Shown piece by piece: positions 1 to 64,000 of a stretch of 64,000 nucleotides of DNA. The DNA is taken from positions 73,435 through 137,434 of the forward strand of contig JAJEAN010000007.1 of assembly GCA_022822725.1 (NCBI GenBank). The letters are read 5' to 3'. The notes under the pieces are model-generated. The model worked only from the letters and a program-made list of their open reading frames with translations. It was not told the DNA's origin and ran no database searches. The position numbers and the translations under genes were made by a program. Source of the stretch: Candidatus Latescibacterota bacterium (lineage in GTDB: Bacteria > JAAXHH01). The stretch's first letter is position 1. The number at the start of each line of letters is the position of its first letter.

Positions 1-43
1 TTTTGTGTGAACGTTCGGACGGTACCGCAGCACGGGGACCGCG

Positions 44-505
44 CTACATGTTCTCTTCCTCTTCCGCGATGAGCGCGAGGGCGTCGCGGGGGTCTTCCGC
101 GGCGATCAGCCGTTTTCGCAGGTTGTCGTGCCGAAGCAGGCGGGAAATGTGAGCGAGCGCCCGGATGTGGGGACCGGAGACGTTGAGGGGCGACACGAGC
201 AGAAAGAACAGATAGACCGGCTGTTCGTCGAGGGACTGGAAATCCACGCCCTCCTTCTTGATCCCGAGCACCCCGACCAGCCTGTCGACGGCCTTGCACT
301 TGCCGTGGGGAATCGCGACACCCTTCCCAATCCCGGTGCTCATGATCTTCTCGCGTTCCAGGACGGCCTGGAGCACTTCCCGGTTGTCGCTGATCCGGCC
401 CGACGCGGTCAGGGCCGCGGCCAGTTCCTCGATCACTTCCTGTTTCTGCGTGGCCTTAAGGTTGACCAGGATAGCGTTCTCGTCCAACAGTTCCGTCAAG
501 CTCAT
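44..505 (-). CDS. PTS EIIA domain protein (PtsN/fructose type)
   Basis: A single EIIA domain of the fructose/mannitol or nitrogen-PTS type, 153 residues, the usual length of a free-standing EIIA. It would accept a phosphate from HPr/NPr on the histidine in the motif GVAIPHGKC (His67), and the flanking GIGKG and the later VSPLNVSGPHI block are typical of the family. The ATG start is preceded by AGGAG at good spacing. No permease or HPr gene is nearby, so a regulatory role (PtsN-like) is more likely than sugar uptake. The specific partner cannot be told from the sequence. Confidence 0.9.
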   Translation of the reverse strand: MSLTELLDENAILVNLKATQKQEVIEELAAALTASGRISDNREVLQAVLEREKIMSTGIGKGVAIPHGKCKAVDRLVGVLGIKKEGVDFQSLDEQPVYLFFLLVSPLNVSGPHIRALAHISRLLRHDNLRKRLIAAEDPRDALALIAEEEENM

Positions 506-641
506 GCCGTGCTCCTGTATCCCGATCCTTCCTGGAAAACGTTATCGCTTCAAAAACCTGTGTGATTCTATGTACCTGCCCCGGAATTGTCAATAACGAT
601 TTGGACGGCCTCCCGGTCCGGCGACAAGGCGGACAATAGAA

Positions 642-671
642 AAGCCGCCTGACCACGTCGTCAGACGGCTT
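642..671 (-). terminator. Intrinsic terminator of the DUF4398 lipoprotein gene
   Basis: A 12-bp stem with one mismatch (AAGCCGCCTGAC and GTCAGACGGCTT) and a 6-nt loop. On the minus strand it is followed by TTTTCTATT, and it lies just past the stop codon of the lipoprotein gene at 705. Confidence 0.75.
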
Positions 672-704
672 CGTGTTCCTGGAAATCTTCGGCAAGGCAA
701 CGGT

Positions 705-1247
705 TCAGCCGCCGGCCCGTTCCGCGAAACTGTCGGCCGACATGTTGGCAGACTCGAGCAGCATTTTCAGATCGTGCCATTTCTCGGCCGCGTTCAGTTC
801 ATTCAGTTGCACTGTCAGCGAGTCGGCGAATGCCGAGGCTTCCTGGGCGAGCGCACGGGCGGCCTGGCCGCGGCCCTGCTCGATGCTGCCCGAAATCTCC
901 CCCCAGCGTTCCAGGAAAGCCGGCAGGGCTACATCGACCTCACGCTTGGTCAGCTCCTTCTGCACCACGGATTCCTGGCTGGCCGATTCCACGAGCGCCA
1001 TGGTGTTTTCGGCGGCGGTTCTCGCGTCGCCGTATTCCTCGGCGGCCATGTGCGTCCTGGCCATCTCGAGTTCGGCGGCGGCCGCTTCATATTCAGCCGG
1101 AGCGTATTTGTCGACTTCGGCTTCCACGGCGTCGGCCACGGCCTGCTCGGCCGCTTCCATGGCATCGGTGGGCGGTCCCGCGCATGCAGCGGCCACGAAG
1201 AGGCAAGCAACGACGCTCAAAGCGGTCAGAAAGGCCTGCTTGGACAT
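705..1247 (-). CDS. DUF4398-like lipoprotein
   Basis: Predicted outer-envelope lipoprotein of 180 residues. The N-terminus is a signal peptide ending VAAAC, giving lipidated Cys22. The mature part is Ala/Glu-rich and helical, with a DUF4398-like helical-repeat signature (residues 30-90: YAPAEYEAAAAELEMA, then GDARTAAENT), probably a coiled-coil bundle. The start is fixed by AGGAGG seven bases upstream. It has its own terminator and is divergent from purC. Function is unknown; DUF4398 proteins are usually found in the envelope, so a structural or binding role is an inference. Confidence 0.75.
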   Translation of the reverse strand: MSKQAFLTALSVVACLFVAAACAGPPTDAMEAAEQAVADAVEAEVDKYAPAEYEAAAAELEMARTHMAAEEYGDARTAAENTMALVESASQESVVQKELTKREVDVALPAFLERWGEISGSIEQGRGQAARALAQEASAFADSLTVQLNELNAAEKWHDLKMLLESANMSADSFAERAGG

Positions 1248-1601
1248 GATAAAACCTCCTGTTCGAAACAGTAGATGAAGTATGTCAGTTCGCTTGAATC
1301 AGTATCGAATCGACCGGGTAAGACAGTATTTAAGCAGTATAAATCAAATATAATAGACCGGTTCCAAAACGTGTCCAGCAAAAAAGGCATCAGGCGCAAA
1401 AAACATGGCCTGCAGAGAAGACGAAACAGGCGTGCGAATTCCGCTGATGCCCTGTTCGCCGAAGGGGTGAACGGGACCGTGATTACCCTTGACTTTCCGG
1501 CCTTGTGACCGTAGTGTGAAGGGTTCGAATCGGTAGTGGATTAGTCTCGGTGGCCGGTCCGTCGCGCAGCCGTCCATACCCCGAAAGGACCAGCGGGCAG
1601 A
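1248..1601. promoter_or_regulatory. Divergent intergenic region, lipoprotein gene / purC
   Basis: No convincing gene lies in these 354 bases. Bases 1325-1360 are AT-rich, unlike the surroundings, and contain TATAAT at 1349-1354 on the plus strand with only a poor -35 (GTATTT, 17-bp spacer). The region probably holds the promoters of both flanking genes. No riboswitch-like structure was recognised. Confidence 0.35.
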
Positions 1602-2561
1602 ATGGTGTCTGAAGAACTCCTCAGGAAACAGCTGGAATTCGTGCTGCACGATACCAGCTTCGACCTGGGCGAGAAATACGAAGGCAAGGTCAGGGACAAC
1701 TACCGGCTCAACGGGAAACGGATCATTGTGACCACCGATCGGATTTCCGCCTTCGACCGGGTCCTGTGCGCCCTTCCCTTCAAGGGGCAGGTCATCAACC
1801 AGACCGCGGTTTACTGGTTCGAACGGACCCGTCATATCATTGAAAACCACCTGATCGACGTCCCTGATCCGAATGTGCTCGTGGCCAGGGAATGCCGGCT
1901 GATTCCGGTCGAGATGGTCGTCCGGGGTTATCTGACCGGGGTGACCACGACGTCCGCCTGGTACCATTATTCCCGGGGCAGCCGCGACTTCTGCGGCAAT
2001 CCACTGCCCGATGGCATGAAAAAGAACCAGGCCTTCGACCGGCCCATCATTACCCCCTCTACGAAGCCGGAGCGCGGCGTGCACGACGAGTCCATCTCGG
2101 CGGAGGAGGTGCTTCGCCGGGGCCTCGTGGACGAAGGAGCGTACCGGGAGATGGAAAGGGCGGCCCTGGCGCTGTTCGCGTTCGGGACCGAACGGGCGGC
2201 GGCCAACAACCTGATCCTGGTGGACACCAAGTACGAATTCGGGCTTTTGGAGGACCGGGTCGTGTTGATCGACGAGATTCACACCCCCGATTCTTCCAGG
2301 TTCTGGATCAGGGATACGTATGAAGATCGATTCCGCCGCGGCGAAGAACCGGAGAAGATGGACAAGGAATTCGTCCGCGGATGGCTCGCGGACCGAGGTT
2401 TTCGCGGTGACGGACCCATACCGCATATTCCGGACGAGGTAAGGATCGAAGCCGCCCGCCGGTACATTACAGCCTACGAGATGATCACCGCCAGGTCTTT
2501 CGAAGCCCGGAACGAGGACGTGTTGCAGCGGATCACCCACCGGTTGCGGAGCCCCATGTAG
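1602..2561 (+). CDS. purC: SAICAR synthetase (PurC)
   Basis: Phosphoribosylaminoimidazole-succinocarboxamide synthase, which joins CAIR and aspartate using ATP in purine biosynthesis. At 319 residues it is of the long (Ade1-like) form rather than the roughly 240-residue short bacterial form. Signature blocks are YEGKVRDNY near the N-terminus, VDTKYEFG and IDEIHTPDSSRFW. Its stop codon is 15 bp before mfd, so the two are probably cotranscribed. The ATG has only a weak upstream ribosome site. Confidence 0.96.
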   Translation: MVSEELLRKQLEFVLHDTSFDLGEKYEGKVRDNYRLNGKRIIVTTDRISAFDRVLCALPFKGQVINQTAVYWFERTRHIIENHLIDVPDPNVLVARECRLIPVEMVVRGYLTGVTTTSAWYHYSRGSRDFCGNPLPDGMKKNQAFDRPIITPSTKPERGVHDESISAEEVLRRGLVDEGAYREMERAALALFAFGTERAAANNLILVDTKYEFGLLEDRVVLIDEIHTPDSSRFWIRDTYEDRFRRGEEPEKMDKEFVRGWLADRGFRGDGPIPHIPDEVRIEAARRYITAYEMITARSFEARNEDVLQRITHRLRSPM

Positions 2562-2576
2562 CCGAACCGCTCTAGT

Positions 2577-5500
2577 ATGCGCCTGCCAACCCTCCTGGAC
2601 ATCACGGAAGCATCCCCGGTCGTACAGCGGTACCTCGCGCTGGCCGCCGATGACGCCCGTACCGCGCGGGTGTCCGGTCTCGCCGGTTCTTCGCGGTCTC
2701 TGCTGCTTGCCCATGCACACCGGAAACGGGGCGGCGCGACGCTGGTCATCGTGGAGGATACGGACACCGCGGAGGAGATGTACGAGGATGTCTCCAGCCT
2801 GCTCGACCCCGATGACGTGGCGTTCTTCCCTCCATGGGAGGTGCTGCCCTACGACCAGGTGTCGCCGCCGGGCGACCTGTCGGGACGGCGCCTGGATGTG
2901 CTGAACGCCCTGATGAACAACCGGCCGCTGTTCGTCGTCGCGACGGTCCGGGCCGTCATGCAGCGGACTATGCCGCCGTCTGTGCTCGCCGGTGTCGTCC
3001 TCCAGGTCGCAACGGGCGCCACGATCCCCTTGAGCGAACTTACGGCGCGGTGCAACCGGCTCGGTTACGAACGGACGGACATGGTGCAGGCGCCAGGCCA
3101 CTTCAGTGTGCGGGGAGGTATCGTCGACGTCTATCCCCACGGGTTGGAACAACCTTGCAGAATCGAGTTCTTCGGCGACGAAGTGGAATCGATCCGCCTG
3201 TTTGACATCTACACCCAGCGGTCATCGCGGAACATCAGCGAGATGAAGGTGCTCCCGAACCGGGAAATGATCGACGATCCGGAAGCGCGCGACGACGTGG
3301 TGCAACGGGTGATGCGGGCGGGGGAATCGCTGTCGATCGACCCGTCCGAGCTGGTGGATCATATCGAGGACGGCGGCCTGTTCGAAGGCAGTGAACGCTA
3401 CCTTCCCTTCTTCCATCCCTCCGCCGCCACCATCATGAACTTCCTGCCGGACCATACGCTGATCGTCCGCTGCGAATCCGATGAACTGGCGCGTGAAGCC
3501 GAGGCTTTCGAGGCGGAATTCGAAGACACCCACCAGCGAAGAACCGAGGCGGAAGACCTGGTTCCCGGACCGGATGATGCGATCCTGCGCTGGTCCGGCG
3601 TGTTGGAGGAGACGGCCTATTACGGCACGATGGACATGGTGCGCGGCACGCGGGCGGGCGACGGATGGCTCGCGGTCGGCACCCAGGCCTCCGGCGTGTA
3701 CCAGGGGGCGATGGATGTACTGAAGTCCCGGCTTGAGGAATGGAAGGCGGACAACACCCGGATCGTGGTGGTATGCGACAACGAAGGACAGGCGGAAAGG
3801 CTGCGCGAAATCCTGGGCCCGGACACCCCGGAGATCGACCTGGCGGTGGGGCCGATGCACGCCGGGTTCATTTTGCCGGACCTGCCGCTGGTCGTGCTGA
3901 CCGACGCGGAGATCTTCAACCGGTACCGGAGACGCCGCCGCAAGGTCTTCAAGGAAGGCGTGGTGATCGAGGATTTCACCAGCCTGAAGGAGGGGGACTA
4001 CGTCGTCCATATCGACCACGGCATCGGCCGGTACGTCGGACTGAAGCGCATTGCCGTGGACGACCGGGAAAGGGACTGCCTGACCCTGATCTACGCCGGA
4101 GACGACCGGGTCTTCATCCCCATTGAGCAGTTGCACCGGGTCCAGAAGTACGTCGGTTCCGACGGCGAGGCGCCTACGTTGTCGAAACTGGGCGGAAGAG
4201 CGTGGGAACAGGCAAAGAAGCGTACGCGCAAGGCGGTCCGGGTTATCGCCGAAGACCTGGTCAAGCTCTATGCGGCCCGGCAGGCCAGCCCGGGGTTCGC
4301 CTTTTCGGCCGACACCCCCTGGCAGCGGGAAATGGAAGACTCCTTCATCTACGTGGATACGCCGGACCAGGTGCAGGCTTCCTCAGACGTGAAGTCGGAC
4401 ATGGAGAAGGCGGTGCCCATGGACCGGCTGATCTGCGGCGACGTGGGCTACGGGAAGACCGAAGTGGCGATCCGCGCCGCGTTCAAGGCGGTGCTGGACG
4501 GGAAACAGGTCGCGGTGCTGGCGCCGACCACCATCCTGGCGCAACAACACCTGACCACCTTCACCGAACGCCTCGCGGACTATCCGGTGAACATCCGCAT
4601 GCTGAGCCGCTTCGTCCCGCCAAAGGAGCAGAAGGCCGTTGTCGCGGGGCTCAGGGAAGGCGAGGTGGATATCGTCATCGGCACCCATCGGCTCATATCC
4701 GGCGACATCGACTTCAGTGACATGGGCCTGCTCGTGGTCGATGAAGAACAGCGGTTCGGCGTGGTCCACAAAGAACGGCTCAAGCAGCTGAAGACCTCCG
4801 TGGACGTCATGACCATGACCGCTACGCCTATACCACGGACGCTTCACATGTCGCTGGTCTCCGCCCGCGACATGTCCCTCATCACCACCCCGCCCAGGGA
4901 CCGGCTGCCGGTGCACACCGAGGTGGTGCGTTTCAACGAGGAGGTGATCTGCGAGGCGATCATGCGGGAGGTGGACCGCGGCGGACAGGTCTTTTTCGTC
5001 CACAACCGGGTTCAGTCCATCGAGGCGGTCGCCGATTTCCTCCGGCGCCTGCTGCCCCAGGTATCTTTCGTCGTGGGTCACGGACAGATGCAGGAACGGG
5101 AACTTGAACAGGTTATGATCGATTTCCTGGACCGCAAGTACGACTGCCTCGTGTCCACAATGATCATCGAGTCCGGACTGGACATCCCCAGCGTGAATAC
5201 GATCCTGGTGAACCGCGCGGACCGGTTCGGCCTGGCCCAGCTGTACCAGCTCCGGGGCCGTGTGGGGCGGTCCAATCACCGGGCCTACGCCTACCTGATG
5301 ATTCCCGCCGCCGGCACGGTGACCCCCGACGCCCGCAAGCGGCTGGCCGTAATCGCCGAGTACACCGCACTCGGCTCCGGGTTCCACATCGCCATGAGAG
5401 ACCTGGAGATCCGGGGCGCCGGCAACCTGCTGGGTACCGAGCAGCACGGGTTTATCTCCGCCATCGGTTTCGATCTGTACTGCCGTCTTTTGAAAGAGGC

Positions 5501-5978
5501 GATGCAGGACCTCAAGGGCGAGGCGCCGGAAGAGACGCCCGAAGCCGAAGTCGAACTGCAGGTTGGTGCCTTCATCCCCGATGACTATATCGCGGACCGG
5601 AAGCTCAAGGTCGGCTTTTACCAGCGGCTTTCCCGGGTGGAAGACGAGCAGGAGGTCGCCTCGTTGCGTGAAGAGATGCAGGACCGGTTCGGACGGTTGC
5701 CCGATCCGGTGCGCGTCCTCTTCGACCTGGTTTCCATTCGGCAGATCGCGGCGAGGATAGGACTGCAACAGCTCAGGGTACGCGGGAACGAGTTGACCGT
5801 AGCCTACCGGAACGGTCTCTATCCATCGCGGGACCGAATCGCCGCCGTGACGGACGATCCCGCGCTGGACATCGAATTTCCCCACGGAGAAGGATTCAGG
5901 ATAAGGGCGGGACTGACCGGCGGAACGGAAGCCGAACGGGTCGATCTGGCCAAAAACCTGTTGCTCAAACTTCTGTAA
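2577..5978 (+). CDS. mfd: Transcription-repair coupling factor Mfd
   Basis: DNA translocase that removes stalled RNA polymerase and recruits UvrA. Its 1133 residues match the family. Domain order: UvrB-homology region (about 1-330), CarD-like RNA polymerase interaction domain (from about 465, EGDYVVHIDHGIGRY), and RecG-like SF2 motor with Walker A GDVGYGKT (621-628), DEEQ box (722-725) and TATPIPRTL. The C-terminal TRCF domain begins about residue 985. UvrC is encoded elsewhere in the window. No missing motif was seen. Confidence 0.97.
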   Translation: MRLPTLLDITEASPVVQRYLALAADDARTARVSGLAGSSRSLLLAHAHRKRGGATLVIVEDTDTAEEMYEDVSSLLDPDDVAFFPPWEVLPYDQVSPPGDLSGRRLDVLNALMNNRPLFVVATVRAVMQRTMPPSVLAGVVLQVATGATIPLSELTARCNRLGYERTDMVQAPGHFSVRGGIVDVYPHGLEQPCRIEFFGDEVESIRLFDIYTQRSSRNISEMKVLPNREMIDDPEARDDVVQRVMRAGESLSIDPSELVDHIEDGGLFEGSERYLPFFHPSAATIMNFLPDHTLIVRCESDELAREAEAFEAEFEDTHQRRTEAEDLVPGPDDAILRWSGVLEETAYYGTMDMVRGTRAGDGWLAVGTQASGVYQGAMDVLKSRLEEWKADNTRIVVVCDNEGQAERLREILGPDTPEIDLAVGPMHAGFILPDLPLVVLTDAEIFNRYRRRRRKVFKEGVVIEDFTSLKEGDYVVHIDHGIGRYVGLKRIAVDDRERDCLTLIYAGDDRVFIPIEQLHRVQKYVGSDGEAPTLSKLGGRAWEQAKKRTRKAVRVIAEDLVKLYAARQASPGFAFSADTPWQREMEDSFIYVDTPDQVQASSDVKSDMEKAVPMDRLICGDVGYGKTEVAIRAAFKAVLDGKQVAVLAPTTILAQQHLTTFTERLADYPVNIRMLSRFVPPKEQKAVVAGLREGEVDIVIGTHRLISGDIDFSDMGLLVVDEEQRFGVVHKERLKQLKTSVDVMTMTATPIPRTLHMSLVSARDMSLITTPPRDRLPVHTEVVRFNEEVICEAIMREVDRGGQVFFVHNRVQSIEAVADFLRRLLPQVSFVVGHGQMQERELEQVMIDFLDRKYDCLVSTMIIESGLDIPSVNTILVNRADRFGLAQLYQLRGRVGRSNHRAYAYLMIPAAGTVTPDARKRLAVIAEYTALGSGFHIAMRDLEIRGAGNLLGTEQHGFISAIGFDLYCRLLKEAMQDLKGEAPEETPEAEVELQVGAFIPDDYIADRKLKVGFYQRLSRVEDEQEVASLREEMQDRFGRLPDPVRVLFDLVSIRQIAARIGLQQLRVRGNELTVAYRNGLYPSRDRIAAVTDDPALDIEFPHGEGFRIRAGLTGGTEAERVDLAKNLLLKLL

Positions 5979-6041
5979 TTTGTTAATGATACATGCCCGG
6001 TTGACGAAGTTTGACCTGCCCGCTGGAGTATCAAGATCAGC

Positions 6042-6902
6042 ATGAAATCCGCGGTCTTTTGTGCCTTTCTGCTGCACGTGGCGCTTCTCCTGACGCAGTG
6101 CCGCTCGATATCGGAAGACCCCGATTCGATTGTCGCAAGGGTGAACCAGTCTACGCTGACGGTCGGTGAACTGGAAGCCGAACTGGCAGCCGCGGCGCTG
6201 CCCTCCGCCACGCCCCAGATGAAAAAGGACCGGGTTTCCGACTGGATCCGGACCGAGTTGCTCTACCAGGAAGCCCTGCGGCTGAACCTGGACAGCGACG
6301 TCAAGACGGTCCGGGACCTGGAAAAGATGCGCCGGGAACACCTGGCCAACGTCGTGCTGGAACACATGGCCGCCGATTCGGCGATCGTGGTGTCCGACGA
6401 AGAGGTCGAGGCTTATTTCGAGGCCAATCGGCAGGAATTCGTCTACCCGGAACCGGAACTCAGAGTTTCGGTGATCGTTCTATCGGATGTGACCACGGCC
6501 CGGCAGGTCCGTAATCAGCTGGCGCGCAGGAGCGCTACCTTCGAGGAACTGGCGCGAACGCGATCCATTCACGTCTCTTCGGCCGATGGAGGGGACCTGG
6601 GATTCCTGAAGCGGACGGATATAAGCGACGTGTCGGTGCAGGAAATCGTCTTTTCCCTGAGTGCCGGCCAGGTTTCGCGGCCCGTCCTCTCCGAGTCCGG
6701 TTCGTTTATATTCAGGGTCGCGGAGCGCCGCGAGGCCGGTACCCTGCCGCCGCTGGACGAGGTCCGCGGCGAAATCGTCAACAGGGTATTGCGGGACAAG
6801 CGCCGCGATCTGGTCAGGCGGTTTGTGGATGCGCTGCGGCAGGCGGCCGACGTGGAAATCCATGACGAAAACCTGATGAGGCCGGAACCCGACGCGCCGT
6901 AG
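6042..6902 (+). CDS. PpiC-type peptidyl-prolyl isomerase lipoprotein
   Basis: Predicted periplasmic, lipid-anchored parvulin-type foldase of 286 residues. The signal peptide ends LLTQC (Cys20). A SurA-like N-terminal helical segment (IVARVNQSTLTVGELEAEL) precedes one parvulin domain (about 140-245), with the core motif DGGDLGFLK and an FSLSAGQVSRPV block. It is followed 45 bp downstream by a second, two-domain foldase, so the pair likely serves outer-membrane or secreted protein folding. PrsA-like function is possible. Confidence 0.88.
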   Translation: MKSAVFCAFLLHVALLLTQCRSISEDPDSIVARVNQSTLTVGELEAELAAAALPSATPQMKKDRVSDWIRTELLYQEALRLNLDSDVKTVRDLEKMRREHLANVVLEHMAADSAIVVSDEEVEAYFEANRQEFVYPEPELRVSVIVLSDVTTARQVRNQLARRSATFEELARTRSIHVSSADGGDLGFLKRTDISDVSVQEIVFSLSAGQVSRPVLSESGSFIFRVAERREAGTLPPLDEVRGEIVNRVLRDKRRDLVRRFVDALRQAADVEIHDENLMRPEPDAP

Positions 6903-6903
6903 G

Positions 6904-6936
6904 CAGATCGCCGCAGACCGGTCGCCGCAGACTGTT
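6904..6936 (+). repeat. Short tandem repeat between the foldase genes
   Basis: A roughly 14-bp unit (gatcgccgcaga type) occurs about twice, immediately after the stop codon of the upstream gene and before the AGGAGG ribosome site of the next. Confidence 0.5.
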
Positions 6937-6947
6937 ACAGGAGGAGC

Positions 6948-8264
6948 ATGACCATCCACTCGATCACCCGGCATATCACGCTGCTGCTGTTACTGGCCGG
7001 GGTCCTGGCGGGGCGCCCGGTCCAGGGCCAGCAACTGGAGGACTACATCGTCGCCGTCGTGGATAACGAGATCATCCTCTATTCCGACGTCCTCGAAGCG
7101 GTGCGGATGTACCGTTTGCAGCAGAATGAGCAGGAGCCGGAAGACCTTCCGAACCAGTTGTTGAAAGACATGATCGACACGCGCGTCGTGCTCGCTTACG
7201 CGCGCCGGGACAGCGTCAGGGTATCCGCTGAACAGGTAAACGGTGCGGTAAGCCAGATCATCGACCAGTACACGGAACGCGTCGGTTCCGAGGAAGCCCT
7301 GGAACAGCTGGTGACGAATTCGGGCATGACCATGCGAGACTGGAACCGGCTGCTCCGGCGCCAGAAGGAAGAGGAACTGCTGCAGCGCAGGCTAGAAGAA
7401 GACCGCTTCGGTGAAGTCCGCGTTACCGGCCTGGAAGTGGCCCGGTATTATGAGACCCACTACGACAGCATACCGTCGAATCCCGTCAGGCTCGACCTGA
7501 GCCACATCATGATCGCCTCACGCCCGGACCCGGAAGTCGTGGCCGCCATGAACGCGCGGATCGAGGAGATCCGGCGCCGCATAGCGGATGGAGAGGATTT
7601 CGCCGAGATGGCGCGGCGGTATTCGGAGGACCTGAACAGCGCCAGAAACGGCGGCGACCTGGGATTCTTCAGCCGCGGCACGTTCGTGTCCGATTTCGAA
7701 GAAGCGGCTTTCGCCCTGGAAGCGGGCGGCGTCAGTCCCACGGTACAGACGGACGTGGGCCTGCACATCATCAAGCTGGAGGAACGGAGGGACGACCAGA
7801 TCCGCGTGCGGCACATACTGGTCCAGATCCCGAAGACGGATGAAGACGACCATCGGGCGCTGGATACGATTACCATGCTTCGGCAGCGGATACACGACGG
7901 CGACGAGACCTTTTCCGATGCCGCCAGGAAGTACTCGGAAGACCTGGCCTCCGCGTCCAACGGCGGCCACATCGGGGAGTTCATGCTCGACCAGTTGCTG
8001 CCCCAGTACCAGGACGCCCTCAACGTCATATCCATCGACGAGATGACCGAACCCATCAAGGTGGTGGACCAGGGCGCCGTCTCATATCACGTCATGAGAC
8101 TGAACGACAGGTCCGGGGGCGACAAGTACAACCTGGACGACCACTTTCAGGAAATCACGAACCTGGCCAAATTCGCCAAGTGGAACGAGGAAAGGGAACG
8201 GTGGCTCAAGGATCTCCGCCACGAGTTGTACATAGACGAGCGCGGCCTGGACACCCTACCCTGA
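6948..8264 (+). CDS. surA: SurA-like periplasmic chaperone with two parvulin domains
   Basis: Outer-membrane protein chaperone/foldase of 438 residues, with signal peptide, SurA N-terminal domain (DYIVAVVDNEIILYSDV) and two PpiC domains. The first carries HIMIASRP and NGGDLGFFSRG; the second carries VRHILVQIP and SNGGHIGEFML. Length and architecture match SurA. The ATG is preceded by an excellent AGGAGG. Together with the upstream lipoprotein foldase it forms an envelope protein-folding pair. SurA clients (outer-membrane barrels) imply a diderm cell. Confidence 0.92.
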   Translation: MTIHSITRHITLLLLLAGVLAGRPVQGQQLEDYIVAVVDNEIILYSDVLEAVRMYRLQQNEQEPEDLPNQLLKDMIDTRVVLAYARRDSVRVSAEQVNGAVSQIIDQYTERVGSEEALEQLVTNSGMTMRDWNRLLRRQKEEELLQRRLEEDRFGEVRVTGLEVARYYETHYDSIPSNPVRLDLSHIMIASRPDPEVVAAMNARIEEIRRRIADGEDFAEMARRYSEDLNSARNGGDLGFFSRGTFVSDFEEAAFALEAGGVSPTVQTDVGLHIIKLEERRDDQIRVRHILVQIPKTDEDDHRALDTITMLRQRIHDGDETFSDAARKYSEDLASASNGGHIGEFMLDQLLPQYQDALNVISIDEMTEPIKVVDQGAVSYHVMRLNDRSGGDKYNLDDHFQEITNLAKFAKWNEERERWLKDLRHELYIDERGLDTLP

Positions 8265-8270
8265 GTGCGC

Positions 8271-8358
8271 TGCCCTGAAGTCTTGCCCTTCGTGCCCTGC
8301 CCTTCGTGTCCTGTCCGTCGTGCCCTGCCCTGAAATCTTGCCCTTAGTGTCCTGCCCG
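8271..8358. repeat. Degenerate tandem repeat, about 14-bp unit
   Basis: Variants of tgccctgcccttcg follow one another from six bases after the surA stop codon. Some copies are extended by gaaatctt. No reading frame or hairpin explains it. Confidence 0.75.
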
Positions 8359-8432
8359 GTAATCTGGTTCTGGACCGGGATCCGCAACCTGCGAATGACG
8401 AACCTGCGACTGACGCGCGAAAACCCCTGAAG

Positions 8433-8720
8433 ATGAGAGTAGATCTCTTTCTGAAACGGTCCCGTATCATCAAACAGCGGGACGCCGCCAAGAAGGCCTG
8501 TGATCGGGGCATGGTCACCATATCCGGAAGGTCCGCGAAACCCGGCCACCAGGTCGCGGCGAAGGACGTCGTCGTCGTGGCGTGGCCCGACAGAAGGCTG
8601 GAGTTCGAAGTGCTGGACGTCCCGGAAGGGAACGTATCGAAGAACAAGGCGGAATCCATGTACCTCGTCCTCAGCGACGAACGCCTGAACGATGACGCTT
8701 CCGGCTTCGAAGCACGATGA
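8433..8720 (+). CDS. S4-domain RNA-binding protein (Hsp15-like)
   Basis: Small 95-residue protein made of a single S4 fold, similar to Hsp15/HslR and RqcP-type ribosome-quality-control factors. Visible S4 features are MRVDLFLKRSRIIKQRDAAKKAC, described in pieces as the DLFLKRSR start, the KKACDRG turn and VTISGRSAKPGHQV. A role in binding stalled 50S-tRNA complexes is family knowledge, not shown here. It sits between surA and a methyltransferase gene. Confidence 0.85.
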   Translation: MRVDLFLKRSRIIKQRDAAKKACDRGMVTISGRSAKPGHQVAAKDVVVVAWPDRRLEFEVLDVPEGNVSKNKAESMYLVLSDERLNDDASGFEAR

Positions 8721-8745
8721 ACACCCGGCCGGACGTTGAAAATCC

Positions 8746-9528
8746 TTGAACATGCGCCACAGCAAAACCCAACCGGCCGACCCACCGCTGCCCTACAGCC
8801 AGTTGGCCCCGATATACGATCACGTGATGCGGCACGTGGACTATGACCGGTGGGCCGACTACATACAGTCGGTATTCGAACGGTTCGGAGCGACGCCGAA
8901 GGACATCCTCGAACTGGCCTGCGGTACCGGCGTCTTGGCGTGTATCCTCGATGACCGCGGATACCGGATGACGGGCTTGGACCGTTCGGAGAACATGATC
9001 GCCGTCGCCAGGCAGAAAGCCCTGGACGGCCGCCGGTCCATCAGGTTTCAGGCCGGCGACATGGTAAGCATGCCCGTATCGGGGGATTTCGACACCGTAC
9101 TGTGCCTGTACGACAGTATCAACTACATCATGGATGAATCGGACATCGCCGCCATGATGAATGGGTTGCGCGGAGTGCTGAACACCGGCGGCCTTTTCGT
9201 ATTCGACGTCTGTACGGAAATCAACTCGCGCCGGTACTTCCACAACCAGGTCGACCAGGAAAGCAACGGGGATTTCTCCTATGTCCGGCGTTGCGAGTAT
9301 GTCCCCGAGTCGCGCGTGCAGGTCAATGAATTCCAGCTGACCTTTCACCGTGGCGGGAAGCGTTATTCAACCAGGGAACGCCACGAGCAGCGGATCTATC
9401 CCGTGGCCCGGCTGGCGGAGATCTGCCGCGAATCGGGCTATCGCGTACTCGGTGCATTCGACGGATTCAGTTTCGGAGAAGCGTCGGAGCGATCCAACAG
9501 AGTCCATTACGTGGTCAGCCCCGCCTGA
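8746..9528 (+). CDS. Class I SAM-dependent methyltransferase
   Basis: Methyltransferase of about 260 residues with a Rossmann SAM-binding core: motif I ILELACGTGVLACIL, the acidic strand-2 end (TGLDRSEN) and motif LCLYDSINY. The substrate is not identifiable. Translation could start at TTG 8746 or at the in-frame ATG two codons later (8752); neither has a strong ribosome site. The gene is 12 bp before holB and probably cotranscribed with it. Confidence 0.88.
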   Translation: MNMRHSKTQPADPPLPYSQLAPIYDHVMRHVDYDRWADYIQSVFERFGATPKDILELACGTGVLACILDDRGYRMTGLDRSENMIAVARQKALDGRRSIRFQAGDMVSMPVSGDFDTVLCLYDSINYIMDESDIAAMMNGLRGVLNTGGLFVFDVCTEINSRRYFHNQVDQESNGDFSYVRRCEYVPESRVQVNEFQLTFHRGGKRYSTRERHEQRIYPVARLAEICRESGYRVLGAFDGFSFGEASERSNRVHYVVSPA

Positions 9529-9540
9529 TGAACCGACATT

Positions 9541-10917
9541 ATGGCTTTCGATCGCATTATTGGTCACGAGCGGCAGCGGCAACGGCTCATGGAAGCCGTG
9601 AAGCAGGACCGCCTGGCCCACGGGTTCCTGTTCTGCGGACCGCCCGGTGTAGGCGCCGAGGCGCTGGCCATTGAACTCGCCTGCGCGGTGAACTGCGAGA
9701 ACGGTCCCGGGGAACCTTGCCGCCCACCTGGCTCGCCTGGCTCGCCTGGCTCGCCCGGTTCGCCCGGTCAGCCCGGTCAAACCGGTGAGGCCGGTCAGTC
9801 CGGCCAGGCCGTGCCGTGCCGCCATTGCCGGCGGATTCGCGCGCTCCAGCACCCCGACGTACACATCCTGGTTCCCTCTTCATCCGCCCCGCCCCCGGAT
9901 CGTTCTTCCCGACGCGGCGGGGGCTCGTCCGGTCGCAGCGAGGGCTCGTCCGGTCGCGGCGGGGGCTCGTCCGGTCGCGGCGAGGGCTCGTCCGGTCGCG
10001 CGAACGCCCGGGAGGAACGCAGGCAGGGCCTGGCCGCCCGGCTGGCCGAAGACCCCTACGTCGCTCCTCCCTTCGGAATGAATGACCTGCTTTCCGTGGA
10101 GGACGTCCGGTCGCTGCGCAGGGAGGCGTCGGCAAAGCCTTACGAAGGCCGGAGGAAGGTCGCGGTCATCGTCGCGGCGGACCGTATGAATGCCGCTGCC
10201 TCGAACGCGCTGCTCAAGACGCTCGAAGAACCTCCGGGCACCCTGATGCTCATCCTTACCGCGTCCCGGGCCGGGAAGCTTCTGCCGACTATCGTGTCCC
10301 GCTGCCAACCCGTTTTTCTTTCGCGCCTGCATGAAGACGAGGTGAAATCGGCACTGATCGAGCGATACGACGTTGCCCCGGAGGAAGCCGGGGAACTCGC
10401 GACCCGGTCCGAAGGTCGCCTTTCCGAGGCGCTGGCGGCGAGATCGGAGCAGGGATCCAGGATCCGCGAGGACGCCTTCGCCCTGCTTGAATGTATATAC
10501 GACGGGACACCGCTGAGCCTGTTCGAGCAGGTGGAATCTCTCGCCGCGTCTCACCGCGAAGAACCGGTCGCCGAAAAGATCCTCGACCATCTGCTATCCC
10601 TGTACCGCGACCTGTTCGTGCTATCGTCGGCGAGCGGGTTTCATACGCTCTCGAACGCGGACCGCACGGAACCACTTCGGGAACGGGCATCCGGGTTGAA
10701 CGCGGAAGAAATCGAGCAGGGCATCGCCGCCATCGAGGAAGCCAGACGGGACATTGCGCGGAACGCCCACGTCCAACTGGCCCTTCTTGTGCTCATCCTC
10801 AGACTCAGGATGAACCGTAGATACACGGGTACCCTGCAGGCACCTTCCACCCGAATGCCAACCCGCGAGACGCCATCAGGTAATACATCGTCCCATGCCC
10901 AGCCGGCCGCTGATTGA
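9541..10917 (+). CDS. holB: DNA polymerase III delta-prime subunit with repeat insertions
   Basis: Clamp-loader AAA+ subunit. The N-terminus (IIGHERQRQRL, HGFLFCGPPGVGAE) has the degenerate P-loop common in delta-prime, and NAAASNALLKTLEEPP is the family's sensor region. At 458 residues it is longer than usual because of two in-frame low-complexity insertions. Residues 64-90 are nine Gly-X-Y triplets, collagen-like, placed between the second and third cysteines (Cys52, Cys60, Cys93, Cys96) of the zinc module. Residues 121-153 are Gly/Ser/Arg repeats. The rest of the protein is intact, so it is probably functional. Confidence 0.9.
   Translation: MAFDRIIGHERQRQRLMEAVKQDRLAHGFLFCGPPGVGAEALAIELACAVNCENGPGEPCRPPGSPGSPGSPGSPGQPGQTGEAGQSGQAVPCRHCRRIRALQHPDVHILVPSSSAPPPDRSSRRGGGSSGRSEGSSGRGGGSSGRGEGSSGRANAREERRQGLAARLAEDPYVAPPFGMNDLLSVEDVRSLRREASAKPYEGRRKVAVIVAADRMNAAASNALLKTLEEPPGTLMLILTASRAGKLLPTIVSRCQPVFLSRLHEDEVKSALIERYDVAPEEAGELATRSEGRLSEALAARSEQGSRIREDAFALLECIYDGTPLSLFEQVESLAASHREEPVAEKILDHLLSLYRDLFVLSSASGFHTLSNADRTEPLRERASGLNAEEIEQGIAAIEEARRDIARNAHVQLALLVLILRLRMNRRYTGTLQAPSTRMPTRETPSGNTSSHAQPAAD
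9730..9810 (+). repeat. In-frame 9-bp repeat coding for collagen-like Gly-X-Y
   Basis: Nine consecutive 9-bp units (ggctcgcct type) encode GSP, GQP and related triplets inside holB. Confidence 0.95.
9901..9999 (+). repeat. In-frame 21-bp repeat in holB
   Basis: About four copies of a 21-bp unit (ggtcgcggcgggggctcgtc plus c) encode GRGGGSS/GRGEGSS just downstream of the zinc module. Confidence 0.92.
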
Positions 10918-11007
10918 TCCGTTGACAAACCACCTTCCACGCCCTATCCTGATGCTGGAACTAAACCGGTCCGCCAGGAACGATCCACCTGCGTCCGAGA
11001 GGTTGTC

Positions 11008-13101
11008 GTGGCAGAGAAAATACTCGTTACCGACGCATTGCCCTACGCGAACGGCAAGCTGCATATCGGCCATATCGCAGGCGTCCATCTGCCCGGCAAC
11101 ATCTATGTCCGCTACCAGCGTCTGAAAGGACGGGACGTCGTACACGTCAGCGGATCGGACGACCACGGCGTGGCCATCACCCTGGCAGCCGAGAAGCAGG
11201 GGATCACGCCCAAGGAACTGGTGGACAAGTTCTATCCCGTAATCCGGGGCGCCCTCGAAGACTTCGGCATCGTCTACGACAATTTCTCCCAAACCTCCCG
11301 GCCGATCCATCATGAGACGGCCCGGGACTATTTCCGCCGCCTGGATGAAAAGGGCTGTTTCGACGTGCGCGAGGTCGACCAGATCTACTGTCCGGCAAAC
11401 GGCCGCTTTCTGCCCGACCGCTACGTGGAGGGCACCTGTCCGTACTGCGGTTCCGACCGGGCCCGGGGCGATCAGTGCGAGGCCTGCGGCACCATCCTGG
11501 ACGCCACGCAGCTGATCAATCCGCACAGCGACGTCTGTAAAGGTCCTCTCGAGGTAAGACCGGCCAACCACTGGTATTTCAAGCTCGCCAGCATGTCCTC
11601 CCGGCTGCAGGCCTGGATCGATACGAAAACGCACTGGAAGGTAAATGTGCGCAATTACTGCCAGGGATGGTTTAACGAGGGGCTGTCCGACCGGCCCATC
11701 TCACGCGACCTGGATTGGGGCGTGGCGTTGCCGATCGAGGACGCGGTGGGCAAGGTCATGTACGTTTGGTTCGAGAACACGCTGGGCTACGTGTCGTCCA
11801 CCCGGGAATGGGCGGTGGCGCAGGGGGACCCCGACCGATGGAAGGATTACTGGCTGAACCCGGACTGCAAGCTCGTCAATTTCCTCGGAAAGGACAACAT
11901 CGTATTCCACGCGATCCTCTGGCCGGCCATGATCATGGAGCACGGGGATTTCGTCCTTCCTTCGGAGATACCAGCCAACGAGTTTCTCAACATCGAGGGC
12001 AAGAAGTTGTCCACCAGCCGGAACTGGGCGGTCTGGCTGGATGAATACCTCGAGGACTTCCCGCCCGATCCGATGCGTTACTGCCTGGCGTCGATTGCGC
12101 CCGAGACCAAAGACTCGGACTTTACATGGAAGGACTTCCAGGCGCGCAACAACAACGAACTGGCCGATATATTCGGAAACTTCGTAAACCGGACGTTTAC
12201 CTTCATCAACCGGTATTTCGACGGCGTGATCCCGGAGCCGGGGACTTTCTCGCCGGAGGACCGGGAGATGCTGTCGACCGTGGCCGGCGCCCCGGACCGG
12301 GTGGGCGCGTGTTTCGAATCATTCCAGGTGAGGGGTGCCGTACGGGAGCTGATCGCCCTGGGAAACCAGTGCAACCGGTATTTCAACGACCAGGCGCCCT
12401 GGAATACGCGCAAGACCGACCGGGCGCGTTGTGCCGCCACGCTACACGTGTGCGTGCAGGCGGTGAGGGTCCTCGCCGTGGTCATGTCTCCCATCCTGCC
12501 GTTCAGCGCCGAGAGACTATGGAAGATGGCCGGCCTGGAAGGGCGCGTCGATACACAGAACTGGGACGAAATCAAGATCGATGCGTCGCTGGCCGGCCGG
12601 CCCCTCGGCGAAGTCGAAATCCTGTTCCACAAGATCGAGGACGATGCGATCGAAGCCCAGATCGCGAGGCTGGGCCGGTCCGATGACCGGGAACCTGCCG
12701 GGACGGGATCCGTGGAAGCGGAACCTGCCGGGACGGGATCCGAGGAAGCCGTACCCGCCGGGACGGAGACTAACGAACTCGTATCGATCGACGCCTTTCG
12801 CCAGATCGATTTGCGCATCGCGGACGTCGTGGCGGCGGAACCGGTACCTGGAACGGACCGGCTGCTCAGACTGCAGCTGCGCATCGGCGCGGAGGAACGG
12901 CAGATCGTTTCCGGGATTGCCCCCGGATACACTCCGGAGAAACTGGTCGGCCGGCAGATCGTTGTGGTGGCAAACCTGGAGCCCGCGAAAATCCGCGGCG
13001 TGGAATCCAAGGGCATGCTGCTCGCGGCAGAAGACGACAGCGGCGACCCCATACTCCTCGGCCCGGATCTCCGCGTCCGATCGGGTTCATCGGTTTCCTG
13101 A
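11008..13101 (+). CDS. metG: Methionyl-tRNA synthetase
   Basis: Class I aminoacyl-tRNA synthetase charging tRNA-Met, 697 residues. It has the HIGH motif (PYANGKLHIGHIAG), a zinc knuckle (CPYCGSDRARGDQCEACG), the KMSKS-equivalent KKLSTSR and a C-terminal EMAP/Trbp111-like tRNA-binding domain (from about residue 597) as in dimeric MetG. The linker between body and C-terminal domain contains a 10-residue repeat (EPAGTGSVEA, EPAGTGSEEA). The start is GTG after GAGAGG. Confidence 0.97.
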   Translation: MAEKILVTDALPYANGKLHIGHIAGVHLPGNIYVRYQRLKGRDVVHVSGSDDHGVAITLAAEKQGITPKELVDKFYPVIRGALEDFGIVYDNFSQTSRPIHHETARDYFRRLDEKGCFDVREVDQIYCPANGRFLPDRYVEGTCPYCGSDRARGDQCEACGTILDATQLINPHSDVCKGPLEVRPANHWYFKLASMSSRLQAWIDTKTHWKVNVRNYCQGWFNEGLSDRPISRDLDWGVALPIEDAVGKVMYVWFENTLGYVSSTREWAVAQGDPDRWKDYWLNPDCKLVNFLGKDNIVFHAILWPAMIMEHGDFVLPSEIPANEFLNIEGKKLSTSRNWAVWLDEYLEDFPPDPMRYCLASIAPETKDSDFTWKDFQARNNNELADIFGNFVNRTFTFINRYFDGVIPEPGTFSPEDREMLSTVAGAPDRVGACFESFQVRGAVRELIALGNQCNRYFNDQAPWNTRKTDRARCAATLHVCVQAVRVLAVVMSPILPFSAERLWKMAGLEGRVDTQNWDEIKIDASLAGRPLGEVEILFHKIEDDAIEAQIARLGRSDDREPAGTGSVEAEPAGTGSEEAVPAGTETNELVSIDAFRQIDLRIADVVAAEPVPGTDRLLRLQLRIGAEERQIVSGIAPGYTPEKLVGRQIVVVANLEPAKIRGVESKGMLLAAEDDSGDPILLGPDLRVRSGSSVS
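12691..12770 (+). repeat. In-frame 30-bp repeat in the metG linker
   Basis: Two full 30-bp copies and a partial third encode EPAGTGSVEA-like decapeptides between the anticodon-binding and EMAP-like domains. Confidence 0.92.
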
Positions 13102-13120
13102 AAGCCGGCATGCCGGCCGC

Positions 13121-13200
13121 GGCCAGACCAGGCCAGGTCAAGCCGGACCAGGTCAAACCGGGCCAGGTCAGGTTATACGAGGCCAGGCCAGGCCGGCCGC
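13121..13200. repeat. Degenerate tandem repeat upstream of the TatD gene
   Basis: Variants of ccaggtcaaaccggg, period about 15-16 bp, occupy the gap between metG and the TatD-family gene. No ribosome site was recognised in it. Confidence 0.75.
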
Positions 13201-13242
13201 ACGGAACGTCCGTCAATCGATCACCCACACCCAATCGCTGCC

Positions 13243-14007
13243 TTGCTGTTCGATACACATACCCATCTCACGGACGAAGCATTCGATGACGACCGCGCCG
13301 ACGTGATCCAGCGGGCGTTGGACGCGGGCGTGAAACGCATGGTCGCCGTCGGATACGATCTGGAAAGCAGCAGGGCCGCCGCGGCGCTCGCCGAGAACCG
13401 GGATTCCATCTACGCTGCCGCGGGCATACACCCCTGTCACATCCACGAAGCCCATGAAGAGGACTTCGGGGAAATCGAGAAACTGCTGGAACATCCATCA
13501 GTCATCGCCGTGGGCGAAACCGGCATCGACCTGCATTACGACCGGTCCACCTACCCGCTGCAGGAGGCGTCATTCAGACGACACATGGAGTGGGGCGGTA
13601 GCACGGGACTGCCGGTTATCGTACACGACCGGGACGCCCACGCCGAGGTCATGGCCATGCTGGAGGAGTTTGCCGGCGAGGAAACGACGGCGATCCTGCA
13701 CTGCTTTACCGGAGACGCCGCCATGGCCGAAAGGGCCGTTTCCATGGGATGCTACCTGGGGTTTGGCGGTATCGCAACGTTCAAGAACTCGACGGTGGGC
13801 GAGGTGGTCTCCGGGTTGCCGCCGGAGCGCATCCTGGTCGAAACGGACGCACCCTATCTCGCGCCCGTTCCCCACCGCGGACGCCGGAACGAACCGTCAT
13901 ACCTCGTAAACACGGCCGAAGCGGTCGCCCGTCACCGGGCCGTCACCGTGGATGAACTGGCACAGACCACCACCCAGAACGCGAACAAGGTGTTTCGAAT
14001 CCATTGA
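13243..14007 (+). CDS. TatD-family metal-dependent hydrolase/DNase
   Basis: TIM-barrel metal hydrolase of 254 residues, like E. coli TatD/YcfH, which act as 3'-5' DNases. Metal-ligand blocks are present: FDTHTHLTD at the N-terminus, GETGIDLHYD, PVIVHDRD, LHCFTGD and the late LVETDAPYLAP. The start is TTG, giving the expected MLFDTHTHL beginning. Its stop codon overlaps the start of rsmA, so translation is probably coupled. Confidence 0.92.
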   Translation: MLFDTHTHLTDEAFDDDRADVIQRALDAGVKRMVAVGYDLESSRAAAALAENRDSIYAAAGIHPCHIHEAHEEDFGEIEKLLEHPSVIAVGETGIDLHYDRSTYPLQEASFRRHMEWGGSTGLPVIVHDRDAHAEVMAMLEEFAGEETTAILHCFTGDAAMAERAVSMGCYLGFGGIATFKNSTVGEVVSGLPPERILVETDAPYLAPVPHRGRRNEPSYLVNTAEAVARHRAVTVDELAQTTTQNANKVFRIH

Positions 14008-14876
14008 GTACGGTGCTCGATCCTCCTGAAGACCTGCTGGCCAGCCTGCGCCGATCGGATTTCCGCCCATCCAGGTCGAAGGGCCAGCATTTCCTGATCG
14101 ATTCGTCTATCGCCCGCCGCATCATCGAAGCGGCGAGCGTAACGAAGGATACGCCCGTACTTGAAATCGGTCCGGGGGCCGGGGCGTTGACCCGGCACCT
14201 CGTCACGCTGGCAAGCGGCGTGACCGCCGTGGAAATCGATTCCAGGCTGGCTGGGGTCCTCCAGGAAGCCTACGGCCGTTACGACCACCTGAACATCGTA
14301 AACGGGGACGTGCTCGATCTGGACCTGTCCGACCTGATGGGGCGGTACGGCGCGTCCGGGTTCGTGCTCGTGGCCAATCTGCCCTACGGTATAACGGGGC
14401 CCGTCCTCGACCGGTTGATCGCCCATCGCGCCAGGATCAGTTGCGTGGTCATCATGGTTCAGCACGAAGTCGGCGGACGTCTGACGGCGCGTCCGGGTAC
14501 GAAAGCCTACGGCGCGATAACCGCCATCATGGCGTACCATTACGACGTGGAATCGCTGTTCCGGGTGGGCGGCGACCGCTTCGTGCCCCGTCCGGCGGTG
14601 GATTCGGTCGTCCTCCGGTTGACGCCCCATGAACGGCCGCCCGTCGCGGTCAGGGACGCCGGCCTGTTGAACGACGTGATCAAGGCGGCGTTTCGGCACC
14701 GTCGCAAGATGCTCCACCACGCGATGAACCGCCTGAATCCCGGTTCCGCCGGCTTTCTTTCGGAGCATACCGGCATCGACCTTAAAAGACGCGGTGAAAC
14801 CCTGGACCTGAACGAGTTCGCGGCGCTGGCCGACGCGCTTTCGGCGTTCCGGAACCACCGCGGACACGGCTGCTGA
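14004..14876 (+). CDS. rsmA: 16S rRNA dimethyladenosine transferase RsmA/KsgA
   Basis: Dimethylates A1518 and A1519 of 16S rRNA during small-subunit assembly. It has the start block SKGQHFLID, SAM motif I LEIGPGAGALTRHL and catalytic NLPYGITGPV, and the usual C-terminal helical domain. The 290-residue length fits. The TTG start overlaps the upstream stop codon by 3 bases (ttga), implying coupled translation with the TatD gene. Confidence 0.95.
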   Translation: MSTVLDPPEDLLASLRRSDFRPSRSKGQHFLIDSSIARRIIEAASVTKDTPVLEIGPGAGALTRHLVTLASGVTAVEIDSRLAGVLQEAYGRYDHLNIVNGDVLDLDLSDLMGRYGASGFVLVANLPYGITGPVLDRLIAHRARISCVVIMVQHEVGGRLTARPGTKAYGAITAIMAYHYDVESLFRVGGDRFVPRPAVDSVVLRLTPHERPPVAVRDAGLLNDVIKAAFRHRRKMLHHAMNRLNPGSAGFLSEHTGIDLKRRGETLDLNEFAALADALSAFRNHRGHGC

Positions 14877-14887
14877 CGGACCGCGAT

Positions 14888-16189
14888 ATGCGCTTCCGCT
14901 ACTCACATCGGGCCAGGACCCGGATGGCGACCATAGGCAGACAACGCAAGGCGTACGCCCTGTACGCCGGCCTCGTTGCGACCGCGGCCGTTCTGCTGGC
15001 CCTCACCGCATGGATCCTGCTGTTTGAAAACCAGTTCCGAAAGGTCGTGGACTGGCTGCTGGACCGGCCCATCCCGGTTGCCGCGCCCGAGCAGGAACGG
15101 ACGTCTGCCTGGAAGACCGGGCAGCAGGCGTTTCACGCAATGGAAACGGCCCTGTACGGTGCGTTTATCAATCTGCAGGTCACACCGGACAGGATTAGGG
15201 ACGCCACGGCGCGCGCCGCATCGGACACGGGCCGTTGGACGATCGTGGAACGCCGTATCATCGTTTCGCATTCCTATTCGCTTACAGAATGCAATCTCGA
15301 GATCGCAAGGGCGGTCGCCAGGGCCGGCGGAAAAGTCTCCCGTGCGGAGGAAGGGACCAGGACCCGGGAGTTACTGCTCGAAATCACCTTCGATGGCGAC
15401 GTTACCCATCGCCTCACCATAACCCGCGATCCGGCGGTCAAGCGAAGAACAGGCCGTCTTGCCGTCGTGATCGCGTATACGGACGGCGATCAGCGGAGCG
15501 TGGTCGATGAACTGTCCGAATCTACCCGGCCCCTCACGTTCGCCTTGTTTCCCTGGGCGGACGGCGTGAACGACATTGCCGCCGGCCTCACCCGCGGCGA
15601 TCACGAGATAATGGCGCTGCTGCCCGTTCAACCGGCGTCCGACTCCGCCGGCCTGCCGCGCAGGAGATCCCTGTCGCCCGCACACTCGGAGCTGACCAAC
15701 CGCCGCGTCGTGGAAGACGCCCTCTCCAGGCTTCCCGATGCCCGGGGCGTCCTGCGATATCCGGCCGGCCGCATGGAAAACGAAGCCGAGGTGCTGGCCC
15801 CCGTGCTGGACGAGCTGGACAAGCGCAACGTGTACTACCTGGACAACCCGGGCGGCTCGGGCGGACCCGGCGGGCTGGACGAAACAGGCGGCTCGGGCGG
15901 ACCCGGCGGACTGGACAACCCGGGCGGCTCGGGCGGACCCGGCGGGCTGAAGGTTCGGGGCGGGGGAAGCGGTCGGCTTCGGGCCTGGGGCGTGCTCGAT
16001 CCCCTGTACAACCCTGTAACCATTTCCATGAATCTGGACCTCGCGTCGCTTTCCGCCCTGGACGACACCCGCGCCGTCGTCATCGCCGATGCCAGGCCCC
16101 ACACCCTTCAGGTGCTTATGAACCGGATCAGGTACCTTGAAATACGAGGGATCGAGTTCGTCCGGGTTTCCGACCTCGTGGACAATTGA
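14888..16189 (+). CDS. Divergent polysaccharide-deacetylase-like protein, likely catalytically inactive
   Basis: Membrane-anchored protein of 433 residues: one N-terminal transmembrane helix (about 18-38), a spacer domain, then a region aligning with the YibQ-type divergent polysaccharide deacetylase family. Where the family has VIDD it has VIAYTDGD (about 193). The GHEVLLHLP block is DHEIMALLP (about 238) and NNHMGS is RYPAGRM (about 287), so the metal/catalytic residues are largely gone. A 3 x 12-residue repeat NPGGSGGPGGLD follows (320-355). It could be a binding protein for glycans or peptidoglycan; function unknown. Confidence 0.65.
   Translation: MRFRYSHRARTRMATIGRQRKAYALYAGLVATAAVLLALTAWILLFENQFRKVVDWLLDRPIPVAAPEQERTSAWKTGQQAFHAMETALYGAFINLQVTPDRIRDATARAASDTGRWTIVERRIIVSHSYSLTECNLEIARAVARAGGKVSRAEEGTRTRELLLEITFDGDVTHRLTITRDPAVKRRTGRLAVVIAYTDGDQRSVVDELSESTRPLTFALFPWADGVNDIAAGLTRGDHEIMALLPVQPASDSAGLPRRRSLSPAHSELTNRRVVEDALSRLPDARGVLRYPAGRMENEAEVLAPVLDELDKRNVYYLDNPGGSGGPGGLDETGGSGGPGGLDNPGGSGGPGGLKVRGGGSGRLRAWGVLDPLYNPVTISMNLDLASLSALDDTRAVVIADARPHTLQVLMNRIRYLEIRGIEFVRVSDLVDN
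15845..15952 (+). repeat. In-frame 36-bp repeat, three copies
   Basis: Three consecutive 36-bp units encode NPGGSGGPGGLD, ETGGSGGPGGLD and NPGGSGGPGGLK within the deacetylase-like gene. Confidence 0.96.
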
Positions 16190-16204
16190 CACCGGAGATC
16201 ATCC

Positions 16205-16963
16205 ATGGTAAAACTGAGTGTTTGCGTAGACCAGGTCGCCGCCCTGCGGAACATCGCGAAACGGGGAGAACCCGATCCCATGACCGCCGTCATGATGTCC
16301 CAGGTGAGTGGGGCGGACGCCGTAACGATTTCGTGGGCTTCCGACGCTTCGCTTTACCTGAACGGGGAATATGACATCGTCAGGCAGCTCGTGCACACGC
16401 ACCTCAACCTGATCGCGCCGCCGGACCTGGAAGTCCTGCGTAGTATCTTGACGATTTCGCCCGATATGGTTACCCTTGTTCCCGAGGGCTACGGGAACGC
16501 CGGACTGAACTACGACTGGTCCGGTTCGTCATGGCCCGAAGGCGATTCCCTGGAACGGCCGGTGGAACGCATGCTGAAGTCCCTGCAGGATAAAGGGATC
16601 CTGACGAGCATATTGATCGCGCCCACCGCGTCGCACGTTCGGCAATGCGCCGAATTGAAGGCAGACTACGTCCACCTCGACGCAAGCCGCTTCGTACAGG
16701 CCGCCGATCCCGAAGAGAAGGGTCGGATGTTCCAGGATATCGCCGGTACGGCCAGGACCGCGGCACGGTTGAACATGGGCGTTTCTCTGGGACGCGGCGT
16801 CGACTACCGGACGGCGGCGGATCTGGCGGGTATCGCGGAAGTGGAGGAATTGGTGGTGGGATACGCCGTTGCCGTACGGGCGATGACCATCGGTTTCGAG
16901 CGGGCCGTCCGCGACCTGGTCGATATCATCCGCCACGCGCCGAGTTCCCAGGCAGACTGGTAA
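16205..16963 (+). CDS. PdxJ-like protein lacking the catalytic residues
   Basis: TIM-barrel protein of 252 residues with the PdxJ outline (VDQVAALRN, PDPMTAVMMSQVSGAD, VTLVPE, a C-terminal VGYAVAVRAMTIGFERAV). In PdxJ the enzyme makes pyridoxine 5'-phosphate. Here the conserved blocks are replaced: the HLREDRRHI block is SWASDASLY, NLEM is NLIAP, EIHTG is HLDAS and NAGHGL is SLGRGV. Loss of all catalytic His/Glu positions argues against PNP synthase activity. The start follows GGAG. A different ligand or activity is likely but unknown. Confidence 0.7.
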   Translation: MVKLSVCVDQVAALRNIAKRGEPDPMTAVMMSQVSGADAVTISWASDASLYLNGEYDIVRQLVHTHLNLIAPPDLEVLRSILTISPDMVTLVPEGYGNAGLNYDWSGSSWPEGDSLERPVERMLKSLQDKGILTSILIAPTASHVRQCAELKADYVHLDASRFVQAADPEEKGRMFQDIAGTARTAARLNMGVSLGRGVDYRTAADLAGIAEVEELVVGYAVAVRAMTIGFERAVRDLVDIIRHAPSSQADW

Positions 16964-17036
16964 CCCGTCCAACCGCGCCGCACTCAGATGCGGTATCGAA
17001 AGGAACAGTACTATTTATAAACGTATTTCATTCCTG

Positions 17037-18602
17037 GTGTTTCTCGCCGTCACCCTGCTTGGCGCGGTCCTTGTCTTTCCAACCATCAGGCTGTGGGTTT
17101 CATCTCCCGAGTCCATCGAAGCGCTTGCGCCCGAAGAAAGGAAAACGCTATACAGCCAGTCCACGGTTCCGGGCATCGATCTGGCCGGCGGTTACCGGCT
17201 CGTCGTAAGCACGGACCTGTCACGGTTCACGGAACGGGGCAGGACGCGGGCGGTGGAAGGCCTGGTGGAGAACTGGCGGCGGCGCCTTAACGCCTTCGGG
17301 ATCTCCGAACCGGTGATTGACGCGCGGGAGAACGACACGTTTGAAATCGTCGTCCCCACGAGTGTGGACACCGGTCTCGCAGGTAGCATGATCCGGGAAT
17401 CCGGCGAGATCACACTACATTTGTTCAAGGACGGCGCGGAAGTGCAGGCGCTGCGGCAACGCATTGACGATGCCCTTCGTGAACAGACTTCGGACGGACC
17501 TGGCGCTTTCAGCACGTTGCTGGCGAGTATCACCGTCGAAGAAGGGATCGGGGACATCGCGGTCCGTGAAGACAACCTGGGTGCCGTGAAGGCCATCCTG
17601 GCCGATTCAACGGTGCAGGCCGGCATTCGGGCCTTCAACCTGGCCAATCCGCCCGCCGGTTCCTTCGCATGGGCTTCCGAACCGGTGGAACGCGGTGGCA
17701 GGCTGTTTCATCCGCTCTACTTCATCAACCACGACGTCGACCTCAACGTGCAACCGGTGGCGTCGGCCGTGGTCAGCGATGCTTCAGTTACGGCGAACCG
17801 GGGCGCATACGCGGTACGCCTGTTTCTGCAGGACGAGGGAAGGGAGAGTCTGGCCAACCTGTCCAGCGCAAACGCGGGTAACCGCGTGGCCATCAAGATG
17901 AACGACCAGGTGTACGTGACGCTGAATATACAGGGCAGAATACCCGATGGACGGATAGAAGTACCCGGCGGCGATACGGTGGAAGAGGCCCGCGCCCTGG
18001 CGGTCATCCTGGAATCCGAGTCGCCGCCCCTGGACGTGGTGCTGCTGGAACAGGCGGCACAGGCACTTTCTCCGCTCGGCGAGGGGGTCGTGGACAGCGC
18101 GGCCGGCGCCGGCGCGATCGGTCTCGGATTGCTTTGCGCGTTGTTCGTTATCCGGTACCGGACCGCCGGACTGCTTTACGTCACGGGGATGCTGCACTTC
18201 CTGATCATGACCGGAGCGGTGCTGAGGCTGTGGAACATCGCCGGGATTGCGCCGTATTTCACCCTCGCCGGCGTGGTGGGATTACTTGCGGCGGTCCTCG
18301 TCTTCACCTCCGTGCATAGCTGGATTTTCGAATACCTCCGTGCGGAATCGGGCACGGAGTCTTCGGTCCGCCAGGACGTCATGGGCTCGCTCGAGAAGAT
18401 CGGACCGGTCCTGGTCTGGACCCATGTCATGCTGCTGCTCGTATCGGTGAGCCTGGTCGTGGTCGGTAGCGACGCCGTCGTCAATTTCGGCCTTGTGCTG
18501 TTCTCCGGCGCGGCCGGCAGCCTGCTCACCTGCATGTGCTGGACGAACATGCTGCTGTCCTCCCTGGTGGCGGACTGGCAGATCAGAAAGTTGAGCGTAT
18601 GA
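17037..18602 (+). CDS. secD: SecD-like protein with divergent transmembrane motif
   Basis: Relative of the SecD export subunit, 521 residues. N-terminal membrane helix, a P1-like periplasmic region (PGIDLAGGYRLVV corresponds to the LGLDLxGG block) and a C-terminal membrane half. The TM4 block that reads GMAVDANVLIFERIREE in SecD is here AVLVFTSVHSWIFEYLRAE (about 420-438), without the proton-relay Asp. The GTG at 17037 has no ribosome site and would truncate the positive N-terminus; an in-frame upstream stretch (IYKRISFLV) suggests a start near 17013. It overlaps the SecF-like gene by ATGA. Confidence 0.7.
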   Translation: MFLAVTLLGAVLVFPTIRLWVSSPESIEALAPEERKTLYSQSTVPGIDLAGGYRLVVSTDLSRFTERGRTRAVEGLVENWRRRLNAFGISEPVIDARENDTFEIVVPTSVDTGLAGSMIRESGEITLHLFKDGAEVQALRQRIDDALREQTSDGPGAFSTLLASITVEEGIGDIAVREDNLGAVKAILADSTVQAGIRAFNLANPPAGSFAWASEPVERGGRLFHPLYFINHDVDLNVQPVASAVVSDASVTANRGAYAVRLFLQDEGRESLANLSSANAGNRVAIKMNDQVYVTLNIQGRIPDGRIEVPGGDTVEEARALAVILESESPPLDVVLLEQAAQALSPLGEGVVDSAAGAGAIGLGLLCALFVIRYRTAGLLYVTGMLHFLIMTGAVLRLWNIAGIAPYFTLAGVVGLLAAVLVFTSVHSWIFEYLRAESGTESSVRQDVMGSLEKIGPVLVWTHVMLLLVSVSLVVVGSDAVVNFGLVLFSGAAGSLLTCMCWTNMLLSSLVADWQIRKLSV

Positions 18603-19450
18603 TGGAAAACGGACTCACCGCGCTGTATGGAAAACTGATCGACCGGCCGGGCGGCGTTTACGGCTTCGCCGCCATTATGGCCGTGGCGGGGATTGCCGCA
18701 ACGACGATGAAGACCGAACATGCCGTCGACGACGGCCTGGTGGCGCTGCTGTTGTCCGGTGACCTGCTCTTCGGCCTTTTCGTGACCATGCTGATCGTAC
18801 TGGTCATCGTCGGCGCCCGGATCGACGACCGGCCGGGCAAGAGCATCGCGCTTACGCTCGGCGTACTGGCGGCCGGAAGTATCGTGCGGTTGCTGCTTCC
18901 GTTTGCCGCTTCGATTGGCTGGCTGGCGGAATGGAACGGGGTCATGCTCGGTATCATGATCATAACGCTCTACCTGTCGCTCCGCATAGGCGCCCGATTC
19001 GCCGTGGCGGCCATGGGTTGCGCGCTATACACCATGTTCGTCACGGCGGGTATGACCCTTGGCCTGGCATATCGGATTACGGTGCCGGGCGTACTGACGC
19101 TTACGGCCGTGGGGGCCCTGGCGGTGGTAATGGCCTTCCTGGGTTACAGCCTGGTCAGAAGCGGGATAGAATCCGCGCGCCGGGAGCCGGTCAGCCATTC
19201 CGTGCGTACCGGCATGGTGCGGGCCATGCCCTTTCTGGTGCTGGGCGGCCTGGCCGTTCTGTTGATCGGCGCCCCGCTGGCCTTCGTCACGGACGGTCCT
19301 CTGCGTGATTTCGGTCTGTACCTTATGATCGGCGGTCCGATGGGCGCGTGTGCCGTGTTGATGTCCGCGATCCCTCTCGCCGTTATGACCCGGAACGTCC
19401 GGTTCGAGGCCGGCACACCCGCACGCCGTGGTGGCCGCCGGCAGCGGTAG
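18599..19450 (+). CDS. secF: SecF-like membrane protein with divergent motifs
   Basis: Polytopic membrane protein of 283 residues, coupled to the SecD-like gene by an ATGA overlap; this position and topology mark it as the SecF partner. The periplasmic FGVDFTGG block is missing. The SecF signature IGYSINDTVVIFDRIRE is represented by FLGYSLVRSGIESARRE (about 179-195), lacking the conserved Asp. Together with SecD this is either a degenerate paralogue or a fast-evolving lineage-specific SecDF. The last codons lie in a 31-bp repeat. Confidence 0.65.
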   Translation: MMENGLTALYGKLIDRPGGVYGFAAIMAVAGIAATTMKTEHAVDDGLVALLLSGDLLFGLFVTMLIVLVIVGARIDDRPGKSIALTLGVLAAGSIVRLLLPFAASIGWLAEWNGVMLGIMIITLYLSLRIGARFAVAAMGCALYTMFVTAGMTLGLAYRITVPGVLTLTAVGALAVVMAFLGYSLVRSGIESARREPVSHSVRTGMVRAMPFLVLGGLAVLLIGAPLAFVTDGPLRDFGLYLMIGGPMGACAVLMSAIPLAVMTRNVRFEAGTPARRGGRRQR

Positions 19451-19526
19451 GCGCCCGTAAAGGAGCCGCCGGCAGCGGCAGGCGCCCGTAAAAGGGCCGC
19501 CGGCAGCGGTAGGCGCCCGTAACAGG
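19434..19526 (+). repeat. 31-bp tandem repeat containing the secF stop codon
   Basis: Three copies with exact 31-bp period (core gccgccggcagcggtaggcg). The first copy codes for the SecF C-terminus and supplies its TAG; the other two are non-coding. Confidence 0.97.
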
Positions 19527-19567
19527 GCCAGCCGGGGAAACAGTTTTCCCGGGCCGCCTGGAGAATC

Positions 19568-21088
19568 ATGGCCGACCAGCCCAACATCCTCCTTATCCTG
19601 TCCGACCAGATGGTCGCCGCTTTGACCGGAGCCTATGGCCATCCCGTCGTGCGGACCCCCAACCTGGACCGCATGGTGGAGGCCGGCGTGCGTTACGATG
19701 CCGCCTACACCGCCTTTCCCCTCTGTGCGCCGGGCCGGGCCTGCCTGATGACGGGAAGGCATGCTTCGGAAATCGGCGCATGGGACAATGGCGCTTTGCT
19801 GGCCGCCGACCAGCCGACCTTCGCCCACTACCTTGCCCGTGCGGGATACGATACCGTGTTGTCCGGCAAGATGCACTTCATCGGTCCTGACCAGCTGCAC
19901 GGGTTCAGGACGCGGCTGACCACCGACATCTATTCCTCGGATTTCGACTGGGTCAAGCCGGAGTGGATCCGCCTGAAAGAGACCGGGGGCGAGGACTGCG
20001 AGCGGGTGATGGCCAACCGGCCGGCCTACAACGCGGCGGGGTACACGGGCGACGGCGTGCGAACAGGCGTCTGGCACAACGCCCTCAGCTATGACGAGGA
20101 AACGCATTTCCGCGCGGTCGAATACCTGCGCTCCAGGAAGGCGGGCGGGGCGGAAGAACCATTCCTTTTGTGCGCGTCCTATCACCATCCCCACGAACCG
20201 TTCTGGCCGCCCGAGTCCTACTGGGCCCGTTACGAAGGATCGGAAATCGAACTGCCGTGGTTCCCGGCCGACCTGGATGAACGCCATTCCATGATGGACC
20301 GGAACCTGAACGCCTATCACGGTACCGGCCGTTACGACCTGCGAGACGAAGAGGGCCTCTACCGGCTAAGGCGCGCCTACTACGCGCTGATAAGCTACAT
20401 GGACGACAAGGTCGGCGGCCTGCTGGACACCCTGGACGAGACCGGCCTGGCGGAAAACACGGTGGTGGTATTCGCCAGCGATCACGGCGACATGCTGTGC
20501 GAACGCGGCATGGTACAGAAGCGGTGTTTCTACGAGTGGTCCTGCCGGGTGCCCCTCATCGTACGTTATCCGGACGGCTGGCGGGCAGGGACGACCTGTG
20601 CACATCCCGTGTCCCTGATCGATCTGCTGCCGACCTTCTGCGACCTCGCTGGTGTCGAGGACCGGCTTCCCCACGACGGCGAGAGCCTCGTCTCTTCCTC
20701 CTCCTCGGACGAAACAGGCCGCGTGGTTTTCGCCCAGGCCCACGAGGCCGTGGGCATGCCCTGCATCATGGCGCGGCAGGGACGGTACAAGTACCACTAC
20801 ATCCACGGGTACGCGCCACGTCTTTTCGACCTGGAAGACGATCCGGGCGAATGGCAAGATCTCTCGGGCGAAGACGCGCACCAGCATGTGGAATCCCGGC
20901 TTCGCGACCGGGTCCTCGACCGGTTCGATCCGGAAGCCATCGCGGAAGCAAACCTGTCCAGCCTGTACCGGCGGCGTCTGATCCGGGACACCATGGCGCG
21001 CCACGGACGGACGTGGAGCCATGAGCCGGAATTCGATCATCGGCGCGGCGCTTTGAACCAGTACGTGCCGCCATCCGGAAAACAGTAA
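19568..21088 (+). CDS. Choline-sulfatase-like sulfatase
   Basis: Type I sulfatase of 506 residues in the alkaline-phosphatase fold. The formylglycine site is CAPGR (Cys53). Metal-site blocks are ILLILSDQM near the start and SDHGDML later. FRTRLTTDIYSSDFDW and LISYMDDKVGGLL closely resemble choline-sulfatase (BetC), and length fits, so the substrate may be choline-O-sulfate or another small sulfate ester. No signal peptide is seen, suggesting cytoplasmic action. It precedes a Gfo/Idh/MocA gene. GGAG lies five bases before the ATG. Confidence 0.88.
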   Translation: MADQPNILLILSDQMVAALTGAYGHPVVRTPNLDRMVEAGVRYDAAYTAFPLCAPGRACLMTGRHASEIGAWDNGALLAADQPTFAHYLARAGYDTVLSGKMHFIGPDQLHGFRTRLTTDIYSSDFDWVKPEWIRLKETGGEDCERVMANRPAYNAAGYTGDGVRTGVWHNALSYDEETHFRAVEYLRSRKAGGAEEPFLLCASYHHPHEPFWPPESYWARYEGSEIELPWFPADLDERHSMMDRNLNAYHGTGRYDLRDEEGLYRLRRAYYALISYMDDKVGGLLDTLDETGLAENTVVVFASDHGDMLCERGMVQKRCFYEWSCRVPLIVRYPDGWRAGTTCAHPVSLIDLLPTFCDLAGVEDRLPHDGESLVSSSSSDETGRVVFAQAHEAVGMPCIMARQGRYKYHYIHGYAPRLFDLEDDPGEWQDLSGEDAHQHVESRLRDRVLDRFDPEAIAEANLSSLYRRRLIRDTMARHGRTWSHEPEFDHRRGALNQYVPPSGKQ

Positions 21089-21134
21089 AACCAGTACGTA
21101 CCGCAGTCCGCACGTCAGTCAAACCAGTATCCGG
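21057..21134 (+). repeat. 32-33-bp imperfect repeat across the sulfatase stop codon
   Basis: Copies of aaccagtacgtgccgc begin at 21057 (coding NQYVP), 21089 and 21122 (partial). The sulfatase TAA lies between the first and second. Confidence 0.8.
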
Positions 21135-21173
21135 CCCGCGACCGGAAGGCGGGCATCCCCAGGGAGGCATTCC

Positions 21174-22127
21174 ATGCTGCGCGCAGGCTTTATCGGTGCC
21201 GGGGGCCGTTCCCGGAGCGCACATTATCCATCGGTCGACCGATTGCCGGACGTCGAGATGACCGCCGTGTGCGAGATGGACGAGACGCGCCTGGCGCAGG
21301 TAACCGAACGCTACGACTTTCCACATGTGTATACCGACCACCGCGCCATGCTGGCGGAAGTGGAACTGGACGTGGTCTATTGCGTCATGCACGAGAAGTG
21401 GCTGCTCCAGCCCGCCCTGGACTGTCTTCAGGCGGGAAAGCACATCTTCATCGAGAAACCACCCGGGAAGAACAGCGATGATACGCGCCGGATGCTGGAC
21501 GCGGCCGTGGCGCACGACGTGTATGCCATGGTAGGGTACCAACGGCGCTATACCACGGTGGTCCGCGAGGCCATGCGCCGCGTAACAGCGAAGGGGCCGG
21601 TCTCCCATGCCGTGACCACCTTCAACAAGAAGCTGTTTCACGAGAAGCCGCCCTACTCTACGACCCTGTGGGACGACGTGACCCACGTGGTGGATCTGTT
21701 GCGGTACATGGTGGGGAGTGAACCCGTCGAGGTAACCCGCTACCGCGACAAGTTCGATTCCGCCGGCTGGAATCACTACACGGCGCTGGTCCGCTTCGCC
21801 AGCGGAGCCACGGGTGTCGTGTTCGGAAACCGCGCCTCCGGGGGCCGGGTATTGCGCGCGGAGTTGCACGGTGTGGGCATCGGCTGCTACATGAAACTGC
21901 CCGAGGAAATCGATGTTCACGAGGACGATCGGCAGGCCGTGATCCAGGGCTGGGAGATCAATGGCGACGACCCGGCGGATGTACCCCGTTACGAGGGCGC
22001 ACTCGCCATGCACGAGCATTTCGTGGATTCCGTACGTAACCAGACCGTCCCCGTCAGCGACCTTCGGGACGTCATACATACCATCCGGCTCGTGGACTGG
22101 ATCGAAACGGGACAGTGCCCCGACTAG
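21174..22127 (+). CDS. Gfo/Idh/MocA-family oxidoreductase
   Basis: NAD(P)-dependent dehydrogenase of 317 residues. It has the N-terminal Rossmann motif FIGAGGRSRSAHY, the acidic end VCEMD, the family EKP motif (FIEKPPGKN) and the catalytic-region block WDDVTHVVDLLRYM. Such enzymes oxidise or epimerise sugars, inositols and related polyols; the substrate here is unknown. GGGAGG precedes the ATG. It follows the choline-sulfatase-like gene by 85 bp and could act on its product's pathway, which is inference. Confidence 0.9.
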   Translation: MLRAGFIGAGGRSRSAHYPSVDRLPDVEMTAVCEMDETRLAQVTERYDFPHVYTDHRAMLAEVELDVVYCVMHEKWLLQPALDCLQAGKHIFIEKPPGKNSDDTRRMLDAAVAHDVYAMVGYQRRYTTVVREAMRRVTAKGPVSHAVTTFNKKLFHEKPPYSTTLWDDVTHVVDLLRYMVGSEPVEVTRYRDKFDSAGWNHYTALVRFASGATGVVFGNRASGGRVLRAELHGVGIGCYMKLPEEIDVHEDDRQAVIQGWEINGDDPADVPRYEGALAMHEHFVDSVRNQTVPVSDLRDVIHTIRLVDWIETGQCPD

Positions 22128-22164
22128 GCGCTTCCCCGGCCAGGAGTCCCGGCCCGCATTCATC

Positions 22165-22623
22165 ATGGAACGGCTCAATTTCCCGGAGTACGAATTCGAG
22201 ATCGGTTCGGACGACACGGGCCGCAGGATCATTTTCGACCAGGTCCGGCGCAGGTTCGTCCGACTTACCCCCGAAGAATGGGTCCGGCAGCACCTGGTGC
22301 GCTACCTGGTCGAGGACCGGGGCTTTCCCGCGGGTTTTGCCAGCGTGGAAAAGGGATTCCAGTATGCAGGAACGGCCGTACGCGCCGACGTGATCATGCA
22401 CGACCTGAACGGACGGCCGGTGCTGATGGGTGAGTGCAAGGCGCCGGAGGTCCGGGTGACCGAAGCCGTCTTCGAGCAGCTGGCCCGGTACAATTCGGTC
22501 ATCAACGCCCGGTTCCTGGTGGCCACCAACGGCAAGACGCACTTCTGCTGCGAACACAGGGCCGGTGCGGGATACACTTTTCTGCCGGAATTGCCCGAGT
22601 TCAAGCGCGACGGAAGGGCCTGA
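22165..22623 (+). CDS. Stand-alone HsdR N-terminal-like nuclease domain protein
   Basis: Single-domain protein of 152 residues related to the N-terminal nuclease domain of type I restriction subunit R. It has TPEEWVRQHLVRYL, RADVIMHD and the PD-(D/E)xK half ECKAPEV, then FEQLARYN and FLVATNGKTHFCC. Free-standing versions are common in Bacteroidota-related genomes and have no assigned role. No methylase, specificity or helicase gene lies nearby, so this is not a restriction system. Start chosen at ATG 22165, giving the usual N-terminus. Confidence 0.85.
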   Translation: MERLNFPEYEFEIGSDDTGRRIIFDQVRRRFVRLTPEEWVRQHLVRYLVEDRGFPAGFASVEKGFQYAGTAVRADVIMHDLNGRPVLMGECKAPEVRVTEAVFEQLARYNSVINARFLVATNGKTHFCCEHRAGAGYTFLPELPEFKRDGRA

Positions 22624-22816
22624 CGGTGAGGAGTCTGGACGTGCCGGACCAAGCGCATCCTGTCCCGCACCACGGAACGTCAGAGACGGCTGCCGGGCGA
22701 GCATGTGCGGGGCCACTTAAGGTAGTTACCAGCGGGTCTGTTTTGTGTAAGTCGATGATCTGGCTGAATAACCAGCGAAAGTATCCTACCCGTCAAACCA
22801 TTCAGGAGGTACTCAC

Positions 22817-23803
22817 ATGAGAATCGCCAGGTTTGCCCTCATATTCCTGCTCGCTGCCGTTTTCGTTTTCCCGGCCGCTTCGCAGACGCGGGAGGAAGGA
22901 CCGTGGTGGCCCCACCCCATCTGGGGTAAGGACGACCAGGCCGGCGGGTCCAACTGGATCACGCCTGAAAAGGTGTTGAAGGCCCTTACCCTGGTCAAGA
23001 CGGGCCAGATCTACGAAATCGGCCAGGTATACAGCGCCGATATGCCCCTCTTCGGCCAGCGGACCTATTCCATGGTCATTCCCGGTTCTCCGTCGGGTGA
23101 GCCCATGGGAGCGAACAACCTGATCTATTATGACGAGTTCCTGGTCGCCGAGATCGGCCAGGTCGGCACCCAGTTCGACGGCCCCGGTCATATCGGCGAG
23201 CGGATCACGATGGCCGACGGCACGGAGAAAGACGTTTTCTATAACGGATTTACCAATGAAGAGATCAAGGGACCCTACGGCCTCGCGAAACTGGGCGTAG
23301 AGCACGTCAAGCCCTTCCTTACCCGCGGCATCCTGGTCGACGTGGCCGCTTACAAGGGCGTGGAAACCCTCGACCACGGATACGAGGTCACCGTGGAGGA
23401 CGTGGAAGGCGCGCTGGAGCGGCAGGGCATCGCGATGGAAAGTCTCGAGCCGGGCGACGCCTACCTCTTCCGGTACGGATGGGCCCGCCACTGGAACGAC
23501 CCCGGAACATACAACGCCAGCCCGCCGGGTATCGGAATGGCCGTCGCCCGCTGGGTGGTCGAGAAGCAGGCTTCCATGATCGGCTCGGACCAGTGGACCA
23601 CCGAAGTCGTGCCCAATCCCGATATCAGCCAGGCCTTCCCGGTCCATCAGGAGCTTATAACCCGGAACGGCGTCTGGAACCTCGAGAACATGAACCTCGA
23701 CGAACTTTCAGCCGACGGTGTCTACGAGTTCCTGTTCATACATACGCCCATCCGATTCAAGGGGGCGACGGGGTCGCCGGCCCGTCCGATCGCCATCCGG
23801 TAA
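22817..23803 (+). CDS. Secreted cyclase-family (KynB-like) hydrolase
   Basis: Metal-dependent hydrolase of the putative-cyclase family (kynurenine formamidase relatives), 328 residues with a cleavable signal peptide (ends PAASQ). The family metal motif appears as GTQFDGPGHIG, the variant seen in the longer members. LVDVAAYKG, the AYLFRYGW block and the later VHQELITRNG are also typical. AGGAGG precedes the ATG. The substrate is unknown; location in the periplasm is inferred from the signal peptide. A bidirectional terminator follows. Confidence 0.85.
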   Translation: MRIARFALIFLLAAVFVFPAASQTREEGPWWPHPIWGKDDQAGGSNWITPEKVLKALTLVKTGQIYEIGQVYSADMPLFGQRTYSMVIPGSPSGEPMGANNLIYYDEFLVAEIGQVGTQFDGPGHIGERITMADGTEKDVFYNGFTNEEIKGPYGLAKLGVEHVKPFLTRGILVDVAAYKGVETLDHGYEVTVEDVEGALERQGIAMESLEPGDAYLFRYGWARHWNDPGTYNASPPGIGMAVARWVVEKQASMIGSDQWTTEVVPNPDISQAFPVHQELITRNGVWNLENMNLDELSADGVYEFLFIHTPIRFKGATGSPARPIAIR

Positions 23804-23856
23804 GCTGGCCTGGATGTTTCCCGCATAGGTGAAACGGGGAGGTCAAGGCAGAAAAA

Positions 23857-23881
23857 GGTCTCCTTGTGATCGGAGATTTTT
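23857..23881. terminator. Bidirectional terminator between convergent genes
   Basis: Stem ggtctcc/ggagatt (with G-T pairs) and 8-nt loop, followed by five T on the plus strand and by five T on the minus strand (gaaaaagg at 23851-23858). It separates the cyclase gene from the HNH lipoprotein gene. Confidence 0.65.
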
Positions 23882-23905
23882 GTGCAGGGGAATAACAGGG
23901 GATGT

Positions 23906-24961
23906 TTATTTACCAGGTACAATCACACGCAATGGCAGATTGTCATAGCCGGAATTGCTACCTGTTGACCGTTTCTCATAGACAATACGCATTGGGTCTT
24001 CTTCCGTAGCGGCATATAGTCGCACCCAGGTGCGTTCATTTCGTCTCCAAACGGTATGTCCTTCTGATTCTTCACTCGCACCGTAACGTTCGTCCAGAAC
24101 GGTTTTAATGGTGTCCAACCTGCTGGATGGCACATCCGCCTTAAACGCATACGATCCTGAACTGAGGGCGTCGTCCGTAAACGAGTACGATACGGTTACT
24201 GTGTCGGATAACTCATCACTGAACTGCAACACTCCGGTGACCGATCCGGATTCCCGGGTGGAATCTACCTGGCTATATGTCAGGGTGTCGGGTTCCGTGG
24301 AATGTACATCCTCCTTGCTGTCGCCCCACCTGCTCCATCTGAAATCGTAGTATTCAGACTCGGCCAGCCCCGCGGCACAGACTGGCACGATCAAATCGAA
24401 GGTATCGCAATCCTGGTAGACTGCAGCAACCGAATCAGCTTCGGCCTGGTCCATGGTCAGATTGTACTTCTTTTTAATTTCCACCCACTTGCCTACGTAC
24501 CAGCATCTGTTGTTTTCCGGCATCCATTCTGCCGGGTCCTTGTCGGATTTCTGGTTTCTGTTTACACTAGGTGCAGCCAGGGTGAGGTTGTCCAGGTCCT
24601 TGGCGTAGGCACTGCGATCTTCCTCGGTCTTTGCATACATGCCGCTAGCATGCGCTTCGGCGGTTGCAACGATATGTTCAATGTCCGTTTCGGAAGCGGA
24701 ATCGAAGCAGCTTAGCGAATAGGGAGAGAACAACCCTCCCTGCAGATTGACAATATCAGCCTCTATTGAACTGGGGTAATCGTAATCACGTCTGTCATAG
24801 GAACCGTCATCGACCTCTGCGGCGATTCGGACACCCAGTACGGGATGTATGGTATGCACCGTACGTTCCACCGGTATGGAACCTGGGTTGGCTATGGGGT
24901 TGGAATCACCAGAGCAAGCCAGGATTACGACACAAAGTATGGAGATCGTTACACGCGCCAA
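23906..24961 (-). CDS. Lipoprotein with HNH nuclease (DUF1524-like) domain
   Basis: Predicted lipoprotein of 351 residues, lipobox ILAC (Cys16). Residues about 85-180 match secreted HNH/DUF1524 nucleases: SETDIEHIVATAEAH (His96, His104), DLDNLTLAAPSVNR (Asn125), DKDPAEWMP and NRCWYVGKWVEIKKKY. The C-terminal 150 residues, rich in Asp/Ser/Thr, match nothing I recognise. TTG start with a full GGAGGTGA ribosome site. The gene is visibly richer in A+T than its neighbours, suggesting transfer. It would be an envelope-anchored nuclease for DNA scavenging or defence; this is inference. Confidence 0.75.
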   Translation of the reverse strand: MARVTISILCVVILACSGDSNPIANPGSIPVERTVHTIHPVLGVRIAAEVDDGSYDRRDYDYPSSIEADIVNLQGGLFSPYSLSCFDSASETDIEHIVATAEAHASGMYAKTEEDRSAYAKDLDNLTLAAPSVNRNQKSDKDPAEWMPENNRCWYVGKWVEIKKKYNLTMDQAEADSVAAVYQDCDTFDLIVPVCAAGLAESEYYDFRWSRWGDSKEDVHSTEPDTLTYSQVDSTRESGSVTGVLQFSDELSDTVTVSYSFTDDALSSGSYAFKADVPSSRLDTIKTVLDERYGASEESEGHTVWRRNERTWVRLYAATEEDPMRIVYEKRSTGSNSGYDNLPLRVIVPGK

Positions 24962-25194
24962 TAGATCACCTCCGTCGCTTGAGGGTATCGTACCTTAAGC
25001 ACAAACCCGGTATTGTTAGTTTCAACCTGGAACAGTTACGCTACGGTTACAATTTATTCCGTCAAGTAATTATTCCACTTCACCAACAATCACCGATTTA
25101 AACTGGTGACCTTGCGCGAAGGCGCGTTTCTTTAAGTAAGCGAATGGGTGAATCAGGCTTGGTTTGCTGTATGGATCACGAATGGAGGTAAATC
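24962..25194. promoter_or_regulatory. AT-rich divergent intergenic region
   Basis: 233 bases between the divergent HNH lipoprotein and SDR genes. It is markedly AT-rich from about 25000 to 25105 and has no credible coding frame; it likely carries promoters in both directions. A small gcgcgaaggcgc hairpin followed by tttcttt lies near 25115-25135, too weak to call. Confidence 0.4.
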
Positions 25195-25986
25195 ATGGGA
25201 ATTGAATCAGGAAGAGCATTCAACGGAAAAGTGGTCATCGTGACCGGCGGAGCGAAAGGCATCGGAGGCGGTATCGTCCGGGCCTTCGCCGGTGAGGGGG
25301 CTCGCGTCCTGTGCGCCGACATCGACGACGATGCAGGCGCGGAGATCGCCGCCGGGAATGACAACATCCGCTACGTCCACGCCGACGTGACCACGAGCGA
25401 AGTGTGCCGGTCCCTGGTGGAAACGGCGACGGATTCCTGGGGCGGGGTGGACATCCTGTGCAACAACGTGGGGATCCAGCCCACGACGAGCTATCTCCCT
25501 GCCCACGAGCTTTCAGAAGAGCAGTGGGACCGGATCATCGACGTGAACCTCAAGAGCCGGTTCCTGATGGTGAAGTACTGCGTGCCCGTGATGAAGGCGC
25601 GGGGCGGCGGCGTGATCATCAACACGGCCAGCGTGCAGGGACTACAGTCGGCCAAGGGCATCTCGGCCTACGCGGCGAGCAAGGGTGGCGACCTGTCGCT
25701 GGTGCGCCAATTGGCCCTGGATTACGCCGAGGACAACATCCGCGTGGTGGCGGTCAACCCGGGCACCATTGAAACGCCACTCCTGCAGGAAGCCATCGAC
25801 TCAATCGGCGGCGACGAGGACGAAATACGGACGGACATGGCCTCCCGGCACGCCATGAATCGCCTGGGGAGTCCGGAGGATATCGCCAACGCGGTGCTCT
25901 TCCTGGCCAGCGACCGGGCTTCCTTCATCACGGGTGAATTTGTGAACGTGGACGGTGGCCTGATGGCCCGGGGGGCATGGGCCTAG
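25195..25986 (+). CDS. SDR-family oxidoreductase
   Basis: Classical short-chain dehydrogenase of 263 residues. NAD(P) motif TGGAKGIG (17-24), CNNVG, and an intact catalytic set Ser146, Tyr159, Lys163 (SAYAASKGG). PGTIETPL and the C-terminal FVNVDGGLMARGA are usual. Asp42 at the end of strand 2 (ADID) suggests NAD preference. GGAGGT precedes the ATG. Substrate unknown; the nearby sugar-type enzymes suggest a polyol or sugar acid. Confidence 0.92.
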   Translation: MGIESGRAFNGKVVIVTGGAKGIGGGIVRAFAGEGARVLCADIDDDAGAEIAAGNDNIRYVHADVTTSEVCRSLVETATDSWGGVDILCNNVGIQPTTSYLPAHELSEEQWDRIIDVNLKSRFLMVKYCVPVMKARGGGVIINTASVQGLQSAKGISAYAASKGGDLSLVRQLALDYAEDNIRVVAVNPGTIETPLLQEAIDSIGGDEDEIRTDMASRHAMNRLGSPEDIANAVLFLASDRASFITGEFVNVDGGLMARGAWA

Positions 25987-26033
25987 ACGGCCGTCGCAGG
26001 CAAAATCCCGATCTCTCACCAGGTCTGCCTATT

Positions 26034-26145
26034 TCATACGATATGCCCGCAGATGATTGCGACTATTGCAAATGTGGTAGTCGATTCAGAAGCGGACGTG
26101 AAACCACGATCTTGAGGGTCGTGATCGTTTCGACCGTATGATAAA
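26034..26145. repeat. Long-spaced inverted repeat upstream of the small membrane gene
   Basis: tcatacgata near 26034 and accgtatgat near 26135 are inverted copies about 100 bp apart. Between them, cacga and tcgtg form a shorter inverted repeat near 26105-26125. The set could fold into a long hairpin ahead of the gene at 26173. Confidence 0.4.
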
Positions 26146-26172
26146 CACGCCTGAGCGCCGGGAGGATTTAAA

Positions 26173-26367
26173 ATGAGCGTCGAGTTGATCGGGATTATCA
26201 GTGTAGGTGTTGCACTTGCCGGACTTATTCTGGCGTCAAAGCGGGAGATCAATCTTCGTCTTGTCGCATTGGAACAGGGTCAGGCAGACCTGAGAGAACG
26301 CATGGCAAGGGTTGAGGGAATCCTTGAAGGCCTGGTCTTGCGCCGATCAGACAAGACCGAAAGCTAG
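26173..26367 (+). CDS. Small membrane protein with coiled-coil tail
   Basis: 64-residue protein: one transmembrane helix (about 5-21, ELIGIISVGVALAGLIL), then a basic/acidic helix with heptads ending in RMARVEGILEGLVLRR. GGGAGG lies ahead of the ATG, so I regard it as a real gene. Similar tiny helix-plus-coiled-coil proteins occur widely without a known function. Its TAG stop shares the tetranucleotide CTAG with the stop of the convergent sdhB. Confidence 0.75.
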   Translation: MSVELIGIISVGVALAGLILASKREINLRLVALEQGQADLRERMARVEGILEGLVLRRSDKTES

Positions 26368-27125
26368 GCCGGCTCGTTGCTGTCCTTCGACTTGAAGATG
26401 CGCAGCAGCCGGCTGAGCGGATCGTAGTATTCGCCGACGACCCGTTCCTTCAGGGGAATGATGGCGTTGTCCGTGATGGTGATTTCTTCGGGGCAGACGT
26501 GGGTGCAGCACTTGGTGATGTTGCAGTAGCCGATGCCCTGGTCCTCCTTGAGGTCGCCGAGCCGGTCCTCCGTGTCGAGGGGATGCATCTCCAGGGCGGC
26601 GTTGTGCACCATGAGGCGCGGGCCGATGAACTCCTCGTGCAGGTCGTGCTCCCGCAGCACGTGGCAGACGTCCTGGCAGAGAAAGCACTCGATGCACTTG
26701 CGGAACTCCTGCACCCGCTCGATATCGTCCTGGTCCATGCGCCAGGTGCCGTCCGCGTCGTCGGGCTTGCGGGGCTTGAAGGGCTTGACCTTCATCTTGG
26801 CCTCGTAGTTCCAGGACACGTCCGTCACGAGGTCGCGGATGGTCGGGAAGGCCTTCATCGGCTCGATGGTGATGGACTCGTCCTCGGGCAGGTCGCTCAT
26901 CCGCGTCATGCACATCAGCCTGGGGTTCCCGTTGACCTCGGCGGAACAGGAGCCGCACTTGCCGGCCTTGCAGTTCCATCGGACCGCGAGGTCCGGGGCC
27001 GACTCCGCCTGGATCTGGTGCACCGCGTCCAGCACCACCATGCCTTCGTCGATTTCGGTGGAATAGTCCTCGAACCCGCCGCTCTCTCCGTCACCCCGCC
27101 AGATTCGGAAGTTGGCCGTCGCCAT
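26364..27125 (-). CDS. sdhB: Succinate dehydrogenase iron-sulfur subunit
   Basis: Carries electrons from the flavoprotein to the membrane subunit of complex II, 253 residues. Cysteine clusters for the [2Fe-2S] (CKAGKCGSC), [4Fe-4S] (CIECFLCQDVC) and [3Fe-4S] (CTHVCP with an upstream CNITKC) centres are all present. Its ATG overlaps the sdhA stop (TAATG), so translation is coupled. Last gene of the sdhCAB operon. Confidence 0.95.
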   Translation of the reverse strand: MATANFRIWRGDGESGGFEDYSTEIDEGMVVLDAVHQIQAESAPDLAVRWNCKAGKCGSCSAEVNGNPRLMCMTRMSDLPEDESITIEPMKAFPTIRDLVTDVSWNYEAKMKVKPFKPRKPDDADGTWRMDQDDIERVQEFRKCIECFLCQDVCHVLREHDLHEEFIGPRLMVHNAALEMHPLDTEDRLGDLKEDQGIGYCNITKCCTHVCPEEITITDNAIIPLKERVVGEYYDPLSRLLRIFKSKDSNEPA

Positions 27126-28939
27126 TATCTGTTCTCCTCGATGATCGCTGCCAGGTCCTCCCGGAGTGGTTGGACCGGAACGCGGTTGATCACCATCTCG
27201 CCGTCCGCGCCTTTATGCTGCGTGATGTTGACGCTGCCGAACGCCTCGTCCTTGTCCTCATGGTCTTCGCGGAAGTGGGCGCCCCGGCTCTCCTTCCTTT
27301 CCAGCGCGGCCCGGGCCACCGCCTCCGACACGATCAGCAGGAACTTCAGATCCAGCGCGGTGTGCCATCCGGGGTTGTATTCGCGGTTGCCTGCTACGGA
27401 GACTTTGCCGGCCCTTTTACCCAGATCTTCGATGACCTCGAGGGCCCGCTGCATATCGCCCTCGTTGCGTACGATGCCCACGAGTTCCTGCATCCGTTCC
27501 TGCAATTCGTACTGGATCTCGAAGGGGTTCTCGCTGCTTTGCTCACGGTCGAAGGGCGCCAGGGTCTCGCTTACGGCTGCCTCGACCTGCCCGTCGTCGA
27601 TGGCGCCGCTGCCGTTCTCGCTTGCGTACTCCGCGGCGTACTTGCCGGCGCGCTGGCCGAAGACCAGCAGGTCGGAAAGGGAATTGCCTCCCAGCCGGTT
27701 GGCTCCGTGCAGGCCCGCCGCGCATTCTCCCGCGGCAAAGAGACCGGGCACGGTCGACATCTGCGTGTCGGCGTCCACGAGCACGCCGCCCATCACGTAA
27801 TGGGTAGTCGGCCCCACTTCCATGGCCTCCTTCGTGATGTCGATGTCGGCCAGTTGCTTGAACTGGTGGTACATGCTCGGCAGCTTGCGCTTGATATGCT
27901 CTTCGGCGTTGGAGAGCTTCTCGCTGATCCACGAAATGTCGAGGTAGACCCCGTTGTGGGGCGATCCGCGGCCCTCCCTGATCTCCCGCACGATACATCG
28001 GGCCACGTGGTCCCTCGTAAGCAGTTCGGGCGGCCGGCGGGCTTCCTTGTCCCCCTGCGTATAGACCCAGCCCTCTTCGGCGTTGTCCGCCGTCGAGTTC
28101 TTGTAAAGGTCGGGGATGTCGTCGAACATGAACCGGTTGCCTTCGCTGTTCGTCAGGATGCCCCCCTCGCCGCGGACGCCCTCCGTGACCAGGATGCCCC
28201 GCACACTCGGCGGCCAGACCATGCCCGTCGGATGGAACTGCACGAATTCCATGTCCAGCAGCGCCGCCCCGGCGTCGTAGGCCAGACCGTGTCCGTCTCC
28301 CGTATATTCCCAGCTGTTGCTCGTGATCTTGAAGGCCCGGCCGATGCCGCCCGTGGCCAGGACGACTGCTTTCGCGCGGAACACGCGGAACCGTCCCCGC
28401 TCCCGGTCGTAGCCGAAGGCGCCCACGACCCGGTCGCCGTCCTTCAACAGGGCCACGATGGCGTGTTCCATGTACACTTCCATGCCCTGGTGGATCCCGT
28501 AGTCCTGGAGGGTGCGGATCATTTCCAGGCCGGTCCGGTCGCCCACGTGGGCGAGACGGGGGTACTTGTGTCCGCCGAAGTTCCGTTGCAGGATGCGGCC
28601 GTCGGCCGTCCGGTCGAACAAGGCGCCCCAGGCCTCCAGCTCCCGTACGCGGTCCGGCGCTTCGCGGGCGTGCAGTTCGGCCATGCGCCAGTTGCTCAGG
28701 TACTGGCCGCCCCGCATCGTGTCGGCGAAGTGGACGTTCCAGCCGTCCCGGTCGTCCACGTTGGCCAGCGCCGCGGCCACGCCGCCTTCGGCCATGACCG
28801 TGTGGGCCTTGCCCAGCAGGGACTTGCAGACGAGTCCCACCGATACCCCGGCGGCCGAGGCTTCGATCGCGGCCCGGAGTCCCGCGCCCCCGGCGCCGAT
28901 CACGAGCACGTCATGTTCGTGGCTCTGGTATTCCGCCAT
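27125..28939 (-). CDS. sdhA: Succinate dehydrogenase flavoprotein subunit
   Basis: FAD-containing catalytic subunit oxidising succinate to fumarate. Start taken at ATG 28939 (MAEYQSHEHDVLVIG), which overlaps the sdhC stop codon as TAATG; 604 residues. FAD motif VIGAGGAGLRAAIEA, the His-flavin block (AEGGVAAAL preceded by KAHTVMAEGG), HPTGM in the active site and HGANRLGGNSL are present. A longer reading frame upstream runs inside sdhC and is unlikely to be used. Confidence 0.96.
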   Translation of the reverse strand: MAEYQSHEHDVLVIGAGGAGLRAAIEASAAGVSVGLVCKSLLGKAHTVMAEGGVAAALANVDDRDGWNVHFADTMRGGQYLSNWRMAELHAREAPDRVRELEAWGALFDRTADGRILQRNFGGHKYPRLAHVGDRTGLEMIRTLQDYGIHQGMEVYMEHAIVALLKDGDRVVGAFGYDRERGRFRVFRAKAVVLATGGIGRAFKITSNSWEYTGDGHGLAYDAGAALLDMEFVQFHPTGMVWPPSVRGILVTEGVRGEGGILTNSEGNRFMFDDIPDLYKNSTADNAEEGWVYTQGDKEARRPPELLTRDHVARCIVREIREGRGSPHNGVYLDISWISEKLSNAEEHIKRKLPSMYHQFKQLADIDITKEAMEVGPTTHYVMGGVLVDADTQMSTVPGLFAAGECAAGLHGANRLGGNSLSDLLVFGQRAGKYAAEYASENGSGAIDDGQVEAAVSETLAPFDREQSSENPFEIQYELQERMQELVGIVRNEGDMQRALEVIEDLGKRAGKVSVAGNREYNPGWHTALDLKFLLIVSEAVARAALERKESRGAHFREDHEDKDEAFGSVNITQHKGADGEMVINRVPVQPLREDLAAIIEENR

Positions 28940-29742
28940 TACAGGATTCTCCAATCCGTCCACACGCCCATGGCCACCAGGCGTACGTATACATCCGTGA
29001 AAGCAACCCAGATCAGACTGAGCCAGGCCCAATTCATGTGTCCTCTGTTCAGGCACGAAACGCACTGGTAACCCGCGTGCCGCACGGGCGCTTTCGAAAT
29101 GCGGTCCAGGTTGCCGCCGATCAGGTGGCGCAGCGAGTGGCAGCCGAACTGGTAACCACCCAGCAGGATAACGTTCAGGGTCAACACCAGGGTGCCGATC
29201 CCAATGCCGAAGGTCGTCTCGCCTGTCGTTTCATCCATGAACCACATGGCCTTCCACGCGTCGTGCGCAAGGAAGACCCAGATAATGAAAACCAGGTAGA
29301 GAAAATACCGGTGTATATTCTGTAGAATGAGAGGAAAGGACTGTTCGCCCCGGTACTTCTTCCTCGGCTCGGAAACGCTGCAGGAAGGCGGGTCGGCCCA
29401 GAAGGCCTTGTAGTATGCCCCCCGGTAGTAGTAGCACGTGATCCGGAATCCGGCCGGCGCCCAGAGGATCAGGAAGGCCGGCGAGAACGGGAGCATGGCC
29501 GGCCACCATTCGGGCCTGGGACCGAACAGGGCATGAGACGAACTGCCGAAGATTTCGGGCGAATAGAAGGGTGAAAGATAGGGGCCCCAGGCGTAGAACT
29601 CGCCCTGAAAGGCCGCCCACGTGGAGTAGACGACAAAGGCGGAGAACACGCCGAACGTCACCAGCTGTTGCGCCCACCAGGCGTCTGTGCGGCGCGTCTG
29701 GCCGAAACCGCTGGTCTTCAGCGAAACACCGGTTGTCGACAT
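28939..29742 (-). CDS. sdhC: Complex II membrane subunit, type F-like SdhC
   Basis: Single membrane anchor of succinate dehydrogenase, 267 residues with about five hydrophobic helices. It resembles the actinobacterial Sdh1 (type F) subunit: WAPAGFRITCYYYRGAYYKAFWADPPSC and SFPLILQNIHRYFLYL, described here in parts. Cys201-His202, His206, Cys227, Cys230 and His235 are candidate ligands for the membrane-embedded Rieske-type cluster reported for that class. No SdhD gene follows, in agreement with a three-subunit complex. Good AGAGGAT ribosome site. Confidence 0.85.
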   Translation of the reverse strand: MSTTGVSLKTSGFGQTRRTDAWWAQQLVTFGVFSAFVVYSTWAAFQGEFYAWGPYLSPFYSPEIFGSSSHALFGPRPEWWPAMLPFSPAFLILWAPAGFRITCYYYRGAYYKAFWADPPSCSVSEPRKKYRGEQSFPLILQNIHRYFLYLVFIIWVFLAHDAWKAMWFMDETTGETTFGIGIGTLVLTLNVILLGGYQFGCHSLRHLIGGNLDRISKAPVRHAGYQCVSCLNRGHMNWAWLSLIWVAFTDVYVRLVAMGVWTDWRIL

Positions 29743-30019
29743 GGATTATCCTCTTGAATCTGGACAGTGACTCGGACGGATTTCACAGACAAAACACATT
29801 AGCGCAAATTAGATGATGAACGGCGGCAAGGCAATAGAAAAAAACGGTACTGCAGACCATGGCCGCGAGACACAATCCGGTGGTCCAGATCCACAAGCAA
29901 ACGCATAAAACAATGGCCGAAACCGGCGGCGCGGAGATATATTGGACCCTTGTTCGCGACGTCATGGCTGCGCGCCGTACGCACGGAATCACCCGCATAC
30001 TTGGAATCCACGTCTCCAT
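29743..30019. promoter_or_regulatory. Divergent intergenic region sdhC / DUF6785 gene
   Basis: 277 bases between divergent genes, somewhat AT-rich around 29780-29910, with no credible gene. It must contain the sdhCAB promoter; no consensus hexamer pair was convincing. Confidence 0.35.
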
Positions 30020-31978
30020 ATGCCGACCGATTCAAACCAGGTTTCACCCTCCATCCGGACCGCTAACGGCCTGACCCCCAGGGTGCTCATCCTGGGCAGC
30101 ATGCTCGCCGTGTTCATCGCGATCTGGACGCCCCACACCAATTTCGTCATGCACGGCCCGAGGCTCACCCTGAGCCATCTCTCGATCGCGGCGCTTGTGT
30201 CGTTCCTCATCGTGATCTCCTGCGTGCAGATGCCCCTGCGCAGGTGGTGGCCCGTACGGGCGTTTTCGGCGGGTGAACTGGCCGTGCTCTTCGTCTTCTG
30301 CCTGGTTTCATCCACGATTCCCGGCAGGGCCTTCGTCGACTATTTCATAGGCATCCTGGCGTCGCCGTTCTACTACGCCACGCCGGAGAACCGGTGGGCG
30401 GACACCTTCTTCCCCCATCTGCCGGGATGGCTGGTCGTCCGGGACGACCTCGGGGCCGCGACGGGGTTCTACGAAGGCGCCGGCCAGAGCGTACTGCTGT
30501 GGGTCGACTGGATCGTTCCCCTCTTCTGGTGGATGTGCATGCTGGCGGCGCTGTTCCTGGTCATGGCCTGCATATCGGTGATCTTCCGCCGGCAGTGGGT
30601 CGAGCACGAGCGGCTGTCCTTCCCCGCGGTACAGATACCCTCGATGCTGATCGCGGAGACGACCCGGGGCGGGTTGGTGCCGGCGTTCATGGCGAACCGG
30701 TATTTCCAGGTAGGATTCGGACTCACCTTTGCCCTGCTGGCCTGGAACTGCCTGGCCTATTTCGGTTACGCCCCGGCCATACCCATCGGCGCACCCTTCC
30801 GAACGCAGATCCAGCTGGCGCAATCCGTCCCCGCGACCCAGGTGCAGTTCAACCTCTTCATGATGTGCTTCGCCTATTTCGCCGACCTCAAAGTGCTCTT
30901 CAGCATATGGTTCTTCCACCTTATCGCGTTGCTGGAAATCAGCCTGCTCAACCAGCTGGGCGTATCGGCCTCCGGCATGGCGGGAGGCTCCCAGTTCATC
31001 GTCAAGACCCAGCATTTCGGCGGGTTCTGGGTATTCGTGCTATGGGGCATGTGGATCGGGAGACATCACCTGAAGGCCGTGTGGCACAAGGCCCTGGGCC
31101 GCGCACCCGAACTCGACGATTCCATGGAATTGCTGTCCTACCGCACGGCATTGCTGGGACTGGCAGGCGGCCTGTGCTACCTGCTCTTCTGGCTGAACCG
31201 CATGGGGATGTCGGTCGACGTGGCGGTACTCTTCCTCGCGATCACCCTGGCGCTGTATATCGGCGTCACGCGCATCGTCGCCGAGACCGGGTTGGTCTTT
31301 CTCGACCTGCCGGTCAATTCGAACGAAATGACGGTGGGCGTCATCGGATCGACCAACCTGTCGCCGTCGAATCTCACCGCCCTGGGACTTACCCACGCCA
31401 TTTCCCACAACCACCGGGGTATCGGTCTTTCGTCATTGGTACACGGCCTGAAGGTCTCCGAGGGATTTACCCGGTCCAGGAAGGGTCTGTTCGCCGCGGT
31501 GGGGGTCGTGCTGATTCTGACCTTCATCGTTACGAACGGCTATACGATCTACGCCGGGGCATCCGGGACGGGCGCCCATGATTTCGCGCCGCTCCGGGCC
31601 GAAGGGTTCTACGACCAGCTGGCCACCTGGTTCAACAATCCCTACAATCTGTCCTACGAGGAGATCTATTTCCTTTTCCTGGGCGCCGGGATAACCACGG
31701 GTCTCCTTTTCATGCAGTACCGCTTCCCGGGCTGGCCCCTGCATCCCATCGGATACGTCGTCGCCTTCGCGGACATCATCAACTTCGAAATCACGTCGAT
31801 CTTCACGATCTGGCTGATCAAGGTATTGCTGCTGCGTCTGGGCGGGTTCGAAATGTACCGGAGGATGCAGCCGGCCGTGATCGGCGTGCTGCTGGGTTAC
31901 GCGGCGGGGGTGACCCTCTCCCTGGTCGTCGATGTCATCTGGTTCCCGGGCCAGGGACACAACGTGCACAACTGGTAG
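30020..31978 (+). CDS. DUF6785/DUF6784-type large membrane protein
   Basis: 652-residue polytopic membrane protein with a dozen or more hydrophobic helices. It shares with the protein at 32037-34028 the blocks SPxYYATPENRW, DWIVPLFWWM, IFRRQWVEHERLSFP, NRYFQVGF and a second-half YRTALLGLAGG, so the two are paralogues. I match this pattern to the DUF6785 (N-terminal) plus DUF6784 (C-terminal) family. Function is not established; a permease is plausible. I chose ATG 30020; the reading frame extends upstream without a ribosome site. Confidence 0.75.
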   Translation: MPTDSNQVSPSIRTANGLTPRVLILGSMLAVFIAIWTPHTNFVMHGPRLTLSHLSIAALVSFLIVISCVQMPLRRWWPVRAFSAGELAVLFVFCLVSSTIPGRAFVDYFIGILASPFYYATPENRWADTFFPHLPGWLVVRDDLGAATGFYEGAGQSVLLWVDWIVPLFWWMCMLAALFLVMACISVIFRRQWVEHERLSFPAVQIPSMLIAETTRGGLVPAFMANRYFQVGFGLTFALLAWNCLAYFGYAPAIPIGAPFRTQIQLAQSVPATQVQFNLFMMCFAYFADLKVLFSIWFFHLIALLEISLLNQLGVSASGMAGGSQFIVKTQHFGGFWVFVLWGMWIGRHHLKAVWHKALGRAPELDDSMELLSYRTALLGLAGGLCYLLFWLNRMGMSVDVAVLFLAITLALYIGVTRIVAETGLVFLDLPVNSNEMTVGVIGSTNLSPSNLTALGLTHAISHNHRGIGLSSLVHGLKVSEGFTRSRKGLFAAVGVVLILTFIVTNGYTIYAGASGTGAHDFAPLRAEGFYDQLATWFNNPYNLSYEEIYFLFLGAGITTGLLFMQYRFPGWPLHPIGYVVAFADIINFEITSIFTIWLIKVLLLRLGGFEMYRRMQPAVIGVLLGYAAGVTLSLVVDVIWFPGQGHNVHNW

Positions 31979-32001
31979 GTCTGCCGGCGCGGCCGTCCCA
32001 T

Positions 32002-32037
32002 GCGAACGACTGGCTGGCGAACGACTGGCTGGCGAAC
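32002..32037. repeat. 15-bp tandem repeat abutting a stop codon
   Basis: gcgaacgactggctg occurs twice plus a partial copy, ending exactly at the stop codon of the minus-strand DUF6785 gene. Confidence 0.9.
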
Positions 32038-34028
32038 TAGAAGATCTCGGCGATATGCGGCGTGTCCGGAAAGTATAACGTATCGACGATGTAGGCGGCC
32101 AGGACGCCGACCACGTAACCGACGAGGATTCCCAGGAACAGGGGTTGCGCTTTCCGGTACAGCCGGACGCCGCCGATGCGGAGCAGGACGACCTGGACGA
32201 GCCAGGCGACGAACAGGGTGAAGGCAAGCCCCCTGATGGGCGCCGAGGCCCCGATGGCGAATCCGATAGGATTAAGCGGCCACCAGTAGAAGAGGTACCT
32301 GCCCAGGGCCAGCAGGGCGCTGACCGCCATGCCGCCCGCGAGAAACAGGATTTCGAGGGTGGTGACCTGCGTGGCGTTCTTCATCCACTTCACCACCAGG
32401 TCGTAAAACAGGTTTCCCGTGTTGCGCAGGTTGATGTGCAGGTTGTCCGCCCCTTCCGCGTAGCCGGAGTAGACGACGTATCCCGTCGAGATCGCCGTCC
32501 CGCAGACGAACGCGAGCATCACGAGCAGGAACAGCCGTCCGCGGTTCTCCCCGAGATAGTTCCTCCAGAAGGCTACGTGCGAAAGCCCGACCATGGTGAA
32601 GGTCCGCCAGTTCCGCGCGAAGGCGTTGGACAGACCGAGTCCCGTCAGCGTCGGACCGGACAGACTGGCCGAGCCCACCATGCCCACCGTGAAGGCATGG
32701 GCGTTGATCGGCAGGTCGAGATTGATCAGGCCCGCTTCGGCGAGGATGCGCGCGATGCCGAAATAGAACACCAGCAGGAAGAACATAAAAAGCACGGCGA
32801 CGGGGATGGAGAAACCGATGGCGTTCAACCAGGCGATCATGAAGAGCAGGCCCAGCAGCAGTCCGATGATCGCTGTTCGATAGGAGAACATCTCGTCTTC
32901 GTCTTTCAGGTTGCTTTCCCTCCCGAGGGTCTTTCGCAGGACGTCCCCGATGTGTTTCCGGGCCATCCATCCGCTGATCAGGGCGAACATGATCAGTCCG
33001 CCGCAGAACTGGATGGACACGAGCCCGCGGGGTACGATCGTTTCGGCGGGCGAGACCACGCCGATCCGGTTCAGCATGCCGGTTTCCAGGATACCCAGCA
33101 CCTGGAAGAACCAGACGCTGAACAGAATCTCGACGTTGACGAAAAAGGCGAAGCACAGGACGTAGGGAACGAGCCGGATGGCGATGGGCGGGAAGGCGGG
33201 ATCGATGACCACGTTGAATACCGGACCCGGCAGGGGGATGTGGGGCAGCACGCCCCAGAAGCCGATGATGTTCCAGGTCATGACGGCCAGGCTGGCCGTG
33301 AAGCCGACCTGGAAGAGCCGGTTGCCGAAGAGGGCCGGCCATCTCCCGGACGATCCGTTGTCGGTTTCGAGCAGGCGGAGCACCACTTCGCCCATGGGGA
33401 ACCTGAGCCGTTCGTTTTCCACCCACTGCTTCCGGAAGATCACGACCAGGCAGGCGCCGATGAAGAGCAGCGCGCCGAGGGCCGACATCCACCAGAAGAG
33501 CGGTATGATCCAGTCCCGCCAGGGAATCGGCATCCCGGACGGCCGTCCCGCGAAGAAATCGGAAACCTGCCCCTTGTCATTGGGGATGACCGCCCATTCC
33601 GGCAGGTAGGCGAAGAAGTGCGCCTCCCACTGGTTCTCCGGGCTGGCGAAGTAGTGTGGCGCGGTGATGACGCTGATGAGATAACGGACCATGCCCCAGT
33701 CGGGCACCATGGCCGCGATCATCCCCATGGCAAAGATGACCAGGAGTTCCGGCCGCGTGAGCGCGGCGTCCCGGTTTACGGAACGGATCAGCACGTTCGG
33801 AATGAGGACCAGGAAAAAATAGGGAATGACCAGGCACAGCGGCATCTGGGGGAAGGTCAGATAGTTGTAGTTCAGCTGTGCGGAGGCGTACTGTCCCCAG
33901 AAGGCGACGAAGCAGGCGAAGGCCAGACCCAGGGCGGCGGTTTTGAGGGAAATGGGTTTCACGGTCGGCTTGGTCATGCTTGGCCGGGCCTGGCCCGAGT
34001 GATTCCGCACGACCGTATCGCGTGTCAC
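32037..34028 (-). CDS. DUF6785/DUF6784-type large membrane protein, paralogue
   Basis: 663 residues (or 646 if started at ATG 33977), with many transmembrane helices. Blocks shared with the protein at 30020 include APHYFASPENQWEAHFF, DWIIPLFWWM, IFRKQWVENERLRFP and YRTAIIGLLLG. GTG 34028 overlaps the SDR stop codon (GTGA), which supports coupling, though AAGGAG is too close for that start. It is the last gene of a run sulfatase-isomerase-SDR-membrane protein, which suggests it imports the compound those enzymes process. That role is inference. Confidence 0.75.
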   Translation of the reverse strand: MTRDTVVRNHSGQARPSMTKPTVKPISLKTAALGLAFACFVAFWGQYASAQLNYNYLTFPQMPLCLVIPYFFLVLIPNVLIRSVNRDAALTRPELLVIFAMGMIAAMVPDWGMVRYLISVITAPHYFASPENQWEAHFFAYLPEWAVIPNDKGQVSDFFAGRPSGMPIPWRDWIIPLFWWMSALGALLFIGACLVVIFRKQWVENERLRFPMGEVVLRLLETDNGSSGRWPALFGNRLFQVGFTASLAVMTWNIIGFWGVLPHIPLPGPVFNVVIDPAFPPIAIRLVPYVLCFAFFVNVEILFSVWFFQVLGILETGMLNRIGVVSPAETIVPRGLVSIQFCGGLIMFALISGWMARKHIGDVLRKTLGRESNLKDEDEMFSYRTAIIGLLLGLLFMIAWLNAIGFSIPVAVLFMFFLLVFYFGIARILAEAGLINLDLPINAHAFTVGMVGSASLSGPTLTGLGLSNAFARNWRTFTMVGLSHVAFWRNYLGENRGRLFLLVMLAFVCGTAISTGYVVYSGYAEGADNLHINLRNTGNLFYDLVVKWMKNATQVTTLEILFLAGGMAVSALLALGRYLFYWWPLNPIGFAIGASAPIRGLAFTLFVAWLVQVVLLRIGGVRLYRKAQPLFLGILVGYVVGVLAAYIVDTLYFPDTPHIAEIF

Positions 34029-34804
34029 TCCTTGATGGAGGCCGTGCCGCGCTTGAGCCAGAAACCACCGTCAACGCGGAGGACTTCTCCGGTGATGTAG
34101 TCCGCGGCGTCGGAACAAAGAAAGGTGGCGGCCTTGCCCAGGTCCCCGATGGTACCCAGCCGGCCCCAGGGAAGCCGCCTGCCGCCCTCCTCGAGTTCCT
34201 GTTCGGTGGAGTACTGCCGCTCCCCCGGCGTGTCGGTCCACCCGGGTTCGATCACGTTCACGCGGATGCGGTGTTCCAGGAGTTCCAGGGCGATGATGGC
34301 CGCCATGTGGTTCATGCCGGCCTTGGCCGAAGAATAGGCGATCGAAGTGGGGAATGGCAGGAAGGACATGACCGAGCTGATGAAGAGGATGCTGCCGCCC
34401 TTCCCGCCGGCCGCCATCTTCCGGGCGCCGGCCTGGGCGACGTGGAAGGCGCCGAAGAGGCTGACGTCATAGGTTTTTCTTAGTTCATCCACGTCCATCT
34501 CGAGAAAGGGTTCCCGTGTAGAATAGTATGCGTTGGCCACGACGATATGGGGCCCGCCGAGTTCCTCCGCCGTCCGTTCCACCATGCCGTCCACCGCGTC
34601 CCGGTCCGACGCGTCGGCGCCGATGACAACCGCCCGCCGTCCCATGGCCCGGATTTCTTTCGCGACGGTTTCGCCGTCATCCCGATGGCGGAAGTAGTTG
34701 ACGGCGACGTCCGCCCCGGCGCGGGCCATTTCCAGTGCGATGCCTTTGCCGATCCCGCGGGAGGAACCGCTGATCAGCGCCGTCTTGCCTGAAAGGTCGA
34801 TCAT
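34025..34804 (-). CDS. SDR-family oxidoreductase in sulfatase operon
   Basis: Short-chain dehydrogenase of 259 residues. Cofactor motif SGSSRGIG (12-19), Ser143/144, Tyr157 and Lys161 (AYSSAKAG) intact, and the C-terminal EVLRVDGGFWLKR typical of FabG-like members. NYFRHRDD after strand 2 suggests NADP use. It lies between a sugar isomerase gene (85 bp upstream) and a DUF6785 gene that overlaps its stop codon. Likely oxidises a hydroxyl of the desulfated product; the substrate is unknown. Confidence 0.9.
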   Translation of the reverse strand: MIDLSGKTALISGSSRGIGKGIALEMARAGADVAVNYFRHRDDGETVAKEIRAMGRRAVVIGADASDRDAVDGMVERTAEELGGPHIVVANAYYSTREPFLEMDVDELRKTYDVSLFGAFHVAQAGARKMAAGGKGGSILFISSVMSFLPFPTSIAYSSAKAGMNHMAAIIALELLEHRIRVNVIEPGWTDTPGERQYSTEQELEEGGRRLPWGRLGTIGDLGKAATFLCSDAADYITGEVLRVDGGFWLKRGTASIKE

Positions 34805-34889
34805 GGTACCCTCGCGTCGAAATACGTGGTGACCGGACGGATATCCCAGACCGCCACGAACCCGGGCGGCCGACCGATCGGAAGCGGTT

Positions 34890-35651
34890 TCACAGTCCCA
34901 TTTCGGACATGTTGCGGTAGCTGATGGCGATGCTGTCGAAGGGATCGCCGGCGCAGGTGTCCTGCTCGACCACGTACCACTGGGCCCCGGCGCTCTCGCA
35001 GGCGGCGACGATGCCGGGCCAGTTCATGTTCCCCTCGCCGACCTCGGCCATCACCTGCTCCCTTCCCGACACGCCCAGGTCCTTGAAGTGGATGACCGGG
35101 CACCTGTTCCTGACCCGTTCGATCCAGTGAATCGGATCGCCCCCGCCGTACTGGATCCAGTAGGTGTCGATTTCAAAACACAGGGCGGGATCGCTGTCCT
35201 CGATGAGTATGGCCAGTCCGGTCCGGTCGCCGACGCGCACGAGTTCCGTATGGTGATTGTGGTAGCTGAAGGACATGCCGGCTTTCTTCAGCCTGAGCGC
35301 CACGGCAGACGCGTCCGCCGCGAACCGCGAGAACCCGTCCGGATCGTCCCAGTAGGACCGCGGCATGGAACCGACGGCGATATGCCCGCAACCCCACAGG
35401 CGGTGCTCCTCGATCACTTTGTCCGGTTCATCCTGCAACCGTTCGAAGGGCACGTGCGTGGCACAGACATGCAGGCCGGCGTCCCGGATCATGGTGCCGA
35501 GTTCCGCCGGGTCGACGGGACCGAGGGCCGAAAGCTGAATATGGTCATAACCGATGGACTTGACTTTTTTCAGGGTGTCCGCGATGTCGGCCGGCGTCTG
35601 CACGAAGTCGCGCAACGTATAGAGTGTAACGGCGATTTTGCTTGCTGCCAT
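34890..35651 (-). CDS. Sugar phosphate isomerase/epimerase-like TIM barrel
   Basis: AP-endonuclease-2/xylose-isomerase-like protein of 253 residues. Likely metal-site and barrel blocks are GYDHIQLSALG, SYHNHHTEL, CFEIDTYWI, VIHFKDLG and EVGEGNMNW, then VVEQDT. These enzymes interconvert ketoses, inososes or related sugars. Start set at ATG 35651 because GGAG sits just upstream; the frame extends five codons further. It begins 11 bp after the sulfatase stop codon, so cotranscription is nearly certain. Confidence 0.9.
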   Translation of the reverse strand: MAASKIAVTLYTLRDFVQTPADIADTLKKVKSIGYDHIQLSALGPVDPAELGTMIRDAGLHVCATHVPFERLQDEPDKVIEEHRLWGCGHIAVGSMPRSYWDDPDGFSRFAADASAVALRLKKAGMSFSYHNHHTELVRVGDRTGLAILIEDSDPALCFEIDTYWIQYGGGDPIHWIERVRNRCPVIHFKDLGVSGREQVMAEVGEGNMNWPGIVAACESAGAQWYVVEQDTCAGDPFDSIAISYRNMSEMGL

Positions 35652-35662
35652 CGAGGTCTCCT

Positions 35663-37087
35663 TCACGATTTCAGTTGTTCGAAAGCGGGCGAGTCGTCAT
35701 CCCAGGCGCCGCCGACGGGTCGCAGCTGGCCGGCACCGGACACCGGCCTGGTGCGGCCGTCCCGGTCCGGTACGGCGTACCGGTCGAACCAGTCCTCCAA
35801 CTCGCCGCGCAGCGTCCGGCGCCTGGCGGCGTATCCGGCATCGTCCGCAAGATTCGCCCGTTCGTCGGGATCATTTTCCAGGTCGTAGAGTTCGTCCGGC
35901 CCATCGGGATACCGGTGGACGTATTTCCACGATTCCGTGCGGATCATGCGCGTACCGCCGTATTCGTCGAATATCACGACGTGGTCCCGACCGGCGTCGG
36001 AAGCCTCGCCCCGTGTCGACCATTCAGGCCGGCACATCCAGGCGTCCACGGTGTTTCGCCCGGGCAGGTTGCGGTCCCGGGGCACGGGCAGATCCAGGTA
36101 GGACAGGAGCGTGGGCATGAAATCGTAGGCACTGATCATCGCCTGCTGCACGGCACCTTCGGGCAGGCGCCCGGGTTGACTGACGAGCGCGGGAACCAGG
36201 ATGGAACGTTCGTACATGTTCAACGGGCTGGTTCCGTTGCCCTTGCCCCAGAACCCGTGGTGTCCCAGGCTGAACCCATTGTCGCTCAGGAAGATCACCA
36301 GGGTGTTCTCCCGGATGCCGTGATGATCGAGCCGGTCCAGCAACCGGCCGACGTCAAGGTCCATGGCCGTGACGGCCGCAAAGTAGCCCTTCAGGCTTTC
36401 CCGGTCACCCATGCATTCGCGGGTCAGGCCGCCCGCCCAGGGGTGGACGGGCTCCTGGGGGCAGGAGTCGAATGGGCAGTCGTCGTAGGAATCTACGATG
36501 TCCTGCGGATGTCCCGTCCACGGACTGTGCGGCGCCGTATAATGAACGCTTAAGTAGAACGGGTCTTCCTGGTTGGCGTGCCGGTCGATGTAGGCCACCG
36601 CGTCGTCGGTAATGACGTTCGTGACGTATCCCGGCTCGGTGACCGGGACGCCGTTCCGTACCATGGGCGCATCATTATAGGGCCCGCCGCCGAACTGGTG
36701 GGTGAACCAGTGGGAGAACCCGTGCTGGGGCAGGGTGCTGTTGCCCAGGTGCCATTTTCCGCTGAGGCCACATCGCCAACCGTGGGCCGCGAGCACGTCG
36801 GTGTACGCCGTTTCTCCCTCGAGGTAGGAAGCCGCGCCGTCGCCGATATTGCCTCCCTTGATCCAGTCGTGCACGCCATGCTGGGAGGGGATCCGCCCGG
36901 TCAACAGCGTCGCGCGGCTGGGTGAACAGACGGGCGTGGCCACGAAGAACCGGTCGAAGCGAACCCCGGTCGCCGCGATCCGGTCGATGTTCGGCGTACG
37001 GATTTCCCCGTTGCCATAGCAGCCCGCCGCCCAGACGCCCTGGTCGTCGGTGAGGATGCAAAGTACGTTCGGTCGCGGTGTTGCCAT
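35663..37087 (-). CDS. Arylsulfatase-type sulfatase
   Basis: Type I sulfatase of 474 residues with formylglycine site CSPSR (Cys54). Metal-binding blocks: NVLCILTDDQG at the N-terminus, GKWHLG and LSDNGFSLGHHG. No signal peptide, so probably cytoplasmic, although family members are often exported. First gene of a four-gene minus-strand run with an isomerase, an SDR and a DUF6785 protein. An anaerobic or FGE-type formylglycine maturase is needed, and none is encoded in this window. Confidence 0.92.
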   Translation of the reverse strand: MATPRPNVLCILTDDQGVWAAGCYGNGEIRTPNIDRIAATGVRFDRFFVATPVCSPSRATLLTGRIPSQHGVHDWIKGGNIGDGAASYLEGETAYTDVLAAHGWRCGLSGKWHLGNSTLPQHGFSHWFTHQFGGGPYNDAPMVRNGVPVTEPGYVTNVITDDAVAYIDRHANQEDPFYLSVHYTAPHSPWTGHPQDIVDSYDDCPFDSCPQEPVHPWAGGLTRECMGDRESLKGYFAAVTAMDLDVGRLLDRLDHHGIRENTLVIFLSDNGFSLGHHGFWGKGNGTSPLNMYERSILVPALVSQPGRLPEGAVQQAMISAYDFMPTLLSYLDLPVPRDRNLPGRNTVDAWMCRPEWSTRGEASDAGRDHVVIFDEYGGTRMIRTESWKYVHRYPDGPDELYDLENDPDERANLADDAGYAARRRTLRGELEDWFDRYAVPDRDGRTRPVSGAGQLRPVGGAWDDDSPAFEQLKS

Positions 37088-37235
37088 GGGCTGCCTCGGG
37101 ATCGGGTGGTTACCCGGTATGAGATCGTAAGGTACGGGTCGAAGACGGCTGAAACGGCAAATTAGCGCGTCGCCGGAGGAATGTCACGGACATTATATTC
37201 CACCCAATTCGCGTTTGCCATGCGTCCGGCCCATC

Positions 37236-37341
37236 CCGTATATTGTCCCCCGCATGGCCGGTGGGGCGGAGGACGTGGCAGGGGCGCGCCGGAATGCCCG
37301 GTGCCGTATATTGTCCCCCGCATGGCCGGCGGGGCGGAGGG
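37236..37341 (+). repeat. 37-bp direct repeat upstream of a Gfo/Idh/MocA gene
   Basis: Two copies (37236-37272 and 37304-37341, one mismatch in the shared part; core ccgtatattgtcccccgcat) lie 68 bp apart. The second copy carries the ggcggagg that serves as ribosome site for the gene starting at 37349. Confidence 0.92.
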
Positions 37342-37348
37342 ATGTGTC

Positions 37349-38380
37349 GTGATACGAACGGGCATCGTGGGTTACGGACTGGCGGGACGGCTTTTCCACG
37401 CCTACCTGGTTTCGCGGACCGAGGGGTTGAAACTCGCCGCCGTTGCCAGCCGGGACCCTGAGCGCCGGGCGACGGCCCGTCGGGACTGGTCCGTGGATAC
37501 CCACAGGACCCTGACCGATCTCCTGGCGGACGACGGCATCCGGTTGATCATCCTGGCCACGCCTCACCATACCCACGCGGCCCTGGCCATCGAGGCCATG
37601 GAGGCCGGGAAACACGTGGTCGTCGACAAGGTCATGTGCCTGTCGGCCGCCGAAGCCGAGGAGATGATCGCGGTCAGCCAGCGTCGCGGGGTCATACTGA
37701 GCGTCTTCCACAACCGCCGCTGGGACTGGGGTTATCTGACGGTGCGCAAGGCGGTGGAGGATGGCCTGCTGGGTGATCCCTTCCTGGTCGAAAGGGCGGT
37801 GCACCGGTTCCGGGCTTCCAGGGGCTGGCGGACGAGCCGGTCGGAAAGCGGCGGCCTGCTATACGACTGGGGCGCCCACCTGGTAGACCAGGGGCTGCAG
37901 CTGCTGAACGCCCGTCCCGCGGCGGTATATTGCAAAGGCCACAAACTCCTGTGGGAAGGGGACATAGACGATCATGTCACCTGTACGCTGTATTTCGAAA
38001 CGGGTGCCGAGTACCGGATGGAAATCAGCAATCTCTCGCATATTTCGAAGCCCCACTGGTACGTGCTGGGTACCCGGGGGTCCCTCGTAAAGACCGGTCT
38101 CGATCCCCAGGAAGACTGGATGAAGAAGGGCAGGATCGAGGATGCGGTGGAGGCTCCGGAAGACCGTGTCCGGGTGGCCGCGGAAAGGGACGGGGAGGTA
38201 GCGGAGGCGGTCCTGGACCCGGTGAAAGGCAGTTGGGTGGATTATTACCGGAATATCGAGGCCGTGCTGACCGAAGGCGCCGAACTGGCCGTCCAGCCCC
38301 ACGAGATGCTGGAACTGATGAAGGTACTGGACGCCGCCACGGAATCCCGTGAAACCGGCCGCGTCATTTCGATGAAATGA
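37349..38380 (+). CDS. Gfo/Idh/MocA-family oxidoreductase (YdgJ-like)
   Basis: NAD(P)-dependent dehydrogenase of 343 residues. I start it at GTG 37349 (MIRTGIVGYGLAGRLFH), with GGAGG eight bases upstream; a longer frame upstream runs through repeats. Rossmann motif GYGLAG and the catalytic-region block YDWGAHLVDQ are clear. The usual EKP is DKV (VVDKVMCLS), keeping the lysine but losing Glu and Pro. Substrate unknown; polyol or sugar oxidation is the family norm. Confidence 0.88.
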   Translation: MIRTGIVGYGLAGRLFHAYLVSRTEGLKLAAVASRDPERRATARRDWSVDTHRTLTDLLADDGIRLIILATPHHTHAALAIEAMEAGKHVVVDKVMCLSAAEAEEMIAVSQRRGVILSVFHNRRWDWGYLTVRKAVEDGLLGDPFLVERAVHRFRASRGWRTSRSESGGLLYDWGAHLVDQGLQLLNARPAAVYCKGHKLLWEGDIDDHVTCTLYFETGAEYRMEISNLSHISKPHWYVLGTRGSLVKTGLDPQEDWMKKGRIEDAVEAPEDRVRVAAERDGEVAEAVLDPVKGSWVDYYRNIEAVLTEGAELAVQPHEMLELMKVLDAATESRETGRVISMK

Positions 38381-38394
38381 GGATCGGCGGGAAT

Positions 38395-38494
38395 CCGCAA
38401 CCCGGACGAGTGATCTGCAACCCGAACGAGTGATCTGCGACCCAGGCGTACGATCTGCAACCCGGACGAGTGATATGCAATCCAGGCGAATGGT
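38395..38494 (+). repeat. 20-bp tandem repeat, five copies, last contains a start codon
   Basis: Units ctgcaacccgaacgagtgat and variants start at 38395, 38415, 38435, 38455 and 38475. In the fifth copy ctg becomes atg, which is the likely start codon of the DUF1611 gene. Confidence 0.96.
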
Positions 38495-39527
38495 AATACT
38501 CACCGAGGGCCAGCTGGGCACGTTCTCCTCAAAGACGGCTGCGTCACTGATCCGGTACAGGTCCGAGGAAACCGTGGCGGTGCTCGACGGCGTGCACGCC
38601 GGCCGGCGCCTGGAAGACGTGCTCGAGGTGGGCAAGGGCATCCCGGTCGTGGCGACGTTGCGGGAAGCGCTTGCCTTCGACCCGACCTCGCTGGTCATCG
38701 GCATCGCGACGCCGGGCGGCGTCCTGCCTGAAGACTGGCGGACCGTCATCCACGAGGCCATCGAGCACGGACTCGAGGTGATAAACGGGCTCCACACATT
38801 TCTGAACGAAGACGAGGGATTCGCCCGGCATGCCGGGCAGAAAGGCGTAAGGCTGTGGGACGTGCGGCAGCCGCCCGGAGACCTGGACGTGGGGCGGCAC
38901 CTGGTCCACGGCCTGCCGAACCTGCGTGTACTGACCGTCGGCGCCGACTCCAGCATCGGCAAGAAGATCGCCGCGATCGAAATAGACCGCGCGGCCCGCG
39001 ACTCAGGCTGGGACGCCGAGTTCGTGGCCACCGGGCAGACCGGTATCATGATTGCCGGATCGGGCATCGCGGTGGACACCGTGGCGGCGGACTACATCTC
39101 GGGCGCGGTGGAAAGACTCGTGCTGGAACGCAAACACCGGGAACTGCTGGTTATCGAAGGCCAGGGTACGATTCTGCATCCTTCATACTCGGGCGTATCG
39201 CTCGGGTTGCTTCACGGCGCGGCGCCGCAGGCCCTGGTACTGTGCCACCAGCCGGGCAGGGACGTGATGCGCAACGTCCCGGTGGATGTTCCGGACTACG
39301 AGGAGTTAATCCGCGTCCACGAGGCCGTAGCCCGGCCGTTATTCCCCTGCCGGGTCGTCGCCGTATCGCTCAACTGCTTCGGCATGTCCCTGGAGGATGC
39401 CAGGCGCGAGGTGGACCGCGTAGAACAGGAGACCGGCCTTCCGGCGACGGACTGCGTGAAATTCGGTTGCGGTCCCATTCTCGATGCGCTGGCGCCATTG
39501 AGGACCGCGAAGGGGAATACCCCATGA
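38475..39527 (+). CDS. DUF1611 protein (DgcN-like N-acetyltransferase)
   Basis: 350-residue member of the DUF1611 family: Rossmann-like N-terminal part (MVILTEGQLGTFSSKTA, IGIATPGG) and a P-loop NTPase-like part with VGADSSIGKK and VIEGQGTILHP. Members characterised in marine bacteria (DgcN) acetylate D-glutamate for its catabolism with an enolase-superfamily racemase. An enolase-superfamily gene lies at 46788, but not adjacent. ATG 38475 lies in the last copy of a 20-bp repeat; ATG 38490 is an alternative. Confidence 0.8.
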   Translation: MQSRRMVILTEGQLGTFSSKTAASLIRYRSEETVAVLDGVHAGRRLEDVLEVGKGIPVVATLREALAFDPTSLVIGIATPGGVLPEDWRTVIHEAIEHGLEVINGLHTFLNEDEGFARHAGQKGVRLWDVRQPPGDLDVGRHLVHGLPNLRVLTVGADSSIGKKIAAIEIDRAARDSGWDAEFVATGQTGIMIAGSGIAVDTVAADYISGAVERLVLERKHRELLVIEGQGTILHPSYSGVSLGLLHGAAPQALVLCHQPGRDVMRNVPVDVPDYEELIRVHEAVARPLFPCRVVAVSLNCFGMSLEDARREVDRVEQETGLPATDCVKFGCGPILDALAPLRTAKGNTP

Positions 39528-39546
39528 TCAGGTCAGAGAGGGCACG

Positions 39547-40890
39547 ATGAACATCCGGATACTGTCCGCCGAAGAGGCCGGGGCGAGCATCCTGCGACGG
39601 CGTCCGCTGAACGAGTCCATGCACTCGCCGGAGATCGAAGCACGGAACAGGGCACTGTTCGGCGAGCCGCTGACGGCGGAACAGGCGGTAGCCAGGATCA
39701 TCGACGATGTCCGGGAAAACGGGGATGATGCGGTCAGGCGGTACGCCCGTCTGCTGGACGGAAGCGCCCCGGAGACCTTCGAGGTCCCCGGATCCGAAAT
39801 CGACGAGGCAGCCGCATCGCTGCCTTCCGGGTTGCACGATGCCCTGGAAACCGCGGCCGACCGCATACGGTCTTTTCACGCGCGGCAGCCGTCCGAATCC
39901 TGGACGCACTGGGACGACGAGGGCGGCACGGGCCAGATTGTCCGGCCGCTGGACCGGGTGGGCGTCTACGTACCGGGCGGAGGCGCCGCCTATCCCTCCT
40001 CGCTGCTGATGGCCGTCATCCCTGCCCGGGTGGCCGGCGTACGAGAGGTGGTCGTGGCTACGCCGCCCGGAAGGGACGGTACGGTGCCGCCAGCCGTGCT
40101 GGCCGCGGCTTCCGTGGCGGGTGCGGACGCGGTCTACCGCATCGGCGGCGCCCAGGCGATCGCGGCGATGGCCCATGGCACCGGGACAGTCCCCCGTGTC
40201 GACAAGATCGTGGGGCCGGGGAACGTCTTCGTGACCCTGGCAAAGAGACAGGTGTACGGGATCGTGGATATAGACCAACTCGCCGGGCCCACCGAGACCC
40301 TGCTCATCGCCGACGAGACGGCCAGCCCGGATCTCGCGGCGGCCGACCTGCTGGCGCAGGCCGAGCACGATGCGATGGCGAGCGCCATACTGATCACGCC
40401 TTCGTCCACGCTGGCCCGGGCGGTGCAGCAGGCCGTGAAGGGGCAACTGACCGGGTTGGACCGGGCGGACACCATCCGTTCATCCCTTGCGCAGAATGGA
40501 GGGATCGTGCTCGTATCGGACCTGGAAGAGGCGGTCGTTCTGGCCAATGCCTACGCACCGGAGCACCTGTGCCTGCTGGTGGCGGAACCCTGGCCGCTGG
40601 TGGACGGGATCCAGAACGCCGGGGGGATCTTCGTGGGAGAACATTCCTCCGAGGCCCTGGGCGACTACGTCACCGGTCCAAGCCACGTCATGCCCACCGG
40701 GGGCAGCGCCCGATTCCATTCTCCCTTGAGCGTCCGGGATTTTCTGAAGATCACCAGCCTGTTCGCCGTCAACGAACGGGCCGGGAAACGTCTGGGACCG
40801 GACGCGATCCGGCTCGCGGAGGCCGAAGGACTGTCGGCCCACGCCATGGCCATTCGACGGCGTCTTTCAAAAGACCGTAACGGGGACTGA
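39547..40890 (+). CDS. hisD: Histidinol dehydrogenase
   Basis: Oxidises histidinol to histidine in two NAD steps; 447 residues. Conserved blocks include GVYVPGGGAAYPSS, KIVGPGNVFV, LAGPTETLLIAD, the zinc ligands in QAEHD, APEHL, the Asp of ALGDYVTGPSHVMPTGG and the C-terminal GLSAHAMA His. All active-site positions I can place are intact. HpsN-type sulfopropanediol dehydrogenases belong to the same superfamily and remain an alternative given the catabolic setting. It follows the DUF1611 gene by 19 bp. Confidence 0.9.
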   Translation: MNIRILSAEEAGASILRRRPLNESMHSPEIEARNRALFGEPLTAEQAVARIIDDVRENGDDAVRRYARLLDGSAPETFEVPGSEIDEAAASLPSGLHDALETAADRIRSFHARQPSESWTHWDDEGGTGQIVRPLDRVGVYVPGGGAAYPSSLLMAVIPARVAGVREVVVATPPGRDGTVPPAVLAAASVAGADAVYRIGGAQAIAAMAHGTGTVPRVDKIVGPGNVFVTLAKRQVYGIVDIDQLAGPTETLLIADETASPDLAAADLLAQAEHDAMASAILITPSSTLARAVQQAVKGQLTGLDRADTIRSSLAQNGGIVLVSDLEEAVVLANAYAPEHLCLLVAEPWPLVDGIQNAGGIFVGEHSSEALGDYVTGPSHVMPTGGSARFHSPLSVRDFLKITSLFAVNERAGKRLGPDAIRLAEAEGLSAHAMAIRRRLSKDRNGD

Positions 40891-40899
40891 CCCGGAGGG

Positions 40900-41288
40900 C
40901 TACCTGCCGACCTCGGCGAGCGCCGCCCGGGCCGCCTGGGCCAGGAACCCCATATCGCTTCCGAGGGTGATCCACTGGAAGCCCTCCGCGATTCGCTTCA
41001 AGTTGGTGTCCTTGGAAATGAACGCGTATCCACCGGGCACGCCAAGTTCCTTTCCGCGGTCCATGATCCCCTTGACGACCTTCTCCGTTTCCGGATGCGT
41101 CGGCCGGCCCACGTAGCCGTGGGAGGCCGCGAGGTCGTTCGGTCCGACCAGGAAAGCGTCGACGCCAGGCGTGGTGAGTATGTCGTCCAGGTTCGACACC
41201 AGTTCCACGATATCGTTACTGGGGGTGCCGACGGATATGCCTAGGTCACTTCGCCGTTGCGCAGCTTCTCTTTCAGCTTGTTTTTCAT
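40900..41288 (-). pseudogene. HpcH/HpaI-type aldolase pseudogene
   Basis: Remnant of a 2-dehydro-3-deoxy-aldarate or related class II aldolase. The original start is ATG 41288, with GGAG upstream, reading MKNKLKEKLRNGEVT and then TAG at 41241-41243. Losing one base there restores TLGISVGTPSNDIVELVSNL. At about 41188 the text jumps straight to DDILTTPGVDAFLVGPNDLAAS and continues to a normal C-terminus (GYAFISKD, WITLGSDMGF). Roughly 120 internal residues, with most of the active site, are missing. Both a frameshift and an internal deletion make it non-functional. Confidence 0.88.
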
Positions 41289-41468
41289 GGGTTCTCCAGT
41301 GGCCGTCATGCGTTTCGGAAGGTGGTTTCACGAGGGATTTCACGATTGATTCGCTTCGTTTCGGTAAGTATATTGAAACCCGTCGCACATGAAAAACATT
41401 AAAGTCCGCGGGGCTTTCAATCCGAATCAACGGAGCAGGCCTCCCGGTTCGAAAGAGGGGTAAACATC

Positions 41469-42323
41469 ATGGCTGAAAGAAAAACCAGCAGACGACATGC
41501 GATGCCCGCTGTATACACCGCGTTCATCATCTTTGCCGTTGCGGTCCTGGCGACTCACGCGCAGCAGATTCCGTACGCACCGACGTCCGAAGGCGAGATA
41601 CCCGAAGCCATACTCGGCAAGGCCGGCGCGCCCCGTGGCGGCGACCTGGCCTATTTCGACGAAGACCAGGCGACCAGGGGTTATCTCGCCGAACCGGAAG
41701 GGCCGGGTCCGCGTGGCGCCGTCATCCTTATCCACGAATGGAACGGCCTGGTGGACCGCGTGAGACAGGTGGCCGACGCGCTGGCCGCGGAGGGTTACGT
41801 CGCCCTGGCGGCCGATCTGTATTCGGGCCGAACGGGAAGCAACCGTGACGAGAACATGGCGCTCGTGCGGGAAACCCTGGACGACATGGACAAGATCATC
41901 CGCAACCTGGACGCGGCAGCGGCCTATCTGAGATCGCGGCCGGACGTGAACGGCAAGATCGGAGCCATGGGCTGGTGCTATGGCGGCGGGGTCGCGCTGA
42001 GCTACGCGCTGGGCGGCGAGAACCATGACGCCACCGCCGTCTTCTACGGACGCCTGCTCGACGATCCCGAAGTCCTCGGCGCCATACACCACGAGGTTTA
42101 CGGCACTTTCGCCGGACTCGACCGCGGCCCCTCCCCAGAACAGGTGGAGCGCTTCGTCGCCGCGCTTCGCCAGGCCGGCGTGGAGAACGACGTGCATATC
42201 TATGACGACGTTAACCACGGGTTCTGGTTGTACGTGGAGCGCGATCCGAAGAATGAGGAACCCGCGCTGGACGCCTGGGAGCGGCTGAAGGCCTATCTCA
42301 AGCGCACCATCGGAAGCGATTGA
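41469..42323 (+). CDS. Exported dienelactone hydrolase-family protein
   Basis: Alpha/beta hydrolase of 284 residues with an N-terminal signal or anchor helix. The catalytic set expected for dienelactone hydrolases is present: Cys170 in GWCYGGG, Asp218 and His250 (NHGFW), with Glu90 (IHEW) near the nucleophile. The substrate need not be dienelactone; many homologues have broad esterase activity. An AGAGGGG ribosome site precedes the ATG. Its stop codon overlaps the next gene's ATG (TGATG), indicating coupled translation. Confidence 0.88.
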   Translation: MAERKTSRRHAMPAVYTAFIIFAVAVLATHAQQIPYAPTSEGEIPEAILGKAGAPRGGDLAYFDEDQATRGYLAEPEGPGPRGAVILIHEWNGLVDRVRQVADALAAEGYVALAADLYSGRTGSNRDENMALVRETLDDMDKIIRNLDAAAAYLRSRPDVNGKIGAMGWCYGGGVALSYALGGENHDATAVFYGRLLDDPEVLGAIHHEVYGTFAGLDRGPSPEQVERFVAALRQAGVENDVHIYDDVNHGFWLYVERDPKNEEPALDAWERLKAYLKRTIGSD

Positions 42324-43069
42324 TGGAAGCGTTCGAACAGGCCCTGGCCGAAATCGACGTTTTTGGCTTCACCCTGTTGCCCGAGGTGCTGACGGCGTCC
42401 CAGGTGCGCAACCTTCGCGAGTCGTTGATACGCGTCGCTGCGGCACACGGCGAGGCCAATTACGAGAACCGCGGCGGCACGTCGCTGCTGGTTCGGAACC
42501 TGCCCACCCTGGATCCCGTGTTCCTCCAGGTCATCGATCATCCCGTCGTCCTGCCCATTTTGGAGCGTGTGCTGGACAGGACGCTCGTGCTGGGCAGCCT
42601 GAGTTCCCGCATCGTGCGGCCGGGCGACGGCTACCAGGATTTGCACAGCGACATACCGCAGCACATGCTGAACCAGGTTTCCCCCGTGATGATGAACACT
42701 ATCTGGATGCTGGACGATTTCGACGCGGCGATCGGCGGAACGCGGATCGTCCCCGGTTCGCACAAAAGCGGATGGGCCGGCCCGCCGGAGGGCATGGCGG
42801 TGCCGCACGTGCATCAGCCCGAGGCTTCCGCGGGCAGCGTGCTGATCTTCAACGGACAGAGCTGGCACGGCGGCGGCGCAAACACCACCGACCACAACCG
42901 TCACGCCCTGTTCGGGCACTACCGCAAGTCCATGCTGCTCTTTCAGCTCGATCCCCATGACGGTTTTCGGGACGAGTGGTTCGAGGAGCTTTCACCCAGG
43001 CAGAAGCAGCTCATGCGCATGCAGAAGGGGGTCGGCGCGCACCACGCGGCGGATGACCATCTGCTGTAA
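42323..43069 (+). CDS. Phytanoyl-CoA dioxygenase (PhyH) family protein
   Basis: Fe(II)/2-oxoglutarate dioxygenase fold, 248 residues. The iron triad is His108, Asp110 (LHSD) and His182 (WHGGG). GGTRIVPGSH is the usual block following the second strand. Start at ATG 42323, coupled to the upstream hydrolase. In bacteria PhyH proteins hydroxylate varied small molecules, and the substrate cannot be told. Three PhyH genes in this window share little sequence and probably act on different compounds. Confidence 0.9.
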   Translation: MEAFEQALAEIDVFGFTLLPEVLTASQVRNLRESLIRVAAAHGEANYENRGGTSLLVRNLPTLDPVFLQVIDHPVVLPILERVLDRTLVLGSLSSRIVRPGDGYQDLHSDIPQHMLNQVSPVMMNTIWMLDDFDAAIGGTRIVPGSHKSGWAGPPEGMAVPHVHQPEASAGSVLIFNGQSWHGGGANTTDHNRHALFGHYRKSMLLFQLDPHDGFRDEWFEELSPRQKQLMRMQKGVGAHHAADDHLL

Positions 43070-43104
43070 CCGATCAATGATACAACAGTTCGGCAGGCGG
43101 CTGC

Positions 43105-43170
43105 GCGGCACCGGTCCCGGCGCTGGTCCCGGTCCCGGCGCGGCACTGGTCCCGGCGCTGGTCCCGGTCC
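43105..43170. repeat. 31-bp direct repeat between phyH and hisI
   Basis: Two copies (43105-43135 and 43140-43170, one mismatch; core ggtcccggcgctggtcccgg) separated by four bases, themselves made of shorter ggtcccggcg units. Confidence 0.9.
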
Positions 43171-43318
43171 GGAACTGTACCCGATCCCGGCCCCAGTCCC
43201 TGCCGGTACCTGGCTTCCGAACCGACACCAGCGCGGTGTCGGCTTGCGGGTCACCAGGAATCGACCAAATGGTAGATGCATCGGTCAATGGTAGATACAT
43301 TGTATATACGGAGCAGTC

Positions 43319-43741
43319 ATGACGAATAAACCAGAAGTGAATCTACTGGAAGAAGGAACACAAGAGACCCTGGACTTCTCGAAGCTCCGGCAGATCGCCG
43401 GTATCGAAGAGGAGGTCCTGCCGGTCGTCGTGCAGGATTCGACAACGAAGGAAGTGTTGATCGTGGCATATATCAACCGCCTGGCCCTTGACGAGTCCTT
43501 GAAGACCGGCATCGCCACGTTCTGGAGCACTTCACGGAACGAACTGTGGGTCAAGGGCGCCACGTCTGGAAACGCCCTGCGGATCGATGAAACCCGCATC
43601 AACTGTGAGCAGAACTCCGTGGTGTTCCTCGTAACGCCCCTGGGCGCCGGGGTATGTCACACGAAGGACAGCGACGGCAATTTCCGCACAGGTTGCTACT
43701 ACCGCCGCATAAAGCCATCCGGGGAACTGGAGTTCATCTGA
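43319..43741 (+). CDS. hisI: Phosphoribosyl-AMP cyclohydrolase family protein
   Basis: HisI domain of 140 residues, opening the purine ring of PR-AMP in histidine synthesis. It has LPVVVQDSTTKEVLIVAY, TFWSTSRNELWVKG, GATSGN and the three zinc cysteines (Cys96, Cys113, Cys126). The magnesium motif DCDxD is NCEQN (95-99), and the last cysteine is reached through a longer loop. This variant pattern may define a subfamily rather than a dead enzyme. GGAG precedes the ATG. hisD lies 2.4 kb upstream. Confidence 0.85.
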   Translation: MTNKPEVNLLEEGTQETLDFSKLRQIAGIEEEVLPVVVQDSTTKEVLIVAYINRLALDESLKTGIATFWSTSRNELWVKGATSGNALRIDETRINCEQNSVVFLVTPLGAGVCHTKDSDGNFRTGCYYRRIKPSGELEFI

Positions 43742-43901
43742 CGGGACCGGTTTCATTGCACGTCGGTCGGATCATTTGTAAATTGTCGGAGGGACGGGCG
43801 GTTTCCCGGTACTGCGACTTTGTCCCCCAGCTTGCGAAAATGGAAGCGGCGCGGTCTTTTGCCGAACGGAGCAAGTCGTGAACGGAGGACGGCTGGCTCA
43901 G

Positions 43902-45068
43902 TCAGGTGATCACTTCGCCCGACCACAGCATCCGCAGGAACATTCTCCAGGGGACAATGCGTATGGCGCCAACGATACGTTCCTCCGGTTCATTGCAGAC
44001 GACAAAGGCTTTTCGAGGCACGTATTCTTCGACAAAAGTACGTAGAGATCGAAGCGACCTGGCATCCACGCGACTCGTCCCCTTTATTTCAATGGCTACC
44101 TCGCCGTCGCCTAGTACAAAGTCAACCTCCAGTCCCGATTTCGTCCGCCAGAACCGGATGTCGTACAGTATCTCGCTGTAGGAAGCGTGCGCTTTCAACT
44201 CACAAAAGATGAAATGCTCGAAGGCTTTGCCAAAAACCGGTCCTCTCGTTTCCGTCAGGAGCCGTTTCTCAAGTATCCCCGCTACGCCTACGTCGAAAAG
44301 ATAGAATTTCGATGATCTGGTTATGACCTGGCGGCTTTGCCTTTTCTTGAATGGCGCCACCATGCTGCCCAGTAGCGTATCGACGAGAATCTGGTAGTAC
44401 TCTTTCACCGTCTTGGAACTGACACCGCACTCTCGCGCAACATTGGAAAAATTAATCAACTCCCCGTGTGCGTAACCCATCGCTTCAAAAAACCTGGAAA
44501 ACGCCGGTACACTACGCGTTAATCCCTCGGCGAAGACCTCTTCTTTCAGGTAGTCCTGCAGATAGGCGTTCAAGGAACGGCGGTATTGCGAACTGACATA
44601 GTGATCTGGAACCAGTCCTCGGTTCAAGATTGTCAACAGATCGATTTTACCGCCGTTCAATTCGTCGGTCACTATTGGAAACATCTCATAACGCCAGGCC
44701 CGGCCGCCAAGCAGATTGGCGCCGCCCCGCTTTAGTTTACGAGCACTGGACCCGCACAGGATAAACCGCAGCCCCCGGTTTTCAATAAGCCAGTGCACTT
44801 CGTCCAGCAGAGGTGGTACGCGCTGCACTTCGTCCAGGATGACGGGATGCACCAGGCGCGTGTCCGATTGCGCGAGTATCCGTTCGCGGAGCAGAGACGG
44901 GTGTCGGCTAAAGTCCAACATCAAGTCCGTCTTGAGGAAGTCAAACACGATACTGTCGGGAAAGGTCTGGTTCAGGTAGGTGGATTTGCCCGTCTTTCTC
45001 GGACCCCATAGAAAGGCCGACTGCCTGTTGGGCAAGTCCATTATCAATCGTCGTGGAAACGTAACCAT
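43902..45068 (-). CDS. AAA+ ATPase with DUF4143 nuclease-like domain
   Basis: 388 residues. N-terminal AAA_14 ATPase with Walker A GPRKTGKST (22-30) and Walker B VILDE (Asp79, Glu80), sensor LCGSS, a winged-helix middle (NVARECGVSSKTVKEYY), and a C-terminal DUF4143 domain with PD-(D/E)xK-like EVDFVLGDGEVAIEIKG. Members are often mobile, patchily distributed and without known function. A+T richer than neighbours, which supports transfer. An imperfect palindrome lies upstream. Confidence 0.88.
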   Translation of the reverse strand: MVTFPRRLIMDLPNRQSAFLWGPRKTGKSTYLNQTFPDSIVFDFLKTDLMLDFSRHPSLLRERILAQSDTRLVHPVILDEVQRVPPLLDEVHWLIENRGLRFILCGSSARKLKRGGANLLGGRAWRYEMFPIVTDELNGGKIDLLTILNRGLVPDHYVSSQYRRSLNAYLQDYLKEEVFAEGLTRSVPAFSRFFEAMGYAHGELINFSNVARECGVSSKTVKEYYQILVDTLLGSMVAPFKKRQSRQVITRSSKFYLFDVGVAGILEKRLLTETRGPVFGKAFEHFIFCELKAHASYSEILYDIRFWRTKSGLEVDFVLGDGEVAIEIKGTSRVDARSLRSLRTFVEEYVPRKAFVVCNEPEERIVGAIRIVPWRMFLRMLWSGEVIT

Positions 45069-45097
45069 TTTGAACCTCTCTCCAAAAATATCCTACT

Positions 45098-45120
45098 TAT
45101 TTGGAATATAGTTCAAAATA
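45098..45120. promoter_or_regulatory. AT-rich imperfect palindrome upstream of the DUF4143 gene
   Basis: A 23-bp sequence centred on 45109 matches its reverse complement at 8 of 11 arm positions (tatttggaata and its partner). It lies 30 bp upstream of the start codon and could be an operator. Confidence 0.4.
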
Positions 45121-45169
45121 GTAAGAAAGCAACTCCAATTTTCGGTAGAGAGGCAGGCCGTTTTCCAGC

Positions 45170-45910
45170 TTATCCCCCGAACGCCGCCATGTAGATTTTT
45201 GTGCGCTCGTTCAGGACGCCGTAGAAGGCGCGGGTCTCCGGGTCGTCGCTGTCCCGCCAGAAGGTGGCGGGAATCCCCGAATCATTGGCCAGCGGTTCCC
45301 GGTCCCGGTGGCCGTAGTAGATCTGCGCCGTCTTCCGCACGGCCCGCGTGGGACGCGTAGTGGCCGTGTGGAGCACCGATACGTTGAACAGGGCGCAGGT
45401 GCCCGCCGGTCCGTGGAGGTCGTAGACGCCCCGCTCCAGCTGGGCGCCGTTCTCCTTCAGGACGGGCTGATCGATCCCTTCGGGCGAGATGGAGAAGCAG
45501 TGGGTATGCTCATCCACGTCGGTGAAATAGACCATGAGCTGGATGTAGTCCATGCGCAGGGGATGGTCCAGCCAGTGTGCCTTGTCGCGGTGCCAACCCT
45601 GGTGAAACTCGCCCTTGTACGGTCCCATGGACCGCAGCCCGATCTCTCCGAAACAGAGCGGACCGCCCATCAGTTCCTCGATGGTGCCGTAGACGGCGGG
45701 ATGGCGGATCAGGTCGTCAAAGGCCGGCGTGGTGACCAGCGCGTCGTAGTTGACTTCCTGGTGGTGGCCGTAGGGATGCCAGAAATAGGGGTACTTGCGG
45801 CGATCCTCGTCGAAGAGATCGCGAAAACGATCCACCTCATCGTCCGCGAGGACTTTTCCGAGATTGATAAACCCGTGCTGGCGAAAAAACGCCAGGTCGG
45901 CCTGCTCCAT
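45170..45910 (-). CDS. Phytanoyl-CoA dioxygenase (PhyH) family protein
   Basis: Fe(II)/2-oxoglutarate dioxygenase-like protein of 246 residues with iron ligands His107 and Asp109 (WHRDKAH) and His181 (LHTAT), and the Arg that binds 2-oxoglutarate likely in TRPTRAVRK. It lacks the GGT block of the protein at 42323, so it belongs to another branch. It follows an SDR gene by 21 bp and is likely cotranscribed: an oxygenase-dehydrogenase pair. Confidence 0.88.
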   Translation of the reverse strand: MEQADLAFFRQHGFINLGKVLADDEVDRFRDLFDEDRRKYPYFWHPYGHHQEVNYDALVTTPAFDDLIRHPAVYGTIEELMGGPLCFGEIGLRSMGPYKGEFHQGWHRDKAHWLDHPLRMDYIQLMVYFTDVDEHTHCFSISPEGIDQPVLKENGAQLERGVYDLHGPAGTCALFNVSVLHTATTRPTRAVRKTAQIYYGHRDREPLANDSGIPATFWRDSDDPETRAFYGVLNERTKIYMAAFGG

Positions 45911-45931
45911 GTTCTCTCCAGCGCGGACCGC

Positions 45932-46636
45932 TCAGACCGACCGCGTGATGCCCCCGTCGACGCGCAGGTTCTGCCCGGTGATATAGCCGGATCCGGGCGA
46001 CAGCAGGAAAGCGGCCGTTTCCGCGATCTCCTCCACAGTGCCGTAGCGTCCCATGGGAATACGCGACCTGAAGGCCTCCGATTCCGGGAGGCTGTTGATG
46101 AACCCCGGCAGAATGTTGTTCATACGGATGTTGTCGCCCGCGTGGTTGTCGGCATAGACCTTCGTATAACTCGCCAGGGCGGCCCGGAAGGCGGTCGATA
46201 CGGGAAAGTAATGCTCCGGTTCGAAGGCGGCGTAGGTCGAGATGTTCACGATTGATCCACCGCCCTGCGCCACCATGATCGGGGTAACGAGGCGCGCCAT
46301 GCGGACCACGTTGAGAAACACGATGTCCAGTCCCGCGTGCCAGTCCTCGTCCGGTATGTCCAGAAGGCTGCCCTTGGGCGGATGCCCCGTGCTGTTGACG
46401 ACGCCGTCGATACGGCCGTGGGCGTCCATGGTCAGGTCCACCAGTTTCCGCAGGTCGGTTTCGTCCGTGACGGACCCGGTCACGCCGATGCCGTCCAGTT
46501 CACCGGCGAGTGATTCCGCCGCCCCGGAGGGGGACAGCAGCGCGACGGACCACCCCTGTCCGGCCAGGTTTCTCGCGATGGCCGCTCCCATGCCGCGTCC
46601 CGCTCCCGTAATGACCGCTACGCGTTGCGCACTCAT
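45932..46636 (-). CDS. Atypical SDR-family protein without the YxxxK motif
   Basis: SDR fold of 234 residues with the usual cofactor motif TGAGRGMG (10-17), a NSTG block, Ser133 and a normal C-terminus (GYITGQNLRVDGG). The catalytic segment reads YFPVSTAF, so the Tyr-xxx-Lys pair is replaced: the residue four after Tyr143 is Ser. It may bind NAD(P) without reducing a carbonyl, or use another base. It has a good GGGAGAGG ribosome site and precedes a PhyH gene. Confidence 0.82.
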   Translation of the reverse strand: MSAQRVAVITGAGRGMGAAIARNLAGQGWSVALLSPSGAAESLAGELDGIGVTGSVTDETDLRKLVDLTMDAHGRIDGVVNSTGHPPKGSLLDIPDEDWHAGLDIVFLNVVRMARLVTPIMVAQGGGSIVNISTYAAFEPEHYFPVSTAFRAALASYTKVYADNHAGDNIRMNNILPGFINSLPESEAFRSRIPMGRYGTVEEIAETAAFLLSPGSGYITGQNLRVDGGITRSV

Positions 46637-46787
46637 GCCTCTCCCCTCGTCGAATCGATTCGTTGTCGGCCGCAGATCCCCGGCCAGGGTTTTAGGAACG
46701 TCCCGGGCAAGGCGTTATATAAACAAATGCGTTGCAGCAATCAATGACAGAATGTAGCGTTAATTCTGGTGAACCGGAGGAGAGATC

Positions 46788-47882
46788 ATGAAGATAACCG
46801 CCCTGAAAACGCACGCCGTCCACGTGAACCACCGGGGAGACTGGACGTTCCTGGCTGTGCATACCGATGAAGGAATCACCGGTTACGGCGAGGTGAATCC
46901 CGCCGGCGCGAGGTCCGGGAGCGTGGACTTCCTTCGGCAGGTCGAACCCGTACTGGCCGGCCGCGATCCGAGCGCCATCGAACGCATCCTGGCCGAACTG
47001 CTCCCTACGCCCGTCGACCGGCCGAAAGTCATGGCGTTGAGCGCCCTCGACCAGGCCCTGTGGGACATCAAGGGGAAGGTCCTGGGCGTGCCGGTGGCCG
47101 ACCTCATCGGCGGACGCTGCCGCGATGAGATCCCCCTCTACGCCAACATCAACCGGGCTACCACCGACCGGACGCCTGCGGGATTCGCCCGGAACGCGGC
47201 CGCCGCGGTGGCGGACGGATTCGGTGCCGTGAAGCTTGCGCCTTTCGACGGGATGCCTGCCGGTATCGACCGGGCTGCGGACGCCCGGGAAGGCATCGCC
47301 TGCATGGAAGCGGTGCGTGCCGGAATCGGCCCGGACGTGTCCCTGCTGATCGACTGCCACAGCCATTTCACCGCCCGGGGCGGGTGCGAAGTTTACGACG
47401 CGCTTAAGGACCTGGGTCTGTACTGGTTCGAGGAACCCGTGCCCGACGAAGACCACGAGGGGTACCTGACCATCCGGGATCACATCGACGTACCGCTGGC
47501 CGGGGGCGAAAGCCTGATGTACCGGGAGGGGTTCTGGCCCGTCCTGGACAGAGCGCTGATGGACGTCATCATGCCGGACGTTACGGTGGTGGGCGGACTT
47601 TGGGAACTGAAAAAGGTCGCCGCCATGGCGGAGGGCAGGGGAATTCCCACCGCGCCGCACGGTCCCTTCGGGCCGTTGACCATCGCGGCGGGTGTGCAGG
47701 CTATGGCCGCCCATCCCGGCTTTCAGATTCTGGAATACGCCTGGGGAGAGGTGTCGTGGAGAAACGAACTCATCGAACCGCCGGAAAGGATCCGGGGCGG
47801 CCGGATCCGTCTATCCGACCGGCCCGGTCTGGGTGTCTCGCTGAACATGGAGGCCGTGGCGACGTACCGGTCCGACCGGTAG
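46788..47882 (+). CDS. Enolase-superfamily (mandelate racemase/muconate lactonizing) protein
   Basis: 364-residue acid-sugar dehydratase or racemase type enzyme. Metal ligands are in LLIDCHSHF, WFEEPV and GGES; a C-terminal His in APHGPFG matches the mandelate racemase-type base. The strand-2 motif usually carrying the Lys base reads VKLAP, with Lys but not KxK. Dehydration of an acid sugar is the most likely reaction. GGAGGAG precedes the ATG. Confidence 0.9.
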   Translation: MKITALKTHAVHVNHRGDWTFLAVHTDEGITGYGEVNPAGARSGSVDFLRQVEPVLAGRDPSAIERILAELLPTPVDRPKVMALSALDQALWDIKGKVLGVPVADLIGGRCRDEIPLYANINRATTDRTPAGFARNAAAAVADGFGAVKLAPFDGMPAGIDRAADAREGIACMEAVRAGIGPDVSLLIDCHSHFTARGGCEVYDALKDLGLYWFEEPVPDEDHEGYLTIRDHIDVPLAGGESLMYREGFWPVLDRALMDVIMPDVTVVGGLWELKKVAAMAEGRGIPTAPHGPFGPLTIAAGVQAMAAHPGFQILEYAWGEVSWRNELIEPPERIRGGRIRLSDRPGLGVSLNMEAVATYRSDR

Positions 47883-47937
47883 AACCGGTACGAGGCGGCC
47901 GGCAGGACCGGTACAAGACGGTAGGTCAGCGCGGCCT

Positions 47938-48003
47938 GACCGGCCGCTATGCGAGGCCGAAGGTCTGTGTGGCCGGACCGGCCGCTATGCGATACCGAAG
48001 GTC
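47938..48003. repeat. 28-bp direct repeat, 38-bp period
   Basis: Two copies starting at 47938 and 47976 (core gaccggccgctatgcga) with two mismatches, between the enolase-superfamily gene and the convergent TlpA gene. Confidence 0.9.
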
Positions 48004-48025
48004 CGGCGCCGGGGGAGGGGAACGG

Positions 48026-48751
48026 TCAGTTCTTCGCCAACGCAGCCTTTATCGCGGCCTCGAAGGCGTCTTTCGTCTGGTTGTTGACGAACCGCTTCGT
48101 GACGGTGCCTTCGCGATCGATCACAAAGGTGTGGGGTATGGTAAGCACGTTGCCGTATGCCTGGTAGGTCTCCCGGTCCGCTTCCACGATGGGATAGGTT
48201 ACATTCAGCTTTTCGACGAAGGGTTTCGTGATGGAAAGCCCCTCTTCGTCGAGGGAGAGCCCGAGTACCTCGACCCCCTGGTCCCGGTAAGTCTCGGCGA
48301 GTTCGTTCAGCACCGGCATTTCCACGAGGCAGGGCGGACACCACGTGGCCCAGAAGTTCACCACGACCACCTTCCCCTTCAGGGAGGAGAGACTGGCCTC
48401 GCCGCCACCCAGCACCGGCAGCTTGAAATCCGGCGCGGCGCTGCCTTCCTTCAGCATGAGCCGTTCCTCAATGGCCTTCAACTCGGCGACGACGGCCGCC
48501 CGAATGCGGGGAACCATATTCGGGGTGACCTGGATCCCCAGCTCATTATATACGGCCATGGCCGTTTCCGGACCGAAATTCGGCTTGCCGGCCTTGGATT
48601 CGGAGACCTGCTTCATGATGTAGGCGACGATCTTCTTTTCGTCATCGGACAGGAGCTGTTCGCCCTGGTCCGCGGTCTGCGCCGGTACGTCGGACAGGAC
48701 GAAGGCTGACGCAAAAATTGCGCATAAAAAAGTGGTAATCATTCTTCTCAC
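48026..48751 (-). CDS. TlpA-like thioredoxin-fold protein
   Basis: Periplasmic disulfide reductase-like protein of 241 residues: signal peptide (to about residue 25), a helical region, then an AhpC/TSA-thioredoxin domain with active site WCPPC (Cys138, Cys141) and PHTFVIDREG. I start at GTG 48751 because GGGAGG sits five bases before it; an internal ATG three codons later has no ribosome site. Role in cytochrome maturation or peroxide reduction cannot be decided. Confidence 0.9.
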   Translation of the reverse strand: MRRMITTFLCAIFASAFVLSDVPAQTADQGEQLLSDDEKKIVAYIMKQVSESKAGKPNFGPETAMAVYNELGIQVTPNMVPRIRAAVVAELKAIEERLMLKEGSAAPDFKLPVLGGGEASLSSLKGKVVVVNFWATWCPPCLVEMPVLNELAETYRDQGVEVLGLSLDEEGLSITKPFVEKLNVTYPIVEADRETYQAYGNVLTIPHTFVIDREGTVTKRFVNNQTKDAFEAAIKAALAKN

Positions 48752-48875
48752 GCTTGCCTCCCGTTCAAAAGATTCCGTACTTTTACGCAAAGTGCCTGGA
48801 TGAAGTCATGATCCGGAATCGCCGCGGAGCGAGCGCCCTGATCAACGGACCCGACCCGATCCCGGCATTGGCATC

Positions 48876-49229
48876 TCAGGCCTTGCTGCCTGCCTTCTCC
48901 GCCCTGGTCGCCTTCTTGAGCAGTTCATTGAAATTCATCTCGAAATTCGCCAGGTCGCTGCGGTCCACGATCGTAGCGGCCGCCACCCCCACGGCGATGG
49001 CCACGGCTTCCCGGATCTCCGCGCCGTCCGCGCCGTACTTCATGGCCTTCTTGAGATGGCCTTCCAGGCAGTTCTGGCATCCGGCGCTCAGCGAAGCGGC
49101 TATGGCGATCAGTTCCTTGGTCTTGTTATCGAGCGCCGTGCCCTCCCGGTAGGTCTCCCGGTAGAAATCGAAGTAGATCTCCTTCATCCGTTCTTCCAGC
49201 AACTCGTATGACCTGAGAACCTTGCCCAC
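48876..49229 (-). CDS. Carboxymuconolactone decarboxylase/AhpD-like protein
   Basis: 117-residue CMD-domain protein with the AhpD redox motif CQNC (Cys51, Cys54) and His58 in CLEGHLKKAMKYGA, followed by REAVAIAVGVAAATI. Such proteins act in peroxide reduction or as small decarboxylases. Start set at GTG 49229, where GGAGG lies eight bases upstream; the longer frame upstream is not family-like. It lies upstream of the TlpA gene on the same strand, which fits a redox role. Confidence 0.88.
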   Translation of the reverse strand: MGKVLRSYELLEERMKEIYFDFYRETYREGTALDNKTKELIAIAASLSAGCQNCLEGHLKKAMKYGADGAEIREAVAIAVGVAAATIVDRSDLANFEMNFNELLKKATRAEKAGSKA

Positions 49230-49465
49230 GTATGTATCCTCCGGAACCCGGTGCCGATGCGAAGGCGCCGGGAAACTGTCTGTAGTATCAAATCGATCCG
49301 GCGGCAAACCTGCCCATTCGTACCCATTGGAGTATTCAAAACCGCGCCGGAGATATTCAAACTTAAACCCGGACGCCGTTACCGGTATACTAAGCCGTTC
49401 TCTTCTCCCGCGCAATCGGATTCCATGCTATCCCGGATCGCTGTCGCCTGTCCGGAACGGACCGC
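49230..49465. other. Intergenic region without recognised feature
   Basis: 236 bases between the AhpD-like gene and uvrC, both on the minus strand. The part near 49310-49370 is AT-richer and may carry the AhpD-like gene's promoter. I see no gene, hairpin or repeat. Confidence 0.4.
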
Positions 49466-51301
49466 TCAAGGTCCTTCCGGATGGAAATACCGGTACACCT
49501 TCCGCGCCGCGTCTTTGCCCACGCCCTGGACCGTCCTGAGTTCCTCCTCGGTACATTTCCGGATGTTCTCCACGGAACCGAGCGCCAGGATCAACTGCTG
49601 TTTCCGCTTCGGCCCCACCCCGGGTATGTTGTCCAGTTCCGATCGGATCATGCGCCTGCCCCGCTGCTGCCGGTGAAAGGTCACGGCGAAACGGTGGGCT
49701 TCGTCGCGGGCCTGCATGAGCATTTTCAGGGCCGGGGAGGACCGGGGGACGAGGATCGGTTCGGACTGCCCGGGACGGAAGACTTCCTCCAGGCGCTTCG
49801 CCAGGCCGATGACCGGCAGGTCGACCAGACCCAGTTCGTTCAGGACCTGCCGTACGCTGGAGAGCTGTCCCTTGCCGCCGTCGATGAGCACGAGGTCCGG
49901 AAGGGGTTTGTCCTCGTCGATCAGCCGCCGGTACCGCCGGCCGACCACTTCCTGCATCATGGCGAAATCATTGGGACCGATCACGTCCCTGACCTTGAAC
50001 TTCCGGTAGTCCGACTTTCGGGGGCGGCCGTCCACGAAGCAGACCATGGAGGCCACCGGGTCCGAACCCTGTATGTTGGAGATGTCGAAGGTCTCGACAC
50101 GCCTCGGCGGCGCATCGAGTCCGAGGATTTCCTGAAGGGATCCCACCGAGGCGGGCATGCTGCGGCGAACCCTGGCTTCGGCCCGTTTCAGTGAATGCGT
50201 ATTCAGCTGGAGTTCGGCGTTCTGCACGGCAAGCCGGACCATGGCGGCCTTGTCGCCGCGGCGGGGCACGGCGATTTCGACTCTGGACCCGCGCTGCCGG
50301 GTCATCCATTCCCGGAACGTCTCCATGCCGTCCGGTTCGCCGCACAGCAGGATCTCGTCGGGCCAGAGCTGCGCGGCGAGGTAGTACTGGGTCAGGAAGG
50401 CGCCCAGCGTCTCCGGTTCCGTGGACTCCTCCGGCGCTGTCAGGAAGAAGTGCTCCTTGCCCAGCAGCTTGCCTTCCCGGACCTGCAGGACCGCCCCGCA
50501 CACGTCGGATTCGTTCCTTGCGAGCCCGATGATGTCCCGGTCCACTTCCCTGCTCGAAAAAGCCCGTTGGCGGATCGTCGTCTTTTCGATGGCGACGATC
50601 TGGTCGCGAATGCGTCCCGCCAGTTCGAACTGCAGTTGCTCCGACGCCCGCGCCATGCGTTCCTTCAGCTGATTCAGCAGGTCCTTCGTCCTGCCCGTGA
50701 GAAACTGGCACACCTGCTCGATGATCTCGCCGTAACCATCCTCGCCGATGTGCCCCTTGCACGGTCCCGGACAGCGGTCGATGTAGAAGTCGAGGCAGGG
50801 CCGGTCCATGGCCGGCCACGCCTTCGCACTGGGACAGGTGCGCAACGGGAAGACCTTCCGGACCAGGTCGATCGTCCTTCGCATGGCCTTCACGTTGGTG
50901 TAAGGGCCGAAGTACCGGGCCCCGTCCTGGCGGACGTTGCGCGTAACGACGACCCGCGGAAAGGCCTCGTTGGTCACCATGATGAAGGGAAAGGACTTGT
51001 CGTCGCGCAGCATCACGTTGTACTTCGGCTTGTGTTCCTTGATGAGATGGTCTTCCAGGAGCAGTGCGTCGACTTCCGATTCGGTGGCCACGTAGTCGAA
51101 GTCGCGGATCCGGCTGGCCAGTGCGACGGCCTTGGGTGCCGTGAGACGGGTCTTCTGGAAATACGAACGGACCCGCTGCCGCAGCGCGCGGGTCTTGCCC
51201 ACGTAGATGATGCGCGACCGGGCGTCTTTCATCAGGTACACGCCCGGTTTGCCGGGGAGCGACTTCAGCTTCTTTTCGATTTCCGTCGGTTCGACAGCCA
51301 T
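49466..51301 (-). CDS. uvrC: Excinuclease ABC subunit C
   Basis: Nucleotide-excision repair nuclease making both incisions after UvrB loading, 611 residues. Order: GIY-YIG domain (GVYLMKDARSRIIYVGK in pieces, 20-36), cysteine region CPGPC, UVR domain (about 205-245), RNase H-like nuclease with FDISNIQGSDPVASMV and LVLIDGGKGQL, and C-terminal HhH motifs (IPGVGPKRK, VQGVGKDAA). Nothing is missing. It complements mfd in the same window. Confidence 0.97.
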   Translation of the reverse strand: MAVEPTEIEKKLKSLPGKPGVYLMKDARSRIIYVGKTRALRQRVRSYFQKTRLTAPKAVALASRIRDFDYVATESEVDALLLEDHLIKEHKPKYNVMLRDDKSFPFIMVTNEAFPRVVVTRNVRQDGARYFGPYTNVKAMRRTIDLVRKVFPLRTCPSAKAWPAMDRPCLDFYIDRCPGPCKGHIGEDGYGEIIEQVCQFLTGRTKDLLNQLKERMARASEQLQFELAGRIRDQIVAIEKTTIRQRAFSSREVDRDIIGLARNESDVCGAVLQVREGKLLGKEHFFLTAPEESTEPETLGAFLTQYYLAAQLWPDEILLCGEPDGMETFREWMTRQRGSRVEIAVPRRGDKAAMVRLAVQNAELQLNTHSLKRAEARVRRSMPASVGSLQEILGLDAPPRRVETFDISNIQGSDPVASMVCFVDGRPRKSDYRKFKVRDVIGPNDFAMMQEVVGRRYRRLIDEDKPLPDLVLIDGGKGQLSSVRQVLNELGLVDLPVIGLAKRLEEVFRPGQSEPILVPRSSPALKMLMQARDEAHRFAVTFHRQQRGRRMIRSELDNIPGVGPKRKQQLILALGSVENIRKCTEEELRTVQGVGKDAARKVYRYFHPEGP

Positions 51302-51411
51302 GGGTAGGGTCGTCCGTTTCGTGGAATCAAAGACGGCACCATCGGCGGTACCGACCTGCCGGCCGCCTGCGGGATGCCTGGCGCCTGCCGGCCCGGCACA
51401 CTCACGCTTTC

Positions 51412-51432
51412 AAGTCAATTTAACCTTGACTT
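51412..51432. promoter_or_regulatory. Palindrome overlapping the rpsT -35 box
   Basis: Perfect 7-bp inverted repeat aagtcaa/ttgactt with 7-bp spacer; the right arm contains the TTGACT -35 element. Position suits a repressor or regulator site. Confidence 0.5.
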
Positions 51433-51454
51433 AAGGCGGCTCGCCAGGTAATTT
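51426..51454 (+). promoter_or_regulatory. Sigma70-type promoter of rpsT
   Basis: TTGACT (51426-51431), 17-bp spacer, TAATTT (51449-51454), about 115 bp before the rpsT start codon. The best -35/-10 pair I found in the window. Confidence 0.7.
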
Positions 51455-51570
51455 GGTGCTGTTTCAAACCGGACACCGCACGCCGGATGACAGGCCACAT
51501 CGCAACTGGCCGCATCGGCCGGGACGTCCCGCGGTGTTTTTACCATCAAGCGCATGTAAGGGAGTAAAAG

Positions 51571-51816
51571 TTGCCTACCCTCGTTTCATCCAAAAAGCGT
51601 CTGCGCCAGGAAAGCGTACGTCAGCGGCGTAACGCCACGGTCAAGTCCGCCCTCCGTACCGCCATAAAGCGCCTGCGTGATAACACGGACGCCGAAGCGG
51701 CGCCCGGGCTTCTCGGCCAGGCCTATTCCAAGCTGGACAAGGCCGTCAAGCGCGGCGTGATGCACCGGCGGACCGCCGCCCGCTTCAAGTCCAGGCTGAC
51801 GAAACAGGCCAACTGA
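51571..51816 (+). CDS. rpsT: 30S ribosomal protein S20
   Basis: Small-subunit protein of 81 residues, Lys/Arg-rich and helical, with SSKKRLRQ, RQRRNATVKSALRTAIK and the C-terminal GVMHRRTAARFKSRLTK. TTG start after GGGAG, as in Escherichia coli rpsT, which also starts with UUG and is autoregulated. Monocistronic with its own promoter. The stop codon begins a 31-bp tandem repeat. Confidence 0.97.
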   Translation: MPTLVSSKKRLRQESVRQRRNATVKSALRTAIKRLRDNTDAEAAPGLLGQAYSKLDKAVKRGVMHRRTAARFKSRLTKQAN

Positions 51817-51875
51817 GCCTGCAGCCTGTCCCCGTGTATCTGACTGAACCTGCAGCCTGTTCCCGTGTAGCTGAC
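51814..51875 (+). repeat. 31-bp tandem repeat beginning at the rpsT stop codon
   Basis: Two adjacent 31-bp copies (51814-51844 and 51845-51875, three mismatches; core cctgcagcctgt, cccgtgta) where the first three bases are the rpsT TGA. Confidence 0.97.
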
Positions 51876-51906
51876 GAGCTCGTCCGGACGCACAACCATC
51901 TTCCCG

Positions 51907-53694
51907 CTATTCCGCCTGTCCGGCCTCCATGGCCACCTGCTGCCGGTTTTCCGCTGATTCCGCGTACGTCAATGCGGCCTGCACCAGGCCTCTGAACAAG
52001 GGGTGGGGTCTGTAAGGACGGCTGGTCAATTCGGGGTGAAACTGGGTGCCTACGAAGAAGGGGTGCGTGGGGATTTCCAGGATCTGCATGATCTCCTCGT
52101 TGGGCGTCATGCCCGAGAACACCATGCCCTTGTGTTCGATGAGTTCCCTGTACTGGTTGTTGAACTCGTACCGGTGGCGAAACCGTTCAACGGCCGTTTC
52201 CGAACCGTAGCAGCGGTGGGCTTCCGTACCGGCTTTCACTTTGACTTCGTGTCCTCCGAGCCGCATCGTGGCTCCCATGCCGGACAGTTTCCGCTGCTCG
52301 GGCAACAGGTAGATGACCGGCGTTTCCGCCTTCGCGTCGAATTCCGCGTGGGCCGCTTTCAGCATGCCGCACTGGTTGCGCGCGAACTCCACCACGGCCA
52401 GCTGGAAACCGTAGCACAGGCCCAGGAACGGCAACCCGTGCTCCCTGGCGTACTGTATGAACCGGATCTTGCCCTCGGCGCCTCGTTCGCCGAAGCCGCC
52501 GGGCACGATGATACCAGAAATCCCTTCCAGCATGCCCTTGTCCAGCGCCTGATCACTCGAGAATTCGGTCGTGTCTATCCACTCGGTGGCGATCTCCGCG
52601 CCTACGCTTACCTTGCTGTGGTCCAGGGCGTTCAGGATGCTTACGTAGGAATCGTGGAGCGCCGTGTACTTGCCGGTGATGGCAATGCGTATTTCAGGGT
52701 GGCTTGCGCCCAGGTACTTCAAATAGATGTCGAACGTCTCGGGCCGCTGGTCCGTCCGCTGCGGCAGGTTGACGTTGAGCTTGTCCGCGACGATCTGCAC
52801 CGTCTGCTGGCGGTCGAGCAGGGTCGGCACCCGGTAGATGGAATCCGTGTCCGGGCTGCTGACCACGCGGTCCTCGGCGATGTTACAGAACAGGCTGATC
52901 TTCTGGCGGACGCTTTTGTTCAGGGGAATGGCCGAGCGGCACACCACGATATCGGGTTGGATGCCCAGTTGAAGCAGCGCCTTGACGCTGTGCTGCGTGG
53001 GCTTGGTCTTCAATTCCCCGGCGGACTCGTTGTAGGGCACCTGCGTGACGTGGACCGACATGACGTTGTCCCGTCCCTCGTCGTAGAGCATCTCGCGGGC
53101 GGCCTCGATGAAATGGATGTTCTCGATATCCCCGACCGTGCCGCCGATCTCGACGACCAGGATGTCGTAGGGTCCCTCGTGGGCCTTGGTCCGGATCAGG
53201 TTCTTGATCTCTCCCGTCACGTGGGGGACGACCTGCACGTCCCGGCCCAGGTATTCGCCCCGGCGTTCCTTTTCGAGGATGATGCGGTACACCCGGCCTG
53301 ACGTGATGTAGTTGTTCCGGTTCAGGTTATCGTCGAGGAAGCGTTCGTAGGTGCCCAGGTCCATGTCGCATTCGGTGCCGTCCTCGAGCACGAACACCTC
53401 CCCGTGCCGATAGGGGTTGATGGTGCCGGCGTCCTGGTTCAGGTAGCCGTCGATCTTGATCTGGGAGACCGTGAATCCGTAGTGCTTGAGCAGGTGCCCG
53501 AGGGAGGCGCTGAAGACGCCCTTGCCCACGCCGGACATGACGCCGCCGGTGACGAAGATGTACTTGGTCCGGCCGATGCGGTAATCGGTGGGGAAGAACT
53601 CGATGGCCTCGGACTCTACGGTCCTGGCGCTGTGGGCGTCCAGGTCTACTTCATCAAAAAAAACATCATCGCTATAGTCCGGGGCACTGGCCAA
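51907..53694 (-). CDS. pyrG: CTP synthase
   Basis: Aminates UTP to CTP using glutamine; 595 residues. Synthetase domain: GGVMSGVGKGV (50-60), HGEVFVLEDG, DLGTYERF, EIGGTVGDIE. Glutaminase domain: nucleophile Cys427 in LGLCYGFQLAVVEFARN (two parts) and the late GTQFHPELTSRP. It has an unusual acidic N-terminal extension of about 43 residues before TKYIFVTGG. TTG start with AGGAG seven bases upstream. The DPY of the standard enzyme is DGY here, so it is a divergent branch. Confidence 0.95.
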   Translation of the reverse strand: MASAPDYSDDVFFDEVDLDAHSARTVESEAIEFFPTDYRIGRTKYIFVTGGVMSGVGKGVFSASLGHLLKHYGFTVSQIKIDGYLNQDAGTINPYRHGEVFVLEDGTECDMDLGTYERFLDDNLNRNNYITSGRVYRIILEKERRGEYLGRDVQVVPHVTGEIKNLIRTKAHEGPYDILVVEIGGTVGDIENIHFIEAAREMLYDEGRDNVMSVHVTQVPYNESAGELKTKPTQHSVKALLQLGIQPDIVVCRSAIPLNKSVRQKISLFCNIAEDRVVSSPDTDSIYRVPTLLDRQQTVQIVADKLNVNLPQRTDQRPETFDIYLKYLGASHPEIRIAITGKYTALHDSYVSILNALDHSKVSVGAEIATEWIDTTEFSSDQALDKGMLEGISGIIVPGGFGERGAEGKIRFIQYAREHGLPFLGLCYGFQLAVVEFARNQCGMLKAAHAEFDAKAETPVIYLLPEQRKLSGMGATMRLGGHEVKVKAGTEAHRCYGSETAVERFRHRYEFNNQYRELIEHKGMVFSGMTPNEEIMQILEIPTHPFFVGTQFHPELTSRPYRPHPLFRGLVQAALTYAESAENRQQVAMEAGQAE

Positions 53695-53854
53695 AGACTC
53701 GCTCCTTGTTCAGGATTCGGGATTTGAAAAGGACGTGTTAAAGATAGCACAGGAGCGAAGTGAAGGCAATACAATATTCCTGGATTGCGATTCGAAAGCC
53801 GTCAAACGACCGTGCCGTCAATCGACTGCGCCGGCCGTCATGGTCCGCCGTGCC

Positions 53855-54652
53855 TCAGTACTCCCCGATCCACTTCCCCCGCAATTCGTCGAGCGTTCCC
53901 TTCTGTCGCATCTGGTACAGCCACAGATTCAGGTAGTTGATGAAGGGCTGATCGCCGCGGACGGTCATGTAGCCGAGGTCTTCACGGGTCAATGGCCTGT
54001 CCGGGTCGAGGGCGTAGAGCAGCGGATTCTGTCTCGCGTAGATCACCGCTTCCACGTTGTCCGTAAACATGACGTCCACGTCGCCCGCCGCCACGGCCGG
54101 TTGAACGTCCAGGTTGTTCTCGAACATGACGATCGAAGCCTGACGGATGTTGGCGCGCACGTAGGCTTCGTTGGTTCCGCCGTAATTGGCGCCGATCCGG
54201 ACGCCGGGCCGGTCGATGTCCTGCAGGTTCCTGAAGCGGTCGCGGTCGGCCTTCCGGATGAGCGGCGACTTCCCGATGGTGACGTACGGGTCGGTGAGGG
54301 CCAGGTCTTTCTGCCGCGTCAACGTACGTGTTATGCCGCCCATGGCCAGGTCGAACCGGTCGTTCAGGGTGTCTTCGGTCAGGTTGCTCCAGGTCGTGGG
54401 CACGAACCGGACGCTGACGCCGAGGACTTCTCCGAGGAGATGCGCCGCGTCGATGTCCATGCCCTCGTAGGTACCGGTCTCCGGGTTCAGATAGGTGAAC
54501 GGCTTGTAGTCGCCGGTCGTCCCGATCCGGATCTCGCCCCGTTCCATAATGCGGTCCAGCAGGGAAGTCTGGGCGTGGACATGCACCGAAAAGGCACTCA
54601 GGAGGGCAAGTTGAAGAAGCGACGGGATCGCACGCATATGGAAAGTCCTCAT
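53855..54652 (-). CDS. Periplasmic PheC-like binding protein/dehydratase
   Basis: 265-residue exported protein of the SBP-3 fold. Compared with amino-acid binding proteins it is closest in pattern to PheC (cyclohexadienyl dehydratase): GTTGDYKPFTY, YEGMDIDAAHLLG, GGITRTLTRQ, NYGGTNEAYVR and DVMFTDNVEA. So it may make phenylpyruvate in the periplasm, or be a solute-binding protein; no ABC permease genes adjoin it, favouring the enzyme. ATG 54652 with AGGAG; signal peptide ends HVHAQ. Confidence 0.82.
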   Translation of the reverse strand: MRTFHMRAIPSLLQLALLSAFSVHVHAQTSLLDRIMERGEIRIGTTGDYKPFTYLNPETGTYEGMDIDAAHLLGEVLGVSVRFVPTTWSNLTEDTLNDRFDLAMGGITRTLTRQKDLALTDPYVTIGKSPLIRKADRDRFRNLQDIDRPGVRIGANYGGTNEAYVRANIRQASIVMFENNLDVQPAVAAGDVDVMFTDNVEAVIYARQNPLLYALDPDRPLTREDLGYMTVRGDQPFINYLNLWLYQMRQKGTLDELRGKWIGEY

Positions 54653-54692
54653 TGATTGCTCCTGTCAGGGTATGATTCGCTGTGGGCACTAC

Positions 54693-54755
54693 GATCGACC
54701 TGCGGATCAGGCTGATCGACCTGCGGATCGGGCTGATCGACCTGCGGATCGGGCC
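54693..54755. repeat. 21-bp tandem repeat, three copies
   Basis: gatcgacctgcggatcgggc plus t starts at 54693, 54714 and 54735. It lies between divergent genes, upstream of the CRTAC1 gene. Confidence 0.96.
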
Positions 54756-54906
54756 AATGGTGAGTTTATAGTGCTTCCGGCCCGGTGTGTCAATCCATCT
54801 TGACAGGCCCGTGCCGGGCTTCTACCTTGAAACGGCACCTGGACCGTTCGGAATACCCGTGACATTCCCGTCTGTCCACCCGCTGGACATCTTGTCTCTT
54901 CAGGCC

Positions 54907-56691
54907 ATGTCACCAGCTTCCTCCAGTACGATACGGACAACGGCTACCGCCCTGTTCATCATCCTGATCATTGTTCCCTTCTTCCTCGATCGATGGCTGT
55001 CACGCGAGTCAGTAGTACGCGAGACCGGCGCGGCGGACCCGGGACGGTACGGGTTCCTGATGACCGATGCGACGGCGGCAGCCGGCATAGACTTCGTCCA
55101 TGCAAAGCCACAGCTCGATCCGCAACTCGACCCGATCATGCCCCATATCTCGGCCCTCGGGGCATCCGTCTCGGTCGTGGATTTCGACAACGACGGGTGG
55201 CAGGACCTGTACGCGACCAGCAGCCGGAAGGGTACGCCGAACGCCCTGTACCGGAACCTGGGCGACGGAAGCTTCACCGAGGTTGCCGGAGCGGCCGGCC
55301 TGGCCGATGTGAACGGGGACGGCGGCGTGTCCATGGGTTCGGTGTGGGGGGACTACGACAACGACGGGTTCGAGGACGTCTTCATCTACATGTGGGGCCG
55401 TCAGCGCCTGTACCGGAACCTGGGCGACGGTACCTTCGAGGACGCGACCGGCGTGGCCGGGCTCGACCGGTGGATGAACGCCAACAGCGCCGTGTGGACG
55501 GATGTCGACCGGGACGGCCTGATCGATCTTTACGTGGGCGGTTATTTCTCGGGAGTCCATGACCTGTGGCAGGTTACGACCACGCGAATCATGCAGGAGA
55601 GTTTCGAATACGCGAACAACGGCGGCCACAATTTCCTCTACCTCAACCGGGGAAACGGCCGGTTCGAGGATGTGACGGAAGCATACGGGGCGGACTGCAC
55701 GCGGTGGACCATGTCCGTCGGCGCGGCGGACCTGAACGGCGACGGGTGGCCCGATCTTTACCTGGCCAACGATTACGGTCCCGAGGTGCTCTTCCTCAAT
55801 GTCGAAGGGCAGCGTTTCGAGCAGCCCGCCGGTACCACGCTGGAGGAGACCTCCAAGAGCGGCATGAACGTGGCGTTCGGCGACCTGTACAATGACGGCC
55901 GCCCGGACGTCTACGTGACGAATATCTCGAAGCGCGGCTACCTGTTCCAGGGGAACAACCTCCGCCGCAACCTGATCGCGGAATACGGCCGGATGATCAA
56001 CATCGCGGAAGGGGAGGTCGCCGACGCGGGCTGGGCATGGGGCGCGCAGTTCGGAGACCTGAACAACGACGGTTTCCTGGATCTGTTTGTCGCCAACGGA
56101 TTCGTCTCGGCCGATCCGGAGGAAGACTACTGGTACGAGATGTCACGGGTCGCCATGGGCAACAACAATATCTTCCAGGACGTGAGGAACTGGGCGCCCA
56201 TGGGCGATCAGAGCCTGTCCGGATACGAGCGGTCCAGGCTGTACCTGAACGACGGCACCGGGCGCTTCTACGACGTGGCGGAGCCTGTCGGCATAAACGA
56301 CCGGTACGACGGCAGGGGGGTCGCCCTCGCCGACCTTTTCAACCGGGGCGTGCTCGACGTGGTGGTGGCCAACCAGGACGGTCCCCTGGTCCTGTACCGT
56401 AACGAGGTCGACGGTGAGAACGCGTGGGTTTCCTTCGAACTGAAGGGAACCCGCGGCAACGCGAGTGCCATCGGCGCGGAGGTCCGGGTATTCCAGGACG
56501 GGCGGCAACAGCTCCAGGTCGTTTCGGGAGGCACGGGTTTCGCCGCCCAGAGCCAGCGGAGACGGCATTTCGGACTGGGGGACGCCATGGAGATCGAACG
56601 GGTCGAAATACGCTGGCCGGGCGGGACGGTGCAGACGCTGGAGCGTCCTGAACTGAACCGGCTGCACGTGGTAACGGAACCGGAGGGGTGA
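54907..56691 (+). CDS. CRTAC1-type FG-GAP/ASPIC-UnbV protein
   Basis: Membrane-anchored extracytoplasmic protein of 594 residues: N-terminal helix (about 14-28), then a seven-bladed FG-GAP/VCBS propeller with calcium-binding loops DFDNDGWQD, DYDNDGFED, DVDRDGLID, DLNGDGWPD and DLNNDGFLD, and a C-terminal ASPIC/UnbV domain (GAEVRVFQDGRQQ, HFGLGDA, IRWPGG). Function in bacteria is unknown, probably adhesion or ligand binding. I chose ATG 54907, giving a normal anchor. The next gene overlaps it (TGATG). Confidence 0.88.
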   Translation: MSPASSSTIRTTATALFIILIIVPFFLDRWLSRESVVRETGAADPGRYGFLMTDATAAAGIDFVHAKPQLDPQLDPIMPHISALGASVSVVDFDNDGWQDLYATSSRKGTPNALYRNLGDGSFTEVAGAAGLADVNGDGGVSMGSVWGDYDNDGFEDVFIYMWGRQRLYRNLGDGTFEDATGVAGLDRWMNANSAVWTDVDRDGLIDLYVGGYFSGVHDLWQVTTTRIMQESFEYANNGGHNFLYLNRGNGRFEDVTEAYGADCTRWTMSVGAADLNGDGWPDLYLANDYGPEVLFLNVEGQRFEQPAGTTLEETSKSGMNVAFGDLYNDGRPDVYVTNISKRGYLFQGNNLRRNLIAEYGRMINIAEGEVADAGWAWGAQFGDLNNDGFLDLFVANGFVSADPEEDYWYEMSRVAMGNNNIFQDVRNWAPMGDQSLSGYERSRLYLNDGTGRFYDVAEPVGINDRYDGRGVALADLFNRGVLDVVVANQDGPLVLYRNEVDGENAWVSFELKGTRGNASAIGAEVRVFQDGRQQLQVVSGGTGFAAQSQRRRHFGLGDAMEIERVEIRWPGGTVQTLERPELNRLHVVTEPEG

Positions 56692-57617
56692 TGAGCGCAT
56701 CGAAGGCCGCGGCGGCCGGATCCGCCGCGGAACCGCCGAAGGGACCACCGGAGGGATCGTCGAAAGGCGCGCCGCTGGGATCGTCGAAAGGTGCGCCGCC
56801 GGGATCGTCGAAAGGTGCGCCGCCGGGACCGACGCCCGGACCACCGAGCGGGTCGAGATTCCAGATCGACCCGCGATACCTGTCCTCCGGCCTGATCACT
56901 CTGATCCTGGTCTTCGGACAGTTATACGTGGGATTCCTCCACGACCTGTCGCAGCTCTTCACGGCGATCGTCGTGGCCCTGGCGGCGGAACTGGCCCTGG
57001 GACGCCTCCTGACGGGCAGGTGGATCAACCCCGCCAGCGCGTACATCACCGGGATCAGTTGCGGGATTCTGCTGAGATCGCTTTCCCTGTGGCCGTACGC
57101 CATCGCCAGCCTGCTTTCCATCCTTTCGAAATACGTCCTCCGCTTCAAGGGGCGGCACCTTTGGAATCCGTCCAACCTGGGCATCTGCGTGGTGCTCTTC
57201 GCGGCGCCCGGGACGGTGGCCGCCCTGAGCGAGCAGTGGGGGAACGACCTCTGGGCCATGGCCGTGATCTGGGTGCTGGGCTCGATCATACTCTGGCGGG
57301 CAAAGCGTTTTCACGTTACCTTCACCTATGCCGCGTCCTTCGTCTTGCTCGCTTACGTGCGGTCCATGATCACCGGAACCCCGTTCCTGTCCGAAGTCGC
57401 GCCCATTACCGGCCCCATGTACCAGCTCATGGCCTTTTTCATGGTTACGGATCCCGCCACGTCCGTCTCCTCCCGCCGCGGCCGCGTCGGGGTCGCTTTT
57501 CTGGTGGCGCTGGCGGAAACGGTACTGAGGCTTTTCGAGATTGTCAACGCGCCGCTATACGCGCTGTTCCTGGTGGGACCGGTGGCGAAGGTATTGGATT
57601 TGAGACGTTCGGCCTGA
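56691..57617 (+). CDS. RnfD/NqrB-like membrane protein with repeat-rich N-terminus
   Basis: 308-residue polytopic protein resembling RnfD/NqrB flavin-carrying subunits: FQIDPRYLSSGLITLILV, GRWINPASAYITGIS, SKYVLRFKGRHLWNPSN and FFMVTDPATSVSS, the last matching the FMN-attachment block (DPATS). Other Rnf or Nqr subunits are absent. The first 55 residues are cytoplasmic and Pro/Gly/Ser/Lys-rich, with three 8-residue repeats. Its ATG overlaps the CRTAC1 stop codon and GGAGG precedes it, so the two are translated together. Confidence 0.8.
   Translation: MSASKAAAAGSAAEPPKGPPEGSSKGAPLGSSKGAPPGSSKGAPPGPTPGPPSGSRFQIDPRYLSSGLITLILVFGQLYVGFLHDLSQLFTAIVVALAAELALGRLLTGRWINPASAYITGISCGILLRSLSLWPYAIASLLSILSKYVLRFKGRHLWNPSNLGICVVLFAAPGTVAALSEQWGNDLWAMAVIWVLGSIILWRAKRFHVTFTYAASFVLLAYVRSMITGTPFLSEVAPITGPMYQLMAFFMVTDPATSVSSRRGRVGVAFLVALAETVLRLFEIVNAPLYALFLVGPVAKVLDLRRSA
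56754..56825 (+). repeat. In-frame 24-bp repeat, three copies
   Basis: Units at 56754, 56778 and 56802 (core ggatcgtcgaaaggtgcgcc) encode GSSKGAPL/P in the N-terminal tail of the RnfD-like protein. Confidence 0.97.
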
Positions 57618-57634
57618 AAGAACAGGAGATCACC

Positions 57635-58648
57635 ATGGCCCTAAGGGTAGGCATCGTCGGCGCAGGCGGTATCGCGCACTGTCACGGAAAAGCGGCGCAG
57701 GAAGCCCCTGAAGCGGAACTGACCGCGATCTGCGACGTCTCCGAGGACGCACTGGAGCGATTCGGCGAGACCTTCGGGGTCACCCGGCGTTACACGGATC
57801 TCGAGCACATGTTGCGCGAGGTGGACCTGGACATACTCTCCGTCTGTACCTGGGGCGATTCGCACGCGGATCTCACTATCCGGGCCGCGCGGACCGGCCG
57901 GGTCAGGGCGATTCTCTGCGAAAAACCCATCAGTTCGACGGCGGCCGAATGCGAAGCCATGATTGAAACCGCGCGGGACCACGGCGTCCTGCTCGCCGAG
58001 GCCTTCAAGTTCCGCCACCACCCGTGCCATATCAGGGCGAAGGAGCTCATCGACGGCGGCGAAATCGGCAAGGTCATGTTGATCCGCAGCACCTTCACGG
58101 CCGCGGTGGATCCCGAGTACCTGAGACCGGACCACAACTGGCGCTTCAACCGGGAAAAACGCGGCGGGGCGGTCTACGACCTGGGCTGTTACTGCATACA
58201 CCACGCCCGGTTCATCACGGGCAGCGATCCGACACTCGTCCATGCCCGCGGCCACTATGGCCAGCGATCCGGGGTGCCGGAGTCGGTGACGGCGCACTTT
58301 GAGTTCCCCGGCGAGATTACCGCCCAGTGTGTGTTTTCCTTCAGGTACTACAGCTCCCAGGAGTTCGAGGTGTACGGTACGGACGGCTACATGCGGATGG
58401 ACATGGCCTGGAACAACGAAGATCACCCGGTCTCACTGGTAATCAGGAAAAACAACGGGGAAGAAAGAATCATCCGGTTCGCCCCGGTCTTTCAATTCAC
58501 CAACCAGTTGCGGCACCTTGGCGATTGTCTCGAATCCGGCCGGCCGCACCGGATCCCGCCTGAGAACAGCCTGGGTAACATGCGGGTCATCGACGCCGTG
58601 CACGCGTCCATTGACGCGGGACAGCCCGTGGTTCTGAATCCCGGTTAG
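57635..58648 (+). CDS. Gfo/Idh/MocA-family oxidoreductase
   Basis: NAD(P)-dependent dehydrogenase of 337 residues. Rossmann motif GIVGAGGIAHCHG, the CEKPISS block, the catalytic-region YDLGCYCIHHARF and AEAFKFRHHP resemble members acting on pyranosides or polyols. Start at ATG 57635, where AGGAG sits seven bases upstream; the frame is open further upstream, inside the RnfD-like gene. The substrate is unknown. Confidence 0.92.
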   Translation: MALRVGIVGAGGIAHCHGKAAQEAPEAELTAICDVSEDALERFGETFGVTRRYTDLEHMLREVDLDILSVCTWGDSHADLTIRAARTGRVRAILCEKPISSTAAECEAMIETARDHGVLLAEAFKFRHHPCHIRAKELIDGGEIGKVMLIRSTFTAAVDPEYLRPDHNWRFNREKRGGAVYDLGCYCIHHARFITGSDPTLVHARGHYGQRSGVPESVTAHFEFPGEITAQCVFSFRYYSSQEFEVYGTDGYMRMDMAWNNEDHPVSLVIRKNNGEERIIRFAPVFQFTNQLRHLGDCLESGRPHRIPPENSLGNMRVIDAVHASIDAGQPVVLNPG

Positions 58649-58694
58649 ATTCCCGGGCGCACACTTAACACGCTGCAGAGGAGGAAATCGAGCA

Positions 58695-59090
58695 ATGAGA
58701 ATTAGCCATACCAGCGTCGTGGTAGACGACCAGCAGAAGGCGCTTCGCTTCTATACGGAAACGCTTGGCTTCCAGTTGAAGCACAATATACCCCTGGGAG
58801 AACACGCCTGGATCACCGTGGTATCCAGGGAAGATCCGGATGGGACGGAGCTGGTGCTCGAGCCCGACGGCCATCCCGCGGTACGTCCGTTCAAGGAGGC
58901 CCTTGTGAAGGACAATATCCCCTGGACCGCCTTCTCGGTCGACGACGTCGCAGCCGAACACGATCGGCTCGTGGCAAAGGGTGTGCGATTCGTACAGCCG
59001 CCAACCGATGCCGGGAGCGCTGTTGTCGCCGCCTTCGACGATACATGCGGCAACCTGATTCAGATAATGGAAGTGAAGGATGAGGCGTAA
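58695..59090 (+). CDS. VOC-family (glyoxalase-like) protein
   Basis: 131-residue vicinal-oxygen-chelate protein with two beta-alpha-beta-beta-beta modules. Likely metal ligands are His5 (ISHTS), a Glu near ELVLEP and Glu126 (QIMEV). AEHDRLVAKGVRF and GNLIQIME are typical of the extradiol-dioxygenase/glyoxalase type. AGGAGGA precedes the ATG. Reaction unknown: isomerase, dioxygenase or antibiotic-binding functions are all possible. Confidence 0.9.
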   Translation: MRISHTSVVVDDQQKALRFYTETLGFQLKHNIPLGEHAWITVVSREDPDGTELVLEPDGHPAVRPFKEALVKDNIPWTAFSVDDVAAEHDRLVAKGVRFVQPPTDAGSAVVAAFDDTCGNLIQIMEVKDEA

Positions 59091-59153
59091 CGATTGCAAT
59101 ATCCCCGTCGACCATCCCGGTCCACGGGTTGATGCCCGTTTTCAGGGAGGAAC

Positions 59154-59585
59154 ATGATGCTCAGGAACATCCTCGCGGCCATCGCCGGCTACATTGCCAT
59201 GGCCGTCGTGCTCTTCGTACTCTTTTCGCTGCTGTGGGTGGCGGTGGGACCTTCGCGCGCCTTCCAGCCGGAATCGTGGGAAGTACCCGTCGGCTGGGCG
59301 CTTGGTTCGCTCGTGCTGGGGTTCGTGGGGGCGTGCGCCGGCGGAAAAGTCTGTGCCAGGGTGGCGCACGATGGCAGGGGTGCCATGATCCTGATCGGCC
59401 TCGTCATCGTGTTTGGGGTGGTTCGGGCCCTGACGCCGGTGGAGATGCCGGCAGGACCGCGTCCCGACGATGTGTCGTTGATGGAGGCGACTGCGGGTGC
59501 CGTTCATCCGGCATGGTTCAACTGGCTCAACCCGCTGGTCGGAGCCGTGGGCGCCTGGTTCGGATCGCGTAAATCGCGCGCATAA
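59154..59585 (+). CDS. Small integral membrane protein of unknown function
   Basis: 143 residues with four hydrophobic helices (about 5-32, 46-66, 75-92 and 120-135) and no recognised motif. GGGAGGAAC precedes two adjacent ATG codons (59154, 59157), of which the second has better spacing. The stop codon begins a 14-bp tandem repeat. I could not assign a family. Confidence 0.75.
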   Translation: MMLRNILAAIAGYIAMAVVLFVLFSLLWVAVGPSRAFQPESWEVPVGWALGSLVLGFVGACAGGKVCARVAHDGRGAMILIGLVIVFGVVRALTPVEMPAGPRPDDVSLMEATAGAVHPAWFNWLNPLVGAVGAWFGSRKSRA

Positions 59586-59610
59586 CCGTCAACGCGTAAC
59601 CGTCAACGCA
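59583..59610 (+). repeat. 14-bp tandem repeat starting at a stop codon
   Basis: taaccgtcaacgcg and taaccgtcaacgca are adjacent; the first TAA is the stop codon of the membrane-protein gene. A third, diverged copy (cagccgtctacata) follows. Confidence 0.92.
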
Positions 59611-59683
59611 CAGCCGTCTACATATAGCATTCAAGGCGTATCAATCAACACACAGCGGAATAAAGAATGATCATAGATCTGTA

Positions 59684-59768
59684 GGTCTGACCCCAGAAGG
59701 CCTGACCCTGAAGACCTGACCCAGAAGACCTGACCCTGAAGACCGGACCCTGAAGGCCTGACCCGTAA
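59684..59768. repeat. 14-bp tandem repeat, about six copies
   Basis: Variants of gacctgaccctgaa occur six times head to tail in the gap before the YbdK-type gene. No gene lies in the whole 59586-59788 gap. Confidence 0.95.
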
Positions 59769-59788
59769 AAACTGGAGCGGTTCGTACC

Positions 59789-60892
59789 ATGACCCTGGAA
59801 GAAATGACCCTCGGCGTCGAGGAGGAATACCAGATCATCGACCCCGCGTCGCGGGAACTGACCTCCTACATCTCCGAGTTTCTCGAGAAGGGGAAGCGGG
59901 TCTTTCGCGACCAGGTCAAGCCGGAATTCCTTCAGTCCCAGGTGGAAATGGGTACCGAGGTCTGCAGGGACATCAAGGAAGTCCGCAAGGAGATCGCCCG
60001 GCTTCGCGGCATGGTATCCGAAATAGCAGAGAAGAGCGGCCACCGGATCGTGGCGGCAGGCACCCATCCCTTTTCCCGCTGGCAGGAGCAGGAAGTCACG
60101 GAGAAGGACCGCTATAAGAGCCTGGTCGCCGACCTGCAGTATGTCGCCCGCAGGCTGCTGATCTTCGGCATGCACATCCACGTCGGCATTCCCGACCGGG
60201 AGCTGCGCATCGACACCATGAACCAGGTCAGCTATTTCATGCCCCATATCCTGGCCCTTTCTTCTTCATCGCCCTTCTGGATGGGAGACAACACGGGGCT
60301 CAAATCCTACCGGAGCGTCGTATTCTCCGAGCTGCCCAGGACCGGCATACCCGATCGTTTCAACTCGGCCGACGAATACGACCATTTCATCCAGACCATG
60401 ATCAAGACCGGCTGCATGGACGAGCCCACGAAGATCTGGTGGGACGTGCGGCCCCATCCCCGTTTCCCCACGCTGGAGTTTCGGATCTGCGACTGCATCA
60501 CTAAAATCGACGAAGTGGTGGCCATTGTGGCACTGGTGATGGCCGTGACGGCCAAGTTGATCAGGCTGCGCCGCGAGAACCAGTCATGGCGGTACTACCG
60601 GCGCGACCTGGTGGCCGAAAACAAGTGGCGTGCGATCAAGGACGGACTGGACGGGAAACTGGTCGATTTCGGCAAGGAAGAGGAGATCCCCCTTCGATTC
60701 CTCATCGAGGAACTGCTGGAAATCGTGGACGACGTCGTGGACACACTCGGCGTCCGGGAGGAGATCGAGTACATCCGTGTCATGCTCGAGCAGGGAAGCA
60801 GTGCGGACCGTCAGCTCAGGACCTATGAAGAGACCGGTGATCTGAAGGCGGTCGTCGATCAACTGGCCGGGGAGACGGTGACGGGACTGTGA
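59789..60892 (+). CDS. YbdK-type carboxylate-amine ligase
   Basis: Glutamate-cysteine ligase type 2 family (GCS2), 367 residues: LGVEEEYQIID at the N-terminus, EFLQSQVEMGTEVC, GTHPFSRW, MHIHVGIPD and EFRICDC. Members make gamma-glutamyl or other amide bonds, and YbdK itself has weak gamma-glutamyl-cysteine activity. No peptide-ligase partner adjoins it. The ATG has no strong ribosome site. Probably cytoplasmic. Confidence 0.92.
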   Translation: MTLEEMTLGVEEEYQIIDPASRELTSYISEFLEKGKRVFRDQVKPEFLQSQVEMGTEVCRDIKEVRKEIARLRGMVSEIAEKSGHRIVAAGTHPFSRWQEQEVTEKDRYKSLVADLQYVARRLLIFGMHIHVGIPDRELRIDTMNQVSYFMPHILALSSSSPFWMGDNTGLKSYRSVVFSELPRTGIPDRFNSADEYDHFIQTMIKTGCMDEPTKIWWDVRPHPRFPTLEFRICDCITKIDEVVAIVALVMAVTAKLIRLRRENQSWRYYRRDLVAENKWRAIKDGLDGKLVDFGKEEEIPLRFLIEELLEIVDDVVDTLGVREEIEYIRVMLEQGSSADRQLRTYEETGDLKAVVDQLAGETVTGL

Positions 60893-60993
60893 ACCTCGGG
60901 GCGGTCCGTGTATCCGGTGTCAACATCGGACAAAAGCGCATAACTTATGGTTTTTATTCAGGTTAATCCGTTTATGTTTTCCTTGCTGAGAGA

Positions 60994-62616
60994 TTGAGAG
61001 GACGCTTGCCCTCCCGGTCCAGACCAAACATCCTGTGGATTTCCTTCGAGGACACCGGCCCTTACTACGGCTGCTACGGTGACCCGGTGGCCCGTACGCC
61101 GAACGTGGACCGATTCGCGTCCCAGGGATGCCGGTGGACGAATTGCTTCTCCACGTCCGGCGTATGCGCCCCGGCCCGATCGGCGATCATCACCGGGATG
61201 TACGCCATCTCCATTGGCACGCACCATATGCGGACCACCCACACGCACCCCGTGGCCCCGGAGATGCCCACCCCCTATTCCGCGGTTACGCCCCACTACG
61301 TCAAGTGCTTCTCCGAATACCTGCGGGCGGCGGGCTACTACTGCACGAACAACTTCAAGACCGACTATCAGTTCGAATCGCCGCTGACGGCCTGGGACGA
61401 CCTGGGAAAGGACGCCCACTGGCGCAATCGGCCCGACCCGGAACAACCCTTCTTCGCAGTCTTCAATCTCATGCGCAGCCACGAGAGCGGGATGTGGCCG
61501 GAGAAGTGCCCGTCACCTGAATTCGATCCCGGCGACATCGAGCCGCCACCCCACCTTCCCGACACACCGGTGGTGCGGGAAGCCCTTGCCCGTATGTACA
61601 CCCATATCGCCCACAACGACCGGGAGTTCGGTACCTTGCTGGATCAACTGGAAGCAGACGGGCTCGCCGGCCAGACCTACGTCTTCAACTGGAGCGACCA
61701 CGGACCCCTCCCCCGGGGCAAGCGCTGGCCCTACGACGCGGGAATCCACATACCGCTCATCGCGCGGGGACCCGGCCTGGAAGCAGGGCGGGTCAGCGAA
61801 GACCTCGTCAGCACGGTCGACCTCGGCTCCACGATGCTGTCCCTGGCGGGCGTGGAAATCCCAAGTCACATCCAGGGACGGGCGTTTCTGGGAGAGCAGG
61901 CCCAGCCGCCGCGCGAATACGTTTTCGCAAGCCGCGACCGCCACGACGAGTCCTACGACATGGTCCGGGCCGTTCGGGACGGGCGGTTCAAGTATATCCG
62001 CAACTACCGGCCGGACCTGGCCTACCTTTCCTGGATACCCTATCGAAACCGCCATCCGATCATGCAGGAAATCTGGCGGCTGCACCTGGAAGACGGCTTG
62101 GACGAGGCGCAGTCGGCCCTGTTCCGGTACCCGAGACCCGTTGAGGAGTTCTACGACACGGTGGTAGACCCGCATGAATTAAACAATCTGGCCGGAGAAC
62201 CGCGTTTCCAGGGTGACCAGGATCGGATGCGCAATGCGCTGGACACCTGGCTCGAGGAAGTGGGTGACCTGGGCCGGATTCCTGAAAGCGAGATGGTCGG
62301 AAACTGGTATCCGGAAGGCCGCCAGCCCGAGACTGCTCCCGTGGTCTTCGTGCCCATAGGCCCGGATAGTCCCGGGATCGAACCGGCCACGGAGGACTGC
62401 TTGTTTGAAGGCCCCTTGCTGATACAGCTTCACTGCGCCACGCAGGGCGCGTCCATCGCTTACACGCTCCAGGCGGGGGACAATCCCCACTGGCGGTTGT
62501 ACACCGAGCCGCTGCGCCTTGATGCCGGCGAGTACCGGATAAGGGCACGGGCGATACGCATCGGGTACCGTGAAAGCCCCGAGGTCCGAAGGAGATTCGT
62601 GGTTCGGGAAGCGTGA
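60994..62616 (+). CDS. Sulfatase with C-terminal chitobiase-like domain
   Basis: Type I sulfatase of the heparan-N-sulfatase-like branch, 540 residues, formylglycine site CAPAR (Cys58), metal-site ISFEDTGPYYG and WSDHGPLPRGK. The last 90 residues (from about 445) form a chitobiase/beta-hexosaminidase C-terminal-like beta domain (IQLHCATQGASIAYTL, EYRIRARAIRIGY), uncommon in sulfatases and perhaps carbohydrate binding. No signal peptide. Start is TTG 60994, or possibly TTG 61006, four codons later, with AGAGGAC upstream. Confidence 0.88.
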   Translation: MRGRLPSRSRPNILWISFEDTGPYYGCYGDPVARTPNVDRFASQGCRWTNCFSTSGVCAPARSAIITGMYAISIGTHHMRTTHTHPVAPEMPTPYSAVTPHYVKCFSEYLRAAGYYCTNNFKTDYQFESPLTAWDDLGKDAHWRNRPDPEQPFFAVFNLMRSHESGMWPEKCPSPEFDPGDIEPPPHLPDTPVVREALARMYTHIAHNDREFGTLLDQLEADGLAGQTYVFNWSDHGPLPRGKRWPYDAGIHIPLIARGPGLEAGRVSEDLVSTVDLGSTMLSLAGVEIPSHIQGRAFLGEQAQPPREYVFASRDRHDESYDMVRAVRDGRFKYIRNYRPDLAYLSWIPYRNRHPIMQEIWRLHLEDGLDEAQSALFRYPRPVEEFYDTVVDPHELNNLAGEPRFQGDQDRMRNALDTWLEEVGDLGRIPESEMVGNWYPEGRQPETAPVVFVPIGPDSPGIEPATEDCLFEGPLLIQLHCATQGASIAYTLQAGDNPHWRLYTEPLRLDAGEYRIRARAIRIGYRESPEVRRRFVVREA

Positions 62617-62621
62617 CCGGC

Positions 62622-62754
62622 GCGTCAGCAAACCAGGCCCCGGCGTGTCGGCGAACCAGGACCCCGCGGCATCGGCGAACCAGGCCCGGGCGTGGCCGTA
62701 GCAAACCAGGGGCCCCGGCGTGGCCGCGAACCAGGACCCCGTGCATCGGCAGGG
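62622..62754. repeat. Degenerate 24-26-bp repeat, about five copies
   Basis: Variants of gcgaaccaggaccccgcgg repeat after the sulfatase stop codon. At 62757-62770 cctggtttgcaa is the inverse of the gcaaaccagg copies, so hairpins are possible. Confidence 0.85.
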
Positions 62755-62855
62755 GCGACCTGGTTTGCAAAGTGGTTGACCGTCGGGTTGTGAATCATTA
62801 AGGAATTACTGGTACGATACGTGATGTTCAGGCGATCCGAACACGGAGACCCGTC

Positions 62856-63707
62856 ATGGACCCTTCCTGTCTAGCCTATCGTCTGACGGATGAAGAGCGC
62901 AGACGCTTCGATGAAGAAGGTTATTTCATCGTGGAGAACGTCCTTCCGGGCGACATGGTCGAAGCACTGGACCGCATCGCGGACCGCATCGATGCGGAAT
63001 GCCGCCCGAACATGGGGGGCGGCCCTCACGACATCAAGAACCACTTCGACATCATCGGACGGGACGACCTGCTGCTGGAACTGCTCGATTGGCCGAAGAC
63101 CTTTCCCAAGGTCTGGGGCATTCTCGGGTGGCACATCCAGCTGTATCATTCGCATTTGATCGTCTCGCCTCCGTGGCCGGCGGATCAGAAGCCCAATAAA
63201 CGGCGCCTGGGCTGGCATCAGGACAGCGGCAGGCTCAATATCGACCTGGAGACCACGCCCCGGCCGCGGGTGTCGCTGAAAGTGGCCTTCTTCCTGAGCG
63301 ACTGCACGGCGACCGACCGGGGCAATTTCCATGCCATTCCGGGTAGCCACCGGAGCGACATGATCGAATTTCCCGAACGGGCCGAACTGGATCCGGCAGG
63401 GGCCGTTCCGATCCGGGCCGCGGCCGGCGACGCCGTGTTCTTCGATCGCCGCCTCTGGCACGCGTCCGGGATCAACTACTCCGACATCACCCGCAAGGTG
63501 TTGTTCTACGGCTACAGTTACCGCTGGCTACGTCCCCGGGACAACATGACGGTGGATCACTACATGGACCGCTGCGACCCCGTCCGCAGGCAGCTGCTGG
63601 GCGCCGGGCCATCGGGCGGCCATGGCTATACCTCGCCCTTGCCCGAAGACATACCGCTGCGCGAATGGATCGCCCACCATGCGGGCCGGGAGTACGTGGT
63701 AAACTGA
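62856..63707 (+). CDS. Phytanoyl-CoA dioxygenase (PhyH) family protein
   Basis: Fe(II)/2-oxoglutarate dioxygenase of 283 residues. Iron ligands His121, Asp123 (WHQDSG) and His202 (WHASG), NFHAIPGSH between them, and a likely 2-oxoglutarate Arg at SDITRK. Closer to large bacterial PhyH proteins than to the two others in this window. GGAG precedes the ATG. It follows the third sulfatase, and both may serve the same catabolic path; this is inference. Confidence 0.9.
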   Translation: MDPSCLAYRLTDEERRRFDEEGYFIVENVLPGDMVEALDRIADRIDAECRPNMGGGPHDIKNHFDIIGRDDLLLELLDWPKTFPKVWGILGWHIQLYHSHLIVSPPWPADQKPNKRRLGWHQDSGRLNIDLETTPRPRVSLKVAFFLSDCTATDRGNFHAIPGSHRSDMIEFPERAELDPAGAVPIRAAAGDAVFFDRRLWHASGINYSDITRKVLFYGYSYRWLRPRDNMTVDHYMDRCDPVRRQLLGAGPSGGHGYTSPLPEDIPLREWIAHHAGREYVVN

Positions 63708-63743
63708 TGCGGCCGAGTCAGACGCTTCGAGGTGAACAGTAAA

Positions 63744-64000
63744 TTGGCTGATTCATCAGAGAACCTGGCGGAACAACAGGCCCTGCTCGACCGTATCGCC
63801 GAAGCCGTGGTCGCGCGCGAGCTCACCGCGCCCGCGATCCTCTTCCTGGAATCCATGAAACCCCTCTCGTTTCTGGGCGGCCAGTTCATGGCTTTCCTGA
63901 GTCCCTTCATTCACATGGTGGTGGATGCGTCGGACTACGACCGGATCGCCGAGGCCATCGAGCGCCGGGAGAACGTGGAGTTCCTGATCCAGCGCATAGA
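63744..64000 (+). CDS. Partial small protein of unknown function
   Basis: Open to the end of the window, 85 codons visible. TTG 63744 is preceded by GAGGTGA at good spacing. The sequence contains ILFLESMKPLSFLGGQFMAF, HMVVDASDYDRIAEAIERR and ENVEFLIQRI. I recall similar small uncharacterised proteins with this pattern but no function. No signal peptide and no complete membrane helix. Confidence 0.65.
   Translation, partial: MADSSENLAEQQALLDRIAEAVVARELTAPAILFLESMKPLSFLGGQFMAFLSPFIHMVVDASDYDRIAEAIERRENVEFLIQRI

Follow-up and report, generated by a model that had tools for sequence, protein, structure and literature searches.

A sulfatase operon of Candidatus Latescibacterota points to DUF6785 membrane proteins as probable OPT-fold permeases

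The locus and its conservation

The window, the whole stretch of 64,000 nucleotides that was analysed, corresponds to positions 73435-137434 of contig C9 in the 3.8-Mb genome of a Candidatus Latescibacterota bacterium, called the source genome below. It holds a four-gene operon on the reverse strand, with a convergent and a divergent gene at its two ends:

30020..31978, + strand: DUF6785+DUF6784 paralogue, copy b, convergent with the operon (Pfam E 1.8e-112)
32037..33977 (upstream GTG alternative 34028), - strand: DUF6785+DUF6784 membrane protein, copy a, predicted OPT-fold permease (Pfam, structural model, Foldseek, profile comparison)
34025..34804, - strand: SDR short-chain dehydrogenase/reductase (PF13561 E 2.3e-57; PDB relatives)
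34890..35651 (alternative start 35666), - strand: xylose-isomerase-like TIM barrel of the sugar isomerase/epimerase type (PF01261)
35663..37087, - strand: type-I sulfatase with the Cys-type motif CSPSR (PF00884 E 1.7e-47)
37181..38380, + strand: Gfo/Idh/MocA oxidoreductase, divergent from the operon (Pfam; synteny)

A preliminary description of this DNA had placed a sulfatase, an isomerase/epimerase, an SDR and a DUF6785 protein on one strand and a DUF6785 paralogue convergent at 30020; our gene calls agree, with Pfam matches above cut-off for the four genes (32037-37087, - strand) and an open reading frame with a Pfam match for the paralogue. The sequence also bears out the gaps it gave, 11 bp between sulfatase and isomerase, which presumes an isomerase start at ATG 35651 (just 3' of an AAGGAG), and 85 bp at the next junction. 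The GTGA overlap that it noted between SDR and DUF6785 can be read in the sequence, but copy a probably does not begin at GTG 34028: in the 91% identical orthologue of locus L022 the frame corresponding to this start is interrupted by a stop, the orthologous reading frames of L020, L021 and L022 have their start at or close to the ATG equivalent to 33977, and codon usage favours that ATG. Translation thus probably starts at ATG 33977, which would leave a gap of about 47 bp after the SDR gene. Both DUF6785 proteins of the window, 34% identical to each other, exceed the gathering scores of PF20581 (DUF6785) and PF20580 (DUF6784), copy a with E-values of 8e-97 and 8.4e-21. NCBIfam holds no model for DUF6785, and a literature search on DUF6785, DUF6784 and PF20581 found no paper.

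The locus has named relatives in MAGs that carry the label Candidatus Latescibacterota or Gemmatimonadetes. Five orthologous loci (L018, L021, L022, L023, L024) preserve the order and strand of the four genes, and four of them (L018, L021, L022, L024) continue from sulfatase, TIM barrel, SDR and DUF6785a into a convergent DUF6785b; two more (L019, L020) show the same arrangement as far as their contigs reach, the sulfatase being cut by the contig end. As the four genes are still kept at 72-78% identity in L023, a locus called marine here by inference from its sample name (ERR599008), the operon is an old unit. Copy b is retained in genus-level relatives and was not found in the L023 locus, which makes it a neighbour rather than a member of the core operon. 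On the other side, synteny with the operon is conserved for the Gfo/Idh/MocA gene and extends in relatives over the divergent Gfo/Idh, DUF1611 and histidinol dehydrogenase genes at 37181-40890. A reading of the last of these (39547-40890) as a HisD-like sulfonate dehydrogenase was rejected, the gene being the only HisD of the genome.

The fold of DUF6785 and its relation to OPT proteins

What kind of membrane protein is DUF6785? An AlphaFold2 model built from 36 family members (mean pLDDT 86.4, pTM 0.87) matched, in a Foldseek search of the PDB, a single entry at E <= 0.001, the barley importer HvYS1 (7wst; E 3.8e-8, prob 1.00), with TM-scores of 0.65/0.71, an rmsd of 6.5 and 11% identity, the next PDB match having an E-value of 0.07. 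The earlier proposal of a permease is thereby supported, as the predicted fold is that of a transporter of the OPT type and not enzyme-like. That DUF6785 is instead a membrane enzyme or a sensor finds nothing in its favour in the model or the Foldseek search and has against it both the confidently predicted transporter fold and the similarity to OPT profiles described below; we regard it as hardly credible.

The sequence relationship is distant. The Pfam OPT profile PF03169 scores 18.5 bits (hmmscan) or 20.3 bits (genome search) on the best DUF6785 protein of the source genome, and none of these proteins reaches its gathering score of 25.8 bits. When every gene predicted in the loci was searched with an OPT profile assembled from unrelated genomes, the top 19 non-OPT matches were all DUF6785 proteins, the window protein with an E-value of 2.2e-4. 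In the reverse direction, from DUF6785 to OPT, the results diverge: with PF20581 the OPT protein of genome G184 scores 28.8 bits against a cut-off of 25 in the genome search, a match unlisted in the hmmscan of the same reading frame, and a profile from A1 gives 18.9 bits (E 2.5e-5). Profile-profile comparison with hhalign of 71 DUF6785 sequences against OPT yielded E-values of 1.6e-7 and 4.8e-11 in the two directions, over about 545 columns, against a best value of 0.029 over 57 columns for 23 multi-TM decoys, which entered as single sequences and not as profiles. For this reason, and because OPT proteins entered singly mostly had poor scores as well, the decoys are not a fully matched control. 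Indeed, single OPT sequences were mostly no better than decoys against the DUF6785 profile, the exceptions being the G184 OPT protein and the family X described below. Significance came with deeper alignments: an earlier comparison of 36 DUF6785 with 6 OPT sequences had been weak (P 0.017), and a sequence search of the PDB with the 36-sequence DUF6785 profile gave no match even at E 10.

Since the profile similarity and the predicted fold point the same way, we take DUF6785 for a divergent offshoot of the OPT superfamily, lying outside the Pfam OPT family as its cut-off defines it. HvYS1 is a proton-coupled symporter for which an elevator model, core Asp residues and Fe(III)-DMA uptake data have been described (PMC9691689). 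By analogy with this iron-phytosiderophore importer, DUF6785 with its accompanying DUF6784 should be a secondary transporter of the inner membrane, presumably coupled to ions and inwardly directed, in which a core domain would most likely move, elevator-like, against a scaffold domain.

Operon enzymes, neighbourhoods and candidate cargo

What, then, could be transported? The first gene of the operon encodes, by its PF00884 match above cut-off and its CxPSR motif (CSPSR), a type-I sulfatase, whose best solved relatives are of the N-acetylglucosamine-6-sulfatase type. By a crude hydropathy test for signal peptides, 11 sulfatases from the stretches of the source genome that were examined, one of them with an uncertain start, have no N-terminal hydrophobic stretch (maximal 12-residue hydropathy 0.27-1.86, compared with 2.8-3.2 in two exported controls). 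The window sulfatase is thus apparently cytoplasmic, and if so, its substrate must be taken up with the sulfate still attached, in line with a permease gene in the same operon. The TIM barrel (PF01261 40.2 bits, cut-off 31.1) has sugar and sugar-phosphate isomerases and epimerases as its closest solved chains, and the SDR reaches no NCBIfam equivalog cut-off. That the TIM barrel might serve a 3-keto-glycoside route was also considered and found unsupported, the enzyme BT2157 being a DUF1080 protein (PMC9007349). The path encoded by the operon is without kinase or aldolase. In the scheme that we favour, copy a (32037-33977) would import a small sulfate-bearing carbohydrate derivative, which sulfatase, TIM barrel and SDR might then desulfate, isomerise and oxidise. 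The joint proposition, that DUF6785 is an OPT-fold permease family and that copy a feeds such a compound to the operon enzymes, seems likely to us, mostly on account of its permease part; the import of a sulfated carbohydrate derivative by copy a, taken alone, we put at just under an even chance.

The preliminary description had further argued that the enzymes lack a transporter unless DUF6785 provides it. None other is indeed encoded in the window operon, but the argument is weakened by the L023 operon, where a 410-aa reading frame resembling, by eye, an MFS transporter (L023:5045-6277) is inserted between sulfatase and TIM barrel. Such a protein could be the actual importer and DUF6785 an exporter of some by-product, for example sulfate or a metabolite at a dead end, in keeping with the presence of both in L023; however, the window operon has no equivalent of the MFS-like reading frame, and we know of no established exporter with an OPT fold, so that we consider this quite improbable.

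Import by DUF6785, the reading we prefer, draws further on the surroundings of its other copies. Neighbours were surveyed in individual genome stretches with genes predicted by a custom gene caller. All 16 genomes placed in the phylum have DUF6785, with 11-29 matches each, and the source genome has 16 copies along with 30 sulfatases and at least 37 PF01261 TIM barrels. A same-strand sulfatase lies within 3 kb of 4 of these 16 copies (0.49 expected, p 0.001), as does a same-strand TIM barrel (4/16; 0.64 expected, p 0.003), the barrel of the window, which the genome search had missed, having been added to the count by hand. With the window copies excluded, a rotation test finds one or the other on the same strand within 3 kb of 6 of 14 copies (0.89 expected, p 0.001), and within 1 kb of 5 of 14 (0.5 expected). 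Across all genomes examined, the families most often met among 108 operon neighbours are Sulfatase (4), PF01261 (4), PhyH (4), SDR (3) and BNR (3), of which only PhyH (3) appears among the 25 commonest of 109 control genes. Outside the phylum, DUF6785 is found next to genes for the glucuronate isomerase UxaC, a GH42-type enzyme, the phosphodiester glycosidase NAGPA, PfkB and PF01261 proteins, and in an unrelated genome family (G054, L134) a sulfatase stands directly upstream of it. The G054 sulfatase starts, as read from the sequence, with a twin-arginine-type leader, so that desulfation there would precede import. As the copies linked to sulfatases are not united in a single clade of the tree, the pairing of DUF6785 with sulfatases originated or was retained repeatedly.

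The neighbourhood survey that had been proposed as a check thus finds catabolic genes recurring beside other DUF6785 copies, in the source genome and elsewhere; across the family the association is suggestive but not strong, with no catabolic gene beside many of the distant copies. The family has probably expanded in the phylum into many copies that are often tied to different sets of catabolic enzymes. Its OPT-like fold and the copies beside sugar-degrading and desulfating enzymes make DUF6785 very probably a permease for nutrient uptake. The cargo first suggested, sulfated or polyol compounds, survives as one of several readings for copy a but is too narrow for the family, for beyond the four sulfatase-linked copies others in the source genome adjoin sialidase-like BNR (two copies), ceramidase-like, phosphoglucomutase, isomerase or M28-peptidase genes. 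Two side observations concern further neighbours: a sialidase-like BNR gene, 67% identical between the two, adjoins DUF6785 in two genera (L026:11287-12372, L085:2405-3457), and genes for PorV-like outer-membrane proteins directly adjoin it in two distant genomes (L135:8320-9438 and L139:8601-9620, Pfam being run on L139 only).

These neighbours bear on two other views of the cargo. The compound taken up by the OPT-fold permease could be unsulfated, a sugar, sugar acid or oligosaccharide, with the sulfatase serving another pool or only some substrates, as might be suggested by the BNR genes beside two source-genome copies and by the UxaC, GH42-type, NAGPA, PfkB and, without a sulfatase, PF01261 genes that stand beside other copies and in distant genomes; against this, the window sulfatase is the first gene of the operon, is present in every orthologous locus where the contig extends that far and has no signal peptide, and we hold an unsulfated cargo to be rather unlikely. 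Classical OPT substrates are peptides and metal chelates, not sugars, and DUF6785 might move these while its catabolic neighbours are incidental. The predicted OPT fold would agree with such a role, as would the one subgroup of DUF6785 whose genes immediately precede an M28-peptidase/FtsX fusion gene in three genera (the source genome, G012, G198) and the Fe(III)-deoxymugineic acid carried by HvYS1 (PMC9691689). The excess of sulfatase and TIM-barrel neighbours and the conservation of the operon are, however, hard to call incidental, which renders a classical cargo improbable.

Family X and comparison with known systems

A second protein family, here called X (about 660 aa, no Pfam match), was first noticed beside DUF6785 in three genomes. 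Of 385 genomes, exactly the 29 with full DUF6785 matches contain it and the rest lack it, the additional DUF6785-profile matches in G170, G184 (an OPT protein) and G350 being partial or weak and outside the 29; the genomes with both families are related to each other, yet the pair still spans about 12 separate families. The AlphaFold2 model of X (pLDDT 77, pTM 0.82) again matches only HvYS1 in the PDB at E <= 0.001 (1.1e-10 and 4.9e-10). In nine genomes of several families X lies beside or near a gene fusing an M28 peptidase to FtsX, which in three of the nine has DUF6785 immediately upstream, and two of the three source-genome copies as well as that of L097 are not beside such a gene. The genes concerned are:

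G000:C9:1048502-1050439, 445665-447602, 2077607-2079553: family X, copies of the source genome
L097:13127-15112, L146:11876-13879: family X, copies of other genomes
L204:7963-12531, L146:6895-11748, L103:2929-7620, L208-L213: M28-peptidase/FtsX-MacB fusion genes, 1460-2456 aa

X and DUF6785 thus share their predicted fold and their 29 genomes; X is a separate sequence family without a Pfam match, has fewer copies per genome and is typically found beside the M28-FtsX gene. We tentatively suggest that the two could be unrecognised bacterial branches of OPT that always occur together, with DUF6785 supplying a many-copy set of importers of carbohydrates and organosulfates and X working alongside an M28-peptidase/FtsX machine. 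If so, OPT-fold transporters would be a major route of nutrient uptake in uncultured bacteria, reaching beyond peptides and metal chelates. For DUF6785 itself, a Pfam family of unknown function with 11-29 matches per genome of the phylum, the analysis offers a testable identity as an OPT-fold transporter and suggests a way by which sulfated or modified sugars may be taken up. The OPT superfamily, known mainly for carrying peptides, glutathione and iron chelates in plants and fungi, would thereby be extended into bacterial carbohydrate catabolism.

How does the operon compare with systems already described? Its sulfatase shares the PF00884 and SGSH_C domains and the CxPSR motif with the N-acetylglucosamine-6-sulfatase group (PDB 5g2v), but has no obvious signal peptide and is encoded together with a TIM barrel, an SDR and a predicted DUF6785 permease, in a genome that has a radical-SAM maturase (anSME; TIGR03942 496 bits, above cut-off) and no FGE (PF03781). 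That maturase gene, the only one of its kind in the genome, stands beside sulfatase genes at G000:C9:302418-308089. The TIM barrel recalls myo-inositol catabolism through its weak similarity to IolE (TIGR04379); its 48.1 bits are far below the equivalog cut-off of 290 and the window operon is without the partners of iol operons, so that we do not call it IolE. The closest parallel for DUF6785 is the HvYS1/YSL branch of OPT (PDB 7wst/7wsr; PF03169), with which it has in common its predicted fold, a collinear profile similarity over the full length, a size of about 650 aa and many TM helices. It differs from this branch in its sequence, which is 11% identical to HvYS1, falls below the PF03169 gathering score and defines Pfam families of its own (PF20581/PF20580), in its multiplicity within single genomes, and in the company of its genes, many of which adjoin those for sugar and sulfate catabolism rather than iron or peptide genes.
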